NCBI RefSeq assembly: GCF_012910785.2
Contig: NZ_WTVH02000009.1
Location: forward strand, 558,001 to 622,000
DNA: 64,000 nt
Reading direction: 5' to 3'
Source of the DNA: Aromatoleum buckelii
GTDB lineage: Bacteria; Pseudomonadota; Gammaproteobacteria; Burkholderiales; Rhodocyclaceae
Shown here piece by piece: positions 1 to 64,000 of the stretch. Below the pieces are notes generated by a model, which had not been told where the DNA came from, did not search any database, and saw only the letters and a program-made list of their open reading frames with translations. A program made the position numbers and the translations under genes. Position 1 is the first letter of the stretch; each line of letters begins with the position of its first letter.

Positions 1-989
1 ACTCCGAGTGTCTTGATGAACAGTTGCATCATCTGCTGGTCATGGCGGGCGGCCTCGTTGCGGAACATCTGCCGCAGCGCTTCGGCCGGCGCTTTCGCTT
101 CGCGCAGGTCGAACGGATTGCACAGGTTGTCGTAGCGATTAGCGATCGCTGCAATGCGGGCGAGACGGGGAATCCTTTCCGCCACGAGGTGATTTGGAAA
201 TCCGCTGCCGTCGCAATGCTCGTGATGACAGGCGATGATGTTCTTGACCGGCACGGGCAACTCGCGCAGCCCGCTGACCGCCTTGATGCCGTAGCCGACG
301 TGGGCGCGGTAGAACTCCTCTTCCGGAGCAGTGCGCCGACTGCTGCGCAGAATGCGCGACGGGACGTCCTGCTTGCCCACATCGTGAAGGAGCCCACCGA
401 GACCGAGCTGCCTCATTTCCTCGTCGGGCAGCTGCAGCGTCTTGCCCAGCATCAGCGAAAGGCCCATCACGTTCAGCGCGTGAAAGGCGAGACCGCCTTC
501 GCGGCTCTTCTGGCTGACGAGATGGATGACCATGTTCTCGGTGCCGACCAGTTTTTCGACGATCCCGCCGACTAGGGCGCAAGCGTGGCGGTGGGCGTCC
601 TGTGGGCGGGCGAGCAGGGAGCGGAAAATGTCGCCCGCCGCGATGGCCTGCTGCTCGAACTGCCGTTCCCGGCGCGCCAGGCCTTCGCGCTGCTGTCGCA
701 CCCGCTCGAGGCGCATGCGTTTTTCGTCTTGCATGCCGGCGAGCGCTGCCCGGCCGAAATCCGGCTCCGGTCCGCTGGCGTTTCCGGCAGGGCATTCGGG
801 GAGCGGTTCGACGGTACTGCGTGCAGGGTCCCACTCGACCGAGACGATCCCCATTTCGCGCATAGCCTGGATCTGCCGTTCGCTCGAAAGGCAGAACCGG
901 TTCAGCAGGAACGGGTGTTTCATCCATCCGTGTCCGGCGAGCGAGACGAATATTCCGGGCTGGAGGCGATCGACGCTGATTTGCGGCAT
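1..989 (-). CDS. HD-GYP domain cyclic-di-GMP phosphodiesterase, partial (C-terminus off the left edge)
   Basis: An open frame runs on the minus strand from an ATG at 989 to the window edge (about 329 codons, no stop). Residues 1-60 resemble the DUF3391 N-terminal domain (DRLQPGIFVSL near the start, EWDP near residue 54). A charged helical stretch rich in Arg/Glu/Gln covers about 85-115. The HD-GYP domain follows, with GLLHDVGK near 201, the AHVGYG segment about 25 residues later, and HHEHCDGSGFP near 257. Proteins of this family hydrolyse cyclic-di-GMP with a two- or three-iron site, so a signalling role is likely. The start is the first Met before the DUF3391 motif; I see no strong ribosome site. 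No receiver or membrane segment is visible in the part present. Confidence 0.85.
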   Translation of the reverse strand, partial: MPQISVDRLQPGIFVSLAGHGWMKHPFLLNRFCLSSERQIQAMREMGIVSVEWDPARSTVEPLPECPAGNASGPEPDFGRAALAGMQDEKRMRLERVRQQREGLARRERQFEQQAIAAGDIFRSLLARPQDAHRHACALVGGIVEKLVGTENMVIHLVSQKSREGGLAFHALNVMGLSLMLGKTLQLPDEEMRQLGLGGLLHDVGKQDVPSRILRSSRRTAPEEEFYRAHVGYGIKAVSGLRELPVPVKNIIACHHEHCDGSGFPNHLVAERIPRLARIAAIANRYDNLCNPFDLREAKAPAEALRQMFRNEAARHDQQMMQLFIKTLG

Positions 990-1071
990 GAAAGGCGAAT
1001 GTCGGGACGAGCGCCGATTCTAGCAGCGCACCGGGCGCGCTTCCGACATCGCATCAGGTCCGTTGAGACTT

Positions 1072-2577
1072 TCAGCGCCCCCGGGCAGCCTTCACGATCC
1101 AGCCGTTGAATACGCCACGCGCGGCTTCGGCGACTTCGCTCGCGGTCAGGCCGATCGGGCCGATCCCTTCGCGGGCAAGGCGGTCGGCAGCCGCACCATG
1201 CAGATGCACCGCCGCAAGCAGCGCCGAACGGGCGGGCCAGCCCTGGGCGAGCAGGCTGGCGATCAGGCCGGTCAGCACGTCTCCCATGCCCGCGCTCGCC
1301 ATGCCGGGATGGCCGGTGGTGTTGATGAACCATTGTCCTGTCGTCGTCGCAAGGACGCTGCCGCCTCCCTTGATCACGACGTCGGCGCGAAAGCGCGTCG
1401 ACAGTTCGAGCGCCGAGGCAACGCGGTCAGCTTGCACGACAGCGGTGCCGATGCCGAGGAGGCGACCGGCTTCGCCGGGGTGGGGGGTAAGCACGGTTGG
1501 AGCTTCGCGCGCGGCGACCTGCGCTTTCAAGTGTGGCGTCTCGGCCAGCAGGTTGAGCGCGTCGGCGTCGAGCAGCAGGGGGCGATCGGAGCGGACCGCA
1601 CGCTCGAGCAGCGCCAGCGCGGCTGCGCTGGTACCTAGGCCGGGCCCGAGTGCGAGGACGCTGGCCTGTTCGAGAACCTGTTCCGGCCGCTTCAGCATCA
1701 GTTCGGGCTGGGTGTTGTCGACGGGGAGCGCGTGATCGTCGACGAGCCCGACATACACCCGGCCGCTTCCGAGTTTCAGCGCCGCGCGGCCCGCGAGCAG
1801 CGCTGCGCCGGTCATCCCCGGTGCGCCGCCGATGATGCCGACGTCGCCGTAGCTGCCTTTGTGGGTGTTTTGTCGTCGCGGCTGCAGGAACTCCCGCATC
1901 ATCGCAGGGCGGATCTCGAATCCCGGCGGCGAAACCCAGGCAGCGGGGTCGATGTCGAGCCGATGGACGTGCACCGTGCCGGCGCAGTCCGGCCCGTCGA
2001 GCGTGAGCAACCCGGGTTTGAGTGCGATGAAAGTCAGCGTCGCGGTTGCCTGGAACACCGTCCCGAGGATTGCGCCGGTGTCGGCGTCGAGGCCGCTCGG
2101 GATGTCGATCGCGAGCCGCGGCGCCTGCTGCGCGTTCATTGTGTCGATCCAGCGGGCGTAGCGGCCTTCGACCGGCCGGCGCAGGCCGATACCGAACAGC
2201 GCGTCGACGACGAGAGCCCAACCGTTCGCAGGCGCGCCGGGAAAGTCCGAAACCGTTTCACCGCCGGCCGCGCGCCACGCGGTGAAGGCCGCCTTGGCGT
2301 CCGGCGGCAGAGTGCGCGGATCTTCGGCGAATGCTACCGTCACCGCACGCCCGGCCTGCAGGAGCCGGCGGGCCATGACCAGCCCGTCGCCGCCGTTGTT
2401 ACCCGGCCCGCACACGATAAGCACCTGTCCTGCACGGTCCTGCGTCAGGCGCACGGCTTCTTCCGCCGCGGCGCGGCCTGCCCGCTCCATCAGCGACGGC
2501 TGGGCGAGCGGTGCGACACGTGCTTCGATGGTGCGGATGCCGGCGACCGGATAGATCGGACTGGGCGGCTGGAACAT
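1072..2577 (-). CDS. nnr: Bifunctional NAD(P)H-hydrate epimerase / ADP-dependent NAD(P)H-hydrate dehydratase
   Basis: The 501-residue protein repairs damaged nicotinamide cofactor. The N-terminal half (about 1-210, YjeF_N type) epimerises NAD(P)HX and contains GPGNNGGDGL near residue 57. The C-terminal half (about 225-495, ribokinase-like) dehydrates the S-form using ADP. It shows GAPGMTGAALLAGRAAL, LGPGLGTS, LLDADALN, LTPHPGEAGRLLG and the ATP-site motif GHPGMASAGMGDVL. Length and domain order match the family. The stop lies 83 bp beyond the HD-GYP start, on the same strand. It is a housekeeping gene with no obvious functional link to its neighbours. Confidence 0.95.
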   Translation of the reverse strand: MFQPPSPIYPVAGIRTIEARVAPLAQPSLMERAGRAAAEEAVRLTQDRAGQVLIVCGPGNNGGDGLVMARRLLQAGRAVTVAFAEDPRTLPPDAKAAFTAWRAAGGETVSDFPGAPANGWALVVDALFGIGLRRPVEGRYARWIDTMNAQQAPRLAIDIPSGLDADTGAILGTVFQATATLTFIALKPGLLTLDGPDCAGTVHVHRLDIDPAAWVSPPGFEIRPAMMREFLQPRRQNTHKGSYGDVGIIGGAPGMTGAALLAGRAALKLGSGRVYVGLVDDHALPVDNTQPELMLKRPEQVLEQASVLALGPGLGTSAAALALLERAVRSDRPLLLDADALNLLAETPHLKAQVAAREAPTVLTPHPGEAGRLLGIGTAVVQADRVASALELSTRFRADVVIKGGGSVLATTTGQWFINTTGHPGMASAGMGDVLTGLIASLLAQGWPARSALLAAVHLHGAAADRLAREGIGPIGLTASEVAEAARGVFNGWIVKAARGR

Positions 2578-2734
2578 GGGGTCTCCGGATGACGAGGGAA
2601 AGTCCCGATTCTACCGCCCGGCGATTTGTCGATGATGCGTAACGGGTGATTCCTGCGAGATCGGAAAGGGTCGGCAGGCCCCGCCTGCCGCGTCCTGTGC
2701 TCCTCGCAATGCCCCCCCCTGTCGGCGGTGTCCG

Positions 2735-4273
2735 TCAGTTGTCCGGATGCCCGCGGCGCTTCTCGATCCTCGTCTCCTGCACGAGTTCGACAGTACCGTC
2801 CTCGTGCTGCGTCTCGAGGCGTACGGTGAATCCCCACAGCCGTGCCATGTGCTTCATGACTTCGTCGATGGTGCCGCCAAGGGGGCGCCGCCGGTATTCC
2901 TGATGGCGCAACGTCAACGAGCGGTCGCCCCGCAGATCCACGTTCCAGACCTGGATGTTCGGCTCGCGGCTGCCGAGGTTGTACTGGTCAGACAGGATTT
3001 CGCGCACGCGACGGTAACCGCGGTCGTCGTGTATCGCAGACACCTTGAGCTTGGACTCGTGCTCGTCGTCGAGAATCGCGAACAGCCGCAGATCCCGAAT
3101 CACCTTCGGTGACAGGTACTGGGCGACGAAGCTCTCGTCCTTGAAGTTCTTCATCGCGAAATCGAAGGTCTCGTGCCAGTCGCTGCCAGCGATGTCCGGA
3201 AACCAGGCTCGATCCTCCTCGGTCGGCGATTCACAGATGCGGCGAATGTCCTGCCACATCATGAAACCGAGCGCGTAGGGATTGATGCCGTTGTACCAGC
3301 GCTCGTTGTAGGCGGGCTGATACACGACGTTGGTGTGCGACTGGAGGAATTCGAGCATGAAGCTGTCTGCCAGCAACCCCTCGTCGTAGAGCCGGTTGAG
3401 GAGCGTGTAGTGCCAGAAGCACGCCCAGCCTTCGTTCATCACCTGAGTCTGGCGTTGAGGGAAGAAGTACTGCGCGATTTTGCGCACGATGCGCACGATC
3501 TCGCGCTGCCAGGGTTCGAGGAGCGGCGCATGCTTTTCAACGAAATACAGCAGGTTTTCCTCCGGTTCGGGCGGGAAGCGGGGGCGCAACGCCCGGCCCG
3601 GCTTGGCGTCATGGAGCGGCAACGTCCGCCACAATTCGTTCACCTGGCTCTGCAGATATTCGGTGCGTTCGCTTTGGCGCAGTTTCTCCTTCGCCAGCGA
3701 GAGCTTCGGCGGGCGCTTGTAGCGGTCCACCCCCAGATTCATCAGCGCATGACACGAGTCGAGCAGCAACTCGACTTCTTCCTCGCCGTGGCGCTCCTCG
3801 CACTCGGCGATGTAATGCCGCGCGAAGATCAGATAATCGACAATCGCGTCGGCGTTGGTCCAGGTGCGGAAGAGGTAATTGCCCTTGAAGAAGCTGTTGT
3901 GACCGTAAGCCGCGTGGGCGATCACCAGCGCCTGCATCGTCAGGGTGTTCTCCTCCATCAGGTACGCGATGCAGGGGTTGGAGTTGATGACGATTTCGTA
4001 CGCGAGCCCCATCTGGCCGCGCCGATAACCTTTTTCCGTCGTCAGGAAGTGCTTGCCGAATGACCAGTGGTGGTAGTTCACCGGCATGCCCACGGACGCA
4101 TAGGCGTCCATCATCTGCTCGGCGGTGATCAGTTCGATCTGCGGTGGATATACATCGATGCCGAATTCGCCGGCAACCCGTGCAATTTCGGTGTGATATG
4201 CGTCGATCGCCTCGAACGTCCATTCCGAGGTCGCGGGTAGCTGCTGGAGCTTTTTCACGGCGGCACGTTTCAT
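2735..4273 (-). CDS. spoVR: SpoVR family protein
   Basis: The 512-aa protein matches the SpoVR/YcgB family in full length, including the N-terminal SEWTFEAIDAYH and YPPQIELITAEQMMDAYAS segments and the conserved NYHHWSFGKHF. It is the last gene of a three-gene operon: its ATG at 4273 overlaps the TGA of the DUF444 gene by four bases (ATGA), which implies translational coupling. In many proteobacteria SpoVR, a YeaH-type protein and PrkA kinase occur together and are induced by starvation or stationary phase. The molecular activity of SpoVR is not established. I see no signal peptide or membrane segment. Confidence 0.95.
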   Translation of the reverse strand: MKRAAVKKLQQLPATSEWTFEAIDAYHTEIARVAGEFGIDVYPPQIELITAEQMMDAYASVGMPVNYHHWSFGKHFLTTEKGYRRGQMGLAYEIVINSNPCIAYLMEENTLTMQALVIAHAAYGHNSFFKGNYLFRTWTNADAIVDYLIFARHYIAECEERHGEEEVELLLDSCHALMNLGVDRYKRPPKLSLAKEKLRQSERTEYLQSQVNELWRTLPLHDAKPGRALRPRFPPEPEENLLYFVEKHAPLLEPWQREIVRIVRKIAQYFFPQRQTQVMNEGWACFWHYTLLNRLYDEGLLADSFMLEFLQSHTNVVYQPAYNERWYNGINPYALGFMMWQDIRRICESPTEEDRAWFPDIAGSDWHETFDFAMKNFKDESFVAQYLSPKVIRDLRLFAILDDEHESKLKVSAIHDDRGYRRVREILSDQYNLGSREPNIQVWNVDLRGDRSLTLRHQEYRRRPLGGTIDEVMKHMARLWGFTVRLETQHEDGTVELVQETRIEKRRGHPDN

Positions 4274-5535
4274 ACGAGCGTCTTCTTGAACAGTTCACGG
4301 AATACCGGATAGATGTCGGCCGGCGCTTCGATTCTCTGCATGGCGAAGTTCTTGTGAGCCCCCATCAGCTTCTCGTATTCGCGCCAGAGGTTCTGGGGTT
4401 CGCCGGGGGTGATCTCGATGTATGCGAAGTACTGGCAGTAGGGCAGGATCTGGGCATCGAGCAGGTCGCGGCAGATCGGGGAATCGTTGTCCCAGTTGTC
4501 CCCGTCCGAAGCCTGGGCCCCATAGATGTTCCAGTTGCCGCGCGCGTACCGTGACATGATGACTTCGTGCATCAGCTTGAGCGCGCTCGACACGACCGTG
4601 CCGCCCGACTCGCGCGAGTGAAAGAACTCATCCTCGTCGACTTCCTTCGCGATCGTGTGGTGCCGGATGAACACCACCTCGATGTGCTCGTAAGTGCGAT
4701 TCAGGAACAGGTAGAGCAGCATGAAGAAGCGCTTTGCAGTGGCCTTCTTCTCTTCGTCCATCGAGCCGGAGACGTCCATCACGCAGAACATCACCGCTTG
4801 CGTGGTCGGCTTCGGCACCTTGATGCGGTTGTTGTAGCGCAGGTCGAAGCTGTCGATGAACGGGATCGCCTCGATCTTCGCCCGCACCCGGGCGATTTCC
4901 TCCCGCAGCGCGATCGCTTCCGAGCTGTCTTCCCCGCAGGTCTCGATGACTTCGTCGAGTTCTTTCTGCAGCTCCCGCAGTCGCACCGTGAACGGGGAAC
5001 CGAGCGCCAGCCTGCGCCCGAGCGCCCCGCGCATCGAGCGGATGATGTTGATGTTCGCCGGCGTACCGTCGGCGGTGAAACCGGCCCGCTGGGTCTTGTA
5101 GTCGGTGATCTTGGCCAACTGGGTGCGGATCAGGTTCGGCAATGCAAGGTCGTCGAAAAAAATGTCGAGGAATTCCTCGCGCGACAGGTGGAAGACGAAA
5201 TCGTCCTCGCCTTCGCCCTCGTTGCTGGCCTTGCCCTGGCCGCGACCTCCGCCGCCGGCTGGCGGGCGGTTGATCAGGTCGCCGCTCGAGAACTGGTCGT
5301 TGCCCGAAAAGACCTGCTCCCACACTCCGCCGCGGCCGTGCTGGAATTGCGGTTCGCTCAGATCCTTCGACGGGATCGATATCTGTTCGCCGTTGTCCAG
5401 GTCGCGGATCGAACGATCCTGGATCGCATCGCTGACCGCGCGGCGAATCTGCTGCTTGAAGCGACGCATGAAGCGCTGGCGATTGACCGCGCTTTTCTTC
5501 TTGCTGTCAAACCGTCGATCGATGATGCGGGTCAT
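4270..5535 (-). CDS. yeaH: YeaH/YhbH family protein (DUF444, vWA-like)
   Basis: The 421-aa protein is the middle gene of the prkA-yeaH-spoVR operon. The N-terminal part is basic (RRFDSKKKSAVNRQRFMRR), followed by a Gly-rich linker near residues 95-105 (PPAGGGGRGQGKAS). A von Willebrand A-like fold is suggested by DVSGSMDEEKK near residue 255, which matches a MIDAS DxSxS motif. Length and start context agree with YeaH. The ATG is preceded by GGGAGGAAC, a good ribosome site, 54 bp after the prkA stop. The family is thought to act with PrkA in stress adaptation, but its biochemical role is unknown. Confidence 0.93.
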   Translation of the reverse strand: MTRIIDRRFDSKKKSAVNRQRFMRRFKQQIRRAVSDAIQDRSIRDLDNGEQISIPSKDLSEPQFQHGRGGVWEQVFSGNDQFSSGDLINRPPAGGGGRGQGKASNEGEGEDDFVFHLSREEFLDIFFDDLALPNLIRTQLAKITDYKTQRAGFTADGTPANINIIRSMRGALGRRLALGSPFTVRLRELQKELDEVIETCGEDSSEAIALREEIARVRAKIEAIPFIDSFDLRYNNRIKVPKPTTQAVMFCVMDVSGSMDEEKKATAKRFFMLLYLFLNRTYEHIEVVFIRHHTIAKEVDEDEFFHSRESGGTVVSSALKLMHEVIMSRYARGNWNIYGAQASDGDNWDNDSPICRDLLDAQILPYCQYFAYIEITPGEPQNLWREYEKLMGAHKNFAMQRIEAPADIYPVFRELFKKTLV

Positions 5536-5589
5536 GGGTTCCTCCCGTGTTGGACTCCGCCCGCCACCATGCGGCGGGCGGGACGTCGC

Positions 5590-7512
5590 TTACGACGACT
5601 TGCGGACCCGCAGATACCACTCGCACAGCAGGCGAACCTGCTTCTCGGTATAGCCTTTTTCGATCATCCGGTTGACGAAATCCTGGTGCTTCTTCTGCTC
5701 GTCGCCGCTCGCCTTCGCGTTGAAGCTGATCACCGGCAGCAGTTCCTCGGTATTCGAGAACATCTTCTTCTCGATAACGGCGCGCAGCTTCTCGTAGCTC
5801 GTCCAGCTCGGATTCTTGCCATCGTTCTTGGCCCGCGCGCGCAGCACGAAGTTGACCACCTCGTTGCGGAAATCCTTCGGGTTGCTGATGCCCGCCGGCT
5901 TCTCGATTTTTTCGAGTTCGTCGTTGAGCGCCGAACGGTCGAGGATCTCGCCGGTATTGGGATCGCGGAATTCCTGGTCCTGGATCCAGAAGTCGGCGTA
6001 GGTCACGTAGCGGTCGAAGATGTTCTGGCCGTATTCCGAATAGCTCTCGAGGTAAGCGGTCTGGATCTCCTTGCCGATGAACTCGGCGTAGCGCGGGGCG
6101 AGAAACTCCTTGATGAAGCCCATGTAACGGGCCTCGACTTCGGGCGGGTACTGCTCCTGTTCGATCTGCTGTTCAAGTACATACATCAGGTGCACGGGGT
6201 TCGCCGCGACTTCACGGTGGTCGAAGTTGAACACCTTCGACAGCGCCTTGAACGCGAACCGCGTCGACAGACCCGTCATTCCCTCGTCCACACCGGCGTA
6301 GTCGCGGTATTCCTGGTAGCTCTTCGCCTTCGGGTCGGTGTCCTTGAGGTTCTCGCCATCGTACACCCGCATCTTCGAATAGATGCTCGAGTTCTCGGGC
6401 TCCTTGAGCCGCGACAGCGCCGCGAACTGCGCCATCATCCGCAGCGTGTCGGGCGCGCACGGAGCTGCCGCGAGCGAACTCTCGGTAAGCAGTTTCTCGT
6501 AGATGTGTATCTCGTCCGACACCCGCAGGCAGTAAGGCACTTTCACCGTGTAGATGCGGTCGAGGAACGCTTCGTTGTTGCGGTTGTTCTTGAACGCGAC
6601 CCACTCCGATTCATTCGAGTGCGCCATCACGATGCCGTCGAACGGGATCGCCCCGAAGCCTTCGGTGCCCTTGTAGTTGCCTTCCTGCGTCGCGGTCAAG
6701 AGCGGATGCAGTACCTTGATCGGCGCCTTGAACATCTCGACGAATTCGAGCAGGCCGCGGTTGGCAAGGCACAGGCCACCCGAATAGCTGTATGCGTCGG
6801 GGTCGTCCTGCGAATATTCCTCGAGCTTGCGAATGTCGATTTTTCCGACCAGTGAAGAAATGTCCTGATTGTTCTCGTCGCCGGGTTCGGTCTTCGCGAC
6901 CGCGATCTGTTTCAGGACTGACGGGCGCAGCTTAACGACGCGGAAACGAGTGATGTCGCCGCCGAACTCGTGCAGGCGCTTCACTGCCCACGGACTCATG
7001 ATCGTGTTGACGTAGCGGCTCGGGATGCCAAAGTCGTCTTCGAGCAGGCGGCCGTCCTCGTTCACGTCGAACAAGCCGAGCGGCGACTCGTGCACCGGCG
7101 ATCCCTTGATCGCATAGAACGGCACTTTTTCGATCAGCGACTTCAGCTTTTCGGCAAGCGAGGACTTGCCGCCGCCGACCGGGCCGAGCAGGTAAAGGAT
7201 CTGTTTCTTCTCTTCCAGACCCTGCGCCGCGTGGCGAAAGTAGGAAACGATATGCTCGATGACCTCTTCCATGCCATAAAAGTCACGGAAGGCCGGATAC
7301 AGCTTGAGCATCTTGTTGGAAAAGATGCGTGACAGTCGCGGGTCGACGCGGGTATCCACCAGTTCGGGTTCCCCGATGGCCATCAGCATCCGTTCCGCGG
7401 AGGTGGCATATGCCGAGCGGTCCGACTTGCACAGCTCGAGATACTCCTGGATCGACATCTCTTCTTCGCGGGCTGCCTCGAATCGCGCCTGGTAGGCATT
7501 GAAGATGGTCAT
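5590..7512 (-). CDS. prkA: PrkA family serine protein kinase
   Basis: This 640-aa protein is the first gene of the stress operon. It has an N-terminal AAA-like module with Walker A GPVGGGKSSLAEKL near residue 110 and the PrkA C-terminal kinase region. Conserved blocks include GILLF-type DVNEDGRLLEDDFGIP, VHLMYVLEQQIEQEQ and NEVVNFVLRARAKN. PrkA proteins are reported to autophosphorylate and phosphorylate a small set of substrates under starvation. The frame opens at 7560, but I chose the internal ATG at 7512 because GGGAGAT sits 8 bases before it and the family N-terminus (MTIFNAYQARFE) begins there. yeaH and spoVR follow on the same strand. Confidence 0.93.
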   Translation of the reverse strand: MTIFNAYQARFEAAREEEMSIQEYLELCKSDRSAYATSAERMLMAIGEPELVDTRVDPRLSRIFSNKMLKLYPAFRDFYGMEEVIEHIVSYFRHAAQGLEEKKQILYLLGPVGGGKSSLAEKLKSLIEKVPFYAIKGSPVHESPLGLFDVNEDGRLLEDDFGIPSRYVNTIMSPWAVKRLHEFGGDITRFRVVKLRPSVLKQIAVAKTEPGDENNQDISSLVGKIDIRKLEEYSQDDPDAYSYSGGLCLANRGLLEFVEMFKAPIKVLHPLLTATQEGNYKGTEGFGAIPFDGIVMAHSNESEWVAFKNNRNNEAFLDRIYTVKVPYCLRVSDEIHIYEKLLTESSLAAAPCAPDTLRMMAQFAALSRLKEPENSSIYSKMRVYDGENLKDTDPKAKSYQEYRDYAGVDEGMTGLSTRFAFKALSKVFNFDHREVAANPVHLMYVLEQQIEQEQYPPEVEARYMGFIKEFLAPRYAEFIGKEIQTAYLESYSEYGQNIFDRYVTYADFWIQDQEFRDPNTGEILDRSALNDELEKIEKPAGISNPKDFRNEVVNFVLRARAKNDGKNPSWTSYEKLRAVIEKKMFSNTEELLPVISFNAKASGDEQKKHQDFVNRMIEKGYTEKQVRLLCEWYLRVRKSS

Positions 7513-7861
7513 CTGGATATCTCCCTTCATGATCGAATCAGTTGAAACACAGAGCGGCAAACACGCTCTTCGACGTTTGGCGAACGACCCGGCACCCTCG
7601 GCCCGGCGCGTCTCCAGCCCCTGCCGTCACCCGTGAGAGGCACCTGGACGCAGCAAGTTCCATGCAATGTGCACCGTGCCGGGAAAGATTCCTCGTGGCA
7701 TTTTGCCGCCGAAAGCCGGCTGGAAGGAAGCTCCGGAGGCTGTGTTAGAATTGAATTTTTACTCCTAATCTGCCCGTTGAACTCACCTTGATCGGCATCG
7801 CGCCGCTTGCTGGTCGGGAGTCGATTTTCAGGGCAAACTTTGACTCGTCAGGGATCACTTA
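7513..7861. other. Divergent intergenic region between prkA and tig
   Basis: This 349-bp stretch separates the minus-strand prkA operon from the plus-strand tig-clp-lon block, so it should hold promoters for both. I see no coding potential, tRNA or strong hairpin. An AT-rich patch at 7741-7770 (TAGAAT at 7746-7751) is the most promoter-like part facing tig, but it lacks a convincing -35 box. I do not assign a promoter. Confidence 0.6.
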
Positions 7862-9166
7862 ATGCAGACCAACCAGGAAACGCAGGGCGCGCTCGAGCGC
7901 CGCATCGACATGTCCGTGCCCATGGCCGAGATCGACAAGGAAGTCGATTCCCGGTTGAAGCGGATGGCCCGCACCGTGAAGATGCCGGGTTTCCGGCCGG
8001 GCAAGGTCCCGATGAAGATCGTCGCGCAAACCTACGGCTCTCAGGCTCGTTCCGAGGCCATCGGCGCGGCGGTAGAAAAAGCTTTCGGCGACAAGGTCCG
8101 GGAACAGAATTTGCGCGTCGCAGGCTACCCGCGGATCGAGCCCCGCGAGGCGGCAGCTGAGGGAGCACTGGAATTCAGCGCAGTGTTCGAAGTCTATCCT
8201 CAGGTGCCGCTGGGCGACCTGTCGGGACAGAAGGTGGAGCGGCCGGTGCTGACGGTGGGCGACGCCGAAGTCGACAAGACGATCGAAGTGCTGCGCAAGC
8301 AGCGCACAACGTTCGAGGCGGTGGATCGGCCCGCTCAGGAGGGCGATCGGGTAGTGATCGACTTCGCGGGGCGCAAGGAGGGGGAGCTGTTCGAGGGCGG
8401 AAAGGCGCAGGATTTCCCGTTCGTGATCGGCGCCGGTTCGATGCTCAAGGATTTCGAGAGTGCCGTGCTGGGTCTCAAAGCCGGGGAAACGAAGACTTTT
8501 GAAATGACGTTCCCGGAGGACTATCACGCAAAGGATCTTGCCGGGCAGAAAGTGGAGTTCGAGATCACGGTGAAAGGCGTCGAAGCGCCGGTCCTGCCCG
8601 CCGTAGATGCGGATCTGGCCCGCGCGCTCGGAGTGGCCGACGGTGACGTGACGAAGCTGCGTGACGAAGTCCGGGCGAACCTGGAGCGCGAAGTGAAACG
8701 TCGCATCCAGGGCAAGGTCAAGGAACAGGTGATGGAGGCGCTGCTGGTGGCGAATCCGATTGAGGTGCCGAAAGCGCTGGTCGAGGCGGAGTCGAGGCAA
8801 CTCGCCGAGAACGCGAAGCGCGATCTCGAGATGCGCGGCATGAACACCAAGGACATCCCGGTGGAGCCCGCGTGGTTTGCCGATCAGGCTGTTCGTCGCG
8901 TCAAGCTCGGTCTCATCATGGCAGAGCTAGTGAACGCGAAGGAACTGTACGCAAAACCGGAGCAGGTCCGCGCGATGATCGACGAGATGGCGCAAAGTTA
9001 CGAGGATCCGGCGGAACTGGTGCGCTGGTACTACGCTCAACCGGAACGTCTGGGTCAGGCCGAAGCGGTCGTGATCGAGGACAACGTTGTTGCATGGGTG
9101 CTGTCCCAGACTCAAACTGAAGACAAGACGGTGACTTTCGACGAATTGATGGGTAACGCGGCCTGA
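7862..9166 (+). CDS. tig: Trigger factor, ribosome-associated chaperone and peptidyl-prolyl isomerase
   Basis: This 434-aa protein matches trigger factor in length and domain order. The N-terminal ribosome-binding domain carries the signature GFRPGKVP near residue 42. The FKBP-type PPIase domain lies at about 155-240 ([20 protein letters not shown]). The C-terminal chaperone domain is helical and ends at residue 434. It binds near the ribosomal exit tunnel and shields nascent chains. clpP starts 19 bp downstream, and the order tig-clpP-clpX-lon is conserved in many proteobacteria, linking folding and degradation of unfolded proteins. Confidence 0.98.
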
Positions 9167-9185
9167 TGCCGCAAGGGGCAAAGCG

Positions 9186-9824
9186 ATGAACAGTGCAGCG
9201 CCACAGGGAAGCAGCAACTGGGATCCGGTCGGCCTCGGACTGGTCCCGATGGTGGTCGAACAAAGCGGTCGGGGCGAACGCGCCTACGACATCTACTCGC
9301 GTCTGCTGAAGGAACGGGTGATCTTTCTGGTCGGTCCGGTCAACGACGTGACCGCGAACCTGATCGTGGCGCAGCTGCTGTTCCTCGAATCCGAAAACCC
9401 GGACAAGGATGTTTACTTCTACATCAATTCGCCGGGCGGTTCGGTGTCGTCGGGGATGGCGATCTACGACACTATGCAGTTCATCAAGCCGAGCGTGAGC
9501 ACCTTGTGCATTGGCCAGGCGGCGAGCATGGGTTCGTTCCTGCTCGCGGCGGGCGAAAAAGGCAAGCGCTTCTGCCTGCCCAATTCACGCGTGATGATCC
9601 ATCAACCGCTCGGCGGGTTCCAGGGGCAGGCTTCCGATATCGAAATCCACGCCCGCGAGATTCTCGGCATCCGCGCGAAACTGAACGAGATGTTGGCCAA
9701 GCACACCGGCCAGCCGATCGAGCAGATCGAGAAGGACACCGACCGGGACCGGTTCATGTCGGCTGCCGATGCCGTGGAGTACGGTATCGTCGACAAGGTG
9801 CTGACCAATCGCGCCGACAGTTGA
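9186..9824 (+). CDS. clpP: ATP-dependent Clp protease proteolytic subunit
   Basis: The 212-aa ClpP peptidase has the catalytic triad of the S14 family: Ser near residue 111 in GQAASMGSF, His near 138 in [11 protein letters not shown], and Asp near 185 in [14 protein letters not shown]. The conserved [18 protein letters not shown] block precedes it. ClpP forms two stacked heptamers and degrades substrates unfolded by ClpX, encoded 17 bp downstream, or ClpA. A short N-terminal extension (about residues 1-20) is consistent with the processed propeptide seen in ClpP. The gene is probably co-transcribed with tig and clpX. Confidence 0.98.
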
Positions 9825-9841
9825 TATAAGAGAGGAAGACC

Positions 9842-11110
<1,269 letters not shown>

Positions 11111-11134
11111 CCCGGACGAATCGGTAGCGCGCCG

Positions 11135-11163
11135 CTTGATTTTTCCCGGTCGGGTCCCCATGT
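11135..11163 (+). promoter_or_regulatory. Sigma-32 (heat-shock) promoter of lon
   Basis: The sequence CTTGATT at 11135-11141, a 14-bp spacer, and CCCCATGT at 11156-11163 match the RpoH consensus (CTTGAAA, 11-16 bp, CCCCATnT) in 5 of 7 and all fixed -10 positions. The -10 box ends 35 bp before the chosen lon start. lon is a classical heat-shock gene, so function and position agree. Transcription has not been tested. Confidence 0.8.
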
Positions 11164-11197
11164 GGGCTCGACACGTCCCATCGAGGTAACAACAATC

Positions 11198-13624
11198 ATG
11201 TCAGGCCCGCTCGAGCTCCCCAACGAACAAATGGAACTGCCGCTTCTGCCGTTGCGCGACGTGGTGGTGTTTCCCCATATGGTGATCCCGCTTTTCGTCG
11301 GGCGTCCGAAGTCGATCAAGGCTCTCGAGAACGCGATGGAGGCGGGCAAGGGCATCCTGCTAGTAGCGCAGAAGTCGGCTGCCAAGGACGAACCGTCGGC
11401 CGAAGACCTGTACGAAATCGGCTGCATCGCAAACATCCTGCAGATGCTCAAGCTTCCGGACGGCACGATCAAGGTGCTCGTGGAAGGCGTGCAGCGCGGC
11501 CGTGTCGACTCGGTCGAAGACCAGCGCAGTGTCTTCGTCGCGAAAGTCACGCCGGTCCCGGTTCCCGAAACCGACACCAATGAACTCGAGGCGATGCGCA
11601 GGGCGATCGTCGCGCAGTTCGACCAGTACGTGAAACTCAACAAGAAGATCCCGCCCGAGATCCTCGCGTCGCTCACCGGCATCGAGGATCCGGGCCGGCT
11701 AGCGGATACGATCGCAGCGCATCTGCCGCTCAAGCTCGAGCAGAAGCAGGAAGTGCTGGAAATGTTCGGCGCTGGCGAACGGCTCGAGCGGCTGCTGACG
11801 CAGCTCGAAACCGAACTGGATATCCTGCAGGTCGAAAAGCGCATCCGCGGCCGCGTCAAGCGCCAGATGGAGAAGAGCCAGCGCGAGTACTATCTCAACG
11901 AGCAGGTCAAGGCCATCCAGAAGGAACTCGGCGAAGGCGAGGAAGGTGCCGATCTCGAGGAGATGGACCGCAAGATCAAGTCAGCCGGCATGCCGAAGGA
12001 CGCCCTCGCGAAAGCGCAGGCGGAGTTCAAGAAACTGCGCCTGATGTCGCCGATGTCCGCCGAAGCGACGGTAGTGCGTAACTACATCGAAACGCTGATC
12101 GGGTTGCCGTGGAAGAAGAAGTCGCGCGTCAGTCGCGACCTGGCAGAAGCCGAAAAGGTACTCGACAAGGATCACTACGGTTTGGAGCGGGTCAAGGAAC
12201 GCATCCTCGAGTACCTTGCAGTCCAGCAGCGCGTCGACAAGGTGAAGGCGCCGATCCTGTGCCTCGTCGGCGCTCCCGGCGTCGGCAAGACGTCGCTCGG
12301 GCAGTCGATCGCGAAAGCGACGAACCGCAAGTTCGTGCGCATGGCGCTCGGCGGCGTGCGCGACGAGGCTGAGATCCGAGGCCATCGCCGTACCTACATC
12401 GGTTCGATGCCGGGCAAGATCCTGCAGAACATGCAGAAGGTCGGCGTCAAGAACCCGCTGTTCCTGCTCGACGAAGTCGACAAGCTCGGTCAGGACTTCC
12501 GTGGCGACCCGAGTTCGGCACTGCTCGAAGTGCTCGATCCGGAGCAGAACCACACGTTCCAGGATCATTACATCGAGGTGGATTTCGATCTCTCCGACGT
12601 GATGTTCGTCGCGACTGCTAACACGTTGAACATTCCACCGGCGCTGCTCGACCGGATGGAGGTGATTCGCCTGTCCGGCTATACCGAGGACGAAAAGGTC
12701 AATATCGCGCGGCGTTACCTGCTGCCGAAGCAGATGAAGAACAACGGCCTCAAGCGCGACGAGCTGTCCGTGACGGAAGAGGCGTTGCGCGACGTGTGCA
12801 GGTATTACACGCGCGAGGCAGGGGTGCGCAGCCTGGAGCGCGAAATCTCCAAGATATGCCGCAAAGTCGTGAAATCGCTGGTGTTGCGCAAGCGCGCGAG
12901 CAAGATCATCGTCAATGCCCGCAATCTCGACAAGTATCTCGGCGTGCGTCGTTACTCCTTCGGCATGGCGGAAAAGGAAAACCAGGTCGGGCAGGTGACC
13001 GGCCTGGCGTGGACGGAAGTGGGTGGCGAATTGCTGACCGTCGAGGCGGTGGTGTTGCCCGGCAAGGGCAAGGTCGTGACTACCGGCAAGCTCGGCGAAG
13101 TGATGCAGGAGTCGATCCAGGCCGCGTTGTCGGTGGTGCGCAGGCGGGCTCGCTCGCTCGGTGTTCATGAGGACTTCTACCAGAAGAGCGACATTCACAT
13201 CCATTTGCCGGAAGGCGCAATTCCGAAGGACGGACCTTCCGCTGGCACCGCGATCTGCACCGCACTGGTGTCGGTGCTGACCGGGATTCCGGTGCGCTGC
13301 GACGTCGCGATGACCGGGGAGATCACGCTGCGGGGTGAAGTCCTGCCGATCGGGGGCTTGAAGGAAAAGTTGCTCGCAGCGGTTCGCGGGGGCATCCGGG
13401 TGGCGCTGATCCCTGAGGAAAACGTCAAGGACCTGGCCGAGATTCCGGAGAACATCAAGAATACCCTCGAGCTGATCCCGGTACGGTGGATCGACCAGGT
13501 GCTCGAACATGCGCTCGAGCGACAGCCGCAACCGCTGACCGAAGCCGAACTCGCGCAGGAGACGGCGGCGGTAGCGGAGCCGGCTGAAGGCGTGGCTGGC
13601 AAGAGCGGTGCCAGAGCGCACTGA
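11198..13624 (+). CDS. lon: ATP-dependent protease La (Lon)
   Basis: This 808-aa Lon protease has three parts in order: the N-terminal LON substrate-binding domain ([15 protein letters not shown]), the AAA+ domain with Walker [13 protein letters not shown] near residue 357, and the S16 protease domain. The protease shows catalytic Ser in KDGPSAGTA near 678 and Lys in [10 protein letters not shown] near 720. It degrades damaged and specific regulatory proteins. The frame is open from 11162, but the ATG at 11198 has GAGGT about ten bases upstream, fits the family N-terminus and lies just after a sigma-32 promoter. Confidence 0.97.
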
Positions 13625-13654
13625 ACGCTTCGGTTTCATATCCCCGGAAGACGT

Positions 13655-13681
13655 GACGCAGCTTGATTTTCAAGCTGCGTC
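13655..13681 (+). terminator. Perfect 12-bp hairpin after lon
   Basis: GACGCAGCTTGA (13655-13666) and its exact reverse complement (13670-13681) flank a TTT loop, 30 bp after the lon stop. No T-run follows, so it is either a weak terminator of lon or an mRNA 3'-end stabiliser. Confidence 0.55.
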
Positions 13682-13724
13682 GCCGCTGCACGGGACTGGC
13701 TGCATCCGGTCGGCCAAGGCAAAA

Positions 13725-13754
13725 TTGCACTGGCAAAGCGGGGAAGGATAGTTT
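13725..13754 (+). promoter_or_regulatory. Candidate sigma-70 promoter of tRNA-Val
   Basis: TTGCAC at 13725-13730 could be the -35 box. The -10 is GATAGT (13747-13752, 16-bp spacer) or TAGTTT (13749-13754, 18-bp spacer). It lies about 35 bp before the tRNA 5' end and just after the lon hairpin. The assignment is by pattern only. Confidence 0.45.
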
Positions 13755-13786
13755 AAAGTTCCCGGCTTCCTCGAGTCTCCGGCTAC

Positions 13787-13862
13787 GGGTGCTTAGCTCA
13801 GTTGGTAGAGCGCCGCCCTTACAAGGCGGATGTCGGCGGTTCGAGCCCGTCAGCACCTACCA
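13787..13862 (+). tRNA. tRNA-Val (anticodon UAC)
   Basis: The 76-nt cloverleaf can be folded by eye. The acceptor stem GGGTGCT pairs with AGCACCT (one G-U). The D arm GCTCAGTTGGTAGAGC is typical. The anticodon stem CCGCC/GGCGG holds the loop CTTACAA with anticodon TAC, read as UAC for valine. The T arm GGCGGTTCGAGCCCGTC has the usual TTCGA. The 3' CCA is encoded. A rho-independent terminator follows 34 bp later, so it is a single-tRNA transcription unit. Confidence 0.97.
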
Positions 13863-13896
13863 GATACGAACAACAACCAGCATCACGCAGTACCAT

Positions 13897-13929
13897 AACC
13901 CGCACGGCTTAAGGCTTTGCGGGTTTTTT
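13897..13929 (+). terminator. Rho-independent terminator of the tRNA-Val gene
   Basis: The stem AACCCGC (13897-13903) pairs with GCGGGTT (13919-13925), followed by a run of six T (13924-13929). This is a standard intrinsic terminator. Confidence 0.85.
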
Positions 13930-14032
13930 GTTATGCCAGCCGACGAAGTCCTGTCTCTTGCCGGGGCATTCATCTTCGGTTCAGGCAACAAAATCTAGAC
14001 TCGGTCCATGTTTACAACTACCGGGTCTTGTC

Positions 14033-14494
14033 ATGAAACGTCGCGCCGCAACTTCGATCCTGTTTGTTTCAGCACTGCTTGTTGCGCCTGTTTTGGCGCT
14101 GGCCGACGTCGAATCGGCGCGCTCCGAACTTTCCGCGGAGCGTCCCGTCGTGCCCGGACCGCTCGGGCCGCGCATGGAGGTGATCCGCGCGACGCTCGTC
14201 ACCTCCATCAAGGCTCATCCCGACCTGCGCCTTACGCAAGCTGAAGGCGCAGCGCTTGCGTTGGAAGTGGGCAGGGAAATCGATTCGATTCTTGCGGACA
14301 GGGCGCTTTCCCGCGCGGCGGGCAGACAGGCGAGCTTGCTGCTTGGCGACATGCGCGACGGGCTCGAGCTCATGCGCACGGCAGGCCACGATGACGCGCG
14401 GCGCGTCGGATTGATGAAGGTCGTCCAGGACCTGAGACTCTACGGGCTGCTGTTCGAGCATCCGGGATGGCAAGGTGTGCCGGAAACCCGCTGA
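14033..14494 (+). CDS. Hypothetical exported protein
   Basis: A 153-aa protein starts at the ATG at 14033 (a longer frame from 13928 would include the tRNA terminator). Residues 1-22 form a signal peptide (MKRRAATSILFVSALLVAPV, then Ala-Leu-Ala before DVESA), so it is probably periplasmic. The mature part is helical and charged, with EVGREIDSILADRALSR and DMRDGLELM segments. I recognise no family. The stop is immediately followed by the ATG of a small open frame that in turn overlaps the next gene, so it may be co-transcribed with the flavocytochrome at 14686. Confidence 0.6.
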   Translation: MKRRAATSILFVSALLVAPVLALADVESARSELSAERPVVPGPLGPRMEVIRATLVTSIKAHPDLRLTQAEGAALALEVGREIDSILADRALSRAAGRQASLLLGDMRDGLELMRTAGHDDARRVGLMKVVQDLRLYGLLFEHPGWQGVPETR

Positions 14495-14689
14495 ATGGCG
14501 AAGCGCCTTTCGGACATCCTCGACATCCTCTGGCGCCACTTTTTCATCCGGACGATCCCGCTGTCCTACATCCCGGTACAAGAGAAGGCTCAGGCGCAGG
14601 GCATGATCCTGCCCCGCCTGCCCCGCCTGCCCCGCCTGCCGCGTCGACGCAGGCCCCGGTCACTGCATGCCCCGGAGTTTTCATCATGA
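14495..14689 (+). CDS. Possible small translationally coupled ORF
   Basis: A 64-codon frame begins directly after the previous stop (TGA then ATG) and ends in TGA overlapping the next start as ATGA. Both junctions favour translational coupling. The N-terminal half is plausible protein (MAKRLSDILDILWRHFFIR). The C-terminal half is an Arg/Pro repeat (LPRLPRLPR) made by three copies of a 9-bp repeat. It may be a real small protein, a leader that couples translation, or chance. I do not recognise a family. Confidence 0.35.
   Translation: MAKRLSDILDILWRHFFIRTIPLSYIPVQEKAQAQGMILPRLPRLPRLPRRRRPRSLHAPEFSS
14612..14638 (+). repeat. Three tandem copies of a 9-bp repeat
   Basis: CCCCGCCTG is repeated three times without interruption (14612-14620, 14621-14629, 14630-14638). 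As 9 bp is in phase with codons, changes in copy number would not break the small frame. Confidence 0.8.
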
Positions 14690-16014
14690 AACGAATCAAG
14701 CTCGGACTCATCTTCGTCCTCATCTTGCTCAGCCTGCTGTGGTGGCAGGCCGATCCGCTGTTGCTGCAGGGCGACCGTTTCTTCGCCGTGCGCAAGCTGG
14801 TGGTCAACTACACCGGCGTGCTTGCGATGGGCGTGATGAGCTTCGCCATGGTGCTGGCTTTGCGACCGGTGATCCTGGAACCGCTCCTCGGCGGGCTGGA
14901 CAAGGGTTATCGGCTGCACAAGTGGCTTGGCATTTCCGGGCTGGTGCTGGGCGTCACGCACTGGCTCTGGGGCAAGGGGCCGAAATGGGCGGTGGGCTGG
15001 GGGTGGCTCGAGCGTCCGCAGCGCGGCCCTCGTCCCGAGCAGACTGTGGAAATTTTCCGCTTCTTCCAGGAGCAGCGCGGCCTGGCCGAGACCATCGGCG
15101 AGTGGGCGTTCTACGCGTTCGTCATCGCTGCTGCGATCGCGCTGACGAAGCGCTTTCCCTACCGTCGCTTCTTCCAGATACACCGCGTCCTGGCGGTTGT
15201 GTACCTGGCGCTCGTGGTGCACAGCGTGATCCTGCTGCCATTCTCATACTGGGGCACTGCCGTCGGCGTCGTGATGGGGGTGTTGATGGCGGCCGGCAGC
15301 TACGCGGCAGTCAAATCCCTGCGCGGCCAGATCGGCCGCAGCCATCGCGCCGCGGCCGAGATCGAGACGCTCGTGCGCCATCCGGGCAATCAGGTGCTCG
15401 AAGTCGGGCTCAGGCTGAAGAGCCCGTGGCGTGGCCACGACGCCGGCCAGTTCGCCTTCGTCACCTTCGACCGGCGCGAGGGGCCGCATCCCTTCACGAT
15501 TTCGTCAGCGTGGAAAGGGGACGGGCGGCTTGTGTTCATGATCAAGGCGCTGGGCGACTACACGAAGAGCCTGCCGGAGACGCTCAGCGTGGGAAGCCCG
15601 GTCGAAGTGGAAGGCCCCTACGGCCGCTTCGACTTCAGCGGCGACCAGGCGCACCAGATCTGGGTCGCGGGCGGTATCGGCATCACGCCCTTCATCGCCC
15701 GTCTGCAGGGGCTGGCGGGGGAACCGTCCCATCCGCCGGTCGATCTTTTCTACAGCACGAGCGCGCTGGACGAAAATTTCATCGCGAGCATCCGGGAACT
15801 CGCCGAGCGCGCAAGGGTACGGCTGCATGTCCTGATTGCCGACCGGGATGGCCGCCTCGATGCGGACGGGATCTGCCGCCGTGTGCCGGACTGGCAAGCC
15901 GCCGGGTTGTGGTTCTGCGGACCGGCCGGATTCGGGCAGGCATTGCGTCGGGCGTTCAGCGCGAAAGGGTTCGCCGAGGAGAGGTTTCACCAGGAGTTGT
16001 TCGAGATGCGGTGA
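14686..16014 (+). CDS. Ferric-reductase-like transmembrane flavocytochrome (FAD/NAD-dependent)
   Basis: This 442-aa protein has an N-terminal ferric-reductase-like membrane domain (about residues 1-210). Several hydrophobic helices carry the heme His candidates KLVVNYTG/RLHKWLG, GVTHWLWG and RFFQIHRVLAV, ALVVHSVIL. A cytosolic ferredoxin-reductase-like part follows: FAD site HPFTISSAW near residue 269 and NAD site VAGGIGITPFIARL near 328. The usual terminal segment WFCGPAGFGQALR is present. It probably passes electrons from NAD(P)H via FAD and heme across the membrane, but the acceptor is unknown (ferric iron, or a periplasmic redox partner). The ATG at 14686 overlaps the stop of the small ORF upstream. 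Confidence 0.85.
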   Translation: MKRIKLGLIFVLILLSLLWWQADPLLLQGDRFFAVRKLVVNYTGVLAMGVMSFAMVLALRPVILEPLLGGLDKGYRLHKWLGISGLVLGVTHWLWGKGPKWAVGWGWLERPQRGPRPEQTVEIFRFFQEQRGLAETIGEWAFYAFVIAAAIALTKRFPYRRFFQIHRVLAVVYLALVVHSVILLPFSYWGTAVGVVMGVLMAAGSYAAVKSLRGQIGRSHRAAAEIETLVRHPGNQVLEVGLRLKSPWRGHDAGQFAFVTFDRREGPHPFTISSAWKGDGRLVFMIKALGDYTKSLPETLSVGSPVEVEGPYGRFDFSGDQAHQIWVAGGIGITPFIARLQGLAGEPSHPPVDLFYSTSALDENFIASIRELAERARVRLHVLIADRDGRLDADGICRRVPDWQAAGLWFCGPAGFGQALRRAFSAKGFAEERFHQELFEMR

Positions 16015-16128
16015 GGGAACCTGCAGGTGCTGGCTCCCGGCTGCGGCCCGGCGGAAAGAGTGCTTTGGTGCGTTGCAGCAGAATGCTAGTCTTCAATGCA
16101 CGGAATAACGCATTGGAGCGAAAACGGT

Positions 16129-18453
16129 ATGAGCGAAGCTGACCTGAAGAGGTTTTTCCTCGAGCAGGTACGCCTGTTCGAGAGTTTCCCCGCGGGCAAG
16201 GTCGAGGAGATCGTCGCCAGATCCCGCATGGCGACTTTCGAGGGCAACGAAGCGATCCTCGAAACCGGTGACGAGGGCCGCTATATCGGAGTGGTGGTCA
16301 GTGGCCACGCCGAGATCTCGATCACCGACAACACCGGCACGCGATCGGTGATCAGCGAGCTCGGCGCGGGCGATGTGTTCGGCGTGATGTCGCTGCTCAC
16401 CGGCGATCGCATCATTGCCGACGTCATCGCCGGCAACCGCTGCTTCGTGCTCATGATCCCGCGGGAAGTCTTCGAAGCCTGCATCCTGACCAATCCGAAG
16501 GCTGTTGCCTACCTCTCGCGCCTGCTGGCCGAACGGAGCCGGGCGATGTCGGTGGATCTCGCGACCGCCCAGAGCCGGGCCATCGCCAGATCGGATGATC
16601 CGTATGCGCTGTCGCTCGGTACCAGCACGCCGGGCAAGGTCCTGGTGCTCAACGTCGGAATCAGCCAGATTCATTTCGGCATCTACGACACCCGGGATCT
16701 CGGTTCCGACATCCACGGCATCATCGACAACATCGACGAGGACATTGCCCGCATCAGCGTCGCAGTCGGTCCGCATGTCCGCAACATGGAGTGCGCGCGG
16801 TTTCCGCTGTCCGAGCTGTTCGCGGTAATGCAGGCGGCCACCGGATTGCTCGGCGATGCGTTCGCCTTTCATCCGCAGGAGGTCAGCGCCGTTGGCCATC
16901 GCGTGGTGCATGGCGGGAGCAGGTTTTCCAGTGCAGCCGTCATCACGCCGGCGGTCATCGCCGACATCGAGGCGCTCTCGGTATTCGCCCCGCTGCACAA
17001 CCCGGTAAACGTCCAGGGCATCCGGGAGGCAATGAGGCAACTGCCCGGGGTGCCGCATGTCGCAGTGTTCGACACCGCTTTCCACCAGACTCTGCCGCCC
17101 TACGCGTATCTGTACGGGTTGCCCTACGAGCTGTACAAGCAGGGCGGCATTCGCCGCTACGGGTTCCACGGCACCTCGCACCGCTACGTGTCGCTGAAGG
17201 CGGCCGAAGTGCTCAGGCGTCCGCTGGGCGAACTGGAGATCGTGTCCTGCCATCTCGGGATCGGCGCCTCGCTGTGTGCGATCGACCACGGCCGCTCGGT
17301 CGACACCACGATGGGGATGACGCCTGCCGACGGCCTGATCATGCCAAGTCGCTCCGGCAGCGTCGATCCGGCGGTGATGATCCATCTGTTGCAGAACTGC
17401 GGGATGTCGCCGGAGCAGCTCTCGAATCTGATCAACACCGAGAGCGGCATGAAAGGCATTTCCGGCATCTCCGGCGATATCCACGAGATCGAGGCTGCCG
17501 CCAACGAAGGACATCATCGCGCGCTGCTTGCGCACAAGGCGTTCTGCTATCAGGTGCGCAAGAACATCGGCGCCTGCGTCGCGGCGATGGGGGGCATCGA
17601 TGTGCTGACCTTCACCGGCGACGTCGGCGAAACCAGTGCCGCCGTGCGCAGCCTGGCCTGCCAGGGCCTGGGTTACATGGGCATTCGGCTCGACGAGGAA
17701 AAGAACCGCAACCTCGGCAAGGTCAATTCCTGCAGCGTCATCTCGGCTGATGATTCACCGGTCACCATCCTTGTTATCGCCAATGACGACGAGCGTCTGG
17801 TGGCCTGGGAAACCCTGCGCGCGATCGAGCGCAATGACCTGACGGTGGCGATGAAGGAAGGCCATCCCGAGGCGCCGATCCCGATCGAGGTCTCGGCCCA
17901 CCACGTGCACCTGTCGCAAGCCGACGTAGACAAACTGTTCGGGCCCGGGCACCAGCTGACGCCGGAACACGAGCTTTCCCAGCCGGGCCAGTTCGCCTGC
18001 AGCGAAAAGGTTCACCTGGTCGGTCCCAAAGGGCGGATCGCCAACGTCCGCGTTCTCGGACCCACGCGCAAGGAAACCCAGGTGGAGATCGCCATGACCG
18101 AGCAGTTCAAGGTCGGCATCCAGCCTCCGATCCGCCAGTCCGGCGACCTCGCCAATACTCCCGGCGTGACTCTCGAAGGCCCGTACGGCAGCACGACGCT
18201 CGAGCGCGGCGTGATCTGCGCACAGCGGCATATCCACATGGCTCCCGAGGACGCGCTGCGCTTTCGCGTGCGCGACAACTACGTCGTGCGCGTACGTGTG
18301 GGCGGTGACCGCGAAATGATCTTCGGCGATGTCGTGGTGCGGGTGAATCCCGCCTATCGCCTGGCGATGCACATCGATACCGACGAGGGCAACGCGGCAA
18401 ATATCCGGACCGGCATGATCGGCTACATCGAGGAGATCCAGAGCCGGCACTAG
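16129..18453 (+). CDS. Fusion protein: cyclic-nucleotide-binding-like domain + acetate kinase + PduL-type phosphotransacylase
   Basis: The 774-aa protein joins three modules. Residues 1-150 resemble a CNB/Crp-type sensor (GRYIGVVVSGHAEIS; GDVFGVMSLL). Residues about 175-580 are acetate/propionate kinase: LNVGISQ (phosphate loop), GHRVVHGG (Arg), FAPLHNP (His), VFDTAFHQT (Asp), RYGFHGTSH, MPSRSGSVDP (Arg) and FTGDVGETSA (Glu). The key catalytic residues of AckA are therefore kept, although GNG is GIG and GEN is GET. Residues about 585-774 are PduL-like, with HHVHLS, QPGQFACSE, VRVLGPTRKETQVE, RQSGDL and RHIHMAP. Together they could convert acyl-CoA to acyl phosphate and then to acid plus ATP on one chain. 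The cyclic-nucleotide cassette lacks the canonical Glu and Arg. The ATG at 16129 has GGAG upstream. Confidence 0.9.
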   Translation: MSEADLKRFFLEQVRLFESFPAGKVEEIVARSRMATFEGNEAILETGDEGRYIGVVVSGHAEISITDNTGTRSVISELGAGDVFGVMSLLTGDRIIADVIAGNRCFVLMIPREVFEACILTNPKAVAYLSRLLAERSRAMSVDLATAQSRAIARSDDPYALSLGTSTPGKVLVLNVGISQIHFGIYDTRDLGSDIHGIIDNIDEDIARISVAVGPHVRNMECARFPLSELFAVMQAATGLLGDAFAFHPQEVSAVGHRVVHGGSRFSSAAVITPAVIADIEALSVFAPLHNPVNVQGIREAMRQLPGVPHVAVFDTAFHQTLPPYAYLYGLPYELYKQGGIRRYGFHGTSHRYVSLKAAEVLRRPLGELEIVSCHLGIGASLCAIDHGRSVDTTMGMTPADGLIMPSRSGSVDPAVMIHLLQNCGMSPEQLSNLINTESGMKGISGISGDIHEIEAAANEGHHRALLAHKAFCYQVRKNIGACVAAMGGIDVLTFTGDVGETSAAVRSLACQGLGYMGIRLDEEKNRNLGKVNSCSVISADDSPVTILVIANDDERLVAWETLRAIERNDLTVAMKEGHPEAPIPIEVSAHHVHLSQADVDKLFGPGHQLTPEHELSQPGQFACSEKVHLVGPKGRIANVRVLGPTRKETQVEIAMTEQFKVGIQPPIRQSGDLANTPGVTLEGPYGSTTLERGVICAQRHIHMAPEDALRFRVRDNYVVRVRVGGDREMIFGDVVVRVNPAYRLAMHIDTDEGNAANIRTGMIGYIEEIQSRH

Positions 18454-18839
18454 CGCCTGGAAAGTGACCTCAGCCCGTTCCAGGGCACTTCGCGTCCGCC
18501 CGTTTGGCGACGTTCTGCAAAGGCCCAGTCAAGGTGCCAGGCGACAAGCGTAAACCTTGCGCTCGATGCCCGAGTGAAAGCCGGCATCCTGATTCGGCGC
18601 CTACGGGCACGAATCGCAACTACCGGACCCGGTGTCGGGCACCTATACAGTAAGGATGCCGTTACCGCCAGCGCATTGGCGTCATGTGGGCGAGCATCGG
18701 CGGGGCGTGCCGCTGGAGCCTCGGAGGTGGGGGCCGAAGCGCAACAGCTGCGCTCGACGGCGAGGCCGCTGGGGCTTCGGTTTCATCGTGCTCCCGTCCG
18801 TCCCTTAATGGTAGTCCTTCAATGAACAAGGAGACTGTG
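18454..18839. other. Intergenic region before the SOD-family gene
   Basis: I see no gene in this 386-bp stretch. An imperfectly placed 7-bp inverted repeat, CCTGGAA (18456-18462) with TTCCAGG (18478-18484), follows the fusion gene stop and could be a weak terminator without a T-run. The open frame that continues upstream from the SOD-family gene lacks a ribosome site and looks non-coding. Confidence 0.5.
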
Positions 18840-19448
18840 ATGATGCGAGGATGCCGTACGGCGGTGATTGCGGTTGCACTGGGGAGTCTGTTTCCGGCAG
18901 CGCAGGCTGCCGACTCGATGGAGCGAGATGGGGATCGCATGATGCGCTTGAGGGCGTCGGCCACGATCGATGGCTGCACCGATCCCGGTATTGTGGGAGC
19001 GGCGCGTTTTGTCGAGCGTCCCTCGCCCGAAGGGGTGAAGCTCGTCGATGTTCAGATTTCGGTGAAAGGATTGCCCGATGGCCTGCATGCGGTTCATATT
19101 CATCAGACCGGAGCGTGTGCGCCCACCTGCGCCGCCGCGGGTGGTCATTTCGATCCGGGACCGTACGGCCACGTGTCGCCCGACGGTAATCACCCATTCC
19201 ACGCCGGCGACCTGATCAACCTCGACGTCAAGAATGGTCGCGGCATGCTCAGGACCACCACCAGCCGAGTCACCCTTTCGCCCGGCCCGCTCGGGGTGTT
19301 CGACAGCGACGGCAGCGCCCTCATCGTGCATGTCGATCCCGATACCTATTGTCCTGACGGCGCGGTCCCCGGTTGCGCAGGGGGCGGGCGCGCTGCTTGC
19401 GGCATTATCGAACCGGTTGGTGGCGACGAGGACGAGTGGTTCGATTGA
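18840..19448 (+). CDS. Cu/Zn superoxide dismutase family protein, exported
   Basis: The 202-aa protein has a signal peptide (residues 1-23, MMRGCRTAVIAVALGSLFPA ending at AQA). It has the Cu/Zn SOD fold with candidate ligands in place: HAVHIHQTG (two copper His), GGHFDP (bridging His), GHVSP and NHPFHAGD (zinc His and Asp) and ALIVHVDPD (fourth copper His). GRAACGII keeps the active-site Arg and disulfide Cys. It probably removes superoxide in the periplasm. It is longer at the N-terminus than typical SodC and poor in the usual G-rich loop, so activity is likely but not certain. AAGGAG at 18828-18833 selects the ATG at 18840. Confidence 0.82.
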   Translation: MMRGCRTAVIAVALGSLFPAAQAADSMERDGDRMMRLRASATIDGCTDPGIVGAARFVERPSPEGVKLVDVQISVKGLPDGLHAVHIHQTGACAPTCAAAGGHFDPGPYGHVSPDGNHPFHAGDLINLDVKNGRGMLRTTTSRVTLSPGPLGVFDSDGSALIVHVDPDTYCPDGAVPGCAGGGRAACGIIEPVGGDEDEWFD

Positions 19449-19593
19449 GCGGCCCGCCAGTGCCGGCCCCATCGTGGTGAAAATCGAGGGGCGGCACTAT
19501 CATCAAGATTCACGCAGCTGCGCTCCGGCAGGACGGGCTGTTTCTTCATCTCCGGAAACCGAGTACGGCGCGGCGCGGTTTTCCCTGCCCGGC

Positions 19594-19607
19594 CCGGCCC
19601 GGGCCGG
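19594..19607. repeat. 14-bp perfect GC palindrome
   Basis: CCGGCCCGGGCCGG lies 31 bp before the DUF937 gene. It is self-complementary. Its position and lack of a T-run make it more likely a short structural element than a terminator. Confidence 0.4.
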
Positions 19608-19637
19608 CTGCGTAACCATCCCTACAGGAGCAAGCAC

Positions 19638-20243
19638 ATGCAGATCACGGACATCCTTGCGCAGACAGGCGGGCTGCAGTCGCTCGCGCGCGAACTGGGC
19701 CTTAGCGAGACGCAGGCGGCGAGGGGCGCCGAGGCGCTCGTTCCGGCAATCCTTGGCGGATTCAAGAAGCAGGCGCAGTCACAGCCTGCGGGGGCCGAAG
19801 GACTCGATGGACTGCTCGGGCAACTGGGCGGCGGTGCGCTTCTCGATCAGGTGCTGGCGCCGCAACCCACGGACGTGAGCCGGGGCGACAACGTGCTCGG
19901 CGAGATATTCGGCTCGAAGGACGTAAGTCGCGCAGTCGCGCAGAACGCGTCCGACCGGTCGGGCCTCGATCCCTCGCTGTTGAAGAAGATGCTGCCGATG
20001 CTTGCAATGCTCGTCGCAGGCTATTTGGCGAAACAGCGGGGCGCCGGCGACGCCGGGCACTCCTCTCCAATGGGCGGCGGGCTCGGTGGCCTGGGAGGTC
20101 TGTTCGGCGACCGACCGTCAGGCGCTGCCGGCGATGCAACCCCTGGCCGCGCTGCTCCGGGACTCGCTTCGATGCTCGACCTCGACGGCGACGGCAACAT
20201 GCTCGACGACATCTTGCGTATGGCCGGCAAGGTGATGCGCTGA
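19638..20243 (+). CDS. DUF937 (YidB-like) family protein
   Basis: The 201-aa protein has a DUF937/YidB-like domain over about residues 1-140: repeated short helices with Gly-rich turns (LVPAILGGFKKQ, LLGQLGGGALLDQVL, LPMLAMLVAGYLAKQ). The C-terminal part is a Gly-rich low-complexity stretch (MGGGLGGLGGLFGD) ending in LDLDGDGNMLDDILRMAGK, which resembles a single EF-hand-like loop. Cellular function of the family is unknown. The stop overlaps the start of the DUF3617 gene (TGATG), so the two are translationally coupled. A good ribosome site (AGGAG) precedes the ATG. Confidence 0.85.
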   Translation: MQITDILAQTGGLQSLARELGLSETQAARGAEALVPAILGGFKKQAQSQPAGAEGLDGLLGQLGGGALLDQVLAPQPTDVSRGDNVLGEIFGSKDVSRAVAQNASDRSGLDPSLLKKMLPMLAMLVAGYLAKQRGAGDAGHSSPMGGGLGGLGGLFGDRPSGAAGDATPGRAAPGLASMLDLDGDGNMLDDILRMAGKVMR

Positions 20244-20788
20244 TGAGTACGGCACGTTCGCTGATTCTCGGTCTTTCGGTGCTGTGCATGACTGCAGCCG
20301 GGCATGCCGCGGATATTCGGCCCGGGCTGTGGGAATTTCGCTCGACGCGGATGAACATCGGCGGGCTGCCCGACATGTCGTCGCAGATGGCGCAGATGCA
20401 GCAGCATCTGAAGAGCCTTCCTCCGGACATGCGCCGCATCGTCGAGCAGCAGATGACGGAACGCGGCGTGACCCTGGGGCAGGATGGCACGGTGCGCAGC
20501 TGCATCTCGCCGGAACAGGCGAAGGAGGACAACATCTACTCCGGCAAGACCGAGGGCAACTGCACGCTGGGCAACGTGATGAAGACCGGCGACAGCGTGA
20601 CGGGACGCCTGACCTGCACGCAGCCGCAAGCCACCGGCGACTTCGCGGCGCGGGTCAGCAGTCCGGAACACTTCACGACGCGCGTCAATATGAAGTCGGC
20701 GCACGGCGACATGCAGATGGAAACCGAAGCCCGCTGGCTTTCCGCACACTGCGAAGTTCCTCAGCGCGTGCCGCCCATAGCGCGTTAG
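20243..20788 (+). CDS. DUF3617 family exported protein
   Basis: The 181-aa protein begins with a signal peptide of about 22 residues (LILGLSVLCMTAAGHAAD). The mature part starts with RPGLWEFRSTRM, typical of DUF3617, and has a Met/Gln-rich helix (DMSSQMAQMQQHLK), a Cys pair (VRSCISPEQ; GNCTLG) and a further pair (LTCTQ; AHCEVP). These may form disulfides in the periplasm. The function of the family is not known. It overlaps the DUF937 gene by one base, suggesting one transcript. Confidence 0.85.
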   Translation: MSTARSLILGLSVLCMTAAGHAADIRPGLWEFRSTRMNIGGLPDMSSQMAQMQQHLKSLPPDMRRIVEQQMTERGVTLGQDGTVRSCISPEQAKEDNIYSGKTEGNCTLGNVMKTGDSVTGRLTCTQPQATGDFAARVSSPEHFTTRVNMKSAHGDMQMETEARWLSAHCEVPQRVPPIAR

Positions 20789-20877
20789 GGTCGGGCGGCA
20801 GGTACTGGGGGTTTCGGGGGAAGGAATGGGGCGGCTGCGCCGGTGCGAAGCGCCTGCCGTCGAAGTTTGCGTCGTTA

Positions 20878-22944
20878 TTGACCGAGTCGAACAAATTGGA
20901 AGAGAACTTCTTCATCGATCCCGAAGCGATCGTTCCGGCCGGGCAGGACCCGGAAGGCGACGACGCGCTGCTTGACGTCGCCCGCGAGTTGCACGCCTAC
21001 CTGCAGGGATTCGGCGCCCGGCTGGTGCACAACGAAGGCGCGGTCGCGATCGAGGTCGCCGGCAATGTCGAGGTCGATGGTCGCCGCTATCCGTTCCGCC
21101 TCGTGCCCGAGCGCGGCGTCCTCGCCCGTGTCCAGAAGTGGCGCAAGCTCGCTGCCGAGCGTCATCTGGCGCTGGTCCGCGAGCGGCTCAACGAGGCGTC
21201 GGTCGCCGAGTTCGAAAGCGAGGTGCACCGTTTTGTCGCGCGTGTGCTGCGCGAGGCCGAAGCCGAGGGGCTGGCCGGAGCGCGCTTTCTGCGCGCGCTC
21301 GAAACCGGCAAGGAGCTGGCGAGCCGGCGCTTTCGCATCGTCGAGGACCGGCTCGCCGAAGCGTCGTCACGCCGTCGCACCGAGACGCTTGCCGAGGTCG
21401 CGCGCGGCACGGTCCAGCTCACCCGCTACCCCGAGTCGTTCGAGACCGCATTCATGATGCGGCGCCGCTTCGTCGCGATCCTCGGGCCGACGAACTCCGG
21501 CAAGACCCATCAGGCGATGGAAGCGCTCGCGCAGGCAGCAACGGGTGTGTACCTCGCGCCGCTGCGCCTGCTCGCGCTGGAGAACTACGAACGCCTCGCC
21601 GACCGCGGCGTCGCGGTGAGCCTGGTGACCGGCGAGGAGCGCCGCCTCACGCCCGGGGCGACACACGTCGCAAGCACGATCGAGATGCTCGACACGTCGC
21701 GCGCGGTCGAAGTCGCGGTGATCGACGAGATCCAGATGCTCGAGGACCTCGAGCGCGGCTCCGCCTGGACCGCTGCCGTGTGCGGGGCGGCGGCGAAGAC
21801 CGTGTATCTGCTCGGCGCGCTGTCGGCGCGTCCAGCGGTCGAGGCGCTCGCCGAGCGCCTTGGCTGCGAGCTCGAAGTGACCACGCTCGCGCGCAAGTCG
21901 CCGCTCGAGATGGCGCCGCGCGCCGTGGGCAGCATCGGCCAGCTGCGCCGCGGCGACGCGGTCATCGCGTTCTCGCGCCGCGACGTGCTCAACTGGGCGA
22001 CGAACATCGCCGCGGCCGGATTTCGCGTCGCGACGATCTACGGCAACCTCTCGCCCGAGGTCCGGCGCGCGCAGGCGCAGCGCTTTCGCGACGGCGAGGC
22101 CGACATCGTCGTCGCGACCGACGCGATCGGCATGGGGCTCAATCTTCCGGTCGCGCGGGTCGTGTTCTCCACCGCGAAGAAGTTCGACGGCATCTCCGAG
22201 GACCTCCTGGCGCCGTGGCTCACGCACCAGATCGCCGGCCGGGCGGGGCGTTTCGGCCTGCACGAGGCGGGGCTGGTGGCTGGATTCGATGACCACACCC
22301 ACCGCATCATCTCGCGCCTGATGCGCACGCCGGCCGACCCGTTGTCGAACCGCGGCTTCTACGTCACCCCGTCGCTACGGCACGTGAAGAGCATCGCCGC
22401 GGCAACCGGGGAGCGTACGCTGGCGCGGCTGCTCGAACTGTTCTCGCGCAACATCGACCTCACCGATGATTTCTTTCTCCCCGGCGACCTCAGCGAGCAG
22501 ACCGAGCGCGCGCAATGGCTCGACTCCCTGCCGCTGTCGCTCGAGCACCGCTTCACGCTGTCGCTCGTGCCGGTGTCGACGCGGGTCGAAACGCTCAATC
22601 AGGCGTGGCAGGGATGGGCGCGGGCGCTGGCGAAGGAGCGTAGCTCGCATCTGTCGATCGAACCGGTCGGCGACGCGCGCTATGCGTTGCAGGCGGCGGA
22701 GGACGCGTGCAAGAAGTACTCGGCGTACGCGTGGCTGGGCTACCGACTGCCCGATTACTATCCTGATGCCGAAGCGGCAGTGGCGCTCGCGCGCAGCATG
22801 TCGGAGACGGTGGACGAGATGCTCGCCCGCCAGCACGGCCGGCGGCGCGACGAGAAACGCACTCCGACTCCCGCCCGGCGCGTTCGCCGCGGCCCCGCAT
22901 TTCGAGGCGATCGACGAGAAGGGCGGACGCGCACCGGGGAATGA
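20878..22944 (+). CDS. SUV3-like DEAD/DEAH-box helicase
   Basis: The 688-aa protein resembles the mitochondrial RNA helicase SUV3 and its bacterial relatives. Walker A GPTNSGKTHQAM lies near residue 205, motif II is DEIQML (near 282) and motif VI is DAIGMGLNLPV (near 418), followed by HQIAGRAGRFG. A C-terminal region of about 200 residues follows. It probably unwinds RNA; its partner nuclease is not evident here. The start is uncertain: no ATG exists in frame after the DUF3617 gene, and the frame stays open far upstream as a shadow. I chose TTG at 20878; TTG at 20896 or CTG at 20854 are possible. Confidence 0.8.
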   Translation: MTESNKLEENFFIDPEAIVPAGQDPEGDDALLDVARELHAYLQGFGARLVHNEGAVAIEVAGNVEVDGRRYPFRLVPERGVLARVQKWRKLAAERHLALVRERLNEASVAEFESEVHRFVARVLREAEAEGLAGARFLRALETGKELASRRFRIVEDRLAEASSRRRTETLAEVARGTVQLTRYPESFETAFMMRRRFVAILGPTNSGKTHQAMEALAQAATGVYLAPLRLLALENYERLADRGVAVSLVTGEERRLTPGATHVASTIEMLDTSRAVEVAVIDEIQMLEDLERGSAWTAAVCGAAAKTVYLLGALSARPAVEALAERLGCELEVTTLARKSPLEMAPRAVGSIGQLRRGDAVIAFSRRDVLNWATNIAAAGFRVATIYGNLSPEVRRAQAQRFRDGEADIVVATDAIGMGLNLPVARVVFSTAKKFDGISEDLLAPWLTHQIAGRAGRFGLHEAGLVAGFDDHTHRIISRLMRTPADPLSNRGFYVTPSLRHVKSIAAATGERTLARLLELFSRNIDLTDDFFLPGDLSEQTERAQWLDSLPLSLEHRFTLSLVPVSTRVETLNQAWQGWARALAKERSSHLSIEPVGDARYALQAAEDACKKYSAYAWLGYRLPDYYPDAEAAVALARSMSETVDEMLARQHGRRRDEKRTPTPARRVRRGPAFRGDRREGRTRTGE

Positions 22945-23061
22945 GCGGCATCCGCATAGGCGGTCGCGTGCGCCCGCCTGTATGTAACTCGCATTGAATG
23001 CCGATGTGCTGGCTGCCCTGCATTTCCGCAGCGACGGCAAAAAAGTTGTATCTGCAACTGC

Positions 23062-23090
23062 TTGATTCCCACCAAATCAACTGCTATTGT
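23062..23090 (+). promoter_or_regulatory. Candidate sigma-70 promoter for the MFS gene
   Basis: TTGATT at 23062-23067 and TATTGT at 23085-23090 are separated by 17 bp, about 140 bp before the MFS start. Each box matches the consensus at four of six positions. Pattern only. Confidence 0.35.
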
Positions 23091-23229
23091 TCCGCCCGTT
23101 TTGGGCCGTCCCGCCCGGGTTGCTTCCAGCGAGGCCTCCGGATGGAGGTCGTGCGGCGCGCCGCGAGCGCACGCGGCGGCGCATGAAATCAAAACGGCAC
23201 GCGATCAGGAATTCAACGGAGACAAGTTC

Positions 23230-24624
23230 ATGCTGCAAAAATCGTCGCCCGGCGGGGCGCCCGTCGACATCGGCCGGATCCTCGATCACGGACCCTTCAC
23301 GTCGATGCAGATGCTCGCCGTCATGCTCGCCGCGTTCGCGATCGTCATGGACGGATTCGACGGACAGCTGATCGGGTTTGCGATCCCGATGCTGATCAAG
23401 GAGTGGGGCATCACCCGCGCGGCGTTTGCGCCGGCGGTGGCGGCGGGCCTCGTCGGCATGGCAGTCGGCAGCGCCTGCGCCGGGATCGTTGCCGACCGGA
23501 TCGGCCGGCGGCTGGTCGTCGCCGCGAGCGTGTTCCTGTTCGGCATTGCGACCTGCGCGATCGGCTTCGCGCCCGACGTGGTCACGATCTCGGTGCTGCG
23601 ATTCATCGCAGGCCTGGGGATCGGCGGTGCATTGCCGAGCGCCTCGACGATGACCGCCGAGTTCACGCCCGCGCGTCATCGGACTCTCGCAGTCACCTCG
23701 ACGATCGTGTGCTACCCGCTCGGCGGCATGCTCGCGGGCCTGTTCGCGAGCGCAATCCTTCCGGTGTTCGGCTGGCGCGGGCTGTTCTGGATCGGCGGCG
23801 CATTGCCGATCGCGTACAGTTTCGTGCTGCTCGCAACGCTCCCCGAGTCGCCCCGTTATCTCGCCCGCAAACCGAATTACTGGCCGGCGCTGAAGAAACT
23901 GCTCGCCCGCATGGCCCGTCCGACCACCCCCGACACGACTTTCGTCGATGCGGCGGAGCGGGCGGCCGAACAGCGCGCCGGATTCGCTTCGCTGTTCGCC
24001 GGGGGACTGGCACGCGACACGCTCGCGATCTGGTGCGGATTCTTCATGGTCATGCTGGCGACCTACACCGCGTTCAGCTGGCTGCCGGCGATGCTCGCGT
24101 CCGAGGGGCTTCCCGCGGCGTTGGCCAGTTCCGGTCTGACCGCCTACAACCTTGGCGGCGTCGTGGGGTCGCTGGGCTGCGCGGTCGCGATCACGCGTTT
24201 CGGCTCGCGCTGGCCGCTGATCCTGTGCTCGGTCGGCGCGGCTGCGAGCGCGTTCCTGCTCAAGTACGTCGATATCGCCGAGAACGGAACCTGGCTGATG
24301 ATCGGCCTCGGCGTGCACGGCATGTTCGTCATCGCGGTGCAGGCAACGATGTACGCGCTGTGCGCATATGTCTACCCGACGATCGTGCGCGCCACCGGCA
24401 CCGCCTCGGCGCTGTCCTTCGGCCGCCTCGGCGCGATCCTGAGCTCGTTCGCGGGCGCTGCCGTCATCACCTCCGGCGGCGCGTCGTCCTACCTGTCGAT
24501 GCTCGGCTTCACGATGGTCTTGACGCTCGTTGCGCTGGCGCTCGTCAAACGCCATATCCCAAGCGTGAACGCACAGCCGCCCGTCGCTGCGCCTGCGGCG
24601 GCGACGGCAAAAGGCTACGCCTGA
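23230..24624 (+). CDS. MFS transporter, aromatic acid:H+ symporter type
   Basis: The 464-aa protein has twelve predicted membrane segments. TM1 carries VMDGFDGQLIGF, like the DGxD motif that aromatic-acid:H+ symporters (PcaK, BenK, MhpT) use. Other family signs are the loop GIVADRIGRRLVV between TM2 and TM3 and RFIAGLGIGGALPSASTMTAEFTPARHR in TM4-TM5. It probably imports an aromatic or similar carboxylic acid with protons; the substrate cannot be read. The ATG at 23230 is preceded by CGGAGA at nine bases; the longer frame from 23062 has no ribosome site. No catabolic genes adjoin. Confidence 0.85.
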   Translation: MLQKSSPGGAPVDIGRILDHGPFTSMQMLAVMLAAFAIVMDGFDGQLIGFAIPMLIKEWGITRAAFAPAVAAGLVGMAVGSACAGIVADRIGRRLVVAASVFLFGIATCAIGFAPDVVTISVLRFIAGLGIGGALPSASTMTAEFTPARHRTLAVTSTIVCYPLGGMLAGLFASAILPVFGWRGLFWIGGALPIAYSFVLLATLPESPRYLARKPNYWPALKKLLARMARPTTPDTTFVDAAERAAEQRAGFASLFAGGLARDTLAIWCGFFMVMLATYTAFSWLPAMLASEGLPAALASSGLTAYNLGGVVGSLGCAVAITRFGSRWPLILCSVGAAASAFLLKYVDIAENGTWLMIGLGVHGMFVIAVQATMYALCAYVYPTIVRATGTASALSFGRLGAILSSFAGAAVITSGGASSYLSMLGFTMVLTLVALALVKRHIPSVNAQPPVAAPAAATAKGYA

Positions 24625-24631
24625 TCGTATC

Positions 24632-24671
24632 AGGCCCGGCCCGGACTTCGCCTTTCGGCAGGGCCGGGCCT
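24632..24671 (+). terminator. GC-rich hairpin after the MFS gene
   Basis: AGGCCCGGCCC (24632-24642) and GGGCCGGGCCT (24661-24671) form an 11-bp perfect stem eight bases after the stop. The T-run is absent, so termination may be weak or Rho-assisted. Confidence 0.55.
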
Positions 24672-25186
24672 TCCGCTGTTGCGGAAGCTGCCGGTGACGG
24701 GCAGCACGTTTCCTCGCCGCCTTCACCCTTTGTCCCGGTTGTAATCACGTCCCGTCCGGCGCCGAGTGCCTCGTGTATCCGGCGATTGCCTCTCGCCGGC
24801 CAGCCGGCTTACGTTGCTGTTGGTGGCGTCGATATCGCCGAAGCTCACTGCCCCCAACATGCGAACTTCGCCTCGTGCACGATGGCGCGCGCCTCGTACG
24901 CACAGGCCATCACCACGGCCGATAGCCGGCGTCGGCTCGCCTCAGGTTCGGATGGGTGGTACCTGAAGGTGCATCGGCAATCGCGTTTGACAACTTGTAA
25001 TGAGTGAACCATCATTCGCACGCATTGACCGACGGGCCATCGGTGCGAGCCTTTCGCGGGTACGGAGGCGGTGCGCGGCCGATCCGCAGTTCTTTTGCTG
25101 CTGTTTTCCTGGGCGTTCCGCTGCATCCGGTTCGGACTGTTGGTCACGGCCGAAGCCGGTCATCCCACCTGTAGAAAGGAAAAACG
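24672..25186. other. Intergenic region before the TRAP binding-protein gene
   Basis: About 515 bp without a recognisable gene. A TTGACA box (24987-24992) with CATCAT 17 bp later (25010-25015) is a possible weak promoter about 170 bp before the TRAP gene. I see no repeat, tRNA or family motif in the short frames here; it could include decayed coding sequence, but I cannot name any. Confidence 0.45.
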
Positions 25187-26218
25187 ATGAAGACTCGCAA
25201 CGTGCTCACACCGCTTTTCGCCTCCGTCCTGATGACGTTCGGCGCCGCCCACGCGCAAGGGGACAACGTCGTCACACTGCGCCTGCACCACTTTCTGCCG
25301 CCGTCGTCGAATGCCCAGGTGAAACTCATCGAGCCGTGGTGTGCAAAGATCGGCGCGGAATCCGCAGGCCGGCTGAAATGCCAGATCTATCCGGCCATGC
25401 AGATGGGGGGGACGCCGGCGCAACTGTTCGATCAGGCCAAGGATGGCGTCGCCGACATCGTCTGGGCGGTTCCCGGGTACCAGGCGGGGCGCTTCCTCGT
25501 GTCGGAGGTGTTCGAACTGCCGTTCATGGGCATTTCGGGTGAAAAGTCCAGCCGGGCGTTGTGGGCCTATGCGACGAAAAACGCGACGGACGAATATCGG
25601 GGTATACGGCCGCTGATGTTCCACGTCATTGCCGGAATGGCGCTGCACACGACGAAGAAGCCGATCAGGACGATGGCGGATTTCAATGGCCTCAAACTGC
25701 GTGCGCCGACCCGTCTCGCCACCCAGATGGTGACCGCATTCGGCGGGACGCCGGTGCCGATGCCGATGCCCCAGGTCTCGGAGAGCCTCGCCAAAGGTGT
25801 CATCGATGGCGCCATGATGCCGTGGGAAGTGGTGCCGGCGATCAAGGCGCAGGAGATCGTGAAGTATCACAGCGAGACCGACCCGACGATGCCGCTGCTG
25901 TCGACGACCACCTTCGTGCTGGCGATGAATCCGGCGAAATACGACAGCCTGCCGGCGGAACTGAAGAAAGTCATCGACGCTAACAGCGGGGCCGACATGT
26001 CGGCGTGGGCGGGCAAGGTTTTTGACGAGGCGACGCTGACCGGGCGCCAGTCGGGCGTGGATCACAAGAACACGTTCTACATGGTGCCCGCGGACGAAGT
26101 GAAGAAGTGGCAGAAGGCCTCGGACGGGGTCGCGATGGAGTGGGTCAGCGAAGCCACGGCGAAAGGCCACGATGGGCAGAGGCTTCTCGCGGAAGCCAGG
26201 GCGCTTCTCGCCAACTGA
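25187..26218 (+). CDS. TRAP transporter solute-binding protein (DctP family), orphan
   Basis: The 343-aa protein has a signal peptide (MKTRNVLTPLFASVLMTFGA, cleavage after AHA). The DctP fold is shown by TLRLHHFLPPSSNAQ, IYPAMQMGGTPAQLFDQAKDG and LKLRAPTRLAT, in which the Arg of LRAP usually binds the substrate carboxylate. It delivers an organic acid to a DctQM membrane pair, but no such pair is within this window. It may be an orphan or serve a transporter encoded elsewhere. The start is preceded by AAAGGAAA. An intrinsic terminator follows, so the gene is a single transcription unit. Confidence 0.9.
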   Translation: MKTRNVLTPLFASVLMTFGAAHAQGDNVVTLRLHHFLPPSSNAQVKLIEPWCAKIGAESAGRLKCQIYPAMQMGGTPAQLFDQAKDGVADIVWAVPGYQAGRFLVSEVFELPFMGISGEKSSRALWAYATKNATDEYRGIRPLMFHVIAGMALHTTKKPIRTMADFNGLKLRAPTRLATQMVTAFGGTPVPMPMPQVSESLAKGVIDGAMMPWEVVPAIKAQEIVKYHSETDPTMPLLSTTTFVLAMNPAKYDSLPAELKKVIDANSGADMSAWAGKVFDEATLTGRQSGVDHKNTFYMVPADEVKKWQKASDGVAMEWVSEATAKGHDGQRLLAEARALLAN

Positions 26219-26293
26219 CGGGCCTGCCGTGCGGGCGCAAGCACGGCAGTAAGCAGTCGCCCGACGCAGCCGAAACGAAGGCCGTTGATCTGG

Positions 26294-26324
26294 ACGGGCA
26301 GCGAGCCAGCTCCTTGCCCGTTTT
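26294..26324 (+). terminator. Terminator after the TRAP binding-protein gene
   Basis: ACGGGCA (26294-26300) pairs with TGCCCGT (26315-26321), followed by TTTT. It separates the TRAP gene from the ars operon. Confidence 0.65.
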
Positions 26325-26344
26325 CATGCTGGTCCGTTCCCGAA

Positions 26345-26383
26345 TTGACCGCCCGCGATTCGCTGCTCTACAATATTTCGAAA
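26345..26383 (+). promoter_or_regulatory. ars operon promoter and probable ArsR operator
   Basis: TTGACC (26345-26350) and TACAAT (26369-26374) are spaced by 18 bp and form a good sigma-70 promoter. Directly after the -10 box lies the palindrome TTTCGAAA (26376-26383), flanked by AT-rich arms, about 20 bp before the arsR start. This is where ArsR would bind to block RNA polymerase until arsenite releases it. The operator assignment is by position and symmetry. Confidence 0.7.
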
Positions 26384-26402
26384 ATAGTGGAAACATAGAA
26401 TC

Positions 26403-26777
26403 ATGGACCAGAAATCAGCGCTTGCGGTGTTCGAGAGTCTCTCGTCCGGAGTGCGGCTGGATGTGTTTCGACTACTCGTCAAGGCGGAGCCGACGGGTGT
26501 CGTCGCCGGCGAGATCGCCTCTGCACTGGACGTCGCCCCGAGCAGCCTGTCTTTCCACCTGCGCACGCTCACCCAGGCGGGCCTGCTCACCGTCGAACAG
26601 GAGGGGCGCTTTCTGCGCTACCGGGCGAATCTTTCGCTGATGGCCGAAGTCATCGGTTTCCTCACCGAAAACTGCTGCGCCGGCGTCCCCGGGCGCTGTG
26701 CGGCGATATGCGATGCCGAGGCGCAGCTTGCGGACTGCGCCGGCAGCCGCAGTGTCGGTACGGAGCGCCGGGCATGA
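26403..26777 (+). CDS. arsR: ArsR-family arsenite-responsive repressor
   Basis: The 124-aa protein is a winged-helix ArsR/SmtB regulator. The recognition helix region reads VAGEIASALDVAPSSLSFHLRTLTQAGLL (residues about 36-64). Unlike E. coli ArsR it has no CVC in the helix. Instead a Cys cluster sits after the DNA-binding domain (NCCAGVPGRCAAIC, about 91-104), as in ArsR proteins that bind As(III) with C-terminal Cys. It is the first gene of the operon and its stop overlaps arsC by four bases. It probably autoregulates through the palindrome at its promoter. Confidence 0.92.
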   Translation: MDQKSALAVFESLSSGVRLDVFRLLVKAEPTGVVAGEIASALDVAPSSLSFHLRTLTQAGLLTVEQEGRFLRYRANLSLMAEVIGFLTENCCAGVPGRCAAICDAEAQLADCAGSRSVGTERRA

Positions 26778-27253
26778 AAGTGCTGTTCCTGTGCACCGGC
26801 AACTCGTGCCGCTCGATTCTCGCCGAAGCCACGTTCAACGTGCTGGCCCCGCAGGGGCTGGAAGCGATCAGCGCGGGCAGCCGCCCTGCCGGCTACGTCC
26901 ACCCGCGCGCGCTCGCGCTGCTGGCGCGCGAAGGGATCTCGACCGAAGGGCTGTCGAGCAAGTCGTGGGATGAACTTCCGGTTACGCCCGACCTCGTCAT
27001 TACCGTTTGCGGCAGCGCAGCCAGTGAAACGTGTCCGGCCTATCTCGGACCCGTCGTGCGCGCGCACTGGGGCGTCGAGGATCCCGCCGAGGCGAGCGGC
27101 AGCGATGCCCGGATCGACGCCGCCTTCGAACATGCCTACCGCACGCTGCGCGCCCGCATCGAAGCGTTTCTCACGCTTCCGGAAAACCTTGCCCGACGCG
27201 ATCCAGCCGCCTTCCGCGCGGCGCTCGAGCGCATCGGGCAGATCGCTGCCTGA
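26774..27253 (+). CDS. arsC: Arsenate reductase, low-molecular-weight phosphatase type
   Basis: The 159-aa protein has the phosphatase P-loop CTGNSCRS (residues 8-15, CX5R) at the N-terminus, then SAGSRPAG. It reduces arsenate to arsenite, which Acr3 exports. The fold is that of LMW protein tyrosine phosphatase-type ArsC, distinct from the E. coli glutaredoxin-coupled enzyme. Cys residues after the P-loop occur in VCGSAASETCP (about 77-87); a Cys pair here is used for thiol relay by thioredoxin-coupled enzymes. The ATG at 26774 overlaps the arsR stop (ATGA). Confidence 0.92.
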   Translation: MKVLFLCTGNSCRSILAEATFNVLAPQGLEAISAGSRPAGYVHPRALALLAREGISTEGLSSKSWDELPVTPDLVITVCGSAASETCPAYLGPVVRAHWGVEDPAEASGSDARIDAAFEHAYRTLRARIEAFLTLPENLARRDPAAFRAALERIGQIAA

Positions 27254-27280
27254 CCCCGTAGAACTTTTAAGGAATCCGTC

Positions 27281-27640
27281 ATGACCACGATCCAGATCTT
27301 CGATCCCGCGCTGTGCTGCAGTTCCGGCGTGTGCGGCACCGATGTCGACCAGCAGCTCGTGAACTTCGCCGCCGACGTCGAGTGGGCGAAGCAGGAGGGC
27401 ATCGCGATCGAGCGCTACAACCTCGCCCAGCAGCCGCTCGCTTTTGCCGGGAACGCGGTGGTGAAGGGCTTCCTCGAGCGTTCGGGGGCCGACGCGCTGC
27501 CGCTGGTGCTCGTCGACGGCGAGGTGGCGCTCGCGGGGCGCTACCCGAATCGCAGCGAGTTGGCGCGCTGGGCGGGAGTGAAGGCGAAGCTCACGCCGTT
27601 GCCGGCGAGCGAGTGCTGCAGCGGCGGCCGCTGCTGCTGA
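27281..27640 (+). CDS. arsD: Arsenite metallochaperone ArsD
   Basis: The 119-aa protein shows the N-terminal ArsD signature LCCSSGVCG (Cys12, Cys13, Cys18), the triad that binds As(III) and hands it to ArsA. The C-terminus has two further vicinal pairs (ECCSGGRCC), as in E. coli plasmid ArsD. It probably raises the affinity of the ArsA pump for low arsenite. The ribosome site AAGGAA precedes the ATG. arsA starts 15 bp after the stop. Confidence 0.95.
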   Translation: MTTIQIFDPALCCSSGVCGTDVDQQLVNFAADVEWAKQEGIAIERYNLAQQPLAFAGNAVVKGFLERSGADALPLVLVDGEVALAGRYPNRSELARWAGVKAKLTPLPASECCSGGRCC

Positions 27641-27655
27641 GGCGCGGGAATCGCG

Positions 27656-29434
27656 ATGCGTTTCCTCGACCAGCCTCCGCGTTACCTCTTTTTCACCGGC
27701 AAGGGCGGCGTCGGCAAGACTTCGCTCGCGTGTGCGACTGCGATCCATCTCGCGGGGACCGGGCGCAGCGTGCTGCTCGTCAGCACCGACCCCGCCTCGA
27801 ACGTTGCGCAGGTGTTCGAACAGGAGATCGGCAACCGCATAACGCCGCTGACGGCGGTGCCCGGCCTGTCTGCGCTCGAGATCGACCCGCAGGCCGCGGC
27901 GCGGGCTTATCGGGAGCGCATCGTCGGTCCGGTGCGCGACGTGCTGCCCGAGGCCGTCGTGCGCAGCATCGAGGAACAGTTGTCCGGCGCGTGCACGACC
28001 GAGATCGCGGCGTTCGACGAGTTCACCGGCCTGCTCACGGATGCGGCCTTGACGGCCGGATTCGACCACGTCGTGTTCGACACCGCACCGACCGGCCACA
28101 CGATCCGCCTGTTGCAATTGCCAGGCGCATGGTCGGGTTTCCTGCAGAACAATACCGACGGGGCGTCCTGCCTCGGCCCGTTGGCCGGGCTCGACAAGCA
28201 GCGCGAGCAGTACGGCGCAGCGGTCAGCGCGCTCGCCGACCCGGCGCGCACGCGGCTGGTGCTCGTCGCGCGCGCGCAGGCTTCGACGCTGCGCGAAGTC
28301 GCCCGCACGCATGTCGAGCTCGCGGCGATCGGCCTCGCGCGGCAGTTCCTCGTCATCAACGGCGTATTGCCCGCGGCGGAAGCGGCCGCGGACGACGCGT
28401 TGGCGGCGGCGGTGCTGCGACGCGAAGCAGCGGCGCTCGACGAGCTGCCGGCCGGGCTGCGCGGCCTGCCGACCGACCGGGTGCCGCTGATGCCGTTCAA
28501 CCTGGTCGGCCTGCCGGCGCTGCGGGCCTTGCTCGGCAGCACCGAGGCGGCAGCGCAGGCCTCGGCCCCCGCCGCTGCGCCGGACGATCGCCCCGCCTTG
28601 CCGGACCTGGCGAGCGTCGTCGATGAACTGGCCACCGATCGTCACGGCCTGGTGATGCTGATGGGCAAGGGCGGCGTCGGCAAGACGACGCTGGCGGCGG
28701 CGATTGCCGTCGAACTCGCGCAGCGCGGCTTTCCGGTGCATCTGACGACGTCGGACCCGGCAGCGCACCTCGCGGACACGCTCGACGGCTCGCTGCCGAA
28801 CCTCGCCGTCAGCCGCATCGATCCGCAGGCGGAGACGGAACGCTACCGTCGCGATGTGCTCGACACCCGCGGCGCGAGCCTCGACGCGCAGGGCAGGGCG
28901 CTGCTCGAAGAAGAGTTGCGTTCGCCCTGCACCGAAGAGATCGCGGTGTTCCAGGCGTTTTCGCGCGTCATCGGCGAGGCCGGGCGCAAGTTCGTGATCA
29001 TGGACACGGCGCCGACCGGGCACACGCTGCTGCTGCTCGACGCGACCGGCGCGTATCACCGCGAAGTGGCGCGCCACATGGACAAGAGCGGCGTCGCGCA
29101 ATTCACGACGCCGATGATGCAGCTGCAGGACCCCGCGCAGACGAAAGTGCTGGTCGTGACCCTCGCCGAGACGACCCCGCTGCTCGAGGCCGCGAGCCTG
29201 CAGGCCGACCTGCGCCGCGCCGGCATCGAGCCGTGGGCGTGGATCATCAACAACAGCCTGGCCGCGACGACGACTGCGGCGCCGCTGCTGCGCCGGCGCG
29301 CCGGGCAGGAATGGGCGCAGATCGAGGCGGTGCGCGAGCATCACGCGAAGCGGCTCGCGCTCGTTGCGATGCAGGCCGACGAGCCGACCGGAATCGGGCG
29401 GCTGCGGGCGCTGGCGGGAAATCATGCGAATTGA
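27656..29434 (+). CDS. arsA: Arsenite-translocating ATPase ArsA
   Basis: The 592-aa protein has the two homologous halves of ArsA. P-loops are GKGGVGKTSLA near residue 15 and GKGGVGKTTLA near 336. The switch motifs DTAPTGHT appear in both halves. The three Cys that form the metal site are present: SGACTTEIAAF, GASCLGPLAG and SPCTEEIAVF. It energises arsenite export through the membrane carrier, here Acr3, which is encoded next. ArsA usually pairs with ArsB in E. coli plasmids; pairing with Acr3 is found in other bacteria. Confidence 0.96.
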   Translation: MRFLDQPPRYLFFTGKGGVGKTSLACATAIHLAGTGRSVLLVSTDPASNVAQVFEQEIGNRITPLTAVPGLSALEIDPQAAARAYRERIVGPVRDVLPEAVVRSIEEQLSGACTTEIAAFDEFTGLLTDAALTAGFDHVVFDTAPTGHTIRLLQLPGAWSGFLQNNTDGASCLGPLAGLDKQREQYGAAVSALADPARTRLVLVARAQASTLREVARTHVELAAIGLARQFLVINGVLPAAEAAADDALAAAVLRREAAALDELPAGLRGLPTDRVPLMPFNLVGLPALRALLGSTEAAAQASAPAAAPDDRPALPDLASVVDELATDRHGLVMLMGKGGVGKTTLAAAIAVELAQRGFPVHLTTSDPAAHLADTLDGSLPNLAVSRIDPQAETERYRRDVLDTRGASLDAQGRALLEEELRSPCTEEIAVFQAFSRVIGEAGRKFVIMDTAPTGHTLLLLDATGAYHREVARHMDKSGVAQFTTPMMQLQDPAQTKVLVVTLAETTPLLEAASLQADLRRAGIEPWAWIINNSLAATTTAAPLLRRRAGQEWAQIEAVREHHAKRLALVAMQADEPTGIGRLRALAGNHAN

Positions 29435-29452
29435 AGGGAGGCAGCGCTTGTC

Positions 29453-30568
29453 ATGTCCGCGCAAGGTGAAGTGATGGCGCAAAACGAGGCGTGCATTCCG
29501 CTCGGACGATTCGAGCGTTACCTCAGCGTCTGGGTGTTCCTGTGCATCGTCGCAGGCACGGTGCTGGGGCAGGTCCTGCCGGCGGCAGCCCAGGCGGTGG
29601 GACGGCTCGAAGTCGCGCACGTCAATATCCCGGTCGGGGTGCTGATCTGGGTGATGATCGTGCCGATGCTGATGAAGATCGACTTCGCGTCACTGCACGA
29701 AGTGCGCGCACAGGGGCGCAGCATCGGCGTGACGCTGTTCGTCAACTGGGCGGTCAAGCCGTTCACGATGGCGCTGCTCGGCTGGATCTTCATCCGCCAC
29801 GTGTTCGCGCCGTGGCTGCCGGCCGAACAGCTCGACAGCTACGTCGCCGGGCTGATCCTGCTCGGCGCGGCGCCCTGCACGGCGATGGTTTTCGTGTGGA
29901 GCAACCTGTGCCGCGGCGATGCGAACTTCACGATCAGCCAGGTCGCGCTCAACGACCTGGTGATGGTGTTCGCCTTTGCGCCGATCGTCGCGCTGCTGCT
30001 GGGCGTGTCGTCGATTCCGGTGCCGTGGGAGACGCTGTTCCTGTCGGTCGTGATGTATATCGTCATCCCTCTGGCGATCGCGCAGTTCGTGCGTCGGCCG
30101 CTGCTCGCCCGCGGCGAGCCGGCTTTCCGTCACGCCATGGAGCGCATCGGCCCGGTTTCGATCGTCGCGCTGCTGGCGACGCTGGTGTTGCTGTTCTCGT
30201 TCCAGGGACAGGCGATCATCGAACAGCCGCTCGTCATCGCGATGCTGGCGGTGCCGATCCTGCTGCAGGGGATATTCATTGCGGCGCTCGGCTACTGGCT
30301 GAACCGCAGGCTCGGAGTCGCGCACAGGGTCGCCGGGCCTTCGACGATGATCGGCGCGTCGAACTTCTTCGAACTGGCGGTCGCGGTCGCGATCGTCCTC
30401 TACGGCTTCGATTCGGGAGCGGCGCTGGCGACCGTCGTCGGCGTGCTGATCGAGGTGCCGGTCATGCTGTGGCTGGTGCGCATGGTCAATGCGAGCAAGG
30501 GCTGGTACGAAGCCGGCGCGGCGCCCGGCAGGCTCGCCGCCGCCGCGCCTCGTCGCCCATCGCGTTGA
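29453..30568 (+). CDS. acr3: Arsenite efflux carrier, Acr3 family
   Basis: The 371-aa protein has ten predicted membrane segments. It belongs to the Acr3 (bile-acid transporter-like) family, not ArsB. The conserved arsenite Cys lies in GAAPCTAMVFVWS near residue 142, and a second helix contains SNFFELAVAVAI with the conserved Glu. The gene follows arsA by 18 bp and ends the ars operon. The start could also be the ATG at 29474, which has AAGGTG five bases upstream; 29453 has GGGAGG eleven bases upstream. Confidence 0.93.
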   Translation: MSAQGEVMAQNEACIPLGRFERYLSVWVFLCIVAGTVLGQVLPAAAQAVGRLEVAHVNIPVGVLIWVMIVPMLMKIDFASLHEVRAQGRSIGVTLFVNWAVKPFTMALLGWIFIRHVFAPWLPAEQLDSYVAGLILLGAAPCTAMVFVWSNLCRGDANFTISQVALNDLVMVFAFAPIVALLLGVSSIPVPWETLFLSVVMYIVIPLAIAQFVRRPLLARGEPAFRHAMERIGPVSIVALLATLVLLFSFQGQAIIEQPLVIAMLAVPILLQGIFIAALGYWLNRRLGVAHRVAGPSTMIGASNFFELAVAVAIVLYGFDSGAALATVVGVLIEVPVMLWLVRMVNASKGWYEAGAAPGRLAAAAPRRPSR

Positions 30569-30572
30569 ATCG

Positions 30573-30616
30573 GCGCTGGATTCGCCCTGGATTAGCCCTG
30601 GATTAGCCCTGGATTC
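30573..30616 (+). repeat. Four tandem copies of an 11-bp repeat
   Basis: Units at 30573-30583, 30584-30594, 30595-30605 and 30606-30616 read GCGCTGGATTC, GCCCTGGATTA (twice) and GCCCTGGATTC. They lie just after acr3 and before the small lipoprotein gene. Inner copies are identical. Confidence 0.85.
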
Positions 30617-30749
30617 GCGCCACTCCCCCGGGACGTCGATTGTCGCCGGGGTGGCGGTGGCGCATGATTTCGCCGGCTGCACGAATTTTCGTTGCGCCAC
30701 CCGCGACCGCGCGGGTTCGATGCATGATGCGGTTTTTCCGAGGCAATCG

Positions 30750-30935
30750 ATGAGAGCGATCCTGCTGGCTGCGCTGACCGCGGCTCTTTTGCTGACCGGC
30801 GGCTGCGCCGTCTTCGCCGTTGCCGACGCAGCGGTGTCGGTCGTCGCGACGACGGTGAAAGTCGGCGCCAAGGTCGTCGGCGCGGGCGTCGAAGCGGCGC
30901 TGCCCAATGACGAGGACGAGGACGATGACGACTGA
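30750..30935 (+). CDS. Small lipoprotein of unknown function
   Basis: The 61-aa protein starts with a type II signal peptide (MRAILLAALTAALLLTGGCA; lipobox TGGC, Cys at residue 19). A hydrophobic Val/Ala-rich stretch follows (AVSVVATTVKVGAKVVGAGV), then an acidic tail (DEDEDDDD). Such short lipoproteins recur in betaproteobacteria (my recollection). The start is the ATG at 30750; the frame is open upstream from 30489 but runs through the tandem repeats. No function can be assigned. Confidence 0.65.
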   Translation: MRAILLAALTAALLLTGGCAVFAVADAAVSVVATTVKVGAKVVGAGVEAALPNDEDEDDDD

Positions 30936-31178
30936 AGCGCCGCTGCCGGGCTTCCTGAAGCGGACATCGGGGGCCGGGCAGGAACGTTGTGCCCTCCCTT
31001 GCGCGGCGTCGGGAAAACAGATTGCTTCGGCCCGGCCCCGGTGCTACTTTCGGGAACGCAAAAGCCGGATCGGCGAACGGAAACGCCCGCAGCCGGACCC
31101 CTCGGCGCCAGGCAGTCGAAAGCCCGTTGGCGATGCTCGTAGTCTCGAAAACGTGTCACAGCCCGGAGGAAATCATCG

Positions 31179-31655
31179 ATGTGGAAATCGCTTCACATTG
31201 ACCCCGCCAAGTGTACCGGCTGCCTGCAGTGCGAAATGGCATGCTCATACGAACACACCGGCGTCATCAATCCCAGCAAGTCGCGCATCAAGGTCTTCAG
31301 CTTCGAACATGAAGGGCGCAAAGTGCCTTACACCTGTACTCAGTGCACCGAAGCATGGTGCCTGCACTCCTGTCCGGTCGATGCGATCCGGCTCGACCTG
31401 ACGACCGGCGCGAAGATGGTGTTCGAAGACACCTGCGTCGGCTGCAAGGTCTGCACGATCGCCTGTCCGTTCGGCACGATCAACTACAACCAAGACACCG
31501 GCAAGGTGCAGAAATGCGACCTGTGCGAGGGGGATCCGGCGTGCGCGAAAGCCTGCCCGACTGCCGCGATCACCTACATCGATGCCGACTGGACAGGCCT
31601 CGCGCGCATGCAGGCCTGGGCGGCGAAAGCCAACACGCCGGCCTCGGCGGCTTGA
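31179..31655 (+). CDS. aorA: Aldehyde oxidoreductase iron-sulfur subunit AorA
   Basis: The 158-aa ferredoxin-like protein has 16 Cys in four CX2CX2-4CX3-type groups: CTGCLQCEMAC (residues 12-22), CTQCTEAWCLHSC (51-63), CVGCKVCTIAC (87-97) and CDLCEGDPACAKAC (112-125). That is enough for four [4Fe-4S] clusters. In the characterised aldehyde oxidoreductase of Aromatoleum aromaticum this subunit carries electrons between AorB and the FAD subunit AorC, which matches the gene order here. The ribosome site is CCGGAGGAAA before the ATG at 31179. aorB follows 14 bp later. Confidence 0.93.
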   Translation: MWKSLHIDPAKCTGCLQCEMACSYEHTGVINPSKSRIKVFSFEHEGRKVPYTCTQCTEAWCLHSCPVDAIRLDLTTGAKMVFEDTCVGCKVCTIACPFGTINYNQDTGKVQKCDLCEGDPACAKACPTAAITYIDADWTGLARMQAWAAKANTPASAA

Positions 31656-31669
31656 GAGGAGCGGACATC

Positions 31670-33520
31670 ATGGGATGGAATCGCAAGGTCCTCCGCGTGA
31701 ACCTCGCCGCAGGCACGTGCACGCCTGAGCCGCTGAACATGCAGTGGGCCGACGAATACCTCGGGTCGCGCGGGCTGGCGACGAAATACCTCGTCTCCGA
31801 AACCGATCCGAAAGTCGATCCGCTGTCGCCGGACAACAAGATGATCATGGCGACCGGCCCCTTGACCGGCACGATGGCCTCGACCGGCGGGCGCTACACC
31901 GTGGTCACGAAAGGAGCGCTGACCGGCGCGATCGCCTGTTCGAACTCCGGCGGCTTCTTCGGCGCCGAGATGAAGTTCGCCGGCTGGGACATGGTGATCT
32001 TCGAAGGCCGCTCGCCGACGCCGGTGTACCTCTTCATCGAGAACGAGCGCGCCGAACTGCGCGACGCTTCCCACCTGTGGGGCAGGAGCTGCTGGGAAAC
32101 CGAGGGGACGATCCGCGCGCAACACCAGGACCCGCTGATCCGCGTGTCGTCGATCGGCCGCGCGGGCGAGAACCAGGTGATGTTCGCATGCATCGTCAAT
32201 GATCTCCATCGCGCGGCGGGGCGTTCGGGCGTCGGCGCGGTGATGGGTTCGAAGAACCTCAAGGCGGTCGCGATCCGCGGCACCAAAGGCGTTTCGGGGA
32301 TCCGCGACTTCCCCGGGTTCGTCCAAGCGACGAGCGAGGCGAAGAAAGTGCTCGCCGGCAACCCGGTGACGAGCGAGGGCATGCCGAAATTCGGCACGCA
32401 GGTGATGATGAACGTCATCAACGAGATGGGCGCGCTGCCGACGCGCAACCATCGCGACGTGCAGTTCGAGGACGCGTCAAAGATCTCGGCCGAGGCGATG
32501 CACGAGAAGCGCCCGAGCGACGGCAAGCCGCAGCTCGTGACGAACGCGGCATGCTTCGGCTGCACGATCGCGTGCGGCCGCATCTCGGCAATCGACAAGA
32601 CTCATTTCACGGTAAAGAACAACCCGAAATACTGGGGTGCTTCCGGCGGGCTCGAATACGAGGCAGCGTGGGCGCTCGGTGCGGCGAACGGGGTCGGCGA
32701 CCTCGAAGCGCTGCAGTACGCGAACCTGCTGTGCAACGAGCAGGGCATGGACCCGATCTCGTTCGGCGCGACGGTCGGCGCGGCGATGGAGCTGTACGAG
32801 ATGGGCGTGCTGACCCAGGAGCAGCTCGGCCTCGACGCGCCGTTCGGCTCGGCCGAGGCGCTCGCGAAGCTCGCCGAGATGACCGCGACCGGCGAAGGTT
32901 TCGGGCGCGAGATCGGCCTCGGCTCGAAGCGCCTGTGCGCGAAATACGGCCACCCGGAGCTGTCGATGAGCGTCAAAGGCCAGGAATTCCCTGCCTACGA
33001 CTCGCGCGGCATCCAGGGCATGGGCCTCGCGTACGCGACGTCGAACCGCGGCGCATGCCATTTGCGCGGCTACACGGTCGCCTCCGAAGTGCTCGGCGTG
33101 CCGGTCAAGACCGATCCGCACGTCATCGAGGGCAAGGCCGAGCTCGTCAAGGCGTTCCAGGACGCGACCGCGGTGTTCGATTCGGCCGGCATCTGCGTGT
33201 TCACGTCGTTCGCGTGGACGCTCGCCGACGTGCAGCCGCAGATCGCCGCGGCCTGCGACGGCGACTGGTCGATGGACAAGCTCGCGACGGTCGGCGAGCG
33301 CATCTGGAACATGGAGCGCCAGTTCAACAACGCTGCCGGCCTGGCCGCGAAGGACGACAACCTGCCGCCGCGCCTCACGAGCGAACCGGCAAAGACTGGG
33401 CCCGCGAAAGGCATGGTGAATCGCCTCGCCGAGATGCTGCCCGAGTATTACGGCGTGCGCGGCTGGACGCCGGAAGGCACGCCGACGCCGGAAACGCTGT
33501 CCCGGCTGGGGCTGTCGTGA
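31670..33520 (+). CDS. aorB: Tungsten-dependent aldehyde oxidoreductase catalytic subunit AorB
   Basis: The 616-aa protein belongs to the aldehyde:ferredoxin oxidoreductase family. Near the N-terminus is GWNRKVLRVNL, then GRYTVVTKGALTGAIACSNSGGFFG, a conserved pterin-contact region. The [4Fe-4S] cluster ligands are ACFGCTIACGR (near residue 290) and the later Cys in SAGICVFTS (near 507). Tungsten bis-pyranopterin would be held between the domains. It oxidises aldehydes to acids, and in Aromatoleum can also run in reverse or with hydrogen. Start ATG at 31670 has GAGAGGAG upstream. Confidence 0.95.
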   Translation: MGWNRKVLRVNLAAGTCTPEPLNMQWADEYLGSRGLATKYLVSETDPKVDPLSPDNKMIMATGPLTGTMASTGGRYTVVTKGALTGAIACSNSGGFFGAEMKFAGWDMVIFEGRSPTPVYLFIENERAELRDASHLWGRSCWETEGTIRAQHQDPLIRVSSIGRAGENQVMFACIVNDLHRAAGRSGVGAVMGSKNLKAVAIRGTKGVSGIRDFPGFVQATSEAKKVLAGNPVTSEGMPKFGTQVMMNVINEMGALPTRNHRDVQFEDASKISAEAMHEKRPSDGKPQLVTNAACFGCTIACGRISAIDKTHFTVKNNPKYWGASGGLEYEAAWALGAANGVGDLEALQYANLLCNEQGMDPISFGATVGAAMELYEMGVLTQEQLGLDAPFGSAEALAKLAEMTATGEGFGREIGLGSKRLCAKYGHPELSMSVKGQEFPAYDSRGIQGMGLAYATSNRGACHLRGYTVASEVLGVPVKTDPHVIEGKAELVKAFQDATAVFDSAGICVFTSFAWTLADVQPQIAAACDGDWSMDKLATVGERIWNMERQFNNAAGLAAKDDNLPPRLTSEPAKTGPAKGMVNRLAEMLPEYYGVRGWTPEGTPTPETLSRLGLS

Positions 33521-33637
33521 CCGCCGGATGATTTGTCTGCGGGAGGCGGCGCAGCGTCCTGCACCGCCTCCCCGCCTCCCGCCTACGCGGCCGCCCGTAC
33601 GGGCCGCGCCTACCCGACGCGAACGAGGACCTTCCCG

Positions 33638-34912
33638 ATGAAACACGTGATACTCGGCAACGGCCCGGCGGGCGTGATTGCCGCCGAAACCCTGCGCCGC
33701 GCCGCGCCAGCCGACGACATCCTGCTCTTTGGCAGCGAAGACGCGCCGCCGTATTCGCGCATGGCGATCCCCTACCTGCTGGAAGGAAACATCGACGAGT
33801 CGGGCACATGGCTGCGCAAGTCGCCCGGCCATTTCGACCGCTTGCGCATCCACGAGGTGCGCGGGCGCGCGGTGTCGCTCGACAGCGAGCGGCGTCGCAT
33901 CCTGTTCGACGACGGCCACTTCGAATCGTGGGACCGGCTGCTGATCGCGACCGGCTCGCACCCGGTGCGTCCGCCGATCCCGGGCATCGATCTGCCGGAA
34001 GTGCAGACCTGCTGGACGCTCGAGGACGCGCGCGCGATCGCCCGTTTCGCGACCCCCGGGGCACGCGTGCTGCAGCTCGGCGCAGGCTTCATCGGCTGCA
34101 TCATCATGGAAGCGCTCGCCGCGCGCGGCGTCGAACTGACGGTCGTCGAGATGGGCGACCGCATGGTGCCGCGGATGATGACGCCGCAGGCCGGCGGCAT
34201 GATCCGCAAATGGGTCGAGGACCAGGGCGTGCGCGTTGTGACGAACGCCGGCGTCAGCCGTATCGATTGCCGCGCGAGCAACGATGCGCCGCTCGACGTG
34301 ACGCTGTCGACCGGCGAAGTCGTCGTCGCCGATCTCGTCATCGTCGCCGCCGGCGTCGCGCCGAACATCGCGTTCCTCGAATCGACGCCGGTGCATGTCG
34401 CGAAAGGCGTGCTCGTCGACGACCGGCTCGAGACCAGCATCCCCGGCATCTTCGCCGCCGGCGACGTCGCCGAGGCGCCGGACCTCTTCACCGGCGCGCA
34501 TCTCGTTGCCGCGATCCAGCCGAACGCGGCCGATCAGGCGCGCGTCGCCGCGCTCAACATGGCGGGGCACGAGACGCGCCTGAAAGGCGTTCTCGCGATC
34601 AACGTGCTCGACACGCTCGGGCTGATCTCGTCGTCATTCGGGCAATGGTGGGGCGAGGAACGCGAGCGCGGCGGGGCCGGCGTCGAACACGTCGACGAAG
34701 CGGCGTACCGCTACTTGAGCCTGCAGTTCAAGGACGACGTGCTGATCGGCGCGACCTCGATCGGGCTGACCGAGCACGTCGGTGCGCTGCGCGGCCTGAT
34801 TCACGGCAAGGTGCGCCTCGGCGAATGGAAGGAGCGGCTGTTGCGTTCGCCGCTGCAGTTCGTCGATGCGTACATCGCGCGCTCGCAGCAACCGATGGCG
34901 CTCGCACGGTGA
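33638..34912 (+). CDS. aorC: Aldehyde oxidoreductase FAD subunit AorC
   Basis: The 424-aa protein is a pyridine nucleotide-disulfide-type FAD oxidoreductase. It has an N-terminal dinucleotide fold (VILGNGPAGVIAAETL), the central NAD(P) motif (LQLGAGFIGCIIMEALAARG, near residue 149) and IFAAGDVAEAPD near 270. It lacks a redox-active CX4C pair after the N-terminal fold (SRMAIPYLL). In the AorABC enzyme it links the Fe-S chain to NAD(P)+. It starts 117 bp after aorB, an unusually long gap for this operon, filled with GC-rich non-coding sequence. Confidence 0.93.
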   Translation: MKHVILGNGPAGVIAAETLRRAAPADDILLFGSEDAPPYSRMAIPYLLEGNIDESGTWLRKSPGHFDRLRIHEVRGRAVSLDSERRRILFDDGHFESWDRLLIATGSHPVRPPIPGIDLPEVQTCWTLEDARAIARFATPGARVLQLGAGFIGCIIMEALAARGVELTVVEMGDRMVPRMMTPQAGGMIRKWVEDQGVRVVTNAGVSRIDCRASNDAPLDVTLSTGEVVVADLVIVAAGVAPNIAFLESTPVHVAKGVLVDDRLETSIPGIFAAGDVAEAPDLFTGAHLVAAIQPNAADQARVAALNMAGHETRLKGVLAINVLDTLGLISSSFGQWWGEERERGGAGVEHVDEAAYRYLSLQFKDDVLIGATSIGLTEHVGALRGLIHGKVRLGEWKERLLRSPLQFVDAYIARSQQPMALAR

Positions 34913-34958
34913 CTTTTGCATTGCGTGCGTGCGGCGGTGCGCGAGGGGGGCGCGCGGG

Positions 34959-35210
34959 ATGAGGGTCGCGTTCAAGCTCTTCGCGTCGCTGACGGACTAT
35001 CTCCCGCCCGAGCGCGACGGCAACCGCGTCGAACTCGACGTCGAGGAGGGCATCACCGTCGCGGAGCTGATCGCGCGTTTCCGGGTGCCCGAACGCAGCC
35101 CGCACCTCGTGCTTGTCAACGGCCACTTCGTGCCGCCGGCGGCACGTGCGACGCGCCGGCTCGGCGACGGCGACGAGCTCGCGGTGTGGCCGCCGATTGC
35201 CGGCGGTTGA
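34959..35210 (+). CDS. MoaD/ThiS-like small sulfur-carrier protein in the aor operon
   Basis: The 83-aa protein has the ubiquitin-like fold of MoaD: RVAFKLFASLTDYLPPE at the N-terminus and WPPIAGG at the C-terminus, with the Gly-Gly tail that is activated to a thiocarboxylate. It could supply sulfur for the dithiolene of the tungstopterin cofactor used by AorB. Its place directly after aorC (47 bp) supports a dedicated role. The GG tail is complete, so it should be activatable by a MoeB/ThiF-type protein encoded elsewhere. Confidence 0.88.
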   Translation: MRVAFKLFASLTDYLPPERDGNRVELDVEEGITVAELIARFRVPERSPHLVLVNGHFVPPAARATRRLGDGDELAVWPPIAGG

Positions 35211-35225
35211 GCGCGGGGACCGGAC

Positions 35226-35528
35226 TTGGGACTCGCGCCGATCGCGGATGAGTTCGAGCGCGAAGTCAGCGCGTCGCCGCAGCAATTCGAGCGCGAATTG
35301 CGCAAGGCCTGGCCCGCGGGCGTCGAGACGCTCGCCTTCGGGGGGTTCCGCGTGCGGGAAGGTCACACGCAGCTCGACATCGAAACGGAATCGCGTGGCG
35401 TGCGCCGGCTCGGCCTGTTGGAGCTGCCGGTCGTCGTCGTGCGCTATCGCTTCGCCGGCGGCGACCCGGCAACGCGTCGTGCGTTGCTCGCGGCGCTCGA
35501 CCGCGCGATGCAGCGCGGCGGCGGCTGA
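35226..35528 (+). CDS. Unknown 100-aa protein in the aor operon
   Basis: The frame has no ATG near its start; I take TTG at 35226, with GGGGA about six bases upstream (GTG/ATG starts are not available before the previous stop). The protein is mixed alpha/beta, with an acidic N-terminal helix (DEFEREVSASPQQFERELRKAW) and a strand-rich core (RRLGLLELPVVVVRYRF). It ends MQRGGG. I recognise no family. It lies 15 bp after the MoaD-like gene and is last in the aor set on this strand, so a part in tungsten cofactor assembly or enzyme maturation is possible, but this is inferred only from position. Confidence 0.6.
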   Translation: MGLAPIADEFEREVSASPQQFERELRKAWPAGVETLAFGGFRVREGHTQLDIETESRGVRRLGLLELPVVVVRYRFAGGDPATRRALLAALDRAMQRGGG

Positions 35529-35714
35529 GCGACGCAGCTCGGCGACAGCGCTTCAGACGAGCGCAGCAATGACGACGCCGGGCGCGACGCAGGGGCGCGA
35601 CCAGTGCCACAGCGCGGGGTGGCCGAGCCAGGGCGTCAGCCAGCGCAGCCATCGATTGGCGACGAGGGGACGAGGGTCTTGCGCTTCGGGATTCGGCGTC
35701 GTTCGAATTGCCGT

Positions 35715-36410
35715 TCAGCTGCCTGCCGGAGGCGGATTGTTGAAGCGGATCCGGTCGGGAGCGGTCGTGCCGCCGGTCATGACGAAAGTCATCGCCTCTT
35801 CCATCGTCCAGTCCGTCTGCACGACGTTGGCGAGGGGGACGATTTCTATATAGCCCGAAGTCGGGTTCGGTGCCGTCGGCACGTAGACTGCCGCGAGCTC
35901 CGCGCCGCTCGTCGTGTCGCGCATCACCTTCGTCACGAAGCCTATCGTCTTCATCTCCGGTGTCGGAAAGCTGATCAGAACGACGCGCTGACCCTTGACC
36001 GGCGGCTTCTGCAGCGTTTGCAGGAAACGCTTCGTGCCGCCGTAGATCGTTTGCACGAGCGGCAGGCGCGCGACCATCGCTTCGGCGGCGTCGAGCAGCT
36101 TGCGTCCGATCACGAGCGAGGCCATGACGCCGATCGCATAGAGGCTCGCGAGCGTCAGCAGCACTGCGACGAGCTTCTGGAAGTCGGAGTCGAGCAGCCA
36201 CGCGGCAAGGGTGTCCGACATCGGCTCGACGAGCCGTGCGGACGCGCGCAGCAGCGGCGTTCCCATCGCGGCGAGGATGCCGAGGAGGAAGTCGAACACG
36301 AGCCAGGTTACCCACAGCGGCGCGACGGTGAAGAATCCGATCAGCACGCGCCGGCCGAAATGACGGCTCGCGCGTCCGGGATGCGGAAAAGTCGGGTCCT
36401 CCGCGGTCAT
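35715..36410 (-). CDS. DUF502 family membrane protein
   Basis: The 231-aa protein has a membrane segment near residues 15-45 (HFGRRVLIGFFTVAPLWVTW and the next helix) and another around 80-100 (LVAVLLTLASLYAIGVMASL), followed by the DUF502 core with LVQTIYGGTKRFLQTL and VVLISFPTPEMKTIGFVT. The family is widespread but uncharacterised. The frame opens upstream at 36524, but MTAEDPTF at 36410 is the better start, since the longer N-terminus is Arg/Gly-rich without a ribosome site. It is oriented opposite to the aor and tup genes and separates them. Confidence 0.85.
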   Translation of the reverse strand: MTAEDPTFPHPGRASRHFGRRVLIGFFTVAPLWVTWLVFDFLLGILAAMGTPLLRASARLVEPMSDTLAAWLLDSDFQKLVAVLLTLASLYAIGVMASLVIGRKLLDAAEAMVARLPLVQTIYGGTKRFLQTLQKPPVKGQRVVLISFPTPEMKTIGFVTKVMRDTTSGAELAAVYVPTAPNPTSGYIEIVPLANVVQTDWTMEEAMTFVMTGGTTAPDRIRFNNPPPAGS

Positions 36411-36717
36411 CGCGTCGCGCCAGGCGCGTTCGGGTTCCCCCCGGCCTGCGGCATCAATGCGGCCGCCGCCGCCGCGCGGGGGTGAGCGTCGATCGTTGTC
36501 GAGTGAATCTGCCTGTCCTCCCACTTTGCGTGCCGCCCGAGCGGCGCCCCGGACACTGCGCCTGCCCGCCAGCAGCCGGTTCGATTCGTCGTTGCCAGCT
36601 TCGATATTGTATCGTCGCCCGCGTTCCGATTGCTTTGGGAAGGAAGATATTCGTCACGGCCCCGTGAGAAAGGCCCGGGCGATGTCGAAACGCCGCCGTT
36701 CCGCTATCCTCCCGCCG
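36411..36717. other. Divergent region between DUF502 and tupB
   Basis: About 307 bp without a gene. It contains the 13-bp inverted repeat CGATA-TTG-TATCG (36602-36614), the only clear symmetric site, 104 bp before the tupB start. The region should hold the promoters of both flanking genes. No other element is clear. Confidence 0.5.
36602..36614. promoter_or_regulatory. Inverted repeat upstream of tupB (candidate operator)
   Basis: CGATA (36602-36606), TTG, TATCG (36610-36614) form a perfect 5-bp inverted repeat with a 3-bp spacer. A site for a tungstate- or molybdate-sensing regulator is possible, but I know no established consensus that it matches. Confidence 0.3.
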
Positions 36718-37422
36718 ATGTCCCTGTTTGCCGCGACCTTCTCCGAAGCGTTTTCACTGCTCGCCACGTTCGACGACCGCGTCGCGGAGATCGTCGTGCT
36801 GTCGCTGCGCGTCAGTGGCGGCGCGGTGCTGATCGGCATGCTGTTCGGGCTGCCGCTGGGGGCGTGCCTCGCGATCGGCAATTTCCCCGGCAAGCACACG
36901 CTGTCGGTGCTGATGAACGGGCTGATGGGCGCGCCGTCGGTCGTGGTGGGTGTCATCGTCTATCTGCTGCTGTCGCGCTCCGGCCCGCTCGGTGATTACG
37001 GCCTGCTGTACACGCCGGCCGCGATGGTGTTCGCGCAAAGCCTGCTGGTCATTCCGCTGATGGCGGCGATCACGCGCCAGGTCATCGAGGACGCTTGGCA
37101 GCGCTGCGCCGAGGAACTGCGCGTGATGCGGTTCTCGTGGTGGCAGAGCGTCACGACGCTGCTGTACGACTGCCGCCATTCGCTGGTCGTCGCGGTGCTG
37201 GCGGGACTGGGGCGGGGGATGAGCGAAGTCGGCGCAGTGATGATCGTCGGCGGCAACATCGACCGCGCGACGCGCGTGATGACGACGACGATCGCGCTCG
37301 AGACGAGCAAAGGCGACCTGCCGCTCGCGATCGCGCTCGGCGTCGTGCTCGTCGTCGTGATCCTGGCGCTCAACGCGTTCGCGTTCGCGATGCGCGGCTG
37401 GGCGATGCGGCGGTACGGATGA
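36718..37422 (+). CDS. tupB: Tungstate-type ABC transporter permease (TupB-like)
   Basis: The 234-aa protein has five to six membrane segments and an EAA-type cytosolic loop near residue 120-145 (EDAWQRCAEELRVMRFSWWQ). It resembles TupB/WtpB, and the conserved AAMVFAQSLLVIPLMAAITRQV and GRGMSEVGAVMIVGGNIDRATRVMTT blocks are typical of TupB. It pumps tungstate with TupC. The 4-base overlap with tupC (ATGA) implies coupling. The start may also be ATG at 36682, which adds 12 basic residues; I prefer 36718. No TupA binding protein is present here. Confidence 0.85.
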   Translation: MSLFAATFSEAFSLLATFDDRVAEIVVLSLRVSGGAVLIGMLFGLPLGACLAIGNFPGKHTLSVLMNGLMGAPSVVVGVIVYLLLSRSGPLGDYGLLYTPAAMVFAQSLLVIPLMAAITRQVIEDAWQRCAEELRVMRFSWWQSVTTLLYDCRHSLVVAVLAGLGRGMSEVGAVMIVGGNIDRATRVMTTTIALETSKGDLPLAIALGVVLVVVILALNAFAFAMRGWAMRRYG

Positions 37423-38141
37423 GCGCGATGTTCCCGCTGCGCATCCGCGACCTGCGTTTCCAGCCGAACGGCCGGGCAGTGCTCGACGGCGTTGATCTGG
37501 AACTCGCCGGCGATGGCATCACGCTGGTGCTTGGGCCGAACGGCGCGGGAAAAAGCGTGCTGCTGCGCACGCTGTGCGGCCTGATCGAGCCGAGCGGCGG
37601 GACGATCGACTGGGGCGGGACGGTGCGGCCAAAGTTCGGCGTGACGATGGTCTTCCAGCACCCGATGATGCTGCGCGCCTCGGTGCTGGAAAACGTCGCG
37701 CTCGCGTTGAAGCCGCATGGCATCGGGCGCGGCGAACGCCATCGCCGCGCCGCGGCAGTGCTCGCGCGCGTCGGGCTCGGCGGACGCGAGGCCGACAGCG
37801 CGCGCTATCTGTCGGGCGGCGAGAAGCAGCGCCTCGCGCTCGCCCGCGCGTGGGTCACTGCGCCGCGCCTGCTGCTGCTCGACGAACCCACCGCGAGCCT
37901 CGACCCGTCGGCGACGGCCGAAGTCGAGCGCATCGTGCGCGAGATCCGCACCGACGGCACGCGCATCCTGATGGCGACGCACAATCTCGGCCAGGCGACG
38001 CGCCTCGGCGACGACGTCGTCTTCATGAGCGCCGGGCGGGTGCGCGAGCACGCGCCGGTGCAGCGATTCTTTGCGAAGCCCGCGTCCGAAGAGGCGCGCC
38101 TGTTCATCCAGGGCGAACTGCCGTGGCGGATGAATTTCTGA
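37419..38141 (+). CDS. tupC: Tungstate-type ABC transporter ATP-binding protein (TupC-like)
   Basis: The 240-aa ABC ATPase has Walker A GPNGAGKSVLL near residue 38, Q-loop FQHPMML, signature YLSGGEKQRLALARA near 128 and Walker B LLLLDEPTASLD near 150. The H-loop is ATHNLGQATRL. It pairs with the permease just upstream, sharing an ATGA overlap. Its role in tungstate import is inferred from the TupB-type permease and from the tungsten enzyme genes nearby. The gene ends 43 bp before the convergent LysR gene. Confidence 0.88.
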   Translation: MSAMFPLRIRDLRFQPNGRAVLDGVDLELAGDGITLVLGPNGAGKSVLLRTLCGLIEPSGGTIDWGGTVRPKFGVTMVFQHPMMLRASVLENVALALKPHGIGRGERHRRAAAVLARVGLGGREADSARYLSGGEKQRLALARAWVTAPRLLLLDEPTASLDPSATAEVERIVREIRTDGTRILMATHNLGQATRLGDDVVFMSAGRVREHAPVQRFFAKPASEEARLFIQGELPWRMNF

Positions 38142-38183
38142 ACCGCGCAGTGCGGCCTGGCGTTCCCTGCCGGTTGCGGTCGT

Positions 38184-39104
38184 TCAGGCGCTGACGCGCG
38201 GCACTGCGCGAGTCCAGTACGGCGTCGGCCCGAACCGTTCCGCGAGGTAATCGACGAGCACGCGCACCCGATGCGGCACGTAGCGGCTGCCGGGGAAGAC
38301 CGCATAGATCTGCAGTTCGGTGGCCGAATAGTCCGCCAGCACTTCCTCGAGCAGACCCGCCTGAACCGCTTGCGCGCTGAGGAAAGTCGGCTGGTTGGTG
38401 ATGCCGAGGCCGCGGATTGCCGCTTCGAGCAGCGCGTCGCCGTTGTTCATCTGCAGGCGTCCCTTGACTGGAACGGTGCGCTGTTCGCCGTCGATGCGGA
38501 AACTCCAGCCGGACGATGGCGCGAGCGTGTAAGTCAGGCAGTGTTGCCCGAGCAACTCGTCCGGGTGCTGCGGACGCCCGTGGCGGTCGAGGTACGCAGG
38601 CGCGGCGACAACTGTGAGCTCGCTGGTGCTCAGGCGGCGGATGACGAGCGTCGGGTCGATGTGCTGCGAGATGCGCACCGTGAAGTCCAGCCCGCCTTCG
38701 ATCAGGTTGACGCGCCGGTCGGTGAATTCGAGATCGACGGTGACTTCGGGGTAAGTCGTGATGAAGTCGGAAATCAGTGGCACGAGGTGGCGAATGCCGA
38801 AGCTCATCGGCACGCTGATGCGGATCGGCCCGCGCGGCGCGCGCTTCTCGCCGGCGAGATCGCCTTCGGCGGCTTCGACCATCGCCAGGATCTCGCGGCA
38901 TTTTTCCAGGTACGCGGCGCCCGACGACGTGAGGCTCAGGCGCCGCGTGCTGCGGGCGAGGAGCTTCGTGCCGAGGTGCGCCTCCAGCCCGGCGATCTGC
39001 CGCGTGATCGCCGAGCGGGCGACGTTGAGGTAATCGGCGACGGCGGTGAAGCTGCCAGCTTCGGCGACCCGAACGAAGACATCCATTGCCTGCAGACGGT
39101 CCAT
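38184..39104 (-). CDS. LysR-family transcriptional regulator
   Basis: The 306-aa protein has the N-terminal HTH (FVRVAEAGSFTAVADYLNVARSAITRQIAGLEAHL, about 10-45) and a C-terminal ligand-binding domain. It is divergent from the quinone-reductase-like gene at 39210, 105 bp away, and likely controls it and itself. The region between has AT-rich symmetric segments. The effector is unknown. The start at 39104 fits the family N-terminus, MDRLQAMDVF. Confidence 0.9.
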   Translation of the reverse strand: MDRLQAMDVFVRVAEAGSFTAVADYLNVARSAITRQIAGLEAHLGTKLLARSTRRLSLTSSGAAYLEKCREILAMVEAAEGDLAGEKRAPRGPIRISVPMSFGIRHLVPLISDFITTYPEVTVDLEFTDRRVNLIEGGLDFTVRISQHIDPTLVIRRLSTSELTVVAAPAYLDRHGRPQHPDELLGQHCLTYTLAPSSGWSFRIDGEQRTVPVKGRLQMNNGDALLEAAIRGLGITNQPTFLSAQAVQAGLLEEVLADYSATELQIYAVFPGSRYVPHRVRVLVDYLAERFGPTPYWTRAVPRVSA

Positions 39105-39150
39105 TGTTTTCCTGATCGCAACAAAGAATTTGAAAATAGCGCCTGTTTCG

Positions 39151-39174
39151 ATACTAATCAATCGCCTAAAGTAT
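39151..39174. promoter_or_regulatory. Candidate LysR operator between divergent genes
   Basis: ATACT (39151-39155) and AGTAT (39170-39174) form an inverted repeat with 14 bp between, between the LysR start (39104) and the quinone-reductase start (39210). LysR sites often contain T-N11-A; this is a candidate by position and symmetry only. Confidence 0.35.
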
Positions 39175-39209
39175 GCCGCTTGAAACTCGCGACATGAGAG
39201 GACGGCAGG

Positions 39210-40085
39210 GTGATTCTGGTGACAGGGGCGAGCGGGCAGTTGGGACGGCGAATCGTCCAGTGGCTCTCGGTCCGGCTTCCCGAAGGGGGCGCCGGAAAAC
39301 TCGCCGTCAGCGTGCGGGACCCGGCACGCGTCGACGTTGCGGCGCGCGGCATCGAAGTGCGGCACGGGAATTTCGACCGCCGTGAAACCCTGTCCGCCGC
39401 GTTCGCCGGCGTCGAATGCCTGGTGCTGGTGTCCACGGCCGGGCCGGAAGACGCTTGCATCGCCCGCCATTGCAATGCCATCGAGGCTGCCGCGGCCGCG
39501 GGCGTGCGGCGGGTCTGCTACACGAGCTTTCTCGACGCGGATGCGAAGTCGCCGTCGGCCTTCGCCCGGATGCATGCCGCGGCCGAAGCCGATCTCGCCG
39601 CGTCCGGCCTCGCCTGCACCGTGCTGCGCAGCGGCCTTTATGGCGATTTCCTGCCGATGAAATTCGCCGCTGCGCTGCGAACCGGGGCGCTGCGGCTCCC
39701 GGCAGGCGACGGCAAGGTGAGCTACCTGTCACGCAACGAACTGGCCGAGGCGATTGCCGCCGCCGCTGTCGCGCCGCGGTTGGAGAAACAGACGTATGAA
39801 CTGACCGGGCAGACCGCCCATGATTATCGTGACCTCGCCGCCCGAGTCGCTGCCGCGGTCGGCAAGACGCTGCGCTACGAAGCGGTGCTTTCGGGTGCCC
39901 CTGTCGAGTCGTTCGAAGCCGGGGACATGCCCGCGGCCACTGCTCGCGTGCTCGCGCCCCTGTACGCGTCGATCGCCGGGAACCGCGTTGCCCGCACGAC
40001 CAACGACTTCGCCGCGCTCGTCGGCCACCCGCCGAAATCGATCGATTGCCTCGTCGCCGAATTCTTCCGCGCGCCCCGCGCGTAG
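39210..40085 (+). CDS. NAD(P)H-binding oxidoreductase, NmrA/quinone-reductase-2-like
   Basis: The 291-aa protein has an N-terminal Rossmann fold (VTGASGQLGRRIVQW) and matches the NmrA/QOR2 group of atypical short-chain dehydrogenases. The Tyr/Lys catalytic pair of classical SDRs is not evident. These enzymes reduce quinones or act as redox sensors. The GTG start at 39210 is preceded by AGAGGAC. It is divergent from LysR. The stop is followed 38 bp later by the cytochrome b561-YceI cluster, which may share its transcript. Confidence 0.82.
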   Translation: MILVTGASGQLGRRIVQWLSVRLPEGGAGKLAVSVRDPARVDVAARGIEVRHGNFDRRETLSAAFAGVECLVLVSTAGPEDACIARHCNAIEAAAAAGVRRVCYTSFLDADAKSPSAFARMHAAAEADLAASGLACTVLRSGLYGDFLPMKFAAALRTGALRLPAGDGKVSYLSRNELAEAIAAAAVAPRLEKQTYELTGQTAHDYRDLAARVAAAVGKTLRYEAVLSGAPVESFEAGDMPAATARVLAPLYASIAGNRVARTTNDFAALVGHPPKSIDCLVAEFFRAPRA

Positions 40086-40123
40086 CACGCGACGCTCCCC
40101 AGCACGCAAAAGGAGAAAACCCG

Positions 40124-40669
40124 ATGCCTTCCTGGCCCCATTACACCGTAGCCGCCCGCGCCGCGCACTGGCTGATGGCCGCGCTGATGCTCGCCGCGTT
40201 CCCGCTCGGCGTCTATATGCACGACCTGCCCCTGTCGCCATTGAAGCTGCAGCTCGTTTCGTATCACAAGTGGCTCGGCGTGGCAGTGCTGCTGCTGATT
40301 TTGCCGCGCCTCGTCGTGCGCCTCGCGCACACGCCGCCCGCGCCCTTGCCTGCGCCGACGTGGCAACAGAAAACCGCCGTGGCGACGCACCTGCTGCTGT
40401 ATGCGCTGATGATCGCGGTGCCGGTGACGGGCTGGCTGATGAGTTCGGCGAAAGGCTTTCCGGTCGTCTTTCTCGGCGTGCTGCCGTTGCCCGACCTCGT
40501 CGGCAAGAACAAGGAACTGGGGGAGCTGTTCATGGCTGCCCACGAAATCCTCAACTACACGCTGCTGGGGCTGGTCGGGCTGCACATCGCCGCCGCGCTC
40601 AAGCACCATTTCATCGACCGGGACAGAACCCTGTCCCGCATGCTGCCGGTACTCGAACGGGTCCGCTAA
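40124..40669 (+). CDS. Cytochrome b561 family protein
   Basis: The 181-aa protein has four membrane segments with the heme-ligand His at RAAHWLMAALML, YHKWLGVAVL, AAHEILNYTLLGLVGLH and the later HIAAALKHH. It passes electrons from quinol to a periplasmic acceptor or the reverse. AGGAG lies before the ATG at 40124. The next two genes encode YceI proteins; a cytochrome b561 gene next to YceI is a common arrangement (E. coli yceJ-yceI). Both may serve a lipid/quinone-linked process. Confidence 0.92.
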   Translation: MPSWPHYTVAARAAHWLMAALMLAAFPLGVYMHDLPLSPLKLQLVSYHKWLGVAVLLLILPRLVVRLAHTPPAPLPAPTWQQKTAVATHLLLYALMIAVPVTGWLMSSAKGFPVVFLGVLPLPDLVGKNKELGELFMAAHEILNYTLLGLVGLHIAAALKHHFIDRDRTLSRMLPVLERVR

Positions 40670-40680
40670 GGAAAATCAAA

Positions 40681-41271
40681 ATGAATGCACCGCTGTCATT
40701 CAACGCCGCACTGCTCGCCATCGCGCTGCCGCTCGCCAGTGGCGCCCTCGCTGCTGGGCTGGAACAGGTGTTCAACCACGTCCAGGCGGACAAGACCCGG
40801 GTCGATTTCGTCTTCAAGCAGATGAACGTGCCGATCGAAGGGCATTTCGGCAAGGTCAGGACCGATCTCGTGTTCGACGCCGCGGCGCCCGCAAAATCGA
40901 GCGTCCGGCTCGAACTTGACCTCGCGAGCATCGACGCCGGTTCGTCCGAAGCCAATTCCGAAGTGCTCGGCAAGCCGTGGTTCAACGTCAAGGACAACCC
41001 CACTGCGACGTTCGTTTCCACCGCGGTCAAGCCGCTCGGCGGCAACCGCTTTGAGGTCGTCGGCAATCTCAGCCTGAAAGGCAAGACGCAGCCGCTGACG
41101 GCGCCGGTCACCGTCACCCGCCAGGGCGATACGGCGACGTTCGACGGTGGCTTCACGCTCAAGCGCCTCGAATTCGCAATCGGCGACGGCATGTGGGCGG
41201 ACACGTCGGTCGTCGCCAACGACGTCGATGTCCGTTTCCATGCAGTCGCCCGCAGCGCCACCGCGAAGTAA
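40681..41271 (+). CDS. YceI family exported protein 1
   Basis: The 196-aa protein has a signal peptide (LLAIALPLASGALAAG) and the YceI lipocalin-like beta-barrel. Conserved YceI blocks include RVDFVFKQMNVPIEGHFGKV at the start and SVVANDVDVRF at the end. YceI-like barrels bind isoprenoid lipids such as polyprenyl chains. It follows the b561 gene by 11 bp. A second YceI gene follows by 52 bp; the two differ in sequence, so they are not a recent duplicate. Confidence 0.9.
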   Translation: MNAPLSFNAALLAIALPLASGALAAGLEQVFNHVQADKTRVDFVFKQMNVPIEGHFGKVRTDLVFDAAAPAKSSVRLELDLASIDAGSSEANSEVLGKPWFNVKDNPTATFVSTAVKPLGGNRFEVVGNLSLKGKTQPLTAPVTVTRQGDTATFDGGFTLKRLEFAIGDGMWADTSVVANDVDVRFHAVARSATAK

Positions 41272-41323
41272 CGTCGCCCTGCACTCTTTTTTTTACCTAC
41301 TCAACGCAAAAAAGGAATCAACA

Positions 41324-41902
41324 ATGAACGAACTCGTCCGTTTCGCCGTCGCCACCACGTTCGCCGCTGCTGTCGCCGCTCCGGCGCTGGCCGCTCCCGA
41401 AACCTTCAGCATCGATAACTCCCACACGTTTCCGCGCTTCGAGTACAGCCACTTCGGCTACTCGACGCAGCAGAGCCGTTTCAACAAGACTTCCGGCACG
41501 ATCGTGCTGGACCGGGCCGCGAAGACCGGTTCGGTCGAGGTCACGATCGATGCGAAGTCGGTCGACACCGGTTCCCAGCTTTTCGACGCTCATATCCAGG
41601 ACGAGAAGTTCTTTCACACCGAGAAATACCCGACGATCACGTTCAAGTCGACGGGCGTAAAATTCGACGGCGACAAACTCGCGTCGGTCGATGGCGACCT
41701 GACGATAAAGGGCGTGACAAAGCCGGTGACGCTCGAGATCAGTTCGTTCCACTGCATGCCGCATCCGATGCTGAAGAAGCTCGGCTGCGGCGCGAATGCG
41801 ACGACGATGATCAAGCGCTCGGAATTCGGCGCCGGTGCGAACGCGCCGTATGTCAGCGACGAAGTGAAGCTCGTGATTGCGGTCGAAGCGGTGCAGAACT
41901 AA
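41324..41902 (+). CDS. YceI family exported protein 2
   Basis: The 192-aa protein starts with a signal peptide (MNELVRFAVATTFAAAVAAP, cleavage near AALAAP). The YceI core starts SIDNSHTFPRFEYSHFGYST with the typical DxxHT, and has the SRFNKTSGTIVLD and TIKGVTKPVTLEI strands. A Cys pair in FHCMPHPMLKKLGCG is characteristic of this subgroup. AAAAAAGGAA lies before the ATG. It likely binds a lipid or quinone in the periplasm. It ends the b561-YceI cluster. Confidence 0.92.
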   Translation: MNELVRFAVATTFAAAVAAPALAAPETFSIDNSHTFPRFEYSHFGYSTQQSRFNKTSGTIVLDRAAKTGSVEVTIDAKSVDTGSQLFDAHIQDEKFFHTEKYPTITFKSTGVKFDGDKLASVDGDLTIKGVTKPVTLEISSFHCMPHPMLKKLGCGANATTMIKRSEFGAGANAPYVSDEVKLVIAVEAVQN

Positions 41903-41928
41903 GCGCGGACTGCGCATTCCGAGGCACG

Positions 41929-41954
41929 CAGTGCCCCCGGCGATGGGGGCACTG
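41929..41954 (+). terminator. Hairpin after the YceI cluster
   Basis: CAGTGCCCCC (41929-41938) and GGGGGCACTG (41945-41954) form a perfect 10-bp stem with a 6-base loop, 27 bp after the last YceI stop. It has no T-run. Confidence 0.6.
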
Positions 41955-42111
41955 TCGATTGGGCCCGGCGTTTCCGGAGCGGGAGGCGTGAGGTCGTTTC
42001 CCGACGGCTGGCGCGGAATTTATTGGAGAAGCTGGTGGATCTGAATTCGGGAGCTTCGCGCTCGCCTGCGTTGCCGCGACCATCGGCAGGCGCTGCAGGG
42101 GCATCGCCATC

Positions 42112-43269
42112 GTGAGCGGCGACGTATCGATCGTGTGGAACGAGGACGGAAAGGTGCGCTCGGCGCGGTGGCGTTCGGAGAGCGCAACGCCGGCGCCGAA
42201 ACGCGTCGTCGTCGCCGACGATCGCCTGAGCGCGGATGCCGCGTACCGGCTGGCGTGCGAGGGGACCGCGATCCTGTGGCGCGGGGACTTTCAGAATGCG
42301 CGCCAGCTGCTGCAGGCGATGGCGCGGCGCACCGAACGTCGGGGCGGACGGTCGGGCAAGCCGGGCAAGGCCGCTGCCGAAGGCAATGTGGCCGCGACCG
42401 ACGCGTTTCATCTGCACCGCCAGGCTCAGGCCCAGCGGGCGCGCACGCTCGGCATGCTGCTGCTGCCGTTCGATGCCGACTACACCATTCCGCTGCGCCG
42501 TGCCCCCGACGTCCGGCAGGCGTGCGCCGAAGCCTACGGGCCGCGGGCCGAGTCTTTCGTCGTGTCGCTGCGCGAGCTGCTCGGCCTGATCGGCGCGCAC
42601 GAATGGCGCAAGAAAGGGGTTTCGATCCCGGCGCTCGGCGAGCGCATCCACCCTCATTACGGCGTGTTTTCGCCGCTGCGCGGGGAATACGTCGGGCTGG
42701 TCGCGGAGGCGCCGCTGCCGGCGGGCGCCGAAACACTCGCGTTCGACATCGGCACCGGCAGCGGCGTGCTCGCAGCCGTGCTCGCTCGCCGCGGCGTTCG
42801 TCATGTCGTCGCGACCGACCAGGATACGCGCGCCCTCGCGTGCGCTGCCGAAAATCTCTCCCGGCTCGGCCTCGCCGCGCAGGTCGAGGTCGTCCGCGCC
42901 GACCTCTTTCCCGAAGGCCGCGCGCCGCTCGTCGTGTGCAACCCGCCGTGGGTGCCTGCCCGGCCGAGCTCGCCCGTCGAGCACGCGGTGTACGACCCTG
43001 ACAGCCGCATGCTGCGCGGTTTCCTCGGCGGACTCGCCGCCCATCTCGCTCCTGGCGGGGAAGGGTGGCTGATCCTGTCGGATTTTGCCGAGCATCTCGG
43101 ACTGCGCTCGCGCACCGAACTGCTCGCGCTGATCGACGAAGCAGGCCTGCAAGTCGTCGGACGTCTCGACGCCCGCCCGCAGCATCCGCGCGCCGCTGAC
43201 GCCTCCGATGCGCTGCACCGGGCGCGCGCAGCGGAAGTGACATCGCTGTGGCGACTCGCAGCGCGTTGA
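42112..43269 (+). CDS. HemK/PrmC-like SAM-dependent methyltransferase
   Basis: The 385-aa protein has an N-terminal helical part and a C-terminal class I methyltransferase: FDIGTGSGVLAAVLARRGV (motif I, near residue 218) and VVCNPPWVPA (motif IV, NPPW, near 278). The NPPY/W motif is used by enzymes that methylate Gln, Asn or adenine N6. Length is greater than PrmC (about 280 aa), and the N-terminal half differs, so the substrate is unknown. The GTG at 42112 is the start; the next Met in frame is far inside. Confidence 0.8.
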   Translation: MSGDVSIVWNEDGKVRSARWRSESATPAPKRVVVADDRLSADAAYRLACEGTAILWRGDFQNARQLLQAMARRTERRGGRSGKPGKAAAEGNVAATDAFHLHRQAQAQRARTLGMLLLPFDADYTIPLRRAPDVRQACAEAYGPRAESFVVSLRELLGLIGAHEWRKKGVSIPALGERIHPHYGVFSPLRGEYVGLVAEAPLPAGAETLAFDIGTGSGVLAAVLARRGVRHVVATDQDTRALACAAENLSRLGLAAQVEVVRADLFPEGRAPLVVCNPPWVPARPSSPVEHAVYDPDSRMLRGFLGGLAAHLAPGGEGWLILSDFAEHLGLRSRTELLALIDEAGLQVVGRLDARPQHPRAADASDALHRARAAEVTSLWRLAAR

Positions 43270-43401
43270 GGCCGGTCGGAATCGCCTCCCGGGAACGAGG
43301 ATTGCTGCACGAACGGGTGACTGCGGATTTCACTTCGCCGATTAGGTCGTCGGTCAGGCGGATCCGGTCGAGGAGCTCACCCAACGACAAGGAGTGACGA
43401 A

Positions 43402-43605
43402 ATGAACTGGGATCGTGTCGAAGGCAACTGGAAGCAGTTCAAAGGCAACGTCAAGCAGCAGTGGGGCAAGCTCACTGACGATCAGCTCGATGTAATTGCG
43501 GGCAGGCGTGACGAGCTGGCCGGCCGCATCCAGGAATCCTACGGGATATCGAAGGACGAGGCGGAGAAGCAGATCGCCGACTGGGAAGCTCGGCAAAAGG
43601 ACTGA
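43402..43605 (+). CDS. CsbD family stress protein
   Basis: The 67-aa protein has the CsbD signature: NWDRVEGNWKQFKGNVKQQWG and the C-terminal YGISKDEAEKQIADWE. CsbD proteins are small, abundant and induced by stress in several bacteria; their activity is unknown. AAGGAG lies before the ATG. A hairpin with A-run and T-rich flanks follows (43652-43675), shared with the convergent phasin gene. Confidence 0.93.
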   Translation: MNWDRVEGNWKQFKGNVKQQWGKLTDDQLDVIAGRRDELAGRIQESYGISKDEAEKQIADWEARQKD

Positions 43606-43651
43606 TGCACCAGCTTCCTCACGGCGCGAGTGTCGTGCCCGCGGGGGACGC

Positions 43652-43675
43652 AAAAAAGGCCCCTCGCGGGGCCTT
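43652..43675. terminator. Bidirectional terminator between csbD and phasin genes
   Basis: AAGGCCCC (43656-43663), TCGC loop, GGGGCCTT (43668-43675), with six A at 43652-43657 that read as a T-run on the minus strand. It can stop the convergent phasin gene transcript and, more weakly, csbD. Confidence 0.75.
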
Positions 43676-43707
43676 GTCGTAATGTCTTCGAACCGAATCG
43701 TAATTGT

Positions 43708-44172
43708 CTACGCGGATTTCTTGCCGTAAGGGCGCCCTTCAGTTGCCTGCGAAGCTGCTTCGGTCGCCGCGGTGAGATTGTCGGCAGTCAGCGATGAAAA
43801 CCGACGCATACCGGTGTTGAAGGCTTCGAAGGCGGAATTCCAATCACCAACAAACGGGTTGCGGCCGGCGAACTGTGGAATCATCGCATTGAAAGCTTCC
43901 TGCTGAGTCTTGGCGAGGATGTCGCAAGCCTTGCGTGTGTAATTCTGGGCGTTCTCCAGCAGCGGCTGGAAGACCATCAACTGGACATCCTGGGGATTCT
44001 TGGCACGGGCCATTTCCTGCATCGCCGATGTGCTGATTTCCATCGCTTCGTGCATCGCGCTCATGTTCAATTCCGCCAAGCGCTGGGCGCTCGCCAGATA
44101 AAGCGTCGAAATTGTCTGGAACGCCTGGACGACATTCGCGCCGATCGCTTCGTGCTCGTGCTTCGTGGGCAT
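43708..44172 (-). CDS. Phasin family protein
   Basis: The 154-aa protein is a phasin of the PHA granule coat: the segments NVVQAFQTISTLYLASAQRLAELNMSAM and NYTRKACDILAKTQQEAFNAMIPQ form long amphipathic helices. The C-terminus is Ala/Thr-rich with a short basic end (YGKKSA). Phasins cover the PHA granule and limit its size. A PHA synthase gene lies at 61853-63634 in this window, and other phasin-type genes are at 53966, 58047 and 61320, all on the minus strand. The ATG has CCGGAGGAAT upstream. Confidence 0.87.
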   Translation of the reverse strand: MPTKHEHEAIGANVVQAFQTISTLYLASAQRLAELNMSAMHEAMEISTSAMQEMARAKNPQDVQLMVFQPLLENAQNYTRKACDILAKTQQEAFNAMIPQFAGRNPFVGDWNSAFEAFNTGMRRFSSLTADNLTAATEAASQATEGRPYGKKSA

Positions 44173-44350
44173 CGTGTTATTCCTCCGGATTCTCGTTGTC
44201 GGACGCCGGAGCCTTGCCGACTTCTTCTTGCGTCACCGTTCGTCTGTCGCGCCATGGTGTACGCGGCAGCGAGGGAGTCCAGTTTCCTCCGTTGGGTGCG
44301 AGATGCAATCCCTCAATCACTACCGGATGTTTCGAGCGCTGCAGCCTGGC

Positions 44351-44491
44351 TCAGCGTACTCCGAAAAGCCCGATCAGACCGATGACAATCAGGTAGATCG
44401 CGACGATGTAGTTGAGCAGCCGCGGCACGATCAGAATCAGGATCCCCGCGATCAGCGATACCAGGGGGCCGGTGCTCAGGTGCAGGTCCAT
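44351..44491 (-). CDS. DUF3096 family small membrane protein (46 aa)
   Basis: The short protein reads MDLHLSTGPLVSLIAGILIL, then IVPRLLNYIVAIYLIVIGLI and ends GLFGVR. It has two membrane helices separated by PRLLN. This matches the DUF3096 family, which are small inner-membrane proteins of unknown role. The ATG at 44491 is preceded by AAGGAG. It lies between the phasin and AsmA genes, on the same strand. It is too short for most gene callers. Confidence 0.9.
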   Translation of the reverse strand: MDLHLSTGPLVSLIAGILILIVPRLLNYIVAIYLIVIGLIGLFGVR

Positions 44492-44566
44492 GCTCGAACT
44501 CCTTGTGCGATGTTCCAATATAGTAGAAATCCTTTACCGGTTTTTCCGCCGTTCGTGGCTGCCGGA

Positions 44567-46561
44567 TCATTCACGCTGCGGGTTTTTCGCTTCGCGGATG
44601 AGCTTCCCGCAGTCGCTGTCCAGGCCGGGTCCGGTTTCGATCAGCGGGAGGAGGGCGAGCAGCGGGTTGATCAGGCCCAGTGCGACGGCTCCGAGCCCGC
44701 GCGCGGCAACCTTGGCGGTGTCGACGGAGGGCTCGGGATTCGCGAAAGTCCCCTGGATGTAAATCGGGCTGCGCAGCGCGACGGGAGTGGTGACCTTGGT
44801 GTCCGATTCCAGCGTGAGGTCGAGTTTTTCCTCGCCCAGATCGACGGTACCGGACCCGATGATCCGCATGATGTCGGTGTCGAGCACGAGCGCGTTCGTT
44901 TTCATGAGCCCGTCCGTCACGCTGAAGTCGGCGATTACGCAGCGGATCTCGACGAGTTCGTCGCCGGTAAGCTTCAACTGCAGCATGTCCCACAGGTGCA
45001 GCCCGAGCGTTTCCACCATGAAACGGCTGATCTGGCCTTCGGACAGGATCAGCGTCGCTTTGCCGTCCGCGGTGCCGAGCATGCCGGCAACGGAATTTCC
45101 CCGCCCCTCGAGGTCAATCTGGCCATTGAGTTCTCCCAGCGTGGGCTTCGCGAGGTCGGACGGAGGGAACAACTTTGCAAGCTTGAGGCCTCGCACCCGA
45201 AGCTTCGTCTTCGCCTCGAGCGGTTTTTCCTGGCCATTCATGCGGACAGTGCCGCTGAGCGTCCCTCCGGCAATGCCGAACTCGAGCGGATCGAGCGTCA
45301 ACACCGAATCCTGCATCTGCAGGCGGGTCACGAACTTGTCGATCGGCAGCGCGTCGGGGCGGCGGATCCGGTCGGCCCGGAGCTTGACGTCGGCATCGAC
45401 GGTGTCCCACCGTCCGGTGCGGAACGGGATCTCGGGCAGCACGGTGCCGTCTTGGGCGGGCGCGTCGGGGGCAGCGTCTTCCGATTTGGCCGGCGCTTCC
45501 TTTGCCCCGACGAGCGGGCCGAGGTCGGCGAAATCGAGCAGCTTGAACGCCAGGTCGCCATGCAGCGCCGGCCGTTCGCCGCCGGTGGCGACTTGCAGCG
45601 TGCCCGCGACGTCGCTCTTGCCGATCGCCCCAGAAAAGTTCTCGTAGCGCCACATCGTGCCGTTGCGGATCAGGTGACCGGTAGTGCGGTAGGGCGGCGT
45701 TTCGGGCAGCGCGATGCCGATGAGCCGATACAAGTCAGCGATGCTCGCCCCGCGAAGGTCCAGGTCGAGGTCGATCGCGGTCAATTTCAGCAGGCTGGTG
45801 ATGCTCCCTTCGGCTTTCACCGCCGTGTCGCCGAAGCGCGCCTGCACGTCGAGCGGGTAAGGCGTTTCCTCGTCGCGCAACGCCAGTACCGGGCCACCGG
45901 TGCCGCGTGCATTCATCGGCAGCCCCTTGTATTGCCCTTTTGCATCGAACCGGATGCCGCCTTCGGCCGCTGTGCCAGCCGGGGCGTCGGCTCCGGGTTT
46001 CTCGCCGGCTGCGCCGTCACGCTGGCCTTCGCCGCTGTCCCCGCCGCCGGTCGTCGACAGCGTGGCGTCGATGCGTGTCTTCTGTGCGGGATCCGCGTAA
46101 CGGATGCGGCCGTCGTGCAGCGCGAGGCGGCCGATGCCGACACGCGCGCCTTCGTCCTTCTGCTCCCGGTCGAGTAGCCAGTTTTTCCGGCCGTCCGGGT
46201 GTTGTTCGAGAAAGACATCCGCGCGGTCGAGCGTAATCGTCGGCAGCATCACGACGCGCCTGAACAACTGCGGCAGGCTGACCCCGACGCTGACGTTCTC
46301 TGCAGTGAACATTTGCGGTTCCTCGGCCCACTCCGGATTCGCAAACGTGACGCCGGCGGCGCTTAGGCGCGTAACCGGCCAGCCCCAGTCGATGTCCAGA
46401 TCGCCGTTGATCACGAGCTCGCGGCCGGTCTTCTCGGTCGTCTGGCTCATGATCGGGCCGCGTAGCCAATTCGGGTCGAACAGCAGCGCAGCGAGCACGA
46501 GCAGCGCGATCAGGCCGAGAACCGTCACCCCAATGCCCTTGAGTACTCCCCCCGCTTTCAT
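44567..46561 (-). CDS. AsmA family protein
   Basis: The 664-aa protein has one N-terminal membrane helix (VLKGIGVTVLGLIALLVLAA) and a long periplasmic part with AsmA repeats. The N-terminal AsmA block is WPVTRLSAAGVTFANPEW; the C-terminal AsmA_2 part includes TPVALRSPIYIQGTFANP near residue 595. AsmA proteins are believed to form bridges for lipid transport to the outer membrane. A Ser/Ala-rich spacer (EAPAKSEDAAPDAPAQDG) lies in the middle, near 355-370. The gene lies 133 bp downstream of the giant CHAT gene, on the same strand, so co-expression is possible. Confidence 0.9.
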   Translation of the reverse strand: MKAGGVLKGIGVTVLGLIALLVLAALLFDPNWLRGPIMSQTTEKTGRELVINGDLDIDWGWPVTRLSAAGVTFANPEWAEEPQMFTAENVSVGVSLPQLFRRVVMLPTITLDRADVFLEQHPDGRKNWLLDREQKDEGARVGIGRLALHDGRIRYADPAQKTRIDATLSTTGGGDSGEGQRDGAAGEKPGADAPAGTAAEGGIRFDAKGQYKGLPMNARGTGGPVLALRDEETPYPLDVQARFGDTAVKAEGSITSLLKLTAIDLDLDLRGASIADLYRLIGIALPETPPYRTTGHLIRNGTMWRYENFSGAIGKSDVAGTLQVATGGERPALHGDLAFKLLDFADLGPLVGAKEAPAKSEDAAPDAPAQDGTVLPEIPFRTGRWDTVDADVKLRADRIRRPDALPIDKFVTRLQMQDSVLTLDPLEFGIAGGTLSGTVRMNGQEKPLEAKTKLRVRGLKLAKLFPPSDLAKPTLGELNGQIDLEGRGNSVAGMLGTADGKATLILSEGQISRFMVETLGLHLWDMLQLKLTGDELVEIRCVIADFSVTDGLMKTNALVLDTDIMRIIGSGTVDLGEEKLDLTLESDTKVTTPVALRSPIYIQGTFANPEPSVDTAKVAARGLGAVALGLINPLLALLPLIETGPGLDSDCGKLIREAKNPQRE

Positions 46562-46694
46562 CTGTCCCGTGCCTCCGCGATCTCCGGCGCGTTGCTACCT
46601 CATTTCACGCCTGGCGGAGGCGCGAAGGTACAACGTTGCGGCCATGCCGCTCGCAAGCAATCGGGATTCCCGGACGCAGCGATGCCGCGACCGT

Positions 46695-49600
46695 TCAGGT
46701 CTTCTTCTTCGATCGTCGGGCCTTTGCCGGTCGAGTCTTGCTGCTGCCCGGCGATCCGCGTGGAAGCGCTGCCGCGGCAGCGCTCTGGTCGGCGATGCGC
46801 TCGGCGCTCACGTTGTCCGCTCCCAACGCGAGCGCGTCGCGGCTCTCACGTAACACCGCATCGACGTCGGCCCTGCGCCCGCCGGAAGCGGCCAGCACTG
46901 CCGCCTTGCGCATCAGCGCGCGGCCGAGTTCGGCGTGGCGTGCAGCCGCGCCTTCGGCGCCTGCGTCCTGCGGTCGGGTCGGGTCGGCCGAGCATAGGGT
47001 AATGAGGCCGCGCAGGCGTGCGATCGCCCGGTCGATCAGCACGATCTCGCGGCGCGCTTCGCCGGTACGGACCTCGAGCTTCGCGAGCTGTTCGACGGCA
47101 CGAATCGGCACGCGCCCGCTGCCGTCCTCGGCTTCGATCGCGCGGCAGTATGCGGCACGCGCCGGCTCGAATCCTTCGGCGCCGAGTTCGCCATATACCG
47201 CGCCGAGCGCCGCCTGTACTTCAGGAAGCGCCTGCCACGCGGCCGGCCCGCGTGCAAGCAAAGCACCGAGTTCGCATTCGAGCGTCGCGAGATCGCGAGG
47301 CGCGTGGCCGAGGGCGACGCGGACGCAGTCGAGCGCATTTACCAGCTCCACCGGAGACACCATCGCCGCCGTGCTCCATCCTTCCGTCTCCACTGCGGAC
47401 GGCTCGAGCACATGCTCGGGGTCGCCGTACGCCTGGTAGGCGCCCCAGGTGTTGTACTGCGGAAAGCGCTCCCACGTGCTGCGACGCGCCGAGAACACTG
47501 CCGGACCGAACGGCTGGCAGCGACGCACGAAGCCGTCGAAGAAAGTCGTCGCGAAGACTTTCGCCGCCTCGTCGTTGACCTGCCAGCCGGCGACGACGAC
47601 GCAGCGCGCGCCGATCTCGATCAGCTCGCGCGCGAGGCTGTACGCGAGCCGGTTCGCGGTTTCGCGTTGCACAGTCATCGCACCGAGGTGACAGCAATTG
47701 AGGAACACGAGCTCCGGCACGGTTTCCATCTGGCCGACTTCGGCTGCCGTGAGCAGCAGCCCGTCGGACAGCACGACGCCGCTGCGCGCATGCCCGTCGC
47801 GTGCGACCACGCGGAACACGCCGTGCGCGGCGATCACGAGGATGCGCCACGGCTGATGGAAAAGGCGAGCGAACACGTCGAGCGCTTCAAGTCCTTCGCC
47901 GTAAGTGACTTCGTAGCCGCACTCGGCGAGCAGATCGCGGATCGCCGCCCCTTCGGCCGCCGCCCCGGGGAGGTCCGGGAGGTGATCGGCGCGCGGCGGC
48001 GCAGCGGCGACCGGTTCGCCGAAAGCGGCGTGGTAACCGCGCGTCGAGGGATTCGCGATGACGCACGCGACCTTGCGCGTCAGGATCATCGGGTTGCGGC
48101 GGTAACGCGGCGAGGCGAACTTGCGCACGATCGCCGTCTTTAGCGCGAGCGGCTGGTCCTCCGCCTGCAGCATCTCCCACGGCAGGTTAGCGGTGTAGCG
48201 GTCGACGACGAGCACGAGTTTTTCAGCGTCGCGCACCGTGGCCTTGAATTCGAGCGGCATCATCAGCTGGAACAGCGTTCGCGACAGGTCCGCGCTGTAT
48301 TCGTCGCGGCCAATCGCGTTCTTCACCAGGGCCTCGATCAGGCCGGGCTGGCGTTGCTGCACGACGGTTTCGGCGCGGGCGCGCTCGGACAGGAACACGT
48401 AGTTGAGCCGCGACGTGACCGGCCGGGCAGGCGGATGCGGCGCCTCGCCCGGAAGGGCTGGCAATTGCCCGATGTCGTCTTCGCCGTCGAACGCAGATTC
48501 GTCGCTGCGATCCGCGTCGGTGACCATCAGCCGCGGCCAGTAGCCGAAGCGCGCGAACACCGCGAGGCGCGGGCGCGCGCCTTCACCCTCGCGCAGTTCT
48601 TCGGCCGGCGCGACGCGGGCGTCGAGCCGGCGCAGATCGGCGGCGATGCGTTCGGGCAGTTCGCGTACCGCGCGCGCCGCACTGATCGCAGTGTCGAGGA
48701 ACAGTTCGATCAGCTCGAGGTGGGTGACACGCAGCCGGGTGCCCGGCATCGCGTCGGCGAACTGGCGGTTCGCCGCGATCACGCCGCGCACGATCATTGC
48801 AATCGAGTCCTCGATGCCGATATGCGCGGTCGAGTTGTAACCGATCAGCAGGCTCGCGAGCGTCAACCCGCTACCGGCGTCGTCAACGGGCGCTGCGTCG
48901 CCATCCTGAGGGTCCAGCGAGTGCAGCAAGAAAAGCAGCACGCCGGCGCGCACCGTCTCGGCGATGTCCAGCGTCGTCACTTCGCCGAAGCGCCCGAGGC
49001 CGACGATCACGGCGCCGCGCGCGGTGCCGCGCAACCGGTCTGCGGCGTTGGGGGCCTGCAGCACGACTGCGCTCGAGCCGACTTCACCGGCGTACACGCC
49101 GAGTCGTTCGCGCTGGCGCAACGCCCCGTCGACGAGGTAACGGTCGATGCTGGCCTCGGCCCCGGCGATCGTGTCGCCGATGTAGTGGCCGCAGATGACC
49201 GGGTCGCGGGCGAAGCGCAGGTCCATCGCCGCCACCGAAACACGCAGCGACTGCAGGTTCGCCGCCGGCAGGCGAGGTTTCGGCTTGCCGCCGAGGATGC
49301 TGCGCGCGAGTTCCTCCTCGGTCGGCAGCACCGGCGGAGGAGCGTCGTACGTCACCGTCGCCGCGGCCGCGCCGCGCAACACCGGCAGGCGGCCGAGGCG
49401 GCTTGTCGTGCCGGCGTGCAGCAGCTCGACGATGGCCGGAAAGTGCTCCGCGGTGCCGGTCAGGCTGCCGTGATCGGCCGGCATGAGCCAGCATTGCCCG
49501 TCCGGCAGGCCGGCGAGCCGCCCCGACGCCCAGCTCACCGAGCCGTCGCCCTCCGGGGTGCCGACCATCTTCAGCCGGCCGCCGTCGAGCACGAGTCCGC

Positions 49601-52175
49601 ACGGCGTGTTGTCGGCCTTGCCGAACACGTAGACGACGCGCTCGACTGGCTGCGGTGCCGTGCCCGTCGCGAGCGTGACCTGCCACAGCTCGCGGGCCTG
49701 CGCCACCGTGTCGGCATCCGGTCGAGCGGCGACGTGGTTGCCGAACCAGCGGTCTTGGTTCTGCTCGGCGAGCGCCGGCCACACCGCGGCGTCGAGATAG
49801 TCGGCGTGCAGGGCTGCGCCGTTGTCAACGAAGCCCGGCCGCGGCAGGAGCTGCAACGCGCCGGGGAAGCCGGCGACGATGTCGAGCACGTGCTGCATGT
49901 CGTGGCGCAGGTCGAGCCGCGCGAGCTTGCGCACCAGGTCGGACTTGCCGAGCAGGGCCTCGACCATCAGGTGCGAGCCGTTGTTCGGCGTCCCGAGCAT
50001 CACCAGCCGGCCACCGGGCCGGTGCACGAGCTGCGCCCACAGCTGCGGGTGCTTCGCGATCATCGTGCGGGTGACGAGGCCGCCGAGGCTGTGCGCGAGC
50101 AGGCGCACCGGCTGGTTCGGGTGCTCGGCGAGGGCCTGCTTCAGCACCGCCGCGAGATGGTCGGCCGAGGCGCCGTCGGCCTGCAGCGCCTGCCGCCAGT
50201 CGTACGGGCAGCGGATCACGAAGTGGCTGTCGGAGAGGTAGTCGGCGAGAGCCCCGTAGAACATGTCGAACAGCGCTTCCTCGCGCACGTCCGGCCGGTC
50301 GAAACGGATTTTTGCGAGCCCGCCGCTCGCAAGATCGAGAAAGTCGAACCACACCCGGTCGCCTTCGCCGGGCCGCCGGTCCGGGTCGCGGACCTCGAGG
50401 TGCGAACCCATGATCCCCGGCAGCAGGATCACGACGGGCCGGCTGTCACGGAGCGGCGCGGCGCGCCTCGCTGCACGCGTGCGGACGCTCGCGGCATCGG
50501 GCTCATGACGTCGGACGAGGGGCGCGAAAGCGGTGAGCGTCGCGGGCTCGTCGGCGGTCAGCCAGTCGCGCAGCGCGCTTCGCGTGCGTCGATTCGAGAA
50601 ATAGCTGAAGTGATGCACCGATGCCCCTTGGTCGAACAGGTAGCGGGCGTCGTTGCGCGCGGCCAGCCCCGCGTACATCGACTCGGTATCGATGACGAGA
50701 TCGTTGTCGACGCGGTCGAAGAACATCCAGTCGGTGAACAGCACGCCGATCCGCTTGAGCACGCTGCCGCCTTCGATGTCGCCGCTGATGATCGACATCG
50801 CGATGCCCTGCTTGCGCTGGGCGTCCGCGAGGAGCCGCGCCATCGGCGCGTCGGTCAGCATCGCCTCGATGCCCGGCAGAAAGCGCGGGTCGATGCGCTT
50901 TGCGGCGACCTCCAGCACGACGCGCGTGAAAGCCGACAGCGCCGCGCTGCCGGCCGGGCCGGTCGCCGCGCCGACGAGCTTCGTCGTCAGGCTCAGCAGG
51001 CCGGACAGGAACACGTCGAGGTTGTCCGTCAGCAGCGACGTGCCCCGCGCCGGACATGCGACGCGGACGTAACGTTCGATGCGGAAGTTCTTGTCGGCGA
51101 GTTCCTGGCGCAACGCGCGCAGCGAATCCTGTTCGCGCGCCGCGACCAGTTCGCGCAGGCGCTTTTGCTGCGCCGTCTCGCTTGTGTTCGGCGGCCGATC
51201 GCGACGATAAGTGGCGATCGCGGCATCGGTGAGGCCGGCAAGGCAAAGCAAGTCGCCGACGAGGCCGCCGCGCGAGTGCGTGACGAGCGACAGCCGGGCG
51301 CCTGCGGGCAATGCCCGCGCGAGCGCGAGCGCGTTGTCGATAGGACTTTCGGAAAACGTCCGGTGCTCGAAGCCGAACACCCGGCCGCCGAAGCGCTGCG
51401 CCAGCGCCTCCCAGTCGCCGGCGGCGCTGCCGCTGCGCAAATCGCCGAAGCTGGCGAAGGTGTGCGAGCCGGCGCCGTGGATGAACAGCAGGATTGGCGC
51501 GTCCGCGCCGTTCGCGAGCCGTGCGTCGCCAGGCTCGCAGCGGTCGGAAGCGGCGGGCGGGGCCTCATTGCGCCAGTGGTAGATTCCCGGTTCGCCAGGC
51601 AGACGGCTTTCGATCGCCCACATCAGCGCTTTCGCGCCGAGCCACGATGCACCGGCCGGGGCGAGATCGGGCGCCGCTTCGCCGAGCCAGTCGCGCAGCC
51701 ATTCGCCGGCCTTCGCGAGCGCATCCGCAGTGATCGCGTCGCTGCGCAGCGACAACACTGACACTCCCGACCAAATCCAGCCAGCCACGCCGCGCGCCGC
51801 CGCGTCCGGGTCGTGCAGCGCAGCGAGATCGAGCGAACCGTCCGCGCGCAACGCTGCAGGACGCACTCGGGCGAGATCGTCGCGCAGCTTGTCGGCGCGG
51901 ATGATGACCGTCGTGCCGTCTCCCGCTTCGAGCGCGAACAGGCGGTCGTCGACGACTGAGACCGCGCTTTCCGGTCCGCCCGCGCGGCCCGGTGCGACGA
52001 GACTGAACGCGGCTTCGACCGTGACGATACGATCGAGAAACAGGTCCGGAGCGCTTGGCGCAGCCCGGCTTCCGGCGGTCAGCGCAGGCGGCAGCGCGTC
52101 GGCAGCAACGTTTGCGGGAAGCGCCTCGCCCGGCAGGTGGACGAGGATTTCGCCCGGTTTCAATGTGTTCGGCAT
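46695..52175 (-). CDS. Giant multidomain protein: two alpha/beta hydrolase domains, aminopeptidase-N-like domain, CHAT protease and helical C-terminus
   Basis: The 1826-aa protein has several modules. Near residues 225-310 is a lipase-like hydrolase (LLFIHGAGS; nucleophile elbow THSRGG near 298). Near 575-920 is a second, LCAT-like hydrolase: LLPGIMGSHLEV, elbow LAHSLGG near 695, GTPNNGSH, and GDGSVSW/ADHGSL as Asp and His candidates (His near 900). Residues about 950-1060 resemble the N-terminal domain of leucyl aminopeptidase (DPVICGHYIGDTIAGAEASI; GLGRFGEVTTLD). A CHAT (caspase-like) domain spans about 1330-1560, with His near 1448 in IAAHGVF and Cys near 1493 in FLNCCHLG. The C-terminus is Ala-rich and helical, TPR-like, ending in a Lys/Arg tail. 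The ATG at 52175 has GGAGG five bases upstream. Confidence 0.88.
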   Translation of the reverse strand: MPNTLKPGEILVHLPGEALPANVAADALPPALTAGSRAAPSAPDLFLDRIVTVEAAFSLVAPGRAGGPESAVSVVDDRLFALEAGDGTTVIIRADKLRDDLARVRPAALRADGSLDLAALHDPDAAARGVAGWIWSGVSVLSLRSDAITADALAKAGEWLRDWLGEAAPDLAPAGASWLGAKALMWAIESRLPGEPGIYHWRNEAPPAASDRCEPGDARLANGADAPILLFIHGAGSHTFASFGDLRSGSAAGDWEALAQRFGGRVFGFEHRTFSESPIDNALALARALPAGARLSLVTHSRGGLVGDLLCLAGLTDAAIATYRRDRPPNTSETAQQKRLRELVAAREQDSLRALRQELADKNFRIERYVRVACPARGTSLLTDNLDVFLSGLLSLTTKLVGAATGPAGSAALSAFTRVVLEVAAKRIDPRFLPGIEAMLTDAPMARLLADAQRKQGIAMSIISGDIEGGSVLKRIGVLFTDWMFFDRVDNDLVIDTESMYAGLAARNDARYLFDQGASVHHFSYFSNRRTRSALRDWLTADEPATLTAFAPLVRRHEPDAASVRTRAARRAAPLRDSRPVVILLPGIMGSHLEVRDPDRRPGEGDRVWFDFLDLASGGLAKIRFDRPDVREEALFDMFYGALADYLSDSHFVIRCPYDWRQALQADGASADHLAAVLKQALAEHPNQPVRLLAHSLGGLVTRTMIAKHPQLWAQLVHRPGGRLVMLGTPNNGSHLMVEALLGKSDLVRKLARLDLRHDMQHVLDIVAGFPGALQLLPRPGFVDNGAALHADYLDAAVWPALAEQNQDRWFGNHVAARPDADTVAQARELWQVTLATGTAPQPVERVVYVFGKADNTPCGLVLDGGRLKMVGTPEGDGSVSWASGRLAGLPDGQCWLMPADHGSLTGTAEHFPAIVELLHAGTTSRLGRLPVLRGAAAATVTYDAPPPVLPTEEELARSILGGKPKPRLPAANLQSLRVSVAAMDLRFARDPVICGHYIGDTIAGAEASIDRYLVDGALRQRERLGVYAGEVGSSAVVLQAPNAADRLRGTARGAVIVGLGRFGEVTTLDIAETVRAGVLLFLLHSLDPQDGDAAPVDDAGSGLTLASLLIGYNSTAHIGIEDSIAMIVRGVIAANRQFADAMPGTRLRVTHLELIELFLDTAISAARAVRELPERIAADLRRLDARVAPAEELREGEGARPRLAVFARFGYWPRLMVTDADRSDESAFDGEDDIGQLPALPGEAPHPPARPVTSRLNYVFLSERARAETVVQQRQPGLIEALVKNAIGRDEYSADLSRTLFQLMMPLEFKATVRDAEKLVLVVDRYTANLPWEMLQAEDQPLALKTAIVRKFASPRYRRNPMILTRKVACVIANPSTRGYHAAFGEPVAAAPPRADHLPDLPGAAAEGAAIRDLLAECGYEVTYGEGLEALDVFARLFHQPWRILVIAAHGVFRVVARDGHARSGVVLSDGLLLTAAEVGQMETVPELVFLNCCHLGAMTVQRETANRLAYSLARELIEIGARCVVVAGWQVNDEAAKVFATTFFDGFVRRCQPFGPAVFSARRSTWERFPQYNTWGAYQAYGDPEHVLEPSAVETEGWSTAAMVSPVELVNALDCVRVALGHAPRDLATLECELGALLARGPAAWQALPEVQAALGAVYGELGAEGFEPARAAYCRAIEAEDGSGRVPIRAVEQLAKLEVRTGEARREIVLIDRAIARLRGLITLCSADPTRPQDAGAEGAAARHAELGRALMRKAAVLAASGGRRADVDAVLRESRDALALGADNVSAERIADQSAAAAALPRGSPGSSKTRPAKARRSKKKT

Positions 52176-52741
52176 CGGGCCTCCGTCGGAAGTGCGCTCC
52201 ACCCGCGCGGGCGGGCTGCGATTCGGGCGAAGGTCGCGAGGGGCGTAGAGTCCCGCCGGACGTATCGCACCCCCGCGGTTCGTCGCCGCTGTCGTCGCGC
52301 ACCCGGACGCGGCGGTCGGGGGCTTATTCTTTTTGACTATTCCTGTTTAGAAGCCGGCTTCGCATTTGTCAATCGGCCAGGGCCGGCGCCTTTCGCTGCG
52401 CCCTCCGCGATGGCGAACCGAATGCATGCGCGAACTGCCGTTGTCGCCGACTGGCGACAAAGCCGTCGGAGCTGAAAACATTTGTCATGGCTGGGCACTT
52501 GTCCCCGCTGGCGCTGGCAACGGATGGGGGGCGCAGCCGCGCATGCGCCTCCCGCAGGTGCTGCCCGGCTGTTGTGGATCGGCGACGGATTCGCTGCCCG
52601 AGGACGCGCTGCCCGCGACGTCGCCTCAGCCAAAAGGCTTGCCCTTGCGGGTTTTCCCCGAGTGGCACCGAATTTGCTCATTCGCCAACGCCGGAGTTTC
52701 ACCGGTTGCCGACTCGAATCAGACACCCTCAGGAGACCATC
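52176..52741. other. Divergent intergenic region between the CHAT gene and the EF-hand gene
   Basis: About 566 bp separate these divergent genes. It contains a good sigma-54 promoter at 52663-52678 (separate entry). I see no gene, tRNA or clear repeat in the rest. The promoter of the CHAT gene should lie in the left part, near the AT-rich stretch at 52320-52350, but I cannot assign boxes. Confidence 0.5.
52663..52678 (+). promoter_or_regulatory. Sigma-54 (-24/-12) promoter of the EF-hand gene
   Basis: TGGCACCGAATTTGCT matches the RpoN consensus TGGCACR-N4-TTGCW at all but the R position; the GG (52664-52665) and GC (52676-52677) are separated by exactly 10 bp. It is 63 bp before the ATG at 52742. 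It would need an enhancer-binding activator, which I cannot identify. Confidence 0.7.
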
Positions 52742-53116
52742 ATGAAACGCAAACTCACTCTCACGGCCTTGATCATCGCGGCAGCTGTGCCGCTGACGGC
52801 GGCAGCCCAGGGCAGCGGCTACGGCAGTGGCCAGGGCACGTCCCCCAGCCGGACGACGCCTTCCGCCACCACGCCTGCGACCCCGGCGACACCGGCGACT
52901 CCGGCTTCGCCGGGCGAACGGATGGGTAGCGATACCGCGAAGGACGCAGACGCGACGATGTTCATGGAACTGGACCGTGACAGGGACGGTCAGGTGACCA
53001 AGGCCGAGGCACAGCGCTCGGCCGATCTGACGGCGCGCTTCGACCAGCTCGACACCGACCAGGATGGCAAGCTGTCGATGAACGAGTGGAACGCCGGCAA
53101 CAAGAAGACGCCGTGA
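52742..53116 (+). CDS. Exported EF-hand calcium-binding protein
   Basis: The 124-aa protein has a signal peptide (MKRKLTLTALIIAAAVPLTA, cleavage after AAA). A Ser/Thr/Pro/Ala repeat linker (TTPATPATPATPASP) links to a C-terminal pair of EF-hands: ELDRDRDGQVTKAEA and QLDTDQDGKLSMNEW (residues about 78-115), with Asp/Asp/Asp/Gly spacing of the canonical loop. It likely binds calcium in the periplasm or outside. AGGAGA lies before the ATG at 52742. It may be controlled by the sigma-54 site upstream. Confidence 0.85.
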   Translation: MKRKLTLTALIIAAAVPLTAAAQGSGYGSGQGTSPSRTTPSATTPATPATPATPASPGERMGSDTAKDADATMFMELDRDRDGQVTKAEAQRSADLTARFDQLDTDQDGKLSMNEWNAGNKKTP

Positions 53117-53227
53117 CGAAATGCCCTTCACGGGACGACGGACGTAGCTGTCATGTCGTCCTCCGCTCGAAGGCTCCCGGCGTGCCGGATCGACATCCGG
53201 TGCTTCGGGAGGCATGCCAAGGAGTTC

Positions 53228-53869
53228 ATGATGCCGATGTTCGCGCGTTCGCTGCTTGCTGTTCTGCTGTTGCTTGCGTCGCTGCTGGTCGCCGCGCAGC
53301 AAAAGGCGCCGGATGCTCTGGTCAAGGACGTCACTGAAGAGGTGTTGACGATCCTCAGCGAGGACAAGCAGATACGCTCTGGAGACAGCACGCGCGCCGC
53401 CGAGTTGATCGAGACTCGCATCGCGCCACACTTCGATTTTCCGCGCATGACTGCGCTCGCCGTCGGGCGCCACTGGGCGCAGGCGAACGAGGAGCAGCGT
53501 AGGCAGCTTACTGAGGAATTCCGCACGCTGCTGGTGCGCACTTATGCGAACGCGCTGACCGAGTACCGCGACGAGACGGTCACTTTCAAGCCCATGCGCA
53601 AAGGGCCGGACGCGAAGGAAGTGTTGGTGCAGAGCCAGATCAACAAGCCCGGGGGGCAGCCGATCGATCTCGACTATCGGCTCGTCGACAAGGGAGGCGA
53701 GTGGAAAGTAATCGACGTAACTGTCGCCGGAGTCAGTCTCGTCACGAATTACCGCAGCGGCTTCAACAACGAGGTCAGTAGCGGCGGTATCGAAGGGTTG
53801 CTGAAGTCGCTGCAGGAGAAGAACCGCAACCCGCAGGCACCTTCCCCTACCGCCGGCCGGAAGAGCTGA
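53228..53869 (+). CDS. MlaC/Ttg2D family phospholipid-binding protein
   Basis: The 213-aa protein has a signal peptide (MMPMFARSLLAVLLLLASLL, cleavage near AAQQ). The mature part is MlaC-like: LIETRIAPHFDFPRMTALAVGRHW, EFRTLLVRTYANALTEY and VTVAGVSLVTNYRSGFNNEV. MlaC carries phospholipids between the outer and inner membrane complexes MlaA and MlaFEDB. None of the other mla genes is present here, so this is an orphan MlaC-like protein. Start ATG at 53228 or 53231; AAGGAG lies just upstream. The gene is 111 bp after the EF-hand gene. Confidence 0.88.
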   Translation: MMPMFARSLLAVLLLLASLLVAAQQKAPDALVKDVTEEVLTILSEDKQIRSGDSTRAAELIETRIAPHFDFPRMTALAVGRHWAQANEEQRRQLTEEFRTLLVRTYANALTEYRDETVTFKPMRKGPDAKEVLVQSQINKPGGQPIDLDYRLVDKGGEWKVIDVTVAGVSLVTNYRSGFNNEVSSGGIEGLLKSLQEKNRNPQAPSPTAGRKS

Positions 53870-53965
53870 TCCACGGTGCCGACGGGTGACGGCCGAAGTT
53901 CGCTACCGAGCAGGAGACCGTCGCCCGGGTTTTTCACCCTCAGTCATCCACCTGTTGGCGGAGCG

Positions 53966-54475
53966 TTACAGCCCCCCGAGACGCTTCGCGTTGGCTGTCG
54001 CCTTGGCATGGATCGGGCGGAGTCCGCGATGCGCGAGCGTCACGCCCGAGCCGGCGAGCTTCGACATGCTCTGCGCCGATTCCGAAACCAGATTGAAGAG
54101 ATCGGCCTGTCGTTCGACCGACTGGCCCAGCGTCTGGCTGCCAGCCAGCGACAGCATTGCAGTGGCGCCCTCGATCATGCGGGCGGACGTCTGTTCCCAC
54201 AGCCGCTGGTTGAGTTTCATCAGGTGCATCGTCATCGCTTGCGCCGATTCGGTGGCCGCCTCGAATTTTTCCTGCCCCATCAGCGCGAATTCCTCCTGGT
54301 CACTCGCACTGGGCGCAAAACCCGCGCCGGCCATCCGCGTCGTGCGGTGAGCGATCACCTGGGTGGATGCCATCATCATCTCGATCGTCCTGACGGCGAG
54401 GTTGGTCCATTGGAGCATCGGATCGGCGGACAGGCCACGGGGTCGAGCTTGAGTCATGGTGATGTTTTCTTCCAT
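53966..54475 (-). CDS. Phasin family protein
   Basis: The 169-aa protein is a second phasin-type protein with amphipathic helices (FAPSASDQEEFALMGQEKFE; LMKLNQRLWEQTSARMI; MLSLAGSQTLGQSVERQ). It ends in basic/Gly residues (AKRLGGL). The sequence differs from the phasin at 43708. The Met at 54457 (MTQARP) is a possible start, since GGAAG lies 11 bases before it. It would coat PHA granules. It is convergent with the mlaC-like gene. Confidence 0.8.
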   Translation of the reverse strand: MEENITMTQARPRGLSADPMLQWTNLAVRTIEMMMASTQVIAHRTTRMAGAGFAPSASDQEEFALMGQEKFEAATESAQAMTMHLMKLNQRLWEQTSARMIEGATAMLSLAGSQTLGQSVERQADLFNLVSESAQSMSKLAGSGVTLAHRGLRPIHAKATANAKRLGGL

Positions 54476-54618
54476 TCAATGAGACGGAGTTGCGGGAACA
54501 CAGCCCCGCGAGCGTGGTGAAGGTCGAGAGTAACAAGAAACGGGGGCGGAACGTGTTACGACGCGTGCCCGTCGAGTTTTCGACGCGACACGAAGTCGTC
54601 GCGCAGCTTGAGCAAAGA

Positions 54619-55878
54619 CTAGGATGCGGGGTTGAGCACGGTTGCGGAAGGCGTGGCGAGCGGCTCCAGCTTTCGCAACCACCACGCCGCTCCCAGCGCA
54701 ATCGACATCGCCAGCGCGAGCGCCGCGACGACACCCGGCCAAGCCGCGCGCTCCCACGCCAGCCCCGAGAGCGTGCCGAGCAGGCTTGCCCCGAGATAGT
54801 AGCTGCACAGGTACAGGGCCGCTGCGAGGGCGCGGCGGTCGTGGGCGCGCCGGCCGACCCACCCGCTTGCCGCCGTATGCGCGCCGAAATAGCCGAACGT
54901 GAACACCGCGACGCCGGCAATGACCGCGGGCAGGGCCCCCGACAGCGTCAGCGCGAGGCCACAGCCGCTGGCGAGAATCATCGCCCATAGCACCGTGCGC
55001 CGGCCGACCCGGTCGACGAGCCGGCCGGTCCATGCCGACGAGGCGGTGCCGACGAGGTAGAGCATGAACACGCCGCCGATCGCGCTCTGGCCGAGGGAGA
55101 ACGGTGCGAGCTGAAGGCGGAAGCCGAGGTAGTTATAGAGGCTCGTGAACGCGCCCATCATCAGGAACGCGATCGCGAAGAGGCTGCGCATGCCTCGGTC
55201 GCCGAGCAGCGCCGCGACGTCGGCGAGCACGTTGCCGAGCCCGGCGGCGCGCGGCGCAAAATGGCGCGAGCGCGGCAGCGCGTACCAGAACAGCGCGGCG
55301 GAGATGACACCGATGAAGCCGAGGGCCCCCAGGGCGAGCCGCCAGGAACTCCAGTCCGTCAGCACGGCGACGAGAAAACGCCCGCTCATGCCACCGAGCG
55401 CATTGCCGGCGATATAGAGGCCCATCGCACGACCTTGCGCGCCCGGAGCGACCTCTTCGCCGAGATAGGCCATCGCCGCCGCCGGCAGGCCGGCGAGCAC
55501 TGCGCCGAGCAGCACGCGCAGCACCAGCAGTTGCGTGAAATCCGCAGCGAACGCAGCCGCGAGCGCGACGATCGCGCCGAGCACCAGCGCTGCCTTCATC
55601 ACCCGCTCGCGCCCGTAACGGTCCGACAGCACGCTCGCCGGGATCAGCATCGCCGCGAGCGCGGCCGTTCCCGCAGCGACGGACAGGCTGGCAGTGGTCG
55701 GCGCGACTGCGAAATCGGTGGCCAGGCGCGGCAGGATCGGCTGAGTCGCGTAGAGCATCGCGAACGTCGCAAAGCCGCCGACGAACATCGCGAGGTTCGC
55801 TTTGCGGAACGCGCTGCTGCCCGCTTCGATGCGCTCGTCCTCGCCGATCGCGTCGGCAGTGTCGCAACGGCTGGGCAT
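54619..55878 (-). CDS. MFS transporter, YnfM/AraJ-like
   Basis: The 419-aa protein has twelve membrane segments. Motif-A-like loop LSDRYGRERVMKAAL and its second-half counterpart TGRLVDRVGRRTVL mark the MFS fold. It resembles YnfM-type drug or metabolite exporters. GAGGAG precedes the ATG at 55878. It is divergent from the LysR gene at 55986 with 107 bp between; that region has two palindromes (CAATATATTG at 55946-55955 and TATCGATA at 55965-55972), so LysR control is likely. Substrate unknown. Confidence 0.88.
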   Translation of the reverse strand: MPSRCDTADAIGEDERIEAGSSAFRKANLAMFVGGFATFAMLYATQPILPRLATDFAVAPTTASLSVAAGTAALAAMLIPASVLSDRYGRERVMKAALVLGAIVALAAAFAADFTQLLVLRVLLGAVLAGLPAAAMAYLGEEVAPGAQGRAMGLYIAGNALGGMSGRFLVAVLTDWSSWRLALGALGFIGVISAALFWYALPRSRHFAPRAAGLGNVLADVAALLGDRGMRSLFAIAFLMMGAFTSLYNYLGFRLQLAPFSLGQSAIGGVFMLYLVGTASSAWTGRLVDRVGRRTVLWAMILASGCGLALTLSGALPAVIAGVAVFTFGYFGAHTAASGWVGRRAHDRRALAAALYLCSYYLGASLLGTLSGLAWERAAWPGVVAALALAMSIALGAAWWLRKLEPLATPSATVLNPAS

Positions 55879-55945
55879 GGTCGTCTCCTCGGGCAAATGC
55901 GCTGTTCCTCGAGACGAATGCTAGGCGGTCGTGATGCAACGAGTC

Positions 55946-55972
55946 CAATATATTGTTCTGGCCTTATCGATA
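55946..55972. promoter_or_regulatory. Palindromes in the MFS-LysR divergent region
   Basis: CAATATATTG (55946-55955) and TATCGATA (55965-55972) are perfect palindromes in AT-rich sequence between two divergent genes. They are candidate LysR binding sites and/or promoter elements. Confidence 0.4.
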
Positions 55973-55985
55973 TAAAAAACAGATC

Positions 55986-56876
55986 ATGGAATTGCGCCAT
56001 CTTCGTTATTTCGTCACCGTCGCCGAAGAGCTCAACTTCACGCGCGCGGCTGCGCGGCTGCATATCGGGCAGCCGCCGCTGTCGATGCAGATTCGCGATC
56101 TGGAAACGGAAATCGGCACGCCGCTGTTCGATCGCAGCCGGCGGCACGTCGCGCTCACCGAAGCGGGGCGGCGCTTTCTCGACCACGCGCGGGAAATCCT
56201 CGCCCAGTCGCGCGAAGCGGTCGAGGAGGCAAGGCGGGCCGGACGTGGCGAGGCCGGGGAACTGAAAGTCGGATTTGCGTCTTCGCTGCCGTATACGTCG
56301 ACACTGGCCGACACGCTATACACCTATCGGCAGCGATATCCGAAAGTCGGTCTGCAGCTGCATGAGATGTTCACGGCGGAGCAGTTCGGTGCGATCCTGC
56401 ACGGCGTTCTGGACGTCGGATTCGTGCGGCACGGCGGCCTCGAAGTGCCCGCCGGCATCCGGGCACGCGAAATCGGGCGTGACCCGTTGCGGCTCGTCGT
56501 CCATGCCGCGCATCCGCAGGCCGACCGGGGGGAAGTGTCGCTTGCGGAATTTCGCGACGACGGCTTCATCGCGTTTCCGCCCGATGTCGGTTCGGGCCTG
56601 CCGTTCGTCCTCGATCGCCTGTGCCGCAGCGCCGGGTTCGTGCCGCGCATCGTGCAGACGGCGCGCGAGGCGACGACGCAGATCGGACTGGTCGCCGCGG
56701 GTCTCGGCACCGCGCTGCTGCCGGCGCCGCTGGAGTGCGTGCGGCTGCCACGCGTGCGCTACCTGGCGATCCGCGACGAGGGAGCGCATTTTTCGCTCGC
56801 CATTGCCACGCGTGAAGGCGCCCCGAATCCGTTGCTGGCGGGATTCCTCGAGGTGCTGAAAGAGGTCGCCGGATAG
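55986..56876 (+). CDS. LysR-family transcriptional regulator
   Basis: The 296-aa protein has an N-terminal HTH (FVTVAEELNFTRAAARLHIGQPPLSMQIRDLE, about 9-40) and effector domain. The N-terminal ELRHLRYFVTVAEELNFTRAA is typical of the BenM/CatM-CbbR group. It is divergent from the MFS gene and likely regulates it. Start ATG at 55986; the frame extends to 55953 but there is no ribosome site there. It is convergent with the AEC-family carrier at 56881, four bases apart. Confidence 0.92.
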   Translation: MELRHLRYFVTVAEELNFTRAAARLHIGQPPLSMQIRDLETEIGTPLFDRSRRHVALTEAGRRFLDHAREILAQSREAVEEARRAGRGEAGELKVGFASSLPYTSTLADTLYTYRQRYPKVGLQLHEMFTAEQFGAILHGVLDVGFVRHGGLEVPAGIRAREIGRDPLRLVVHAAHPQADRGEVSLAEFRDDGFIAFPPDVGSGLPFVLDRLCRSAGFVPRIVQTAREATTQIGLVAAGLGTALLPAPLECVRLPRVRYLAIRDEGAHFSLAIATREGAPNPLLAGFLEVLKEVAG

Positions 56877-56880
56877 GCGG

Positions 56881-57822
56881 TCAGGCCGTGCCGGCCTGCA
56901 GCACCCAGATCACTGCACTGATCGTGAAGAACGCACTGACCGTCGCGGCCATCAACGCCGCGGCGCACAGGTCTTCGCGGCCGTATTTCTGCGCCAGGAT
57001 CGGATAGATGCTCAGCATCGGCATGCATGCGAACGTCACCGCGGCGATCTGCAGCGCGCGGTCGGCGGGCGGAACGAGCATGACTGCGGCGAACACTGCG
57101 AGCGGATGGAGCAGCAGCTTCCCGGCGACGATATACGCGATGTCGCCGCGCATACCCTTGATTTTCAACCCGACCAGCGTGCCGCCGATGACGAACAGCG
57201 CGATGCCGGCCGACGCCAGCGCGAGCAGGTCGATCGCCCGCAGCGCCGGCCCGGGCGGCCGCAGTTCGAGCATCGCGCACGCGAACCCGGCAGCGATCGC
57301 GAGGATCAGCGGATTGCGCCCGAGGCGCAGAAACGTGTTCGACAAGACCTCGAGAGCGCTTTCACCGTTGCCGTCGCCGCTCTCCGCGAGCGCCAGCGCG
57401 AGAGGCAGGATCAGCAGATTCTCGACGAGAAAGCACAGCGCGAGCGCGATCGCCGCGGGCGGCCCGAGCAACTGCAGAACGATCGGATAGCCGATGAAGG
57501 CGCTGTTCGACAGCGACATCCCCATCCCGTGCACGGCGCTCAGCTGCAGGCTCTTGTGACGAAAAAAGCGCGTGGCCGCAACGCCGATCGCAAAGGTCGC
57601 GAGCGAGCCCAGCGCGTAGGCCAGCAGGTAACGGGTGTCGAGGATTTCCGCGAACGGCCGTTCGGTCAGCGCCTTGAACAGCATTGCCGGCAGGGCGATG
57701 TTGATCGCGAATTTGCCGAGGATGCGCGTGTCGGACTTCGCGAAAAACCCCCAGCGCACGGCGGCGAACCCGAGGGCGATGACGATGAAGACCGGGCCGG
57801 TGATCGTGAATACTTGCAGCAT
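56881..57822 (-). CDS. AEC (auxin efflux carrier) family transporter
   Basis: The 313-aa protein has about ten membrane segments, beginning with VFTITGPVFIVIALGFAAVRWGF, and the family motifs NIALPAMLFKAL and ALCFLVENLLILPLALAL. AEC proteins move small organic acids such as malonate or malate; the substrate here cannot be read. It is convergent with LysR. The 224-bp gap to the next gene has no feature that I can support. Confidence 0.88.
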   Translation of the reverse strand: MLQVFTITGPVFIVIALGFAAVRWGFFAKSDTRILGKFAINIALPAMLFKALTERPFAEILDTRYLLAYALGSLATFAIGVAATRFFRHKSLQLSAVHGMGMSLSNSAFIGYPIVLQLLGPPAAIALALCFLVENLLILPLALALAESGDGNGESALEVLSNTFLRLGRNPLILAIAAGFACAMLELRPPGPALRAIDLLALASAGIALFVIGGTLVGLKIKGMRGDIAYIVAGKLLLHPLAVFAAVMLVPPADRALQIAAVTFACMPMLSIYPILAQKYGREDLCAAALMAATVSAFFTISAVIWVLQAGTA

Positions 57823-58046
57823 GAATGAAATCCAGGCGCAGGCCGTATCCGGAACGGATTGCCAGGCGAGCGGGCGAGGATAACACCGGACTGCAGAGTC
57901 TCAGGGCGCGGCGCAGCAGGGACGCGGGAGTGCTGCGGCGAGCGGGATGAGCGGAGAGAAGGGGAGAGCGAGGGAAAAAACAGAGGCAGATAAACACCGC
58001 GCTGCAAGGTCCATTCCCTGCAGCGGGCGTTCACCTGCCGGGATCG

Positions 58047-58640
58047 TTACGCCGCGCGACGGCGGTCGGGGAAGTCGATCACGCGAGCCTGGGTGCGACG
58101 CTCGAATACCACCGGTGTGGCCGCGTCGTTCTGCGCGCCGGTCGCACCGAAGCCAGCCAGCAACCCCATTTCGGTCTGCACAGCGGCGGTCATTTCGAAC
58201 CACGAGCGGATGAGTTCGGTGATTCGCTGCGCGTTTTCCGCGTCGAGCGGGCGCAATGCCTGATCGTTCCCCTCGTGGTCCGACGCCGGAGCGCGGGAAC
58301 GAGACACCTCGGCGATCGCGACGTTCGCAGCCTCGCTCTGCATCTGCACCGTCCGCTCCCGCAGCGAATCGAGCAGCGTCGTCATCCTGGTGATCGTCCG
58401 CATCGTTGGTGCGCACGGCGTGCCGTCCACCTGCCGGAACGTCGCCGCCCCGGCGCTCGCCGTTGCATTCGTCAGCGGGCTCGCTTCCGCGCTGTTGTCC
58501 GCATTTGCGGCCTGCCAGGCGAGCACCGCGTTCAACTGGCGTTCCCACGCGAGCCCCCAGGTTTCCGGCAGATCGAGCGGTGGAACGAATTCGCACTCCA
58601 TGTTTTCGGTCCGAAGCTGTTCTGTCGGGAAATTCTTCAT
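58047..58640 (-). CDS. Phasin-like hypothetical protein
   Basis: The 197-aa protein has a non-hydrophobic N-terminus (MKNFPTEQLRTENMECEF), a short QLNAVLAWQAANAD helix and a long amphipathic part (MTTLLDSLRERTVQMQSEAANVAIAEV), then a helix with RITELIRSWFEMTAAVQTEMG. This resembles phasin organisation, but I see no diagnostic motif. The start at 58640 is favoured by GAGGAG upstream; the longer frame from 58685 lacks one. It lies on the same strand as the other phasins. Confidence 0.6.
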   Translation of the reverse strand: MKNFPTEQLRTENMECEFVPPLDLPETWGLAWERQLNAVLAWQAANADNSAEASPLTNATASAGAATFRQVDGTPCAPTMRTITRMTTLLDSLRERTVQMQSEAANVAIAEVSRSRAPASDHEGNDQALRPLDAENAQRITELIRSWFEMTAAVQTEMGLLAGFGATGAQNDAATPVVFERRTQARVIDFPDRRRAA

Positions 58641-59001
58641 GTCTGGTCTCCTCATCTTGCGTCGATTCGGGTATCGGTGCACCACCGGCTGCGCCTCGAC
58701 CCGCTAATACTGATTAATAGTCGTCAAAGAGCGACTGGCCAAGGAGATTATGAGCAGGATCGGGGAGGTTGCCGATACCGCACCCGGTGTAGCTGGCATC
58801 GTGGGAAAACGGGTACCTTGCTGTCCCGAAGCGCGGCTATTAACCCGATCAAATACAACCGTTCGCCCTGAGTTTGTCGAAGGGCACTGCCAGGGCTTCG
58901 ACAGGCCCTCCCGAGCAAGGCCGAAGGGCTCAGTCCGAACGGTATTTAGGTGCCGGGTTAATAGGCGAGCTGCGCCGGCGATGCTAGCATTCGCGCATTT
59001 G
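58641..59001. other. Region between phasin-like gene and RlmN-like gene
   Basis: About 361 bp hold the 128-bp palindromic repeat at 58837-58964 (separate entry). The remainder has no gene or hairpin that I can support. The frame open from 58750 into the RlmN-like gene runs through the repeat and is treated as non-coding. Confidence 0.6.
58837..58964. repeat. 128-bp palindromic dispersed-repeat-like element
   Basis: Outer arms CTATTAACCCG (58837-58847) and CGGGTTAATAG (58954-58964) are perfect 11-bp inverted repeats. Inside, AAATAC, CCGTTCG and CTGAG on the left (from 58851) are mirrored by CTCAG, CGAACGG and TATTT on the right. The core contains GCCCTGAGTTTGTCGAAGGG and GCTTCGACAGGC, words I recognise from REP-like elements dispersed in proteobacterial genomes. 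It probably folds into a long hairpin. No transposase is present. Confidence 0.7.
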
Positions 59002-60066
59002 ATGCGTATCGACGATATCCGGCAGCGCCTGCGTGGGAGCGGCGCCAAACCCTGCCACGAAGAGCGCGTGTTGCGCGCCTGGACGCAGGCACTCCCGCTC
59101 GACGGCGGCCGATGCCGGTCCGAGGATTTTTTCCCTGCGCCGCTGCGCGCCGGACTGCCCGCACTGGCCGTGGAACTCGCCGCGCTTGCGCAAGTGCGCT
59201 CTGAACATCCGGGCGAGGATGGCGCGCGCCTGCTGGTCGAACTGGCCGACGGCCAGACCGTCGAGAGCGTGCTGTTGCCGCGCGACGGCCTGTGCGTGTC
59301 GACGCAGGTCGGCTGTGCCGTCGGGTGCGCTTTCTGCATGACTGGCCGCGACGGCCTGCTGCGCCAGCTCGGCAGCGCCGAGATCGTCGCACAGGTGGTG
59401 CTCGCCCGTTCGCGCAGGGTCGTCCGCAAAGTCGTGTTCATGGGCATGGGCGAGCCCGCCCACAATCTCGACAACGTGCTCGAGGCGATCGCGCTGCTCG
59501 GCACCGAAGGCGGGATCGGACACAAGAACCTGGTTTTCTCGACCGTCGGCGACCGGCGCGTGTTCGAGCGGCTGCCGCAGGGGAAGGTCAAGCCGGCGCT
59601 CGCGCTGTCGCTGCATACGACCCGCGCCGCGTTGCGGGCGAAGCTCATGCCACGCGCGCCGCGCATCGATCCGGCCGAACTCGTCGAGCTAGGCGAAACC
59701 TACGCCCGCGCGACCGGATATCCGATCCAGTATCAATGGACATTGCTTGCAGGGGTCAACGACGACGACGAGGAGCTCGACGGCATCGTCCGGCTCCTCA
59801 CCGGCAAGTACGCGGTGATGAACTTCATCCCGTACAACAGCGTCGCCGGCACGGGTTTCGCCCGTCCTTCGTGGGAGCATGCGGCGGCAATGGCGCGCCA
59901 TCTGCACCGGCGCGGAATCCTGACGAAGCTGCGCCATTCGGCGGGGCAGGATGTGGACGGCGGCTGCGGCCAGTTGCGCGCCCGGGCGATCGCCCCGGGT
60001 GAGATCGGGCAGCTGGCAGAAGCCACCGCCGATGGGGTGGTCCTTGCGCGCTGCGGGCAGGCCTGA
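59002..60066 (+). CDS. RlmN/Cfr-family radical SAM RNA methyltransferase
   Basis: The 354-aa protein has the radical SAM CX3CX2C motif (GCAVGCAFCMTGRDG, near residue 105), the VFMGMGEPAHN box, SLHTTRAALRAKLMPRAPR, and the second catalytic Cys in QDVDGGCGQLRA near 320, as in RlmN, which methylates C2 of A2503 in 23S rRNA and A37 in some tRNAs. Its N-terminal part and the CMTGRDG word differ from ordinary RlmN, so it may be a paralogue. The start may also be ATG at 58981, seven codons earlier. Confidence 0.8.
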   Translation: MRIDDIRQRLRGSGAKPCHEERVLRAWTQALPLDGGRCRSEDFFPAPLRAGLPALAVELAALAQVRSEHPGEDGARLLVELADGQTVESVLLPRDGLCVSTQVGCAVGCAFCMTGRDGLLRQLGSAEIVAQVVLARSRRVVRKVVFMGMGEPAHNLDNVLEAIALLGTEGGIGHKNLVFSTVGDRRVFERLPQGKVKPALALSLHTTRAALRAKLMPRAPRIDPAELVELGETYARATGYPIQYQWTLLAGVNDDDEELDGIVRLLTGKYAVMNFIPYNSVAGTGFARPSWEHAAAMARHLHRRGILTKLRHSAGQDVDGGCGQLRARAIAPGEIGQLAEATADGVVLARCGQA

Positions 60067-60095
60067 TCCGAACGTAGCGCTGCGATGCGCGGCCC

Positions 60096-60605
60096 TCAGG
60101 CGTCGAGGGCGTCGATGAGGGCGAAAAGGCGACGGTAGAAATCGGGGTCGGCGACCGTTTCCTCGCCGACTTTCACCAGCGCTTCCTTGTGTGCAGTCCA
60201 CGGCAGCGAAATCGAGCCGACGCCGGCGACGCTGACCCCGGTGCTGTTCGAACTCGACTTCAGCTCGTAACGCGTCTGCAGCGCGTTGGCGTACAGGACC
60301 GTTCCGACGTTGCTGGGCAGGCACACCAGCGTGATGTGGAGCGTTATCCCGTGGTCCGCCTTCGGCTGGAAGAATTTCTCGCCGCGGATGCTCGTCGGAT
60401 TGGCGCTGTCGATGCGGTAACCCTGGCTCAGCAGCGCGCGTTTGCCCACTTCGCACGCGACAGGCGGTTCCTGCGTGCTCCAATTGACGAACGGGGACTC
60501 GGGTTCGAAAGTCTCGGTACGGTAGACGGGCTGGGGAGACGAGCAGCCGGCCAGGAGCAGTCCGATGACAGCGATGACCGGGAGAAGACGCGTGCGCGGG
60601 AGCAT
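60096..60605 (-). CDS. Lipoprotein, DUF2242-like
   Basis: The 169-aa protein has a type II signal peptide with lipobox LLAGCSS (Cys at residue 21 from the Met at 60605). The mature part has CEVGKRALLSQGYRI, EKFFQPKADHGITLHITLVC and a YELKSSSNSTGVSVAGVGSI strand region, matching my memory of DUF2242. Function unknown. The frame opens at 60647, but the Met at 60605 gives the normal signal length. It is convergent with the RlmN-like gene. Confidence 0.75.
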   Translation of the reverse strand: MLPRTRLLPVIAVIGLLLAGCSSPQPVYRTETFEPESPFVNWSTQEPPVACEVGKRALLSQGYRIDSANPTSIRGEKFFQPKADHGITLHITLVCLPSNVGTVLYANALQTRYELKSSSNSTGVSVAGVGSISLPWTAHKEALVKVGEETVADPDFYRRLFALIDALDA

Positions 60606-60793
60606 GAGGGGAAGTCCGGAGAGCAATAGCCGATTCATTGGTGCCAATGTTAGAACATCCGCGGTCGTTCGGTGGGGTCACTTGTCCGAGGCCTGAAAAA
60701 ACAGCGCGGCCCGTGCCCCGGTTTCGCCCCGCTGGCAACGCCGGCATCCAGAGGCTACGATCAACTATCAGCCGATCCGCCGGGGAGAAGCCC

Positions 60794-61237
60794 GTGAAAA
60801 GCGTCGCCGCCATTCTGAAGGAGAAGCGCGATCCGAGCGTCTATACGATCGGGCCCGACGCGTCAGTGTTCGAGGCGCTCGAGCGGATGGCGGAACACAA
60901 CGTCGGCGCGCTTCTCGTGATGGAACGCGAGCGGCTCGTCGGCATCGTCAGCGAACGCGACTACGCGCGCAAAGTCATCCTGCTCGCGCGCTCATCGAGG
61001 GACCTGCCGGTGCGCGCGATCATGTCGTCGCCGGTGAGGTATGTGAGCCTGCACCAGACCAGCGAGGAATGCATGGCGCTGATGACCGAGAAGCGGCTTC
61101 GCCATCTTCCCGTCGTCGACTCCGGCAAGGTCGTCGGCATCGTGTCGATCGGCGACCTGGTGAAAAGCATCGTCGCGGAGCAGCGGTTCATCATCGAGCA
61201 GCTCGAACACTACATCGCCGGCGACCGCGGAGTCTGA
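60794..61237 (+). CDS. CBS domain protein
   Basis: The 147-aa protein consists of two CBS domains in tandem: VFEALERMAEHNVGALLVME with VGIVSERDYARKVILLARSS, and TSEECMALMTEKRLRHLPVV with VVGIVSIGDLVKSIV. Such pairs bind adenosyl ligands (AMP, ATP, NADH) and sense energy state. The start is GTG at 60794, with GGGGAGAA before it; no ATG fits. A free-standing pair suggests a regulatory partner elsewhere. Confidence 0.92.
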   Translation: MKSVAAILKEKRDPSVYTIGPDASVFEALERMAEHNVGALLVMERERLVGIVSERDYARKVILLARSSRDLPVRAIMSSPVRYVSLHQTSEECMALMTEKRLRHLPVVDSGKVVGIVSIGDLVKSIVAEQRFIIEQLEHYIAGDRGV

Positions 61238-61319
61238 GCGCGGGGTGAAGCCCCCCTCAGCGGCCCCTCGCCCCGCGGCCGCCGGATTTCCTCACGCCTC
61301 GATGAACCCGCAGGACGCG

Positions 61320-61796
61320 TCAGTGCGCCCTGCGCGCACGCGGAGGTTTGGCCGCGGCAGCTTGCGGCGGCGGCGCCACCGAAGGCAAATAATCCTCGAT
61401 CAGGTCCCGCAAAGTCGTGCTGAGCGGCATTGCGCCGGTCGTCTCCCGCAGCGCCGCAGCGGCGTCCCGCTGCCACGTCGACAAGGCTTCCTGCACCGCC
61501 GTAACGAAAGCGCTCTGGCTGCCGATCATCGTTTCGGCGAGGTGCTGCACGGCATTGACCTGGTGCTGCGCGGCTTTCCATGGCGTTTCGCCCGCCGCGA
61601 GCGTCACTGCCGTCCAGTCGCCGGCAGCGAGCATGCGACCGACGGCGGTTTCCAATTCGGCGCTGCAAGTGTCGATCGAATGAGTGCTCGCGTCGATCCA
61701 GCGCAGGCTGTTTTCCCGCAGCAGCGCGCACAGGCGCAAGTACAGTTCGAGATTCGTCTTGTACAGCGCCAGCGACGCACGCGTGTCGAAATGCAT
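61320..61796 (-). CDS. Phasin family protein next to phaC
   Basis: The 158-aa protein has phasin-type helices (LALYKTNLELYLRLCALLRE; QHQVNAVQHLAETMIGSQSAF) and a C-terminal basic Pro/Ala tail (PQAAAAKPPRARRAH). It lies 56 bp downstream of the PHA synthase gene on the same strand and may be co-transcribed with it. The basic Ala/Pro/Lys tail may bind DNA or the granule surface, as in PhaF-like phasins, but this is an inference from composition. AGGAGG lies before the ATG at 61796. Confidence 0.83.
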   Translation of the reverse strand: MHFDTRASLALYKTNLELYLRLCALLRENSLRWIDASTHSIDTCSAELETAVGRMLAAGDWTAVTLAAGETPWKAAQHQVNAVQHLAETMIGSQSAFVTAVQEALSTWQRDAAAALRETTGAMPLSTTLRDLIEDYLPSVAPPPQAAAAKPPRARRAH

Positions 61797-61852
61797 GGCG
61801 ACCTCCTTTTCGGGAAGTGACGAACGGGATGGCGGTGGAGGCCGGCAAGTGC

Positions 61853-63634
61853 CTATTTTTCCCGCACGTACTGGCCGGGGGCATCATCGAGGACGGGATA
61901 GCCGGACTGCGGTGCACCGAGCGTCGGCGACGCGACCGGAGCGGTCGAGCGCGCCTTCAGCCAGGCAATCCACTCCGGCCACCACGACCCTTCGTGTCGG
62001 GGCGCGATTTCAAGCCAGTGGTCGGGTGAGACATAGTTGCCCCCGACACGCCGCTCGAGGATCTGGAAGTGCCGTCGTGCGCGTCCGGGCTCGCTGATGA
62101 TGCCCGCATTGTGACCGCCGCTGGTGAGCACGAAGGTGATTTCCGCCGGGGTCAGGTAATGCAGCTTGTGGACCGACCGCCACGGCGCGACGTGGTCCGT
62201 GACCGTGCCGACACAGAAAATCGGCGTATCGATGTCGCTCAGCGCAACGGGTTTGCCGCCGACCGGGTAACGTCCTTCGCTCAGGTCGTCGTTGAGAAAC
62301 AGCAGCCGCAGGTACTGCGTGTGCATGCGCGCGGGCATGCGCGTCGCGTCGGCGTTCCACGCCATCAGGTCGTTCATCGGCGCGCGCTCGCCCATCAGGT
62401 ATTCGCCGACCATGCGCGACCACAGCAGGTCGTACGAGCGCAGCAACTGGAACGCGCCGGCCATTTGCCCGGCGGTGAGGTAGCCGGTCTCGGCCATCTG
62501 GGCTTCGAGCAGGCTGACTTCGCTTTCGTCGATGAAAAGCGCCAACTCGCCCGGCTCGGTGAAATCCGTCTGCGCCGCGAACAGCGTCATCGACGCGAGC
62601 CGCTCGTCGCCGTCGCGCGCCATCGCTGCATTGGCGATCGACAGCAGCGTGCCGCCGAGACAGTAGCCGGCGGCATGCACCTTACGGTCGGGGACGATCG
62701 CGTTGACCGCTGCGAGTGCCGCATGGAAGCCGGACTGCACATAGTCTTCCATGTCGAGGTCGGATTCTTCCGCGCCCGGGTTCTTCCAGGAGATGCAGAA
62801 CACCGTGTGTCCCTGGTCGACGAGGTACTTCACGAGCGAATTGTGCGGGGACAGATCGAGGATGTAGTACTTCATGATCCACGCCGGAACGATCAGGACC
62901 GGTTCGGGATGGACTTTTTCGGTCGTCGGCGAGTACTGGATCAGCTCGATCAGGCGGTTCTTCAGCACCACTTTGCCCGGCGTCACGGCGACATCGCGGC
63001 CGACGACGAAATCTTCGGCGCCGGCTGGAGGGTGTCCGGTCGCGACGCGCTCGAGATCGTCCAGCGCATTCACCAGCCCCCGCCACAGGTTCGTTCCTCC
63101 CTGCTCGGTGGTGCGTTTCAGCACGAGGGGATTCGTCGCGAGGTAATTGCCCGGTGAAAAGACGTCGAGCCACTGCCGTGCGGTGAACGAGACGACGTTC
63201 TCGTGATGCCGGGAGACGCCGGGAACGCCGCGCGTCGCCGCCTGCCACCATTCGTCGGCGAGCAGGAAGGACTGGTGCATCAGGTTGAACGGCCAGTGGT
63301 GCCATTCGTCGGCGACGAAGCGCCGGTCGCGCGCCGGAGGCTCGATGCATTCATGGGCCGGCGAGCCCGGCAGCGCACGTGCGAGTTCGCGGATGTAGCG
63401 CACCAGGCGGCGGTTCTGTTCGAGCCCGAGGTTGACGAGCTCCAGCCGTTTGCCCGGCGAGCCGGCAAGGTGTCCGGCCCAGTCGATCGTCGCGAGCAGC
63501 AGGGACATCGGGGAAACCGACGACGTCGCCCGTGCCAGCGCGGCATGAACCTTGATGTCGAGAGGATTGCGGGTGCGGGAAGGGGGTTCCGGAATTGTCG
63601 GAGGCGTCGCGGGCGAGGGATTGCGCATGTTCAT
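61853..63634 (-). CDS. phaC: Polyhydroxyalkanoate synthase (class I PhaC)
   Basis: The 593-aa protein is an alpha/beta hydrolase-type PHA synthase. The nucleophile elbow is GYCLGGT (Cys near residue 325), Asp is in TVTDHVAPW (near 480) and His in SGGHNAGII (near 508). The N-terminal PhaC part includes SPMSLLLATIDWAGHLAG and the SFTARQWLDVFSPGNYLATNPLVL block. It polymerises hydroxyacyl-CoA. Start ATG at 63634 with AGGAG nine bases upstream; longer starts lack a site. The adjacent minus-strand phasin gene is consistent with a PHA locus. No phaA/B here. Confidence 0.93.
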   Translation of the reverse strand: MNMRNPSPATPPTIPEPPSRTRNPLDIKVHAALARATSSVSPMSLLLATIDWAGHLAGSPGKRLELVNLGLEQNRRLVRYIRELARALPGSPAHECIEPPARDRRFVADEWHHWPFNLMHQSFLLADEWWQAATRGVPGVSRHHENVVSFTARQWLDVFSPGNYLATNPLVLKRTTEQGGTNLWRGLVNALDDLERVATGHPPAGAEDFVVGRDVAVTPGKVVLKNRLIELIQYSPTTEKVHPEPVLIVPAWIMKYYILDLSPHNSLVKYLVDQGHTVFCISWKNPGAEESDLDMEDYVQSGFHAALAAVNAIVPDRKVHAAGYCLGGTLLSIANAAMARDGDERLASMTLFAAQTDFTEPGELALFIDESEVSLLEAQMAETGYLTAGQMAGAFQLLRSYDLLWSRMVGEYLMGERAPMNDLMAWNADATRMPARMHTQYLRLLFLNDDLSEGRYPVGGKPVALSDIDTPIFCVGTVTDHVAPWRSVHKLHYLTPAEITFVLTSGGHNAGIISEPGRARRHFQILERRVGGNYVSPDHWLEIAPRHEGSWWPEWIAWLKARSTAPVASPTLGAPQSGYPVLDDAPGQYVREK

Positions 63635-63814
63635 GTTCGTCTGCTCCTGCAGGGCAACAGCGGGGCGATTATCCGTCGAGCGGGGCTCGCGCATAGTGTG
63701 GGGCATTCTTTTATGCTGTGTTAGAGTTTTTGCTGCCCGGCATGGGGTGGACGGAACGTCCACTCGCCGGAACGCGCAGCACCTCAGGATTCAATTCCCT
63801 CGAAGGAGACGTCG

Positions 63815-64000
63815 ATGAAGCTCTATCACTCCCCCGGAGCATGCTCGCTCGCGCCGCATATCGTCGCGCGCGAACTGGGCCTTGCGGTCGAACTGGAAAA
63901 AGTCGATATCCCGACGAAGAAGACTGCCGGCGGCGACGACTACTGGAAGATCAATCCGAAAGGCTACGTGCCGGCGCTGGTTCTCGACAATGGCGAGGTG
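63815..64000 (+). CDS. Glutathione S-transferase, partial (runs off the right edge)
   Basis: The first 62 residues of a beta-class GST are visible. The N-terminal MKLYHSPGACSLAPHIVARE matches the catalytic Cys/Tyr motif of bacterial GstA (GACSLA). It is followed by NPKGYVPALVLDNGEV, the conserved cis-Pro loop. The rest lies outside the window. CGAAGGAGAC before the ATG at 63815 is a good ribosome site. It is divergent from phaC, 180 bp away. Confidence 0.9.
   Translation, partial: MKLYHSPGACSLAPHIVARELGLAVELEKVDIPTKKTAGGDDYWKINPKGYVPALVLDNGEV

Follow-up and report, generated by a model that had tools for sequence, protein, structure and literature searches.

A fusion of cyclic-nucleotide-binding-like, acetate-kinase-like and PduL phosphotransacylase domains in Rhodocyclales, with residue replacements concentrated in the ATP loops of the kinase-like domain

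Background

In class II Pta, the N-terminal half of the phosphotransacylase is regulatory. For the other enzymes to which the protein described here can be compared, PduL and the acetate kinases (ACK, AckA), we rely on PMC4784909, PMC4390882, PMC3475010, PMC5517563 and PMC4207490, and what is attributed to these papers throughout refers to excerpts of each of them. In PduL, roles have been assigned to the metal ligands and to the phosphate-contacting residues Arg103 and Ser127, and every PduL homologue in the set treated there has Arg103 (PMC4784909). In the acetate kinase of M. thermophila (MtACK), single changes at N211, G239 or G331 lower activity 6- to 200-fold, with N211A and G331A retaining a tenth or so of it; R285 is important but not essential, G331 contacts the alpha and beta phosphates, and S10, S12 and K14 are hallmark residues, highly conserved among the ACKs of prokaryotes and eukaryotes alike (PMC4390882). 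Twelve residues are listed as nucleotide-binding in the AckA of Salmonella (PMC3475010). The enzyme of Entamoeba histolytica (EhACK) is described as the only PPi-dependent ACK, and mutating acetate kinases of the ATP and PPi types has not decided how the partner is changed (PMC5517563).

Here we analyse a gene within 64,000 nucleotides of Aromatoleum buckelii DNA (hereafter the window) that joins a cyclic-nucleotide-binding-like (CNB) domain, an acetate-kinase-like domain and a PduL domain in one polypeptide. Our search of the openly licensed PubMed Central literature found no title or abstract on this architecture, and the excerpts of PMC4784909 and PMC4207490 do not describe the three-domain arrangement.

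Results

The fusion gene (16129..18453, forward strand) is a single open frame of 774 aa, running from the ATG at 16129 to the stop at 18453 with 0 internal stops. The start at 16129 matches homologues beginning MSE, and another in-frame ATG is found upstream at 16096. Three Pfam domains follow one another on the forward strand, namely CNB (16234..16491, aa 36-121; PF00027, E = 2.7e-17, 63 bits against a cut-off of 27.5), the acetate-kinase-like domain (16636..17805, aa 170-559; PF00871, E = 1.9e-125, 419 bits against 22) and the PduL phosphotransacylase domain, PTAC (17881..18405, aa 585-759; PF06130, E = 8.6e-77, 257.3 bits against 25). A sequence-only reading of this DNA had proposed just these three modules, in frame in one gene of that length, and profile searches of the three regions bear it out, each match exceeding its curated cut-off; the NCBIfam cut-offs are passed as well (TIGR00016, 401 against 293.4 bits; NF011652, 262.6 against 209 bits), and the motifs that it had named (GIS, GET, HHVH, RHIHM and QPGQFACSE) are all present. 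A search for the architecture recovered the same domain order, again in one frame, in 13 further Rhodocyclales sequences, and hence the fusion is not an assembly artefact. In one of them (L008) the frame stops at the contig end inside PduL. The three-domain fusion is thus real and recurrent. In the AlphaFold model (25 sequences) the PduL region is poor, its 10-residue blocks being mostly under 70, and the structure matches listed for this model cover aa 3-137 and 168-570.

The three-domain architecture is found in Rhodocyclales, one other Pseudomonadota genome (G706), Nitrospirota, Desulfobacterota and one genome of the acidobacterial phylum. Records with close full-length relatives belong to an Azonexaceae MAG, a Zoogloea MAG, a Rhodocyclales MAG and a beta-proteobacterial MAG, and we name the clade Rhodocyclales because Azonexaceae and Zoogloea are members of it. 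With the window's own genome counted each time, three-domain relatives are carried by 4 of 61 genomes among the near relatives, 8 of 399 in the order and 2 of 398 in the phylum; the other member of this last pair is G706, which belongs to another class and has a fusion of 57% identity. Within that class only G706 itself (fusion L112) has the three-domain fusion among 289 genomes. Matches occur in 8 of 198 Nitrospirota genomes, five of which carry two copies, and one single copy (L174) begins at a contig end and is without CNB. Desulfobacterota, which are Thermodesulfobacteriota in the NCBI taxonomy and the phylum of a Desulfobulbaceae record, have matches in 8 of 297 genomes (five proteins with all three domains, one whose PduL lies in a different frame, one AckA-PduL fusion and one truncated protein), while the phylum of an Acidobacteria record has them in 2 of 277, one with three domains. 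These counts were obtained with cut-offs from E 1e-60 to 1e-115, chosen to thin stand-alone AckAs, at which weaker fusions may be missed. Among the sequence rows, L006 and L087 are identical and were counted once, and the nearly identical L106 and L107 were both counted. In one Desulfobacterota locus (L195), CNB-AckA and PduL lie in two frames, as a natural split or through a frameshift.

In a quick tree, rooted at the midpoint and built with the solo_other rows halved (even locus numbers omitted) and L197 skipped as too short, the Rhodocyclales clade sits on a branch of 0.61 within the fusions that have canonical loops, and the enclosing group has a support of 97. This nested position makes the ATP-loop change of the clade look derived. 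The fusion group as a whole has a support of 80 and includes a stand-alone Nitrospirota AckA (L015); with this inclusion, that support value and a midpoint root, the tree only suggests that the fusion arose once. As a separate observation, L015 may have lost its flanking domains.

Residues of the acetate-kinase-like domain are numbered here as in MtACK. The reference consists of the 59 columns that are >=97% conserved in 88 AckAs (85 stand-alone and 3 two-domain fusions), and a column is called replaced if the canonical residue occurs in at most a tenth of a group; L197 was omitted from the conserved-column and residue counts. All 14 Rhodocyclales sequences have replacements at ten of these near-invariant columns (S10, S12, K14, N211, G239, T240, R285, G331, T382 and E384), which represent 10 of the 23 columns in ATP loops and 0 of the 36 elsewhere (Fisher p = 1.8e-5, which is descriptive and not a test, as the loop boundaries were drawn after a first look at several of the residues). 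By the excerpts of PMC4390882 or PMC3475010, the replaced columns sit in nucleotide- or metal-binding loops, or otherwise beside E384. In the window protein the replacements are, all on the forward strand, S10I, S12Q and K14H in the PHOSPHATE1 loop (16651..16674, aa 175-182), N211I in PHOSPHATE2 (17260..17262, aa 378), G239P and T240S in LOOP3 (17344..17349, aa 406-407), R285H in LOOP4 (17482..17484, aa 452; role from the excerpts of PMC4390882), G331D in ADENOSINE (17620..17622, aa 498), and T382N together with E384D at the metal ligand (17782..17790, aa 552 and 554). Five of them, S12Q, K14H, G331D, T382N and E384D, are identical in all 14 sequences (Q180, H182, D498, N552 and D554 of the window protein), and S10, S12, K14, N211, G239, R285, G331 and E384 are all eight replaced in each of the 14.

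The acyl-pocket and transfer residues V93, L122, F179, P232, R241, R91, H123, D148 and H180 are kept in 14 of 14. The earlier view of a retained set of AckA catalytic residues stands for the acyl and transfer residues, but not for the ATP loops with their ten replacements in every sequence. Likewise, the GIS and GET variants that had been pointed out are both there, but nine more ATP-loop replacements had escaped notice and the GET change (N335T) is uninformative, N335 being His in all 11 stand-alone AckAs from the same genomes. On the other hand, the sequences retain 13 of the 23 ATP-loop columns, with N7, G9, G210, G212 and G333 among the kept loop residues, and from the 12 nucleotide-binding residues listed in the excerpts of PMC3475010 the equivalents of R91, H123, H180, G210, G212 and R241 are kept in all 14 sequences and that of D283 in 12 of them, one of which is the window protein. 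Because so many of these positions persist, the predicted nucleotide site is altered rather than gone. Under the same criterion, 0 of the 59 columns are replaced in the fusions from Desulfobacterota, G706 and the acidobacterial phylum (n = 10), and N211S occurs in two of these ten otherwise canonical proteins.

All five two-copy Nitrospirota genomes have one copy altered in the AckA nucleotide site and the other altered in PduL (pairs L135/L138, L168/L175, L169/L176, L173/L177 and L172/L178). The nucleotide-altered copies (L135, L168, L169, L172 and L173) keep the PduL set and have G9R, D283Y and a replaced R285, with N211H in four of the five; clustering in the ATP loops is weaker here (4/23 against 1/36, p = 0.07). 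Their partners (L138, L175, L176, L177 and L178) keep the conserved nucleotide-loop columns except T382 and are changed in PduL, by R103K in three, which is a mild change, by S127A and others in L177, and by the loss of five of the six metal ligands in L178. This arrangement fits a putative division of the two activities between the copies. By residue comparison, the Nitrospirota nucleotide-site change is separate from that of Rhodocyclales and lies in one of two paralogues.

The PduL domain of the window protein has H592, H594, R647, E653, S671, H701, H703 and H748 intact in an alignment to 5cuo and in residue tables, so that the proposed retention of its metal motifs and active site is upheld at all eight residues compared. 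The same eight are intact in the 14 Rhodocyclales sequences, with L008 unsure near its cut end. In the CNB phosphate-binding-cassette region (16378..16422, forward strand, aa 84-98), at what we take to be the Glu and Arg motif positions, Val86 stands for Glu and Ile95 for Arg with Arg94 just before it, and the two anchors are hence missing just as the sequence-only reading had it. A motif scan found the cassette Arg at its usual position in 0 of 33 fusions and the Glu in 21 of 33. No CNB motif was found in the scanned first 200 residues of L111, L174, L196, L197 and L199; L111 escaped the scan because its open frame extends further at the N-terminus, and it too is without the cassette Arg. Among the 14 Rhodocyclales sequences, 12 have Val in place of the Glu, which L110, L111 and the relatives keep. 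These counts indicate that the Arg is absent throughout the fusion family seen and that the Glu was lost within Rhodocyclales. What the CNB domain responds to is probably neither cAMP nor cGMP.

Ka/Ks was estimated per domain for 12 of the 14 Rhodocyclales sequences, and the medians are 0.265 for CNB, 0.208 for AckA and 0.114 for PduL; over such distances, Ks by NG86 is a rough estimate. The largest pairwise values reach 0.564 for the fused AckA and 0.796 for CNB. In the matched comparison with the stand-alone AckAs of 11 of these genomes, whose median Ka/Ks is 0.398, Ka is lower in the fused than in the stand-alone AckA for 55 of 55 genome-matched pairs. The low Ka/Ks and the consistently lower Ka indicate that the fused AckA is under purifying selection, is maintained and not decaying, and changes more slowly than the stand-alone form. 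A pseudogene or a sequencing error was considered separately, and both are ruled out by the open frame in 14 sequences together with Ka/Ks below 1.

A second AckA adjoins a PTA_PTB gene, by coordinates, in all 11 Rhodocyclales fusion genomes that were searched by family. Its residues are canonical in these 11 genomes except for N335H, and in the window genome the adjacent PTA_PTB gene encodes a MaoC-PTA_PTB protein. Many other PF01515 matches lie in frames of 760-900 aa and are presumably malic enzymes. The fusion protein also served as query against four additional genomes: G801 (contig places as in G028), G803 and G804 have further AckA matches, and the draft Zoogloea MAG G802 gave the fusion only, with no second AckA found by this search. 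In G706 and G798, there is no PF01515 match and no PF00871 match besides the fusions at the cut-offs used; hence acyl-CoA-to-ATP conversion in these two genomes may run entirely through the fusion.

The host genome assembly comprises 4.16 Mb and is 99.38% complete. Around the fusion gene lie clpX-like and lon-like genes, tRNA-Val, a ferric-reductase-like gene and genes for Cu/Zn SOD, DUF937, DUF3617 and a Suv3-like helicase. BLASTP of surrounding ORFs in 20 stretches, among which L006 and L160 are the same contig, found no clade-wide conserved neighbour. Sharing of neighbours is local: it is seen between the window and L153 of the same genus, in a common block that lies at varying distance from the fusion gene in L147, L155, L156 and L010, and in several ORFs that L148 and L149, from two genera, have in common around the fusion. 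Promoter and terminator scans round the gene found none, and nine neighbouring window ORFs scanned for shell-protein Pfam domains gave 0 matches.

AckA-PduL fusions without CNB (L113, L114 and L137) form a separate clade in the quick tree. A plasmid search matched 88 records without a single one that spans 80% of the query, and four of the records (H1-H4) are single-piece matches running AckA into PduL; three of these are annotated as acetate/propionate family kinase, and one record is unannotated. The first of them (H1, or L200) is on the Polaromonas plasmid pPNAP02 (5998-7779), between fabI and a DUF3141 gene and with ppk2 nearby. In Caldalkalibacillus, AckA and PduL are adjacent separate ORFs (L136, the same place as L011), possibly an unfused arrangement, and this genome has a second PduL match (L142).

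Discussion

The reading we favour, with a probability of roughly 0.45, is that the protein combines an active PduL phosphotransacylase with an AckA-derived, nucleotide-blind acyl-phosphate module and a CNB domain without cyclic-nucleotide anchors. The PduL part would catalyse acyl-CoA + Pi <-> acyl phosphate + CoA, while the AckA-like domain would bind ATP/ADP poorly or not at all and make no ATP. Most likely, it would serve as a pseudoenzyme module: with acyl phosphate or carboxylate as its ligand it would, together with CNB, set the activity of PduL, in a way resembling the regulatory N-terminal half of class II Pta. This regulatory role we infer from the fusion alone. The ATP-linked step would be carried out by the canonical AckA and PTA_PTB pair elsewhere in the genome. 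Poor use of ATP is favoured because N211, G239 and G331 are all changed here, each of which is harmful, though not fatal, alone in MtACK. The new polar residues Q180, H182, D498 and N552 are invariant and suggest that something is bound at the former nucleotide site.

We rank regulation before catalysis with another partner, followed by an ordinary kinase and finally a phosphatase. Catalysis with another partner is possible, since the transfer residues and the metal-capable Asp384 remain. In its most concrete form, the AckA-like domain would transfer to a non-nucleotide partner (acyl phosphate + Pi <-> carboxylate + PPi) as EhACK does, and the whole protein, with PduL, would interconvert acyl-CoA and PPi. 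EhACK also departs at N211, G239 and G331 (PMC5517563, PMC4390882), and the Rhodocyclales fusions retain their transfer residues, with Q180, H182, D498, N552 and D554 invariant in all 14. However, the replacements are I, P and D here but T, S and Q in EhACK, the highly conserved PHOSPHATE1 residues S10, S12 and K14 are lost here (PMC4390882), and EhACK-like changes in other ACKs gave no PPi use (PMC5517563). For EhACK, identity in the structural alignment to 4h0o is 28%. We consider a Pi/PPi partner unlikely, though it is the rival we take most seriously. Somewhat more doubtful still is the fuller proposal of a nucleotide-free acyl-CoA converter, in which PduL would make acyl phosphate, the phosphoryl group would pass to Pi or come from PPi at the AckA-like domain, and CNB, sensing a ligand other than a cyclic nucleotide, would exert control; if true, it would be a bacterial PPi-type acetate kinase fused to a transacylase, evolved independently of the Entamoeba enzyme.

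On a further reading the domain would be an ordinary, if slow, ATP/ADP acetate kinase, with acyl phosphate channelled to ATP in line with the sequence-only reading. For the window protein this channelling is unsupported, given the ten ATP-loop replacements common to all 14 sequences, including an Asp at the phosphate-contacting G331, and each of the 11 genomes searched by family also has a separate canonical AckA; we regard an ordinary kinase here as improbable. In relatives with canonical loops, such as L112 of G706, channelling from acyl-CoA to ATP is plausible, and that interpretation suits distant relatives better than the window protein. An acyl phosphatase would likewise agree with acyl-phosphate-side residues that are kept and ATP-loop residues that are replaced, and would turn the fusion into a Pi-dependent acyl-CoA deacylase that frees CoA. 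Yet there is no specific sign of a hydrolytic site, such an activity would be wasteful unless gated, and the excerpts of PMC4390882, PMC5517563, PMC4784909, PMC4207490 and PMC3475010 contain no precedent, which leaves it the least credible of the readings and in our view highly doubtful.

If the favoured reading of a nucleotide-blind module is true, the Rhodocyclales fusions would represent a natural acetate kinase whose ATP side alone has changed, while most genomes of the lineage retain another, canonical pair, and Nitrospirota would show in parallel how the two activities are divided between paralogues. These proteins would make it possible to test directly how an ASKHA kinase turns into a nucleotide-blind module or swaps its phosphoryl partner, and the family label acetate/propionate family kinase may mislead for them.

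Compared with AckA (EC 2.7.2.1; M. thermophila structures 1g99 and 1tuy), the AckA-like domain of the window protein has the fold, the acyl pocket and R91, H123, D148, H180 and R241 in common; unlike AckA, it is fused at both ends and has conserved residues of PHOSPHATE1, PHOSPHATE2, LOOP3, LOOP4 and ADENOSINE replaced. It resembles EhACK in that N211, G239 and G331 all differ from the ATP-type residues, but the residues at these places are different and PHOSPHATE1, whose conservation among ACKs is stated in PMC4390882, is altered as well. With PduL (PF06130, 5cuo) the window protein shares the equivalents of His48, His50, Arg103, Glu109, Ser127, His157, His159 and His204, but here PduL is a C-terminal fusion domain without a shell-protein match among the nine neighbouring ORFs. 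The two-domain fusions (L113, L114, L137 and L200) likewise have AckA and PduL in one frame; unlike in the window protein, no CNB was found in them, and the AckA residues compared are canonical in the three that were checked, except for one N335H. Class II Pta, finally, is likewise a phosphotransacylase with extra N-terminal domains, one of them from another enzyme fold, but its domains are unrelated to those of the window protein in both halves.
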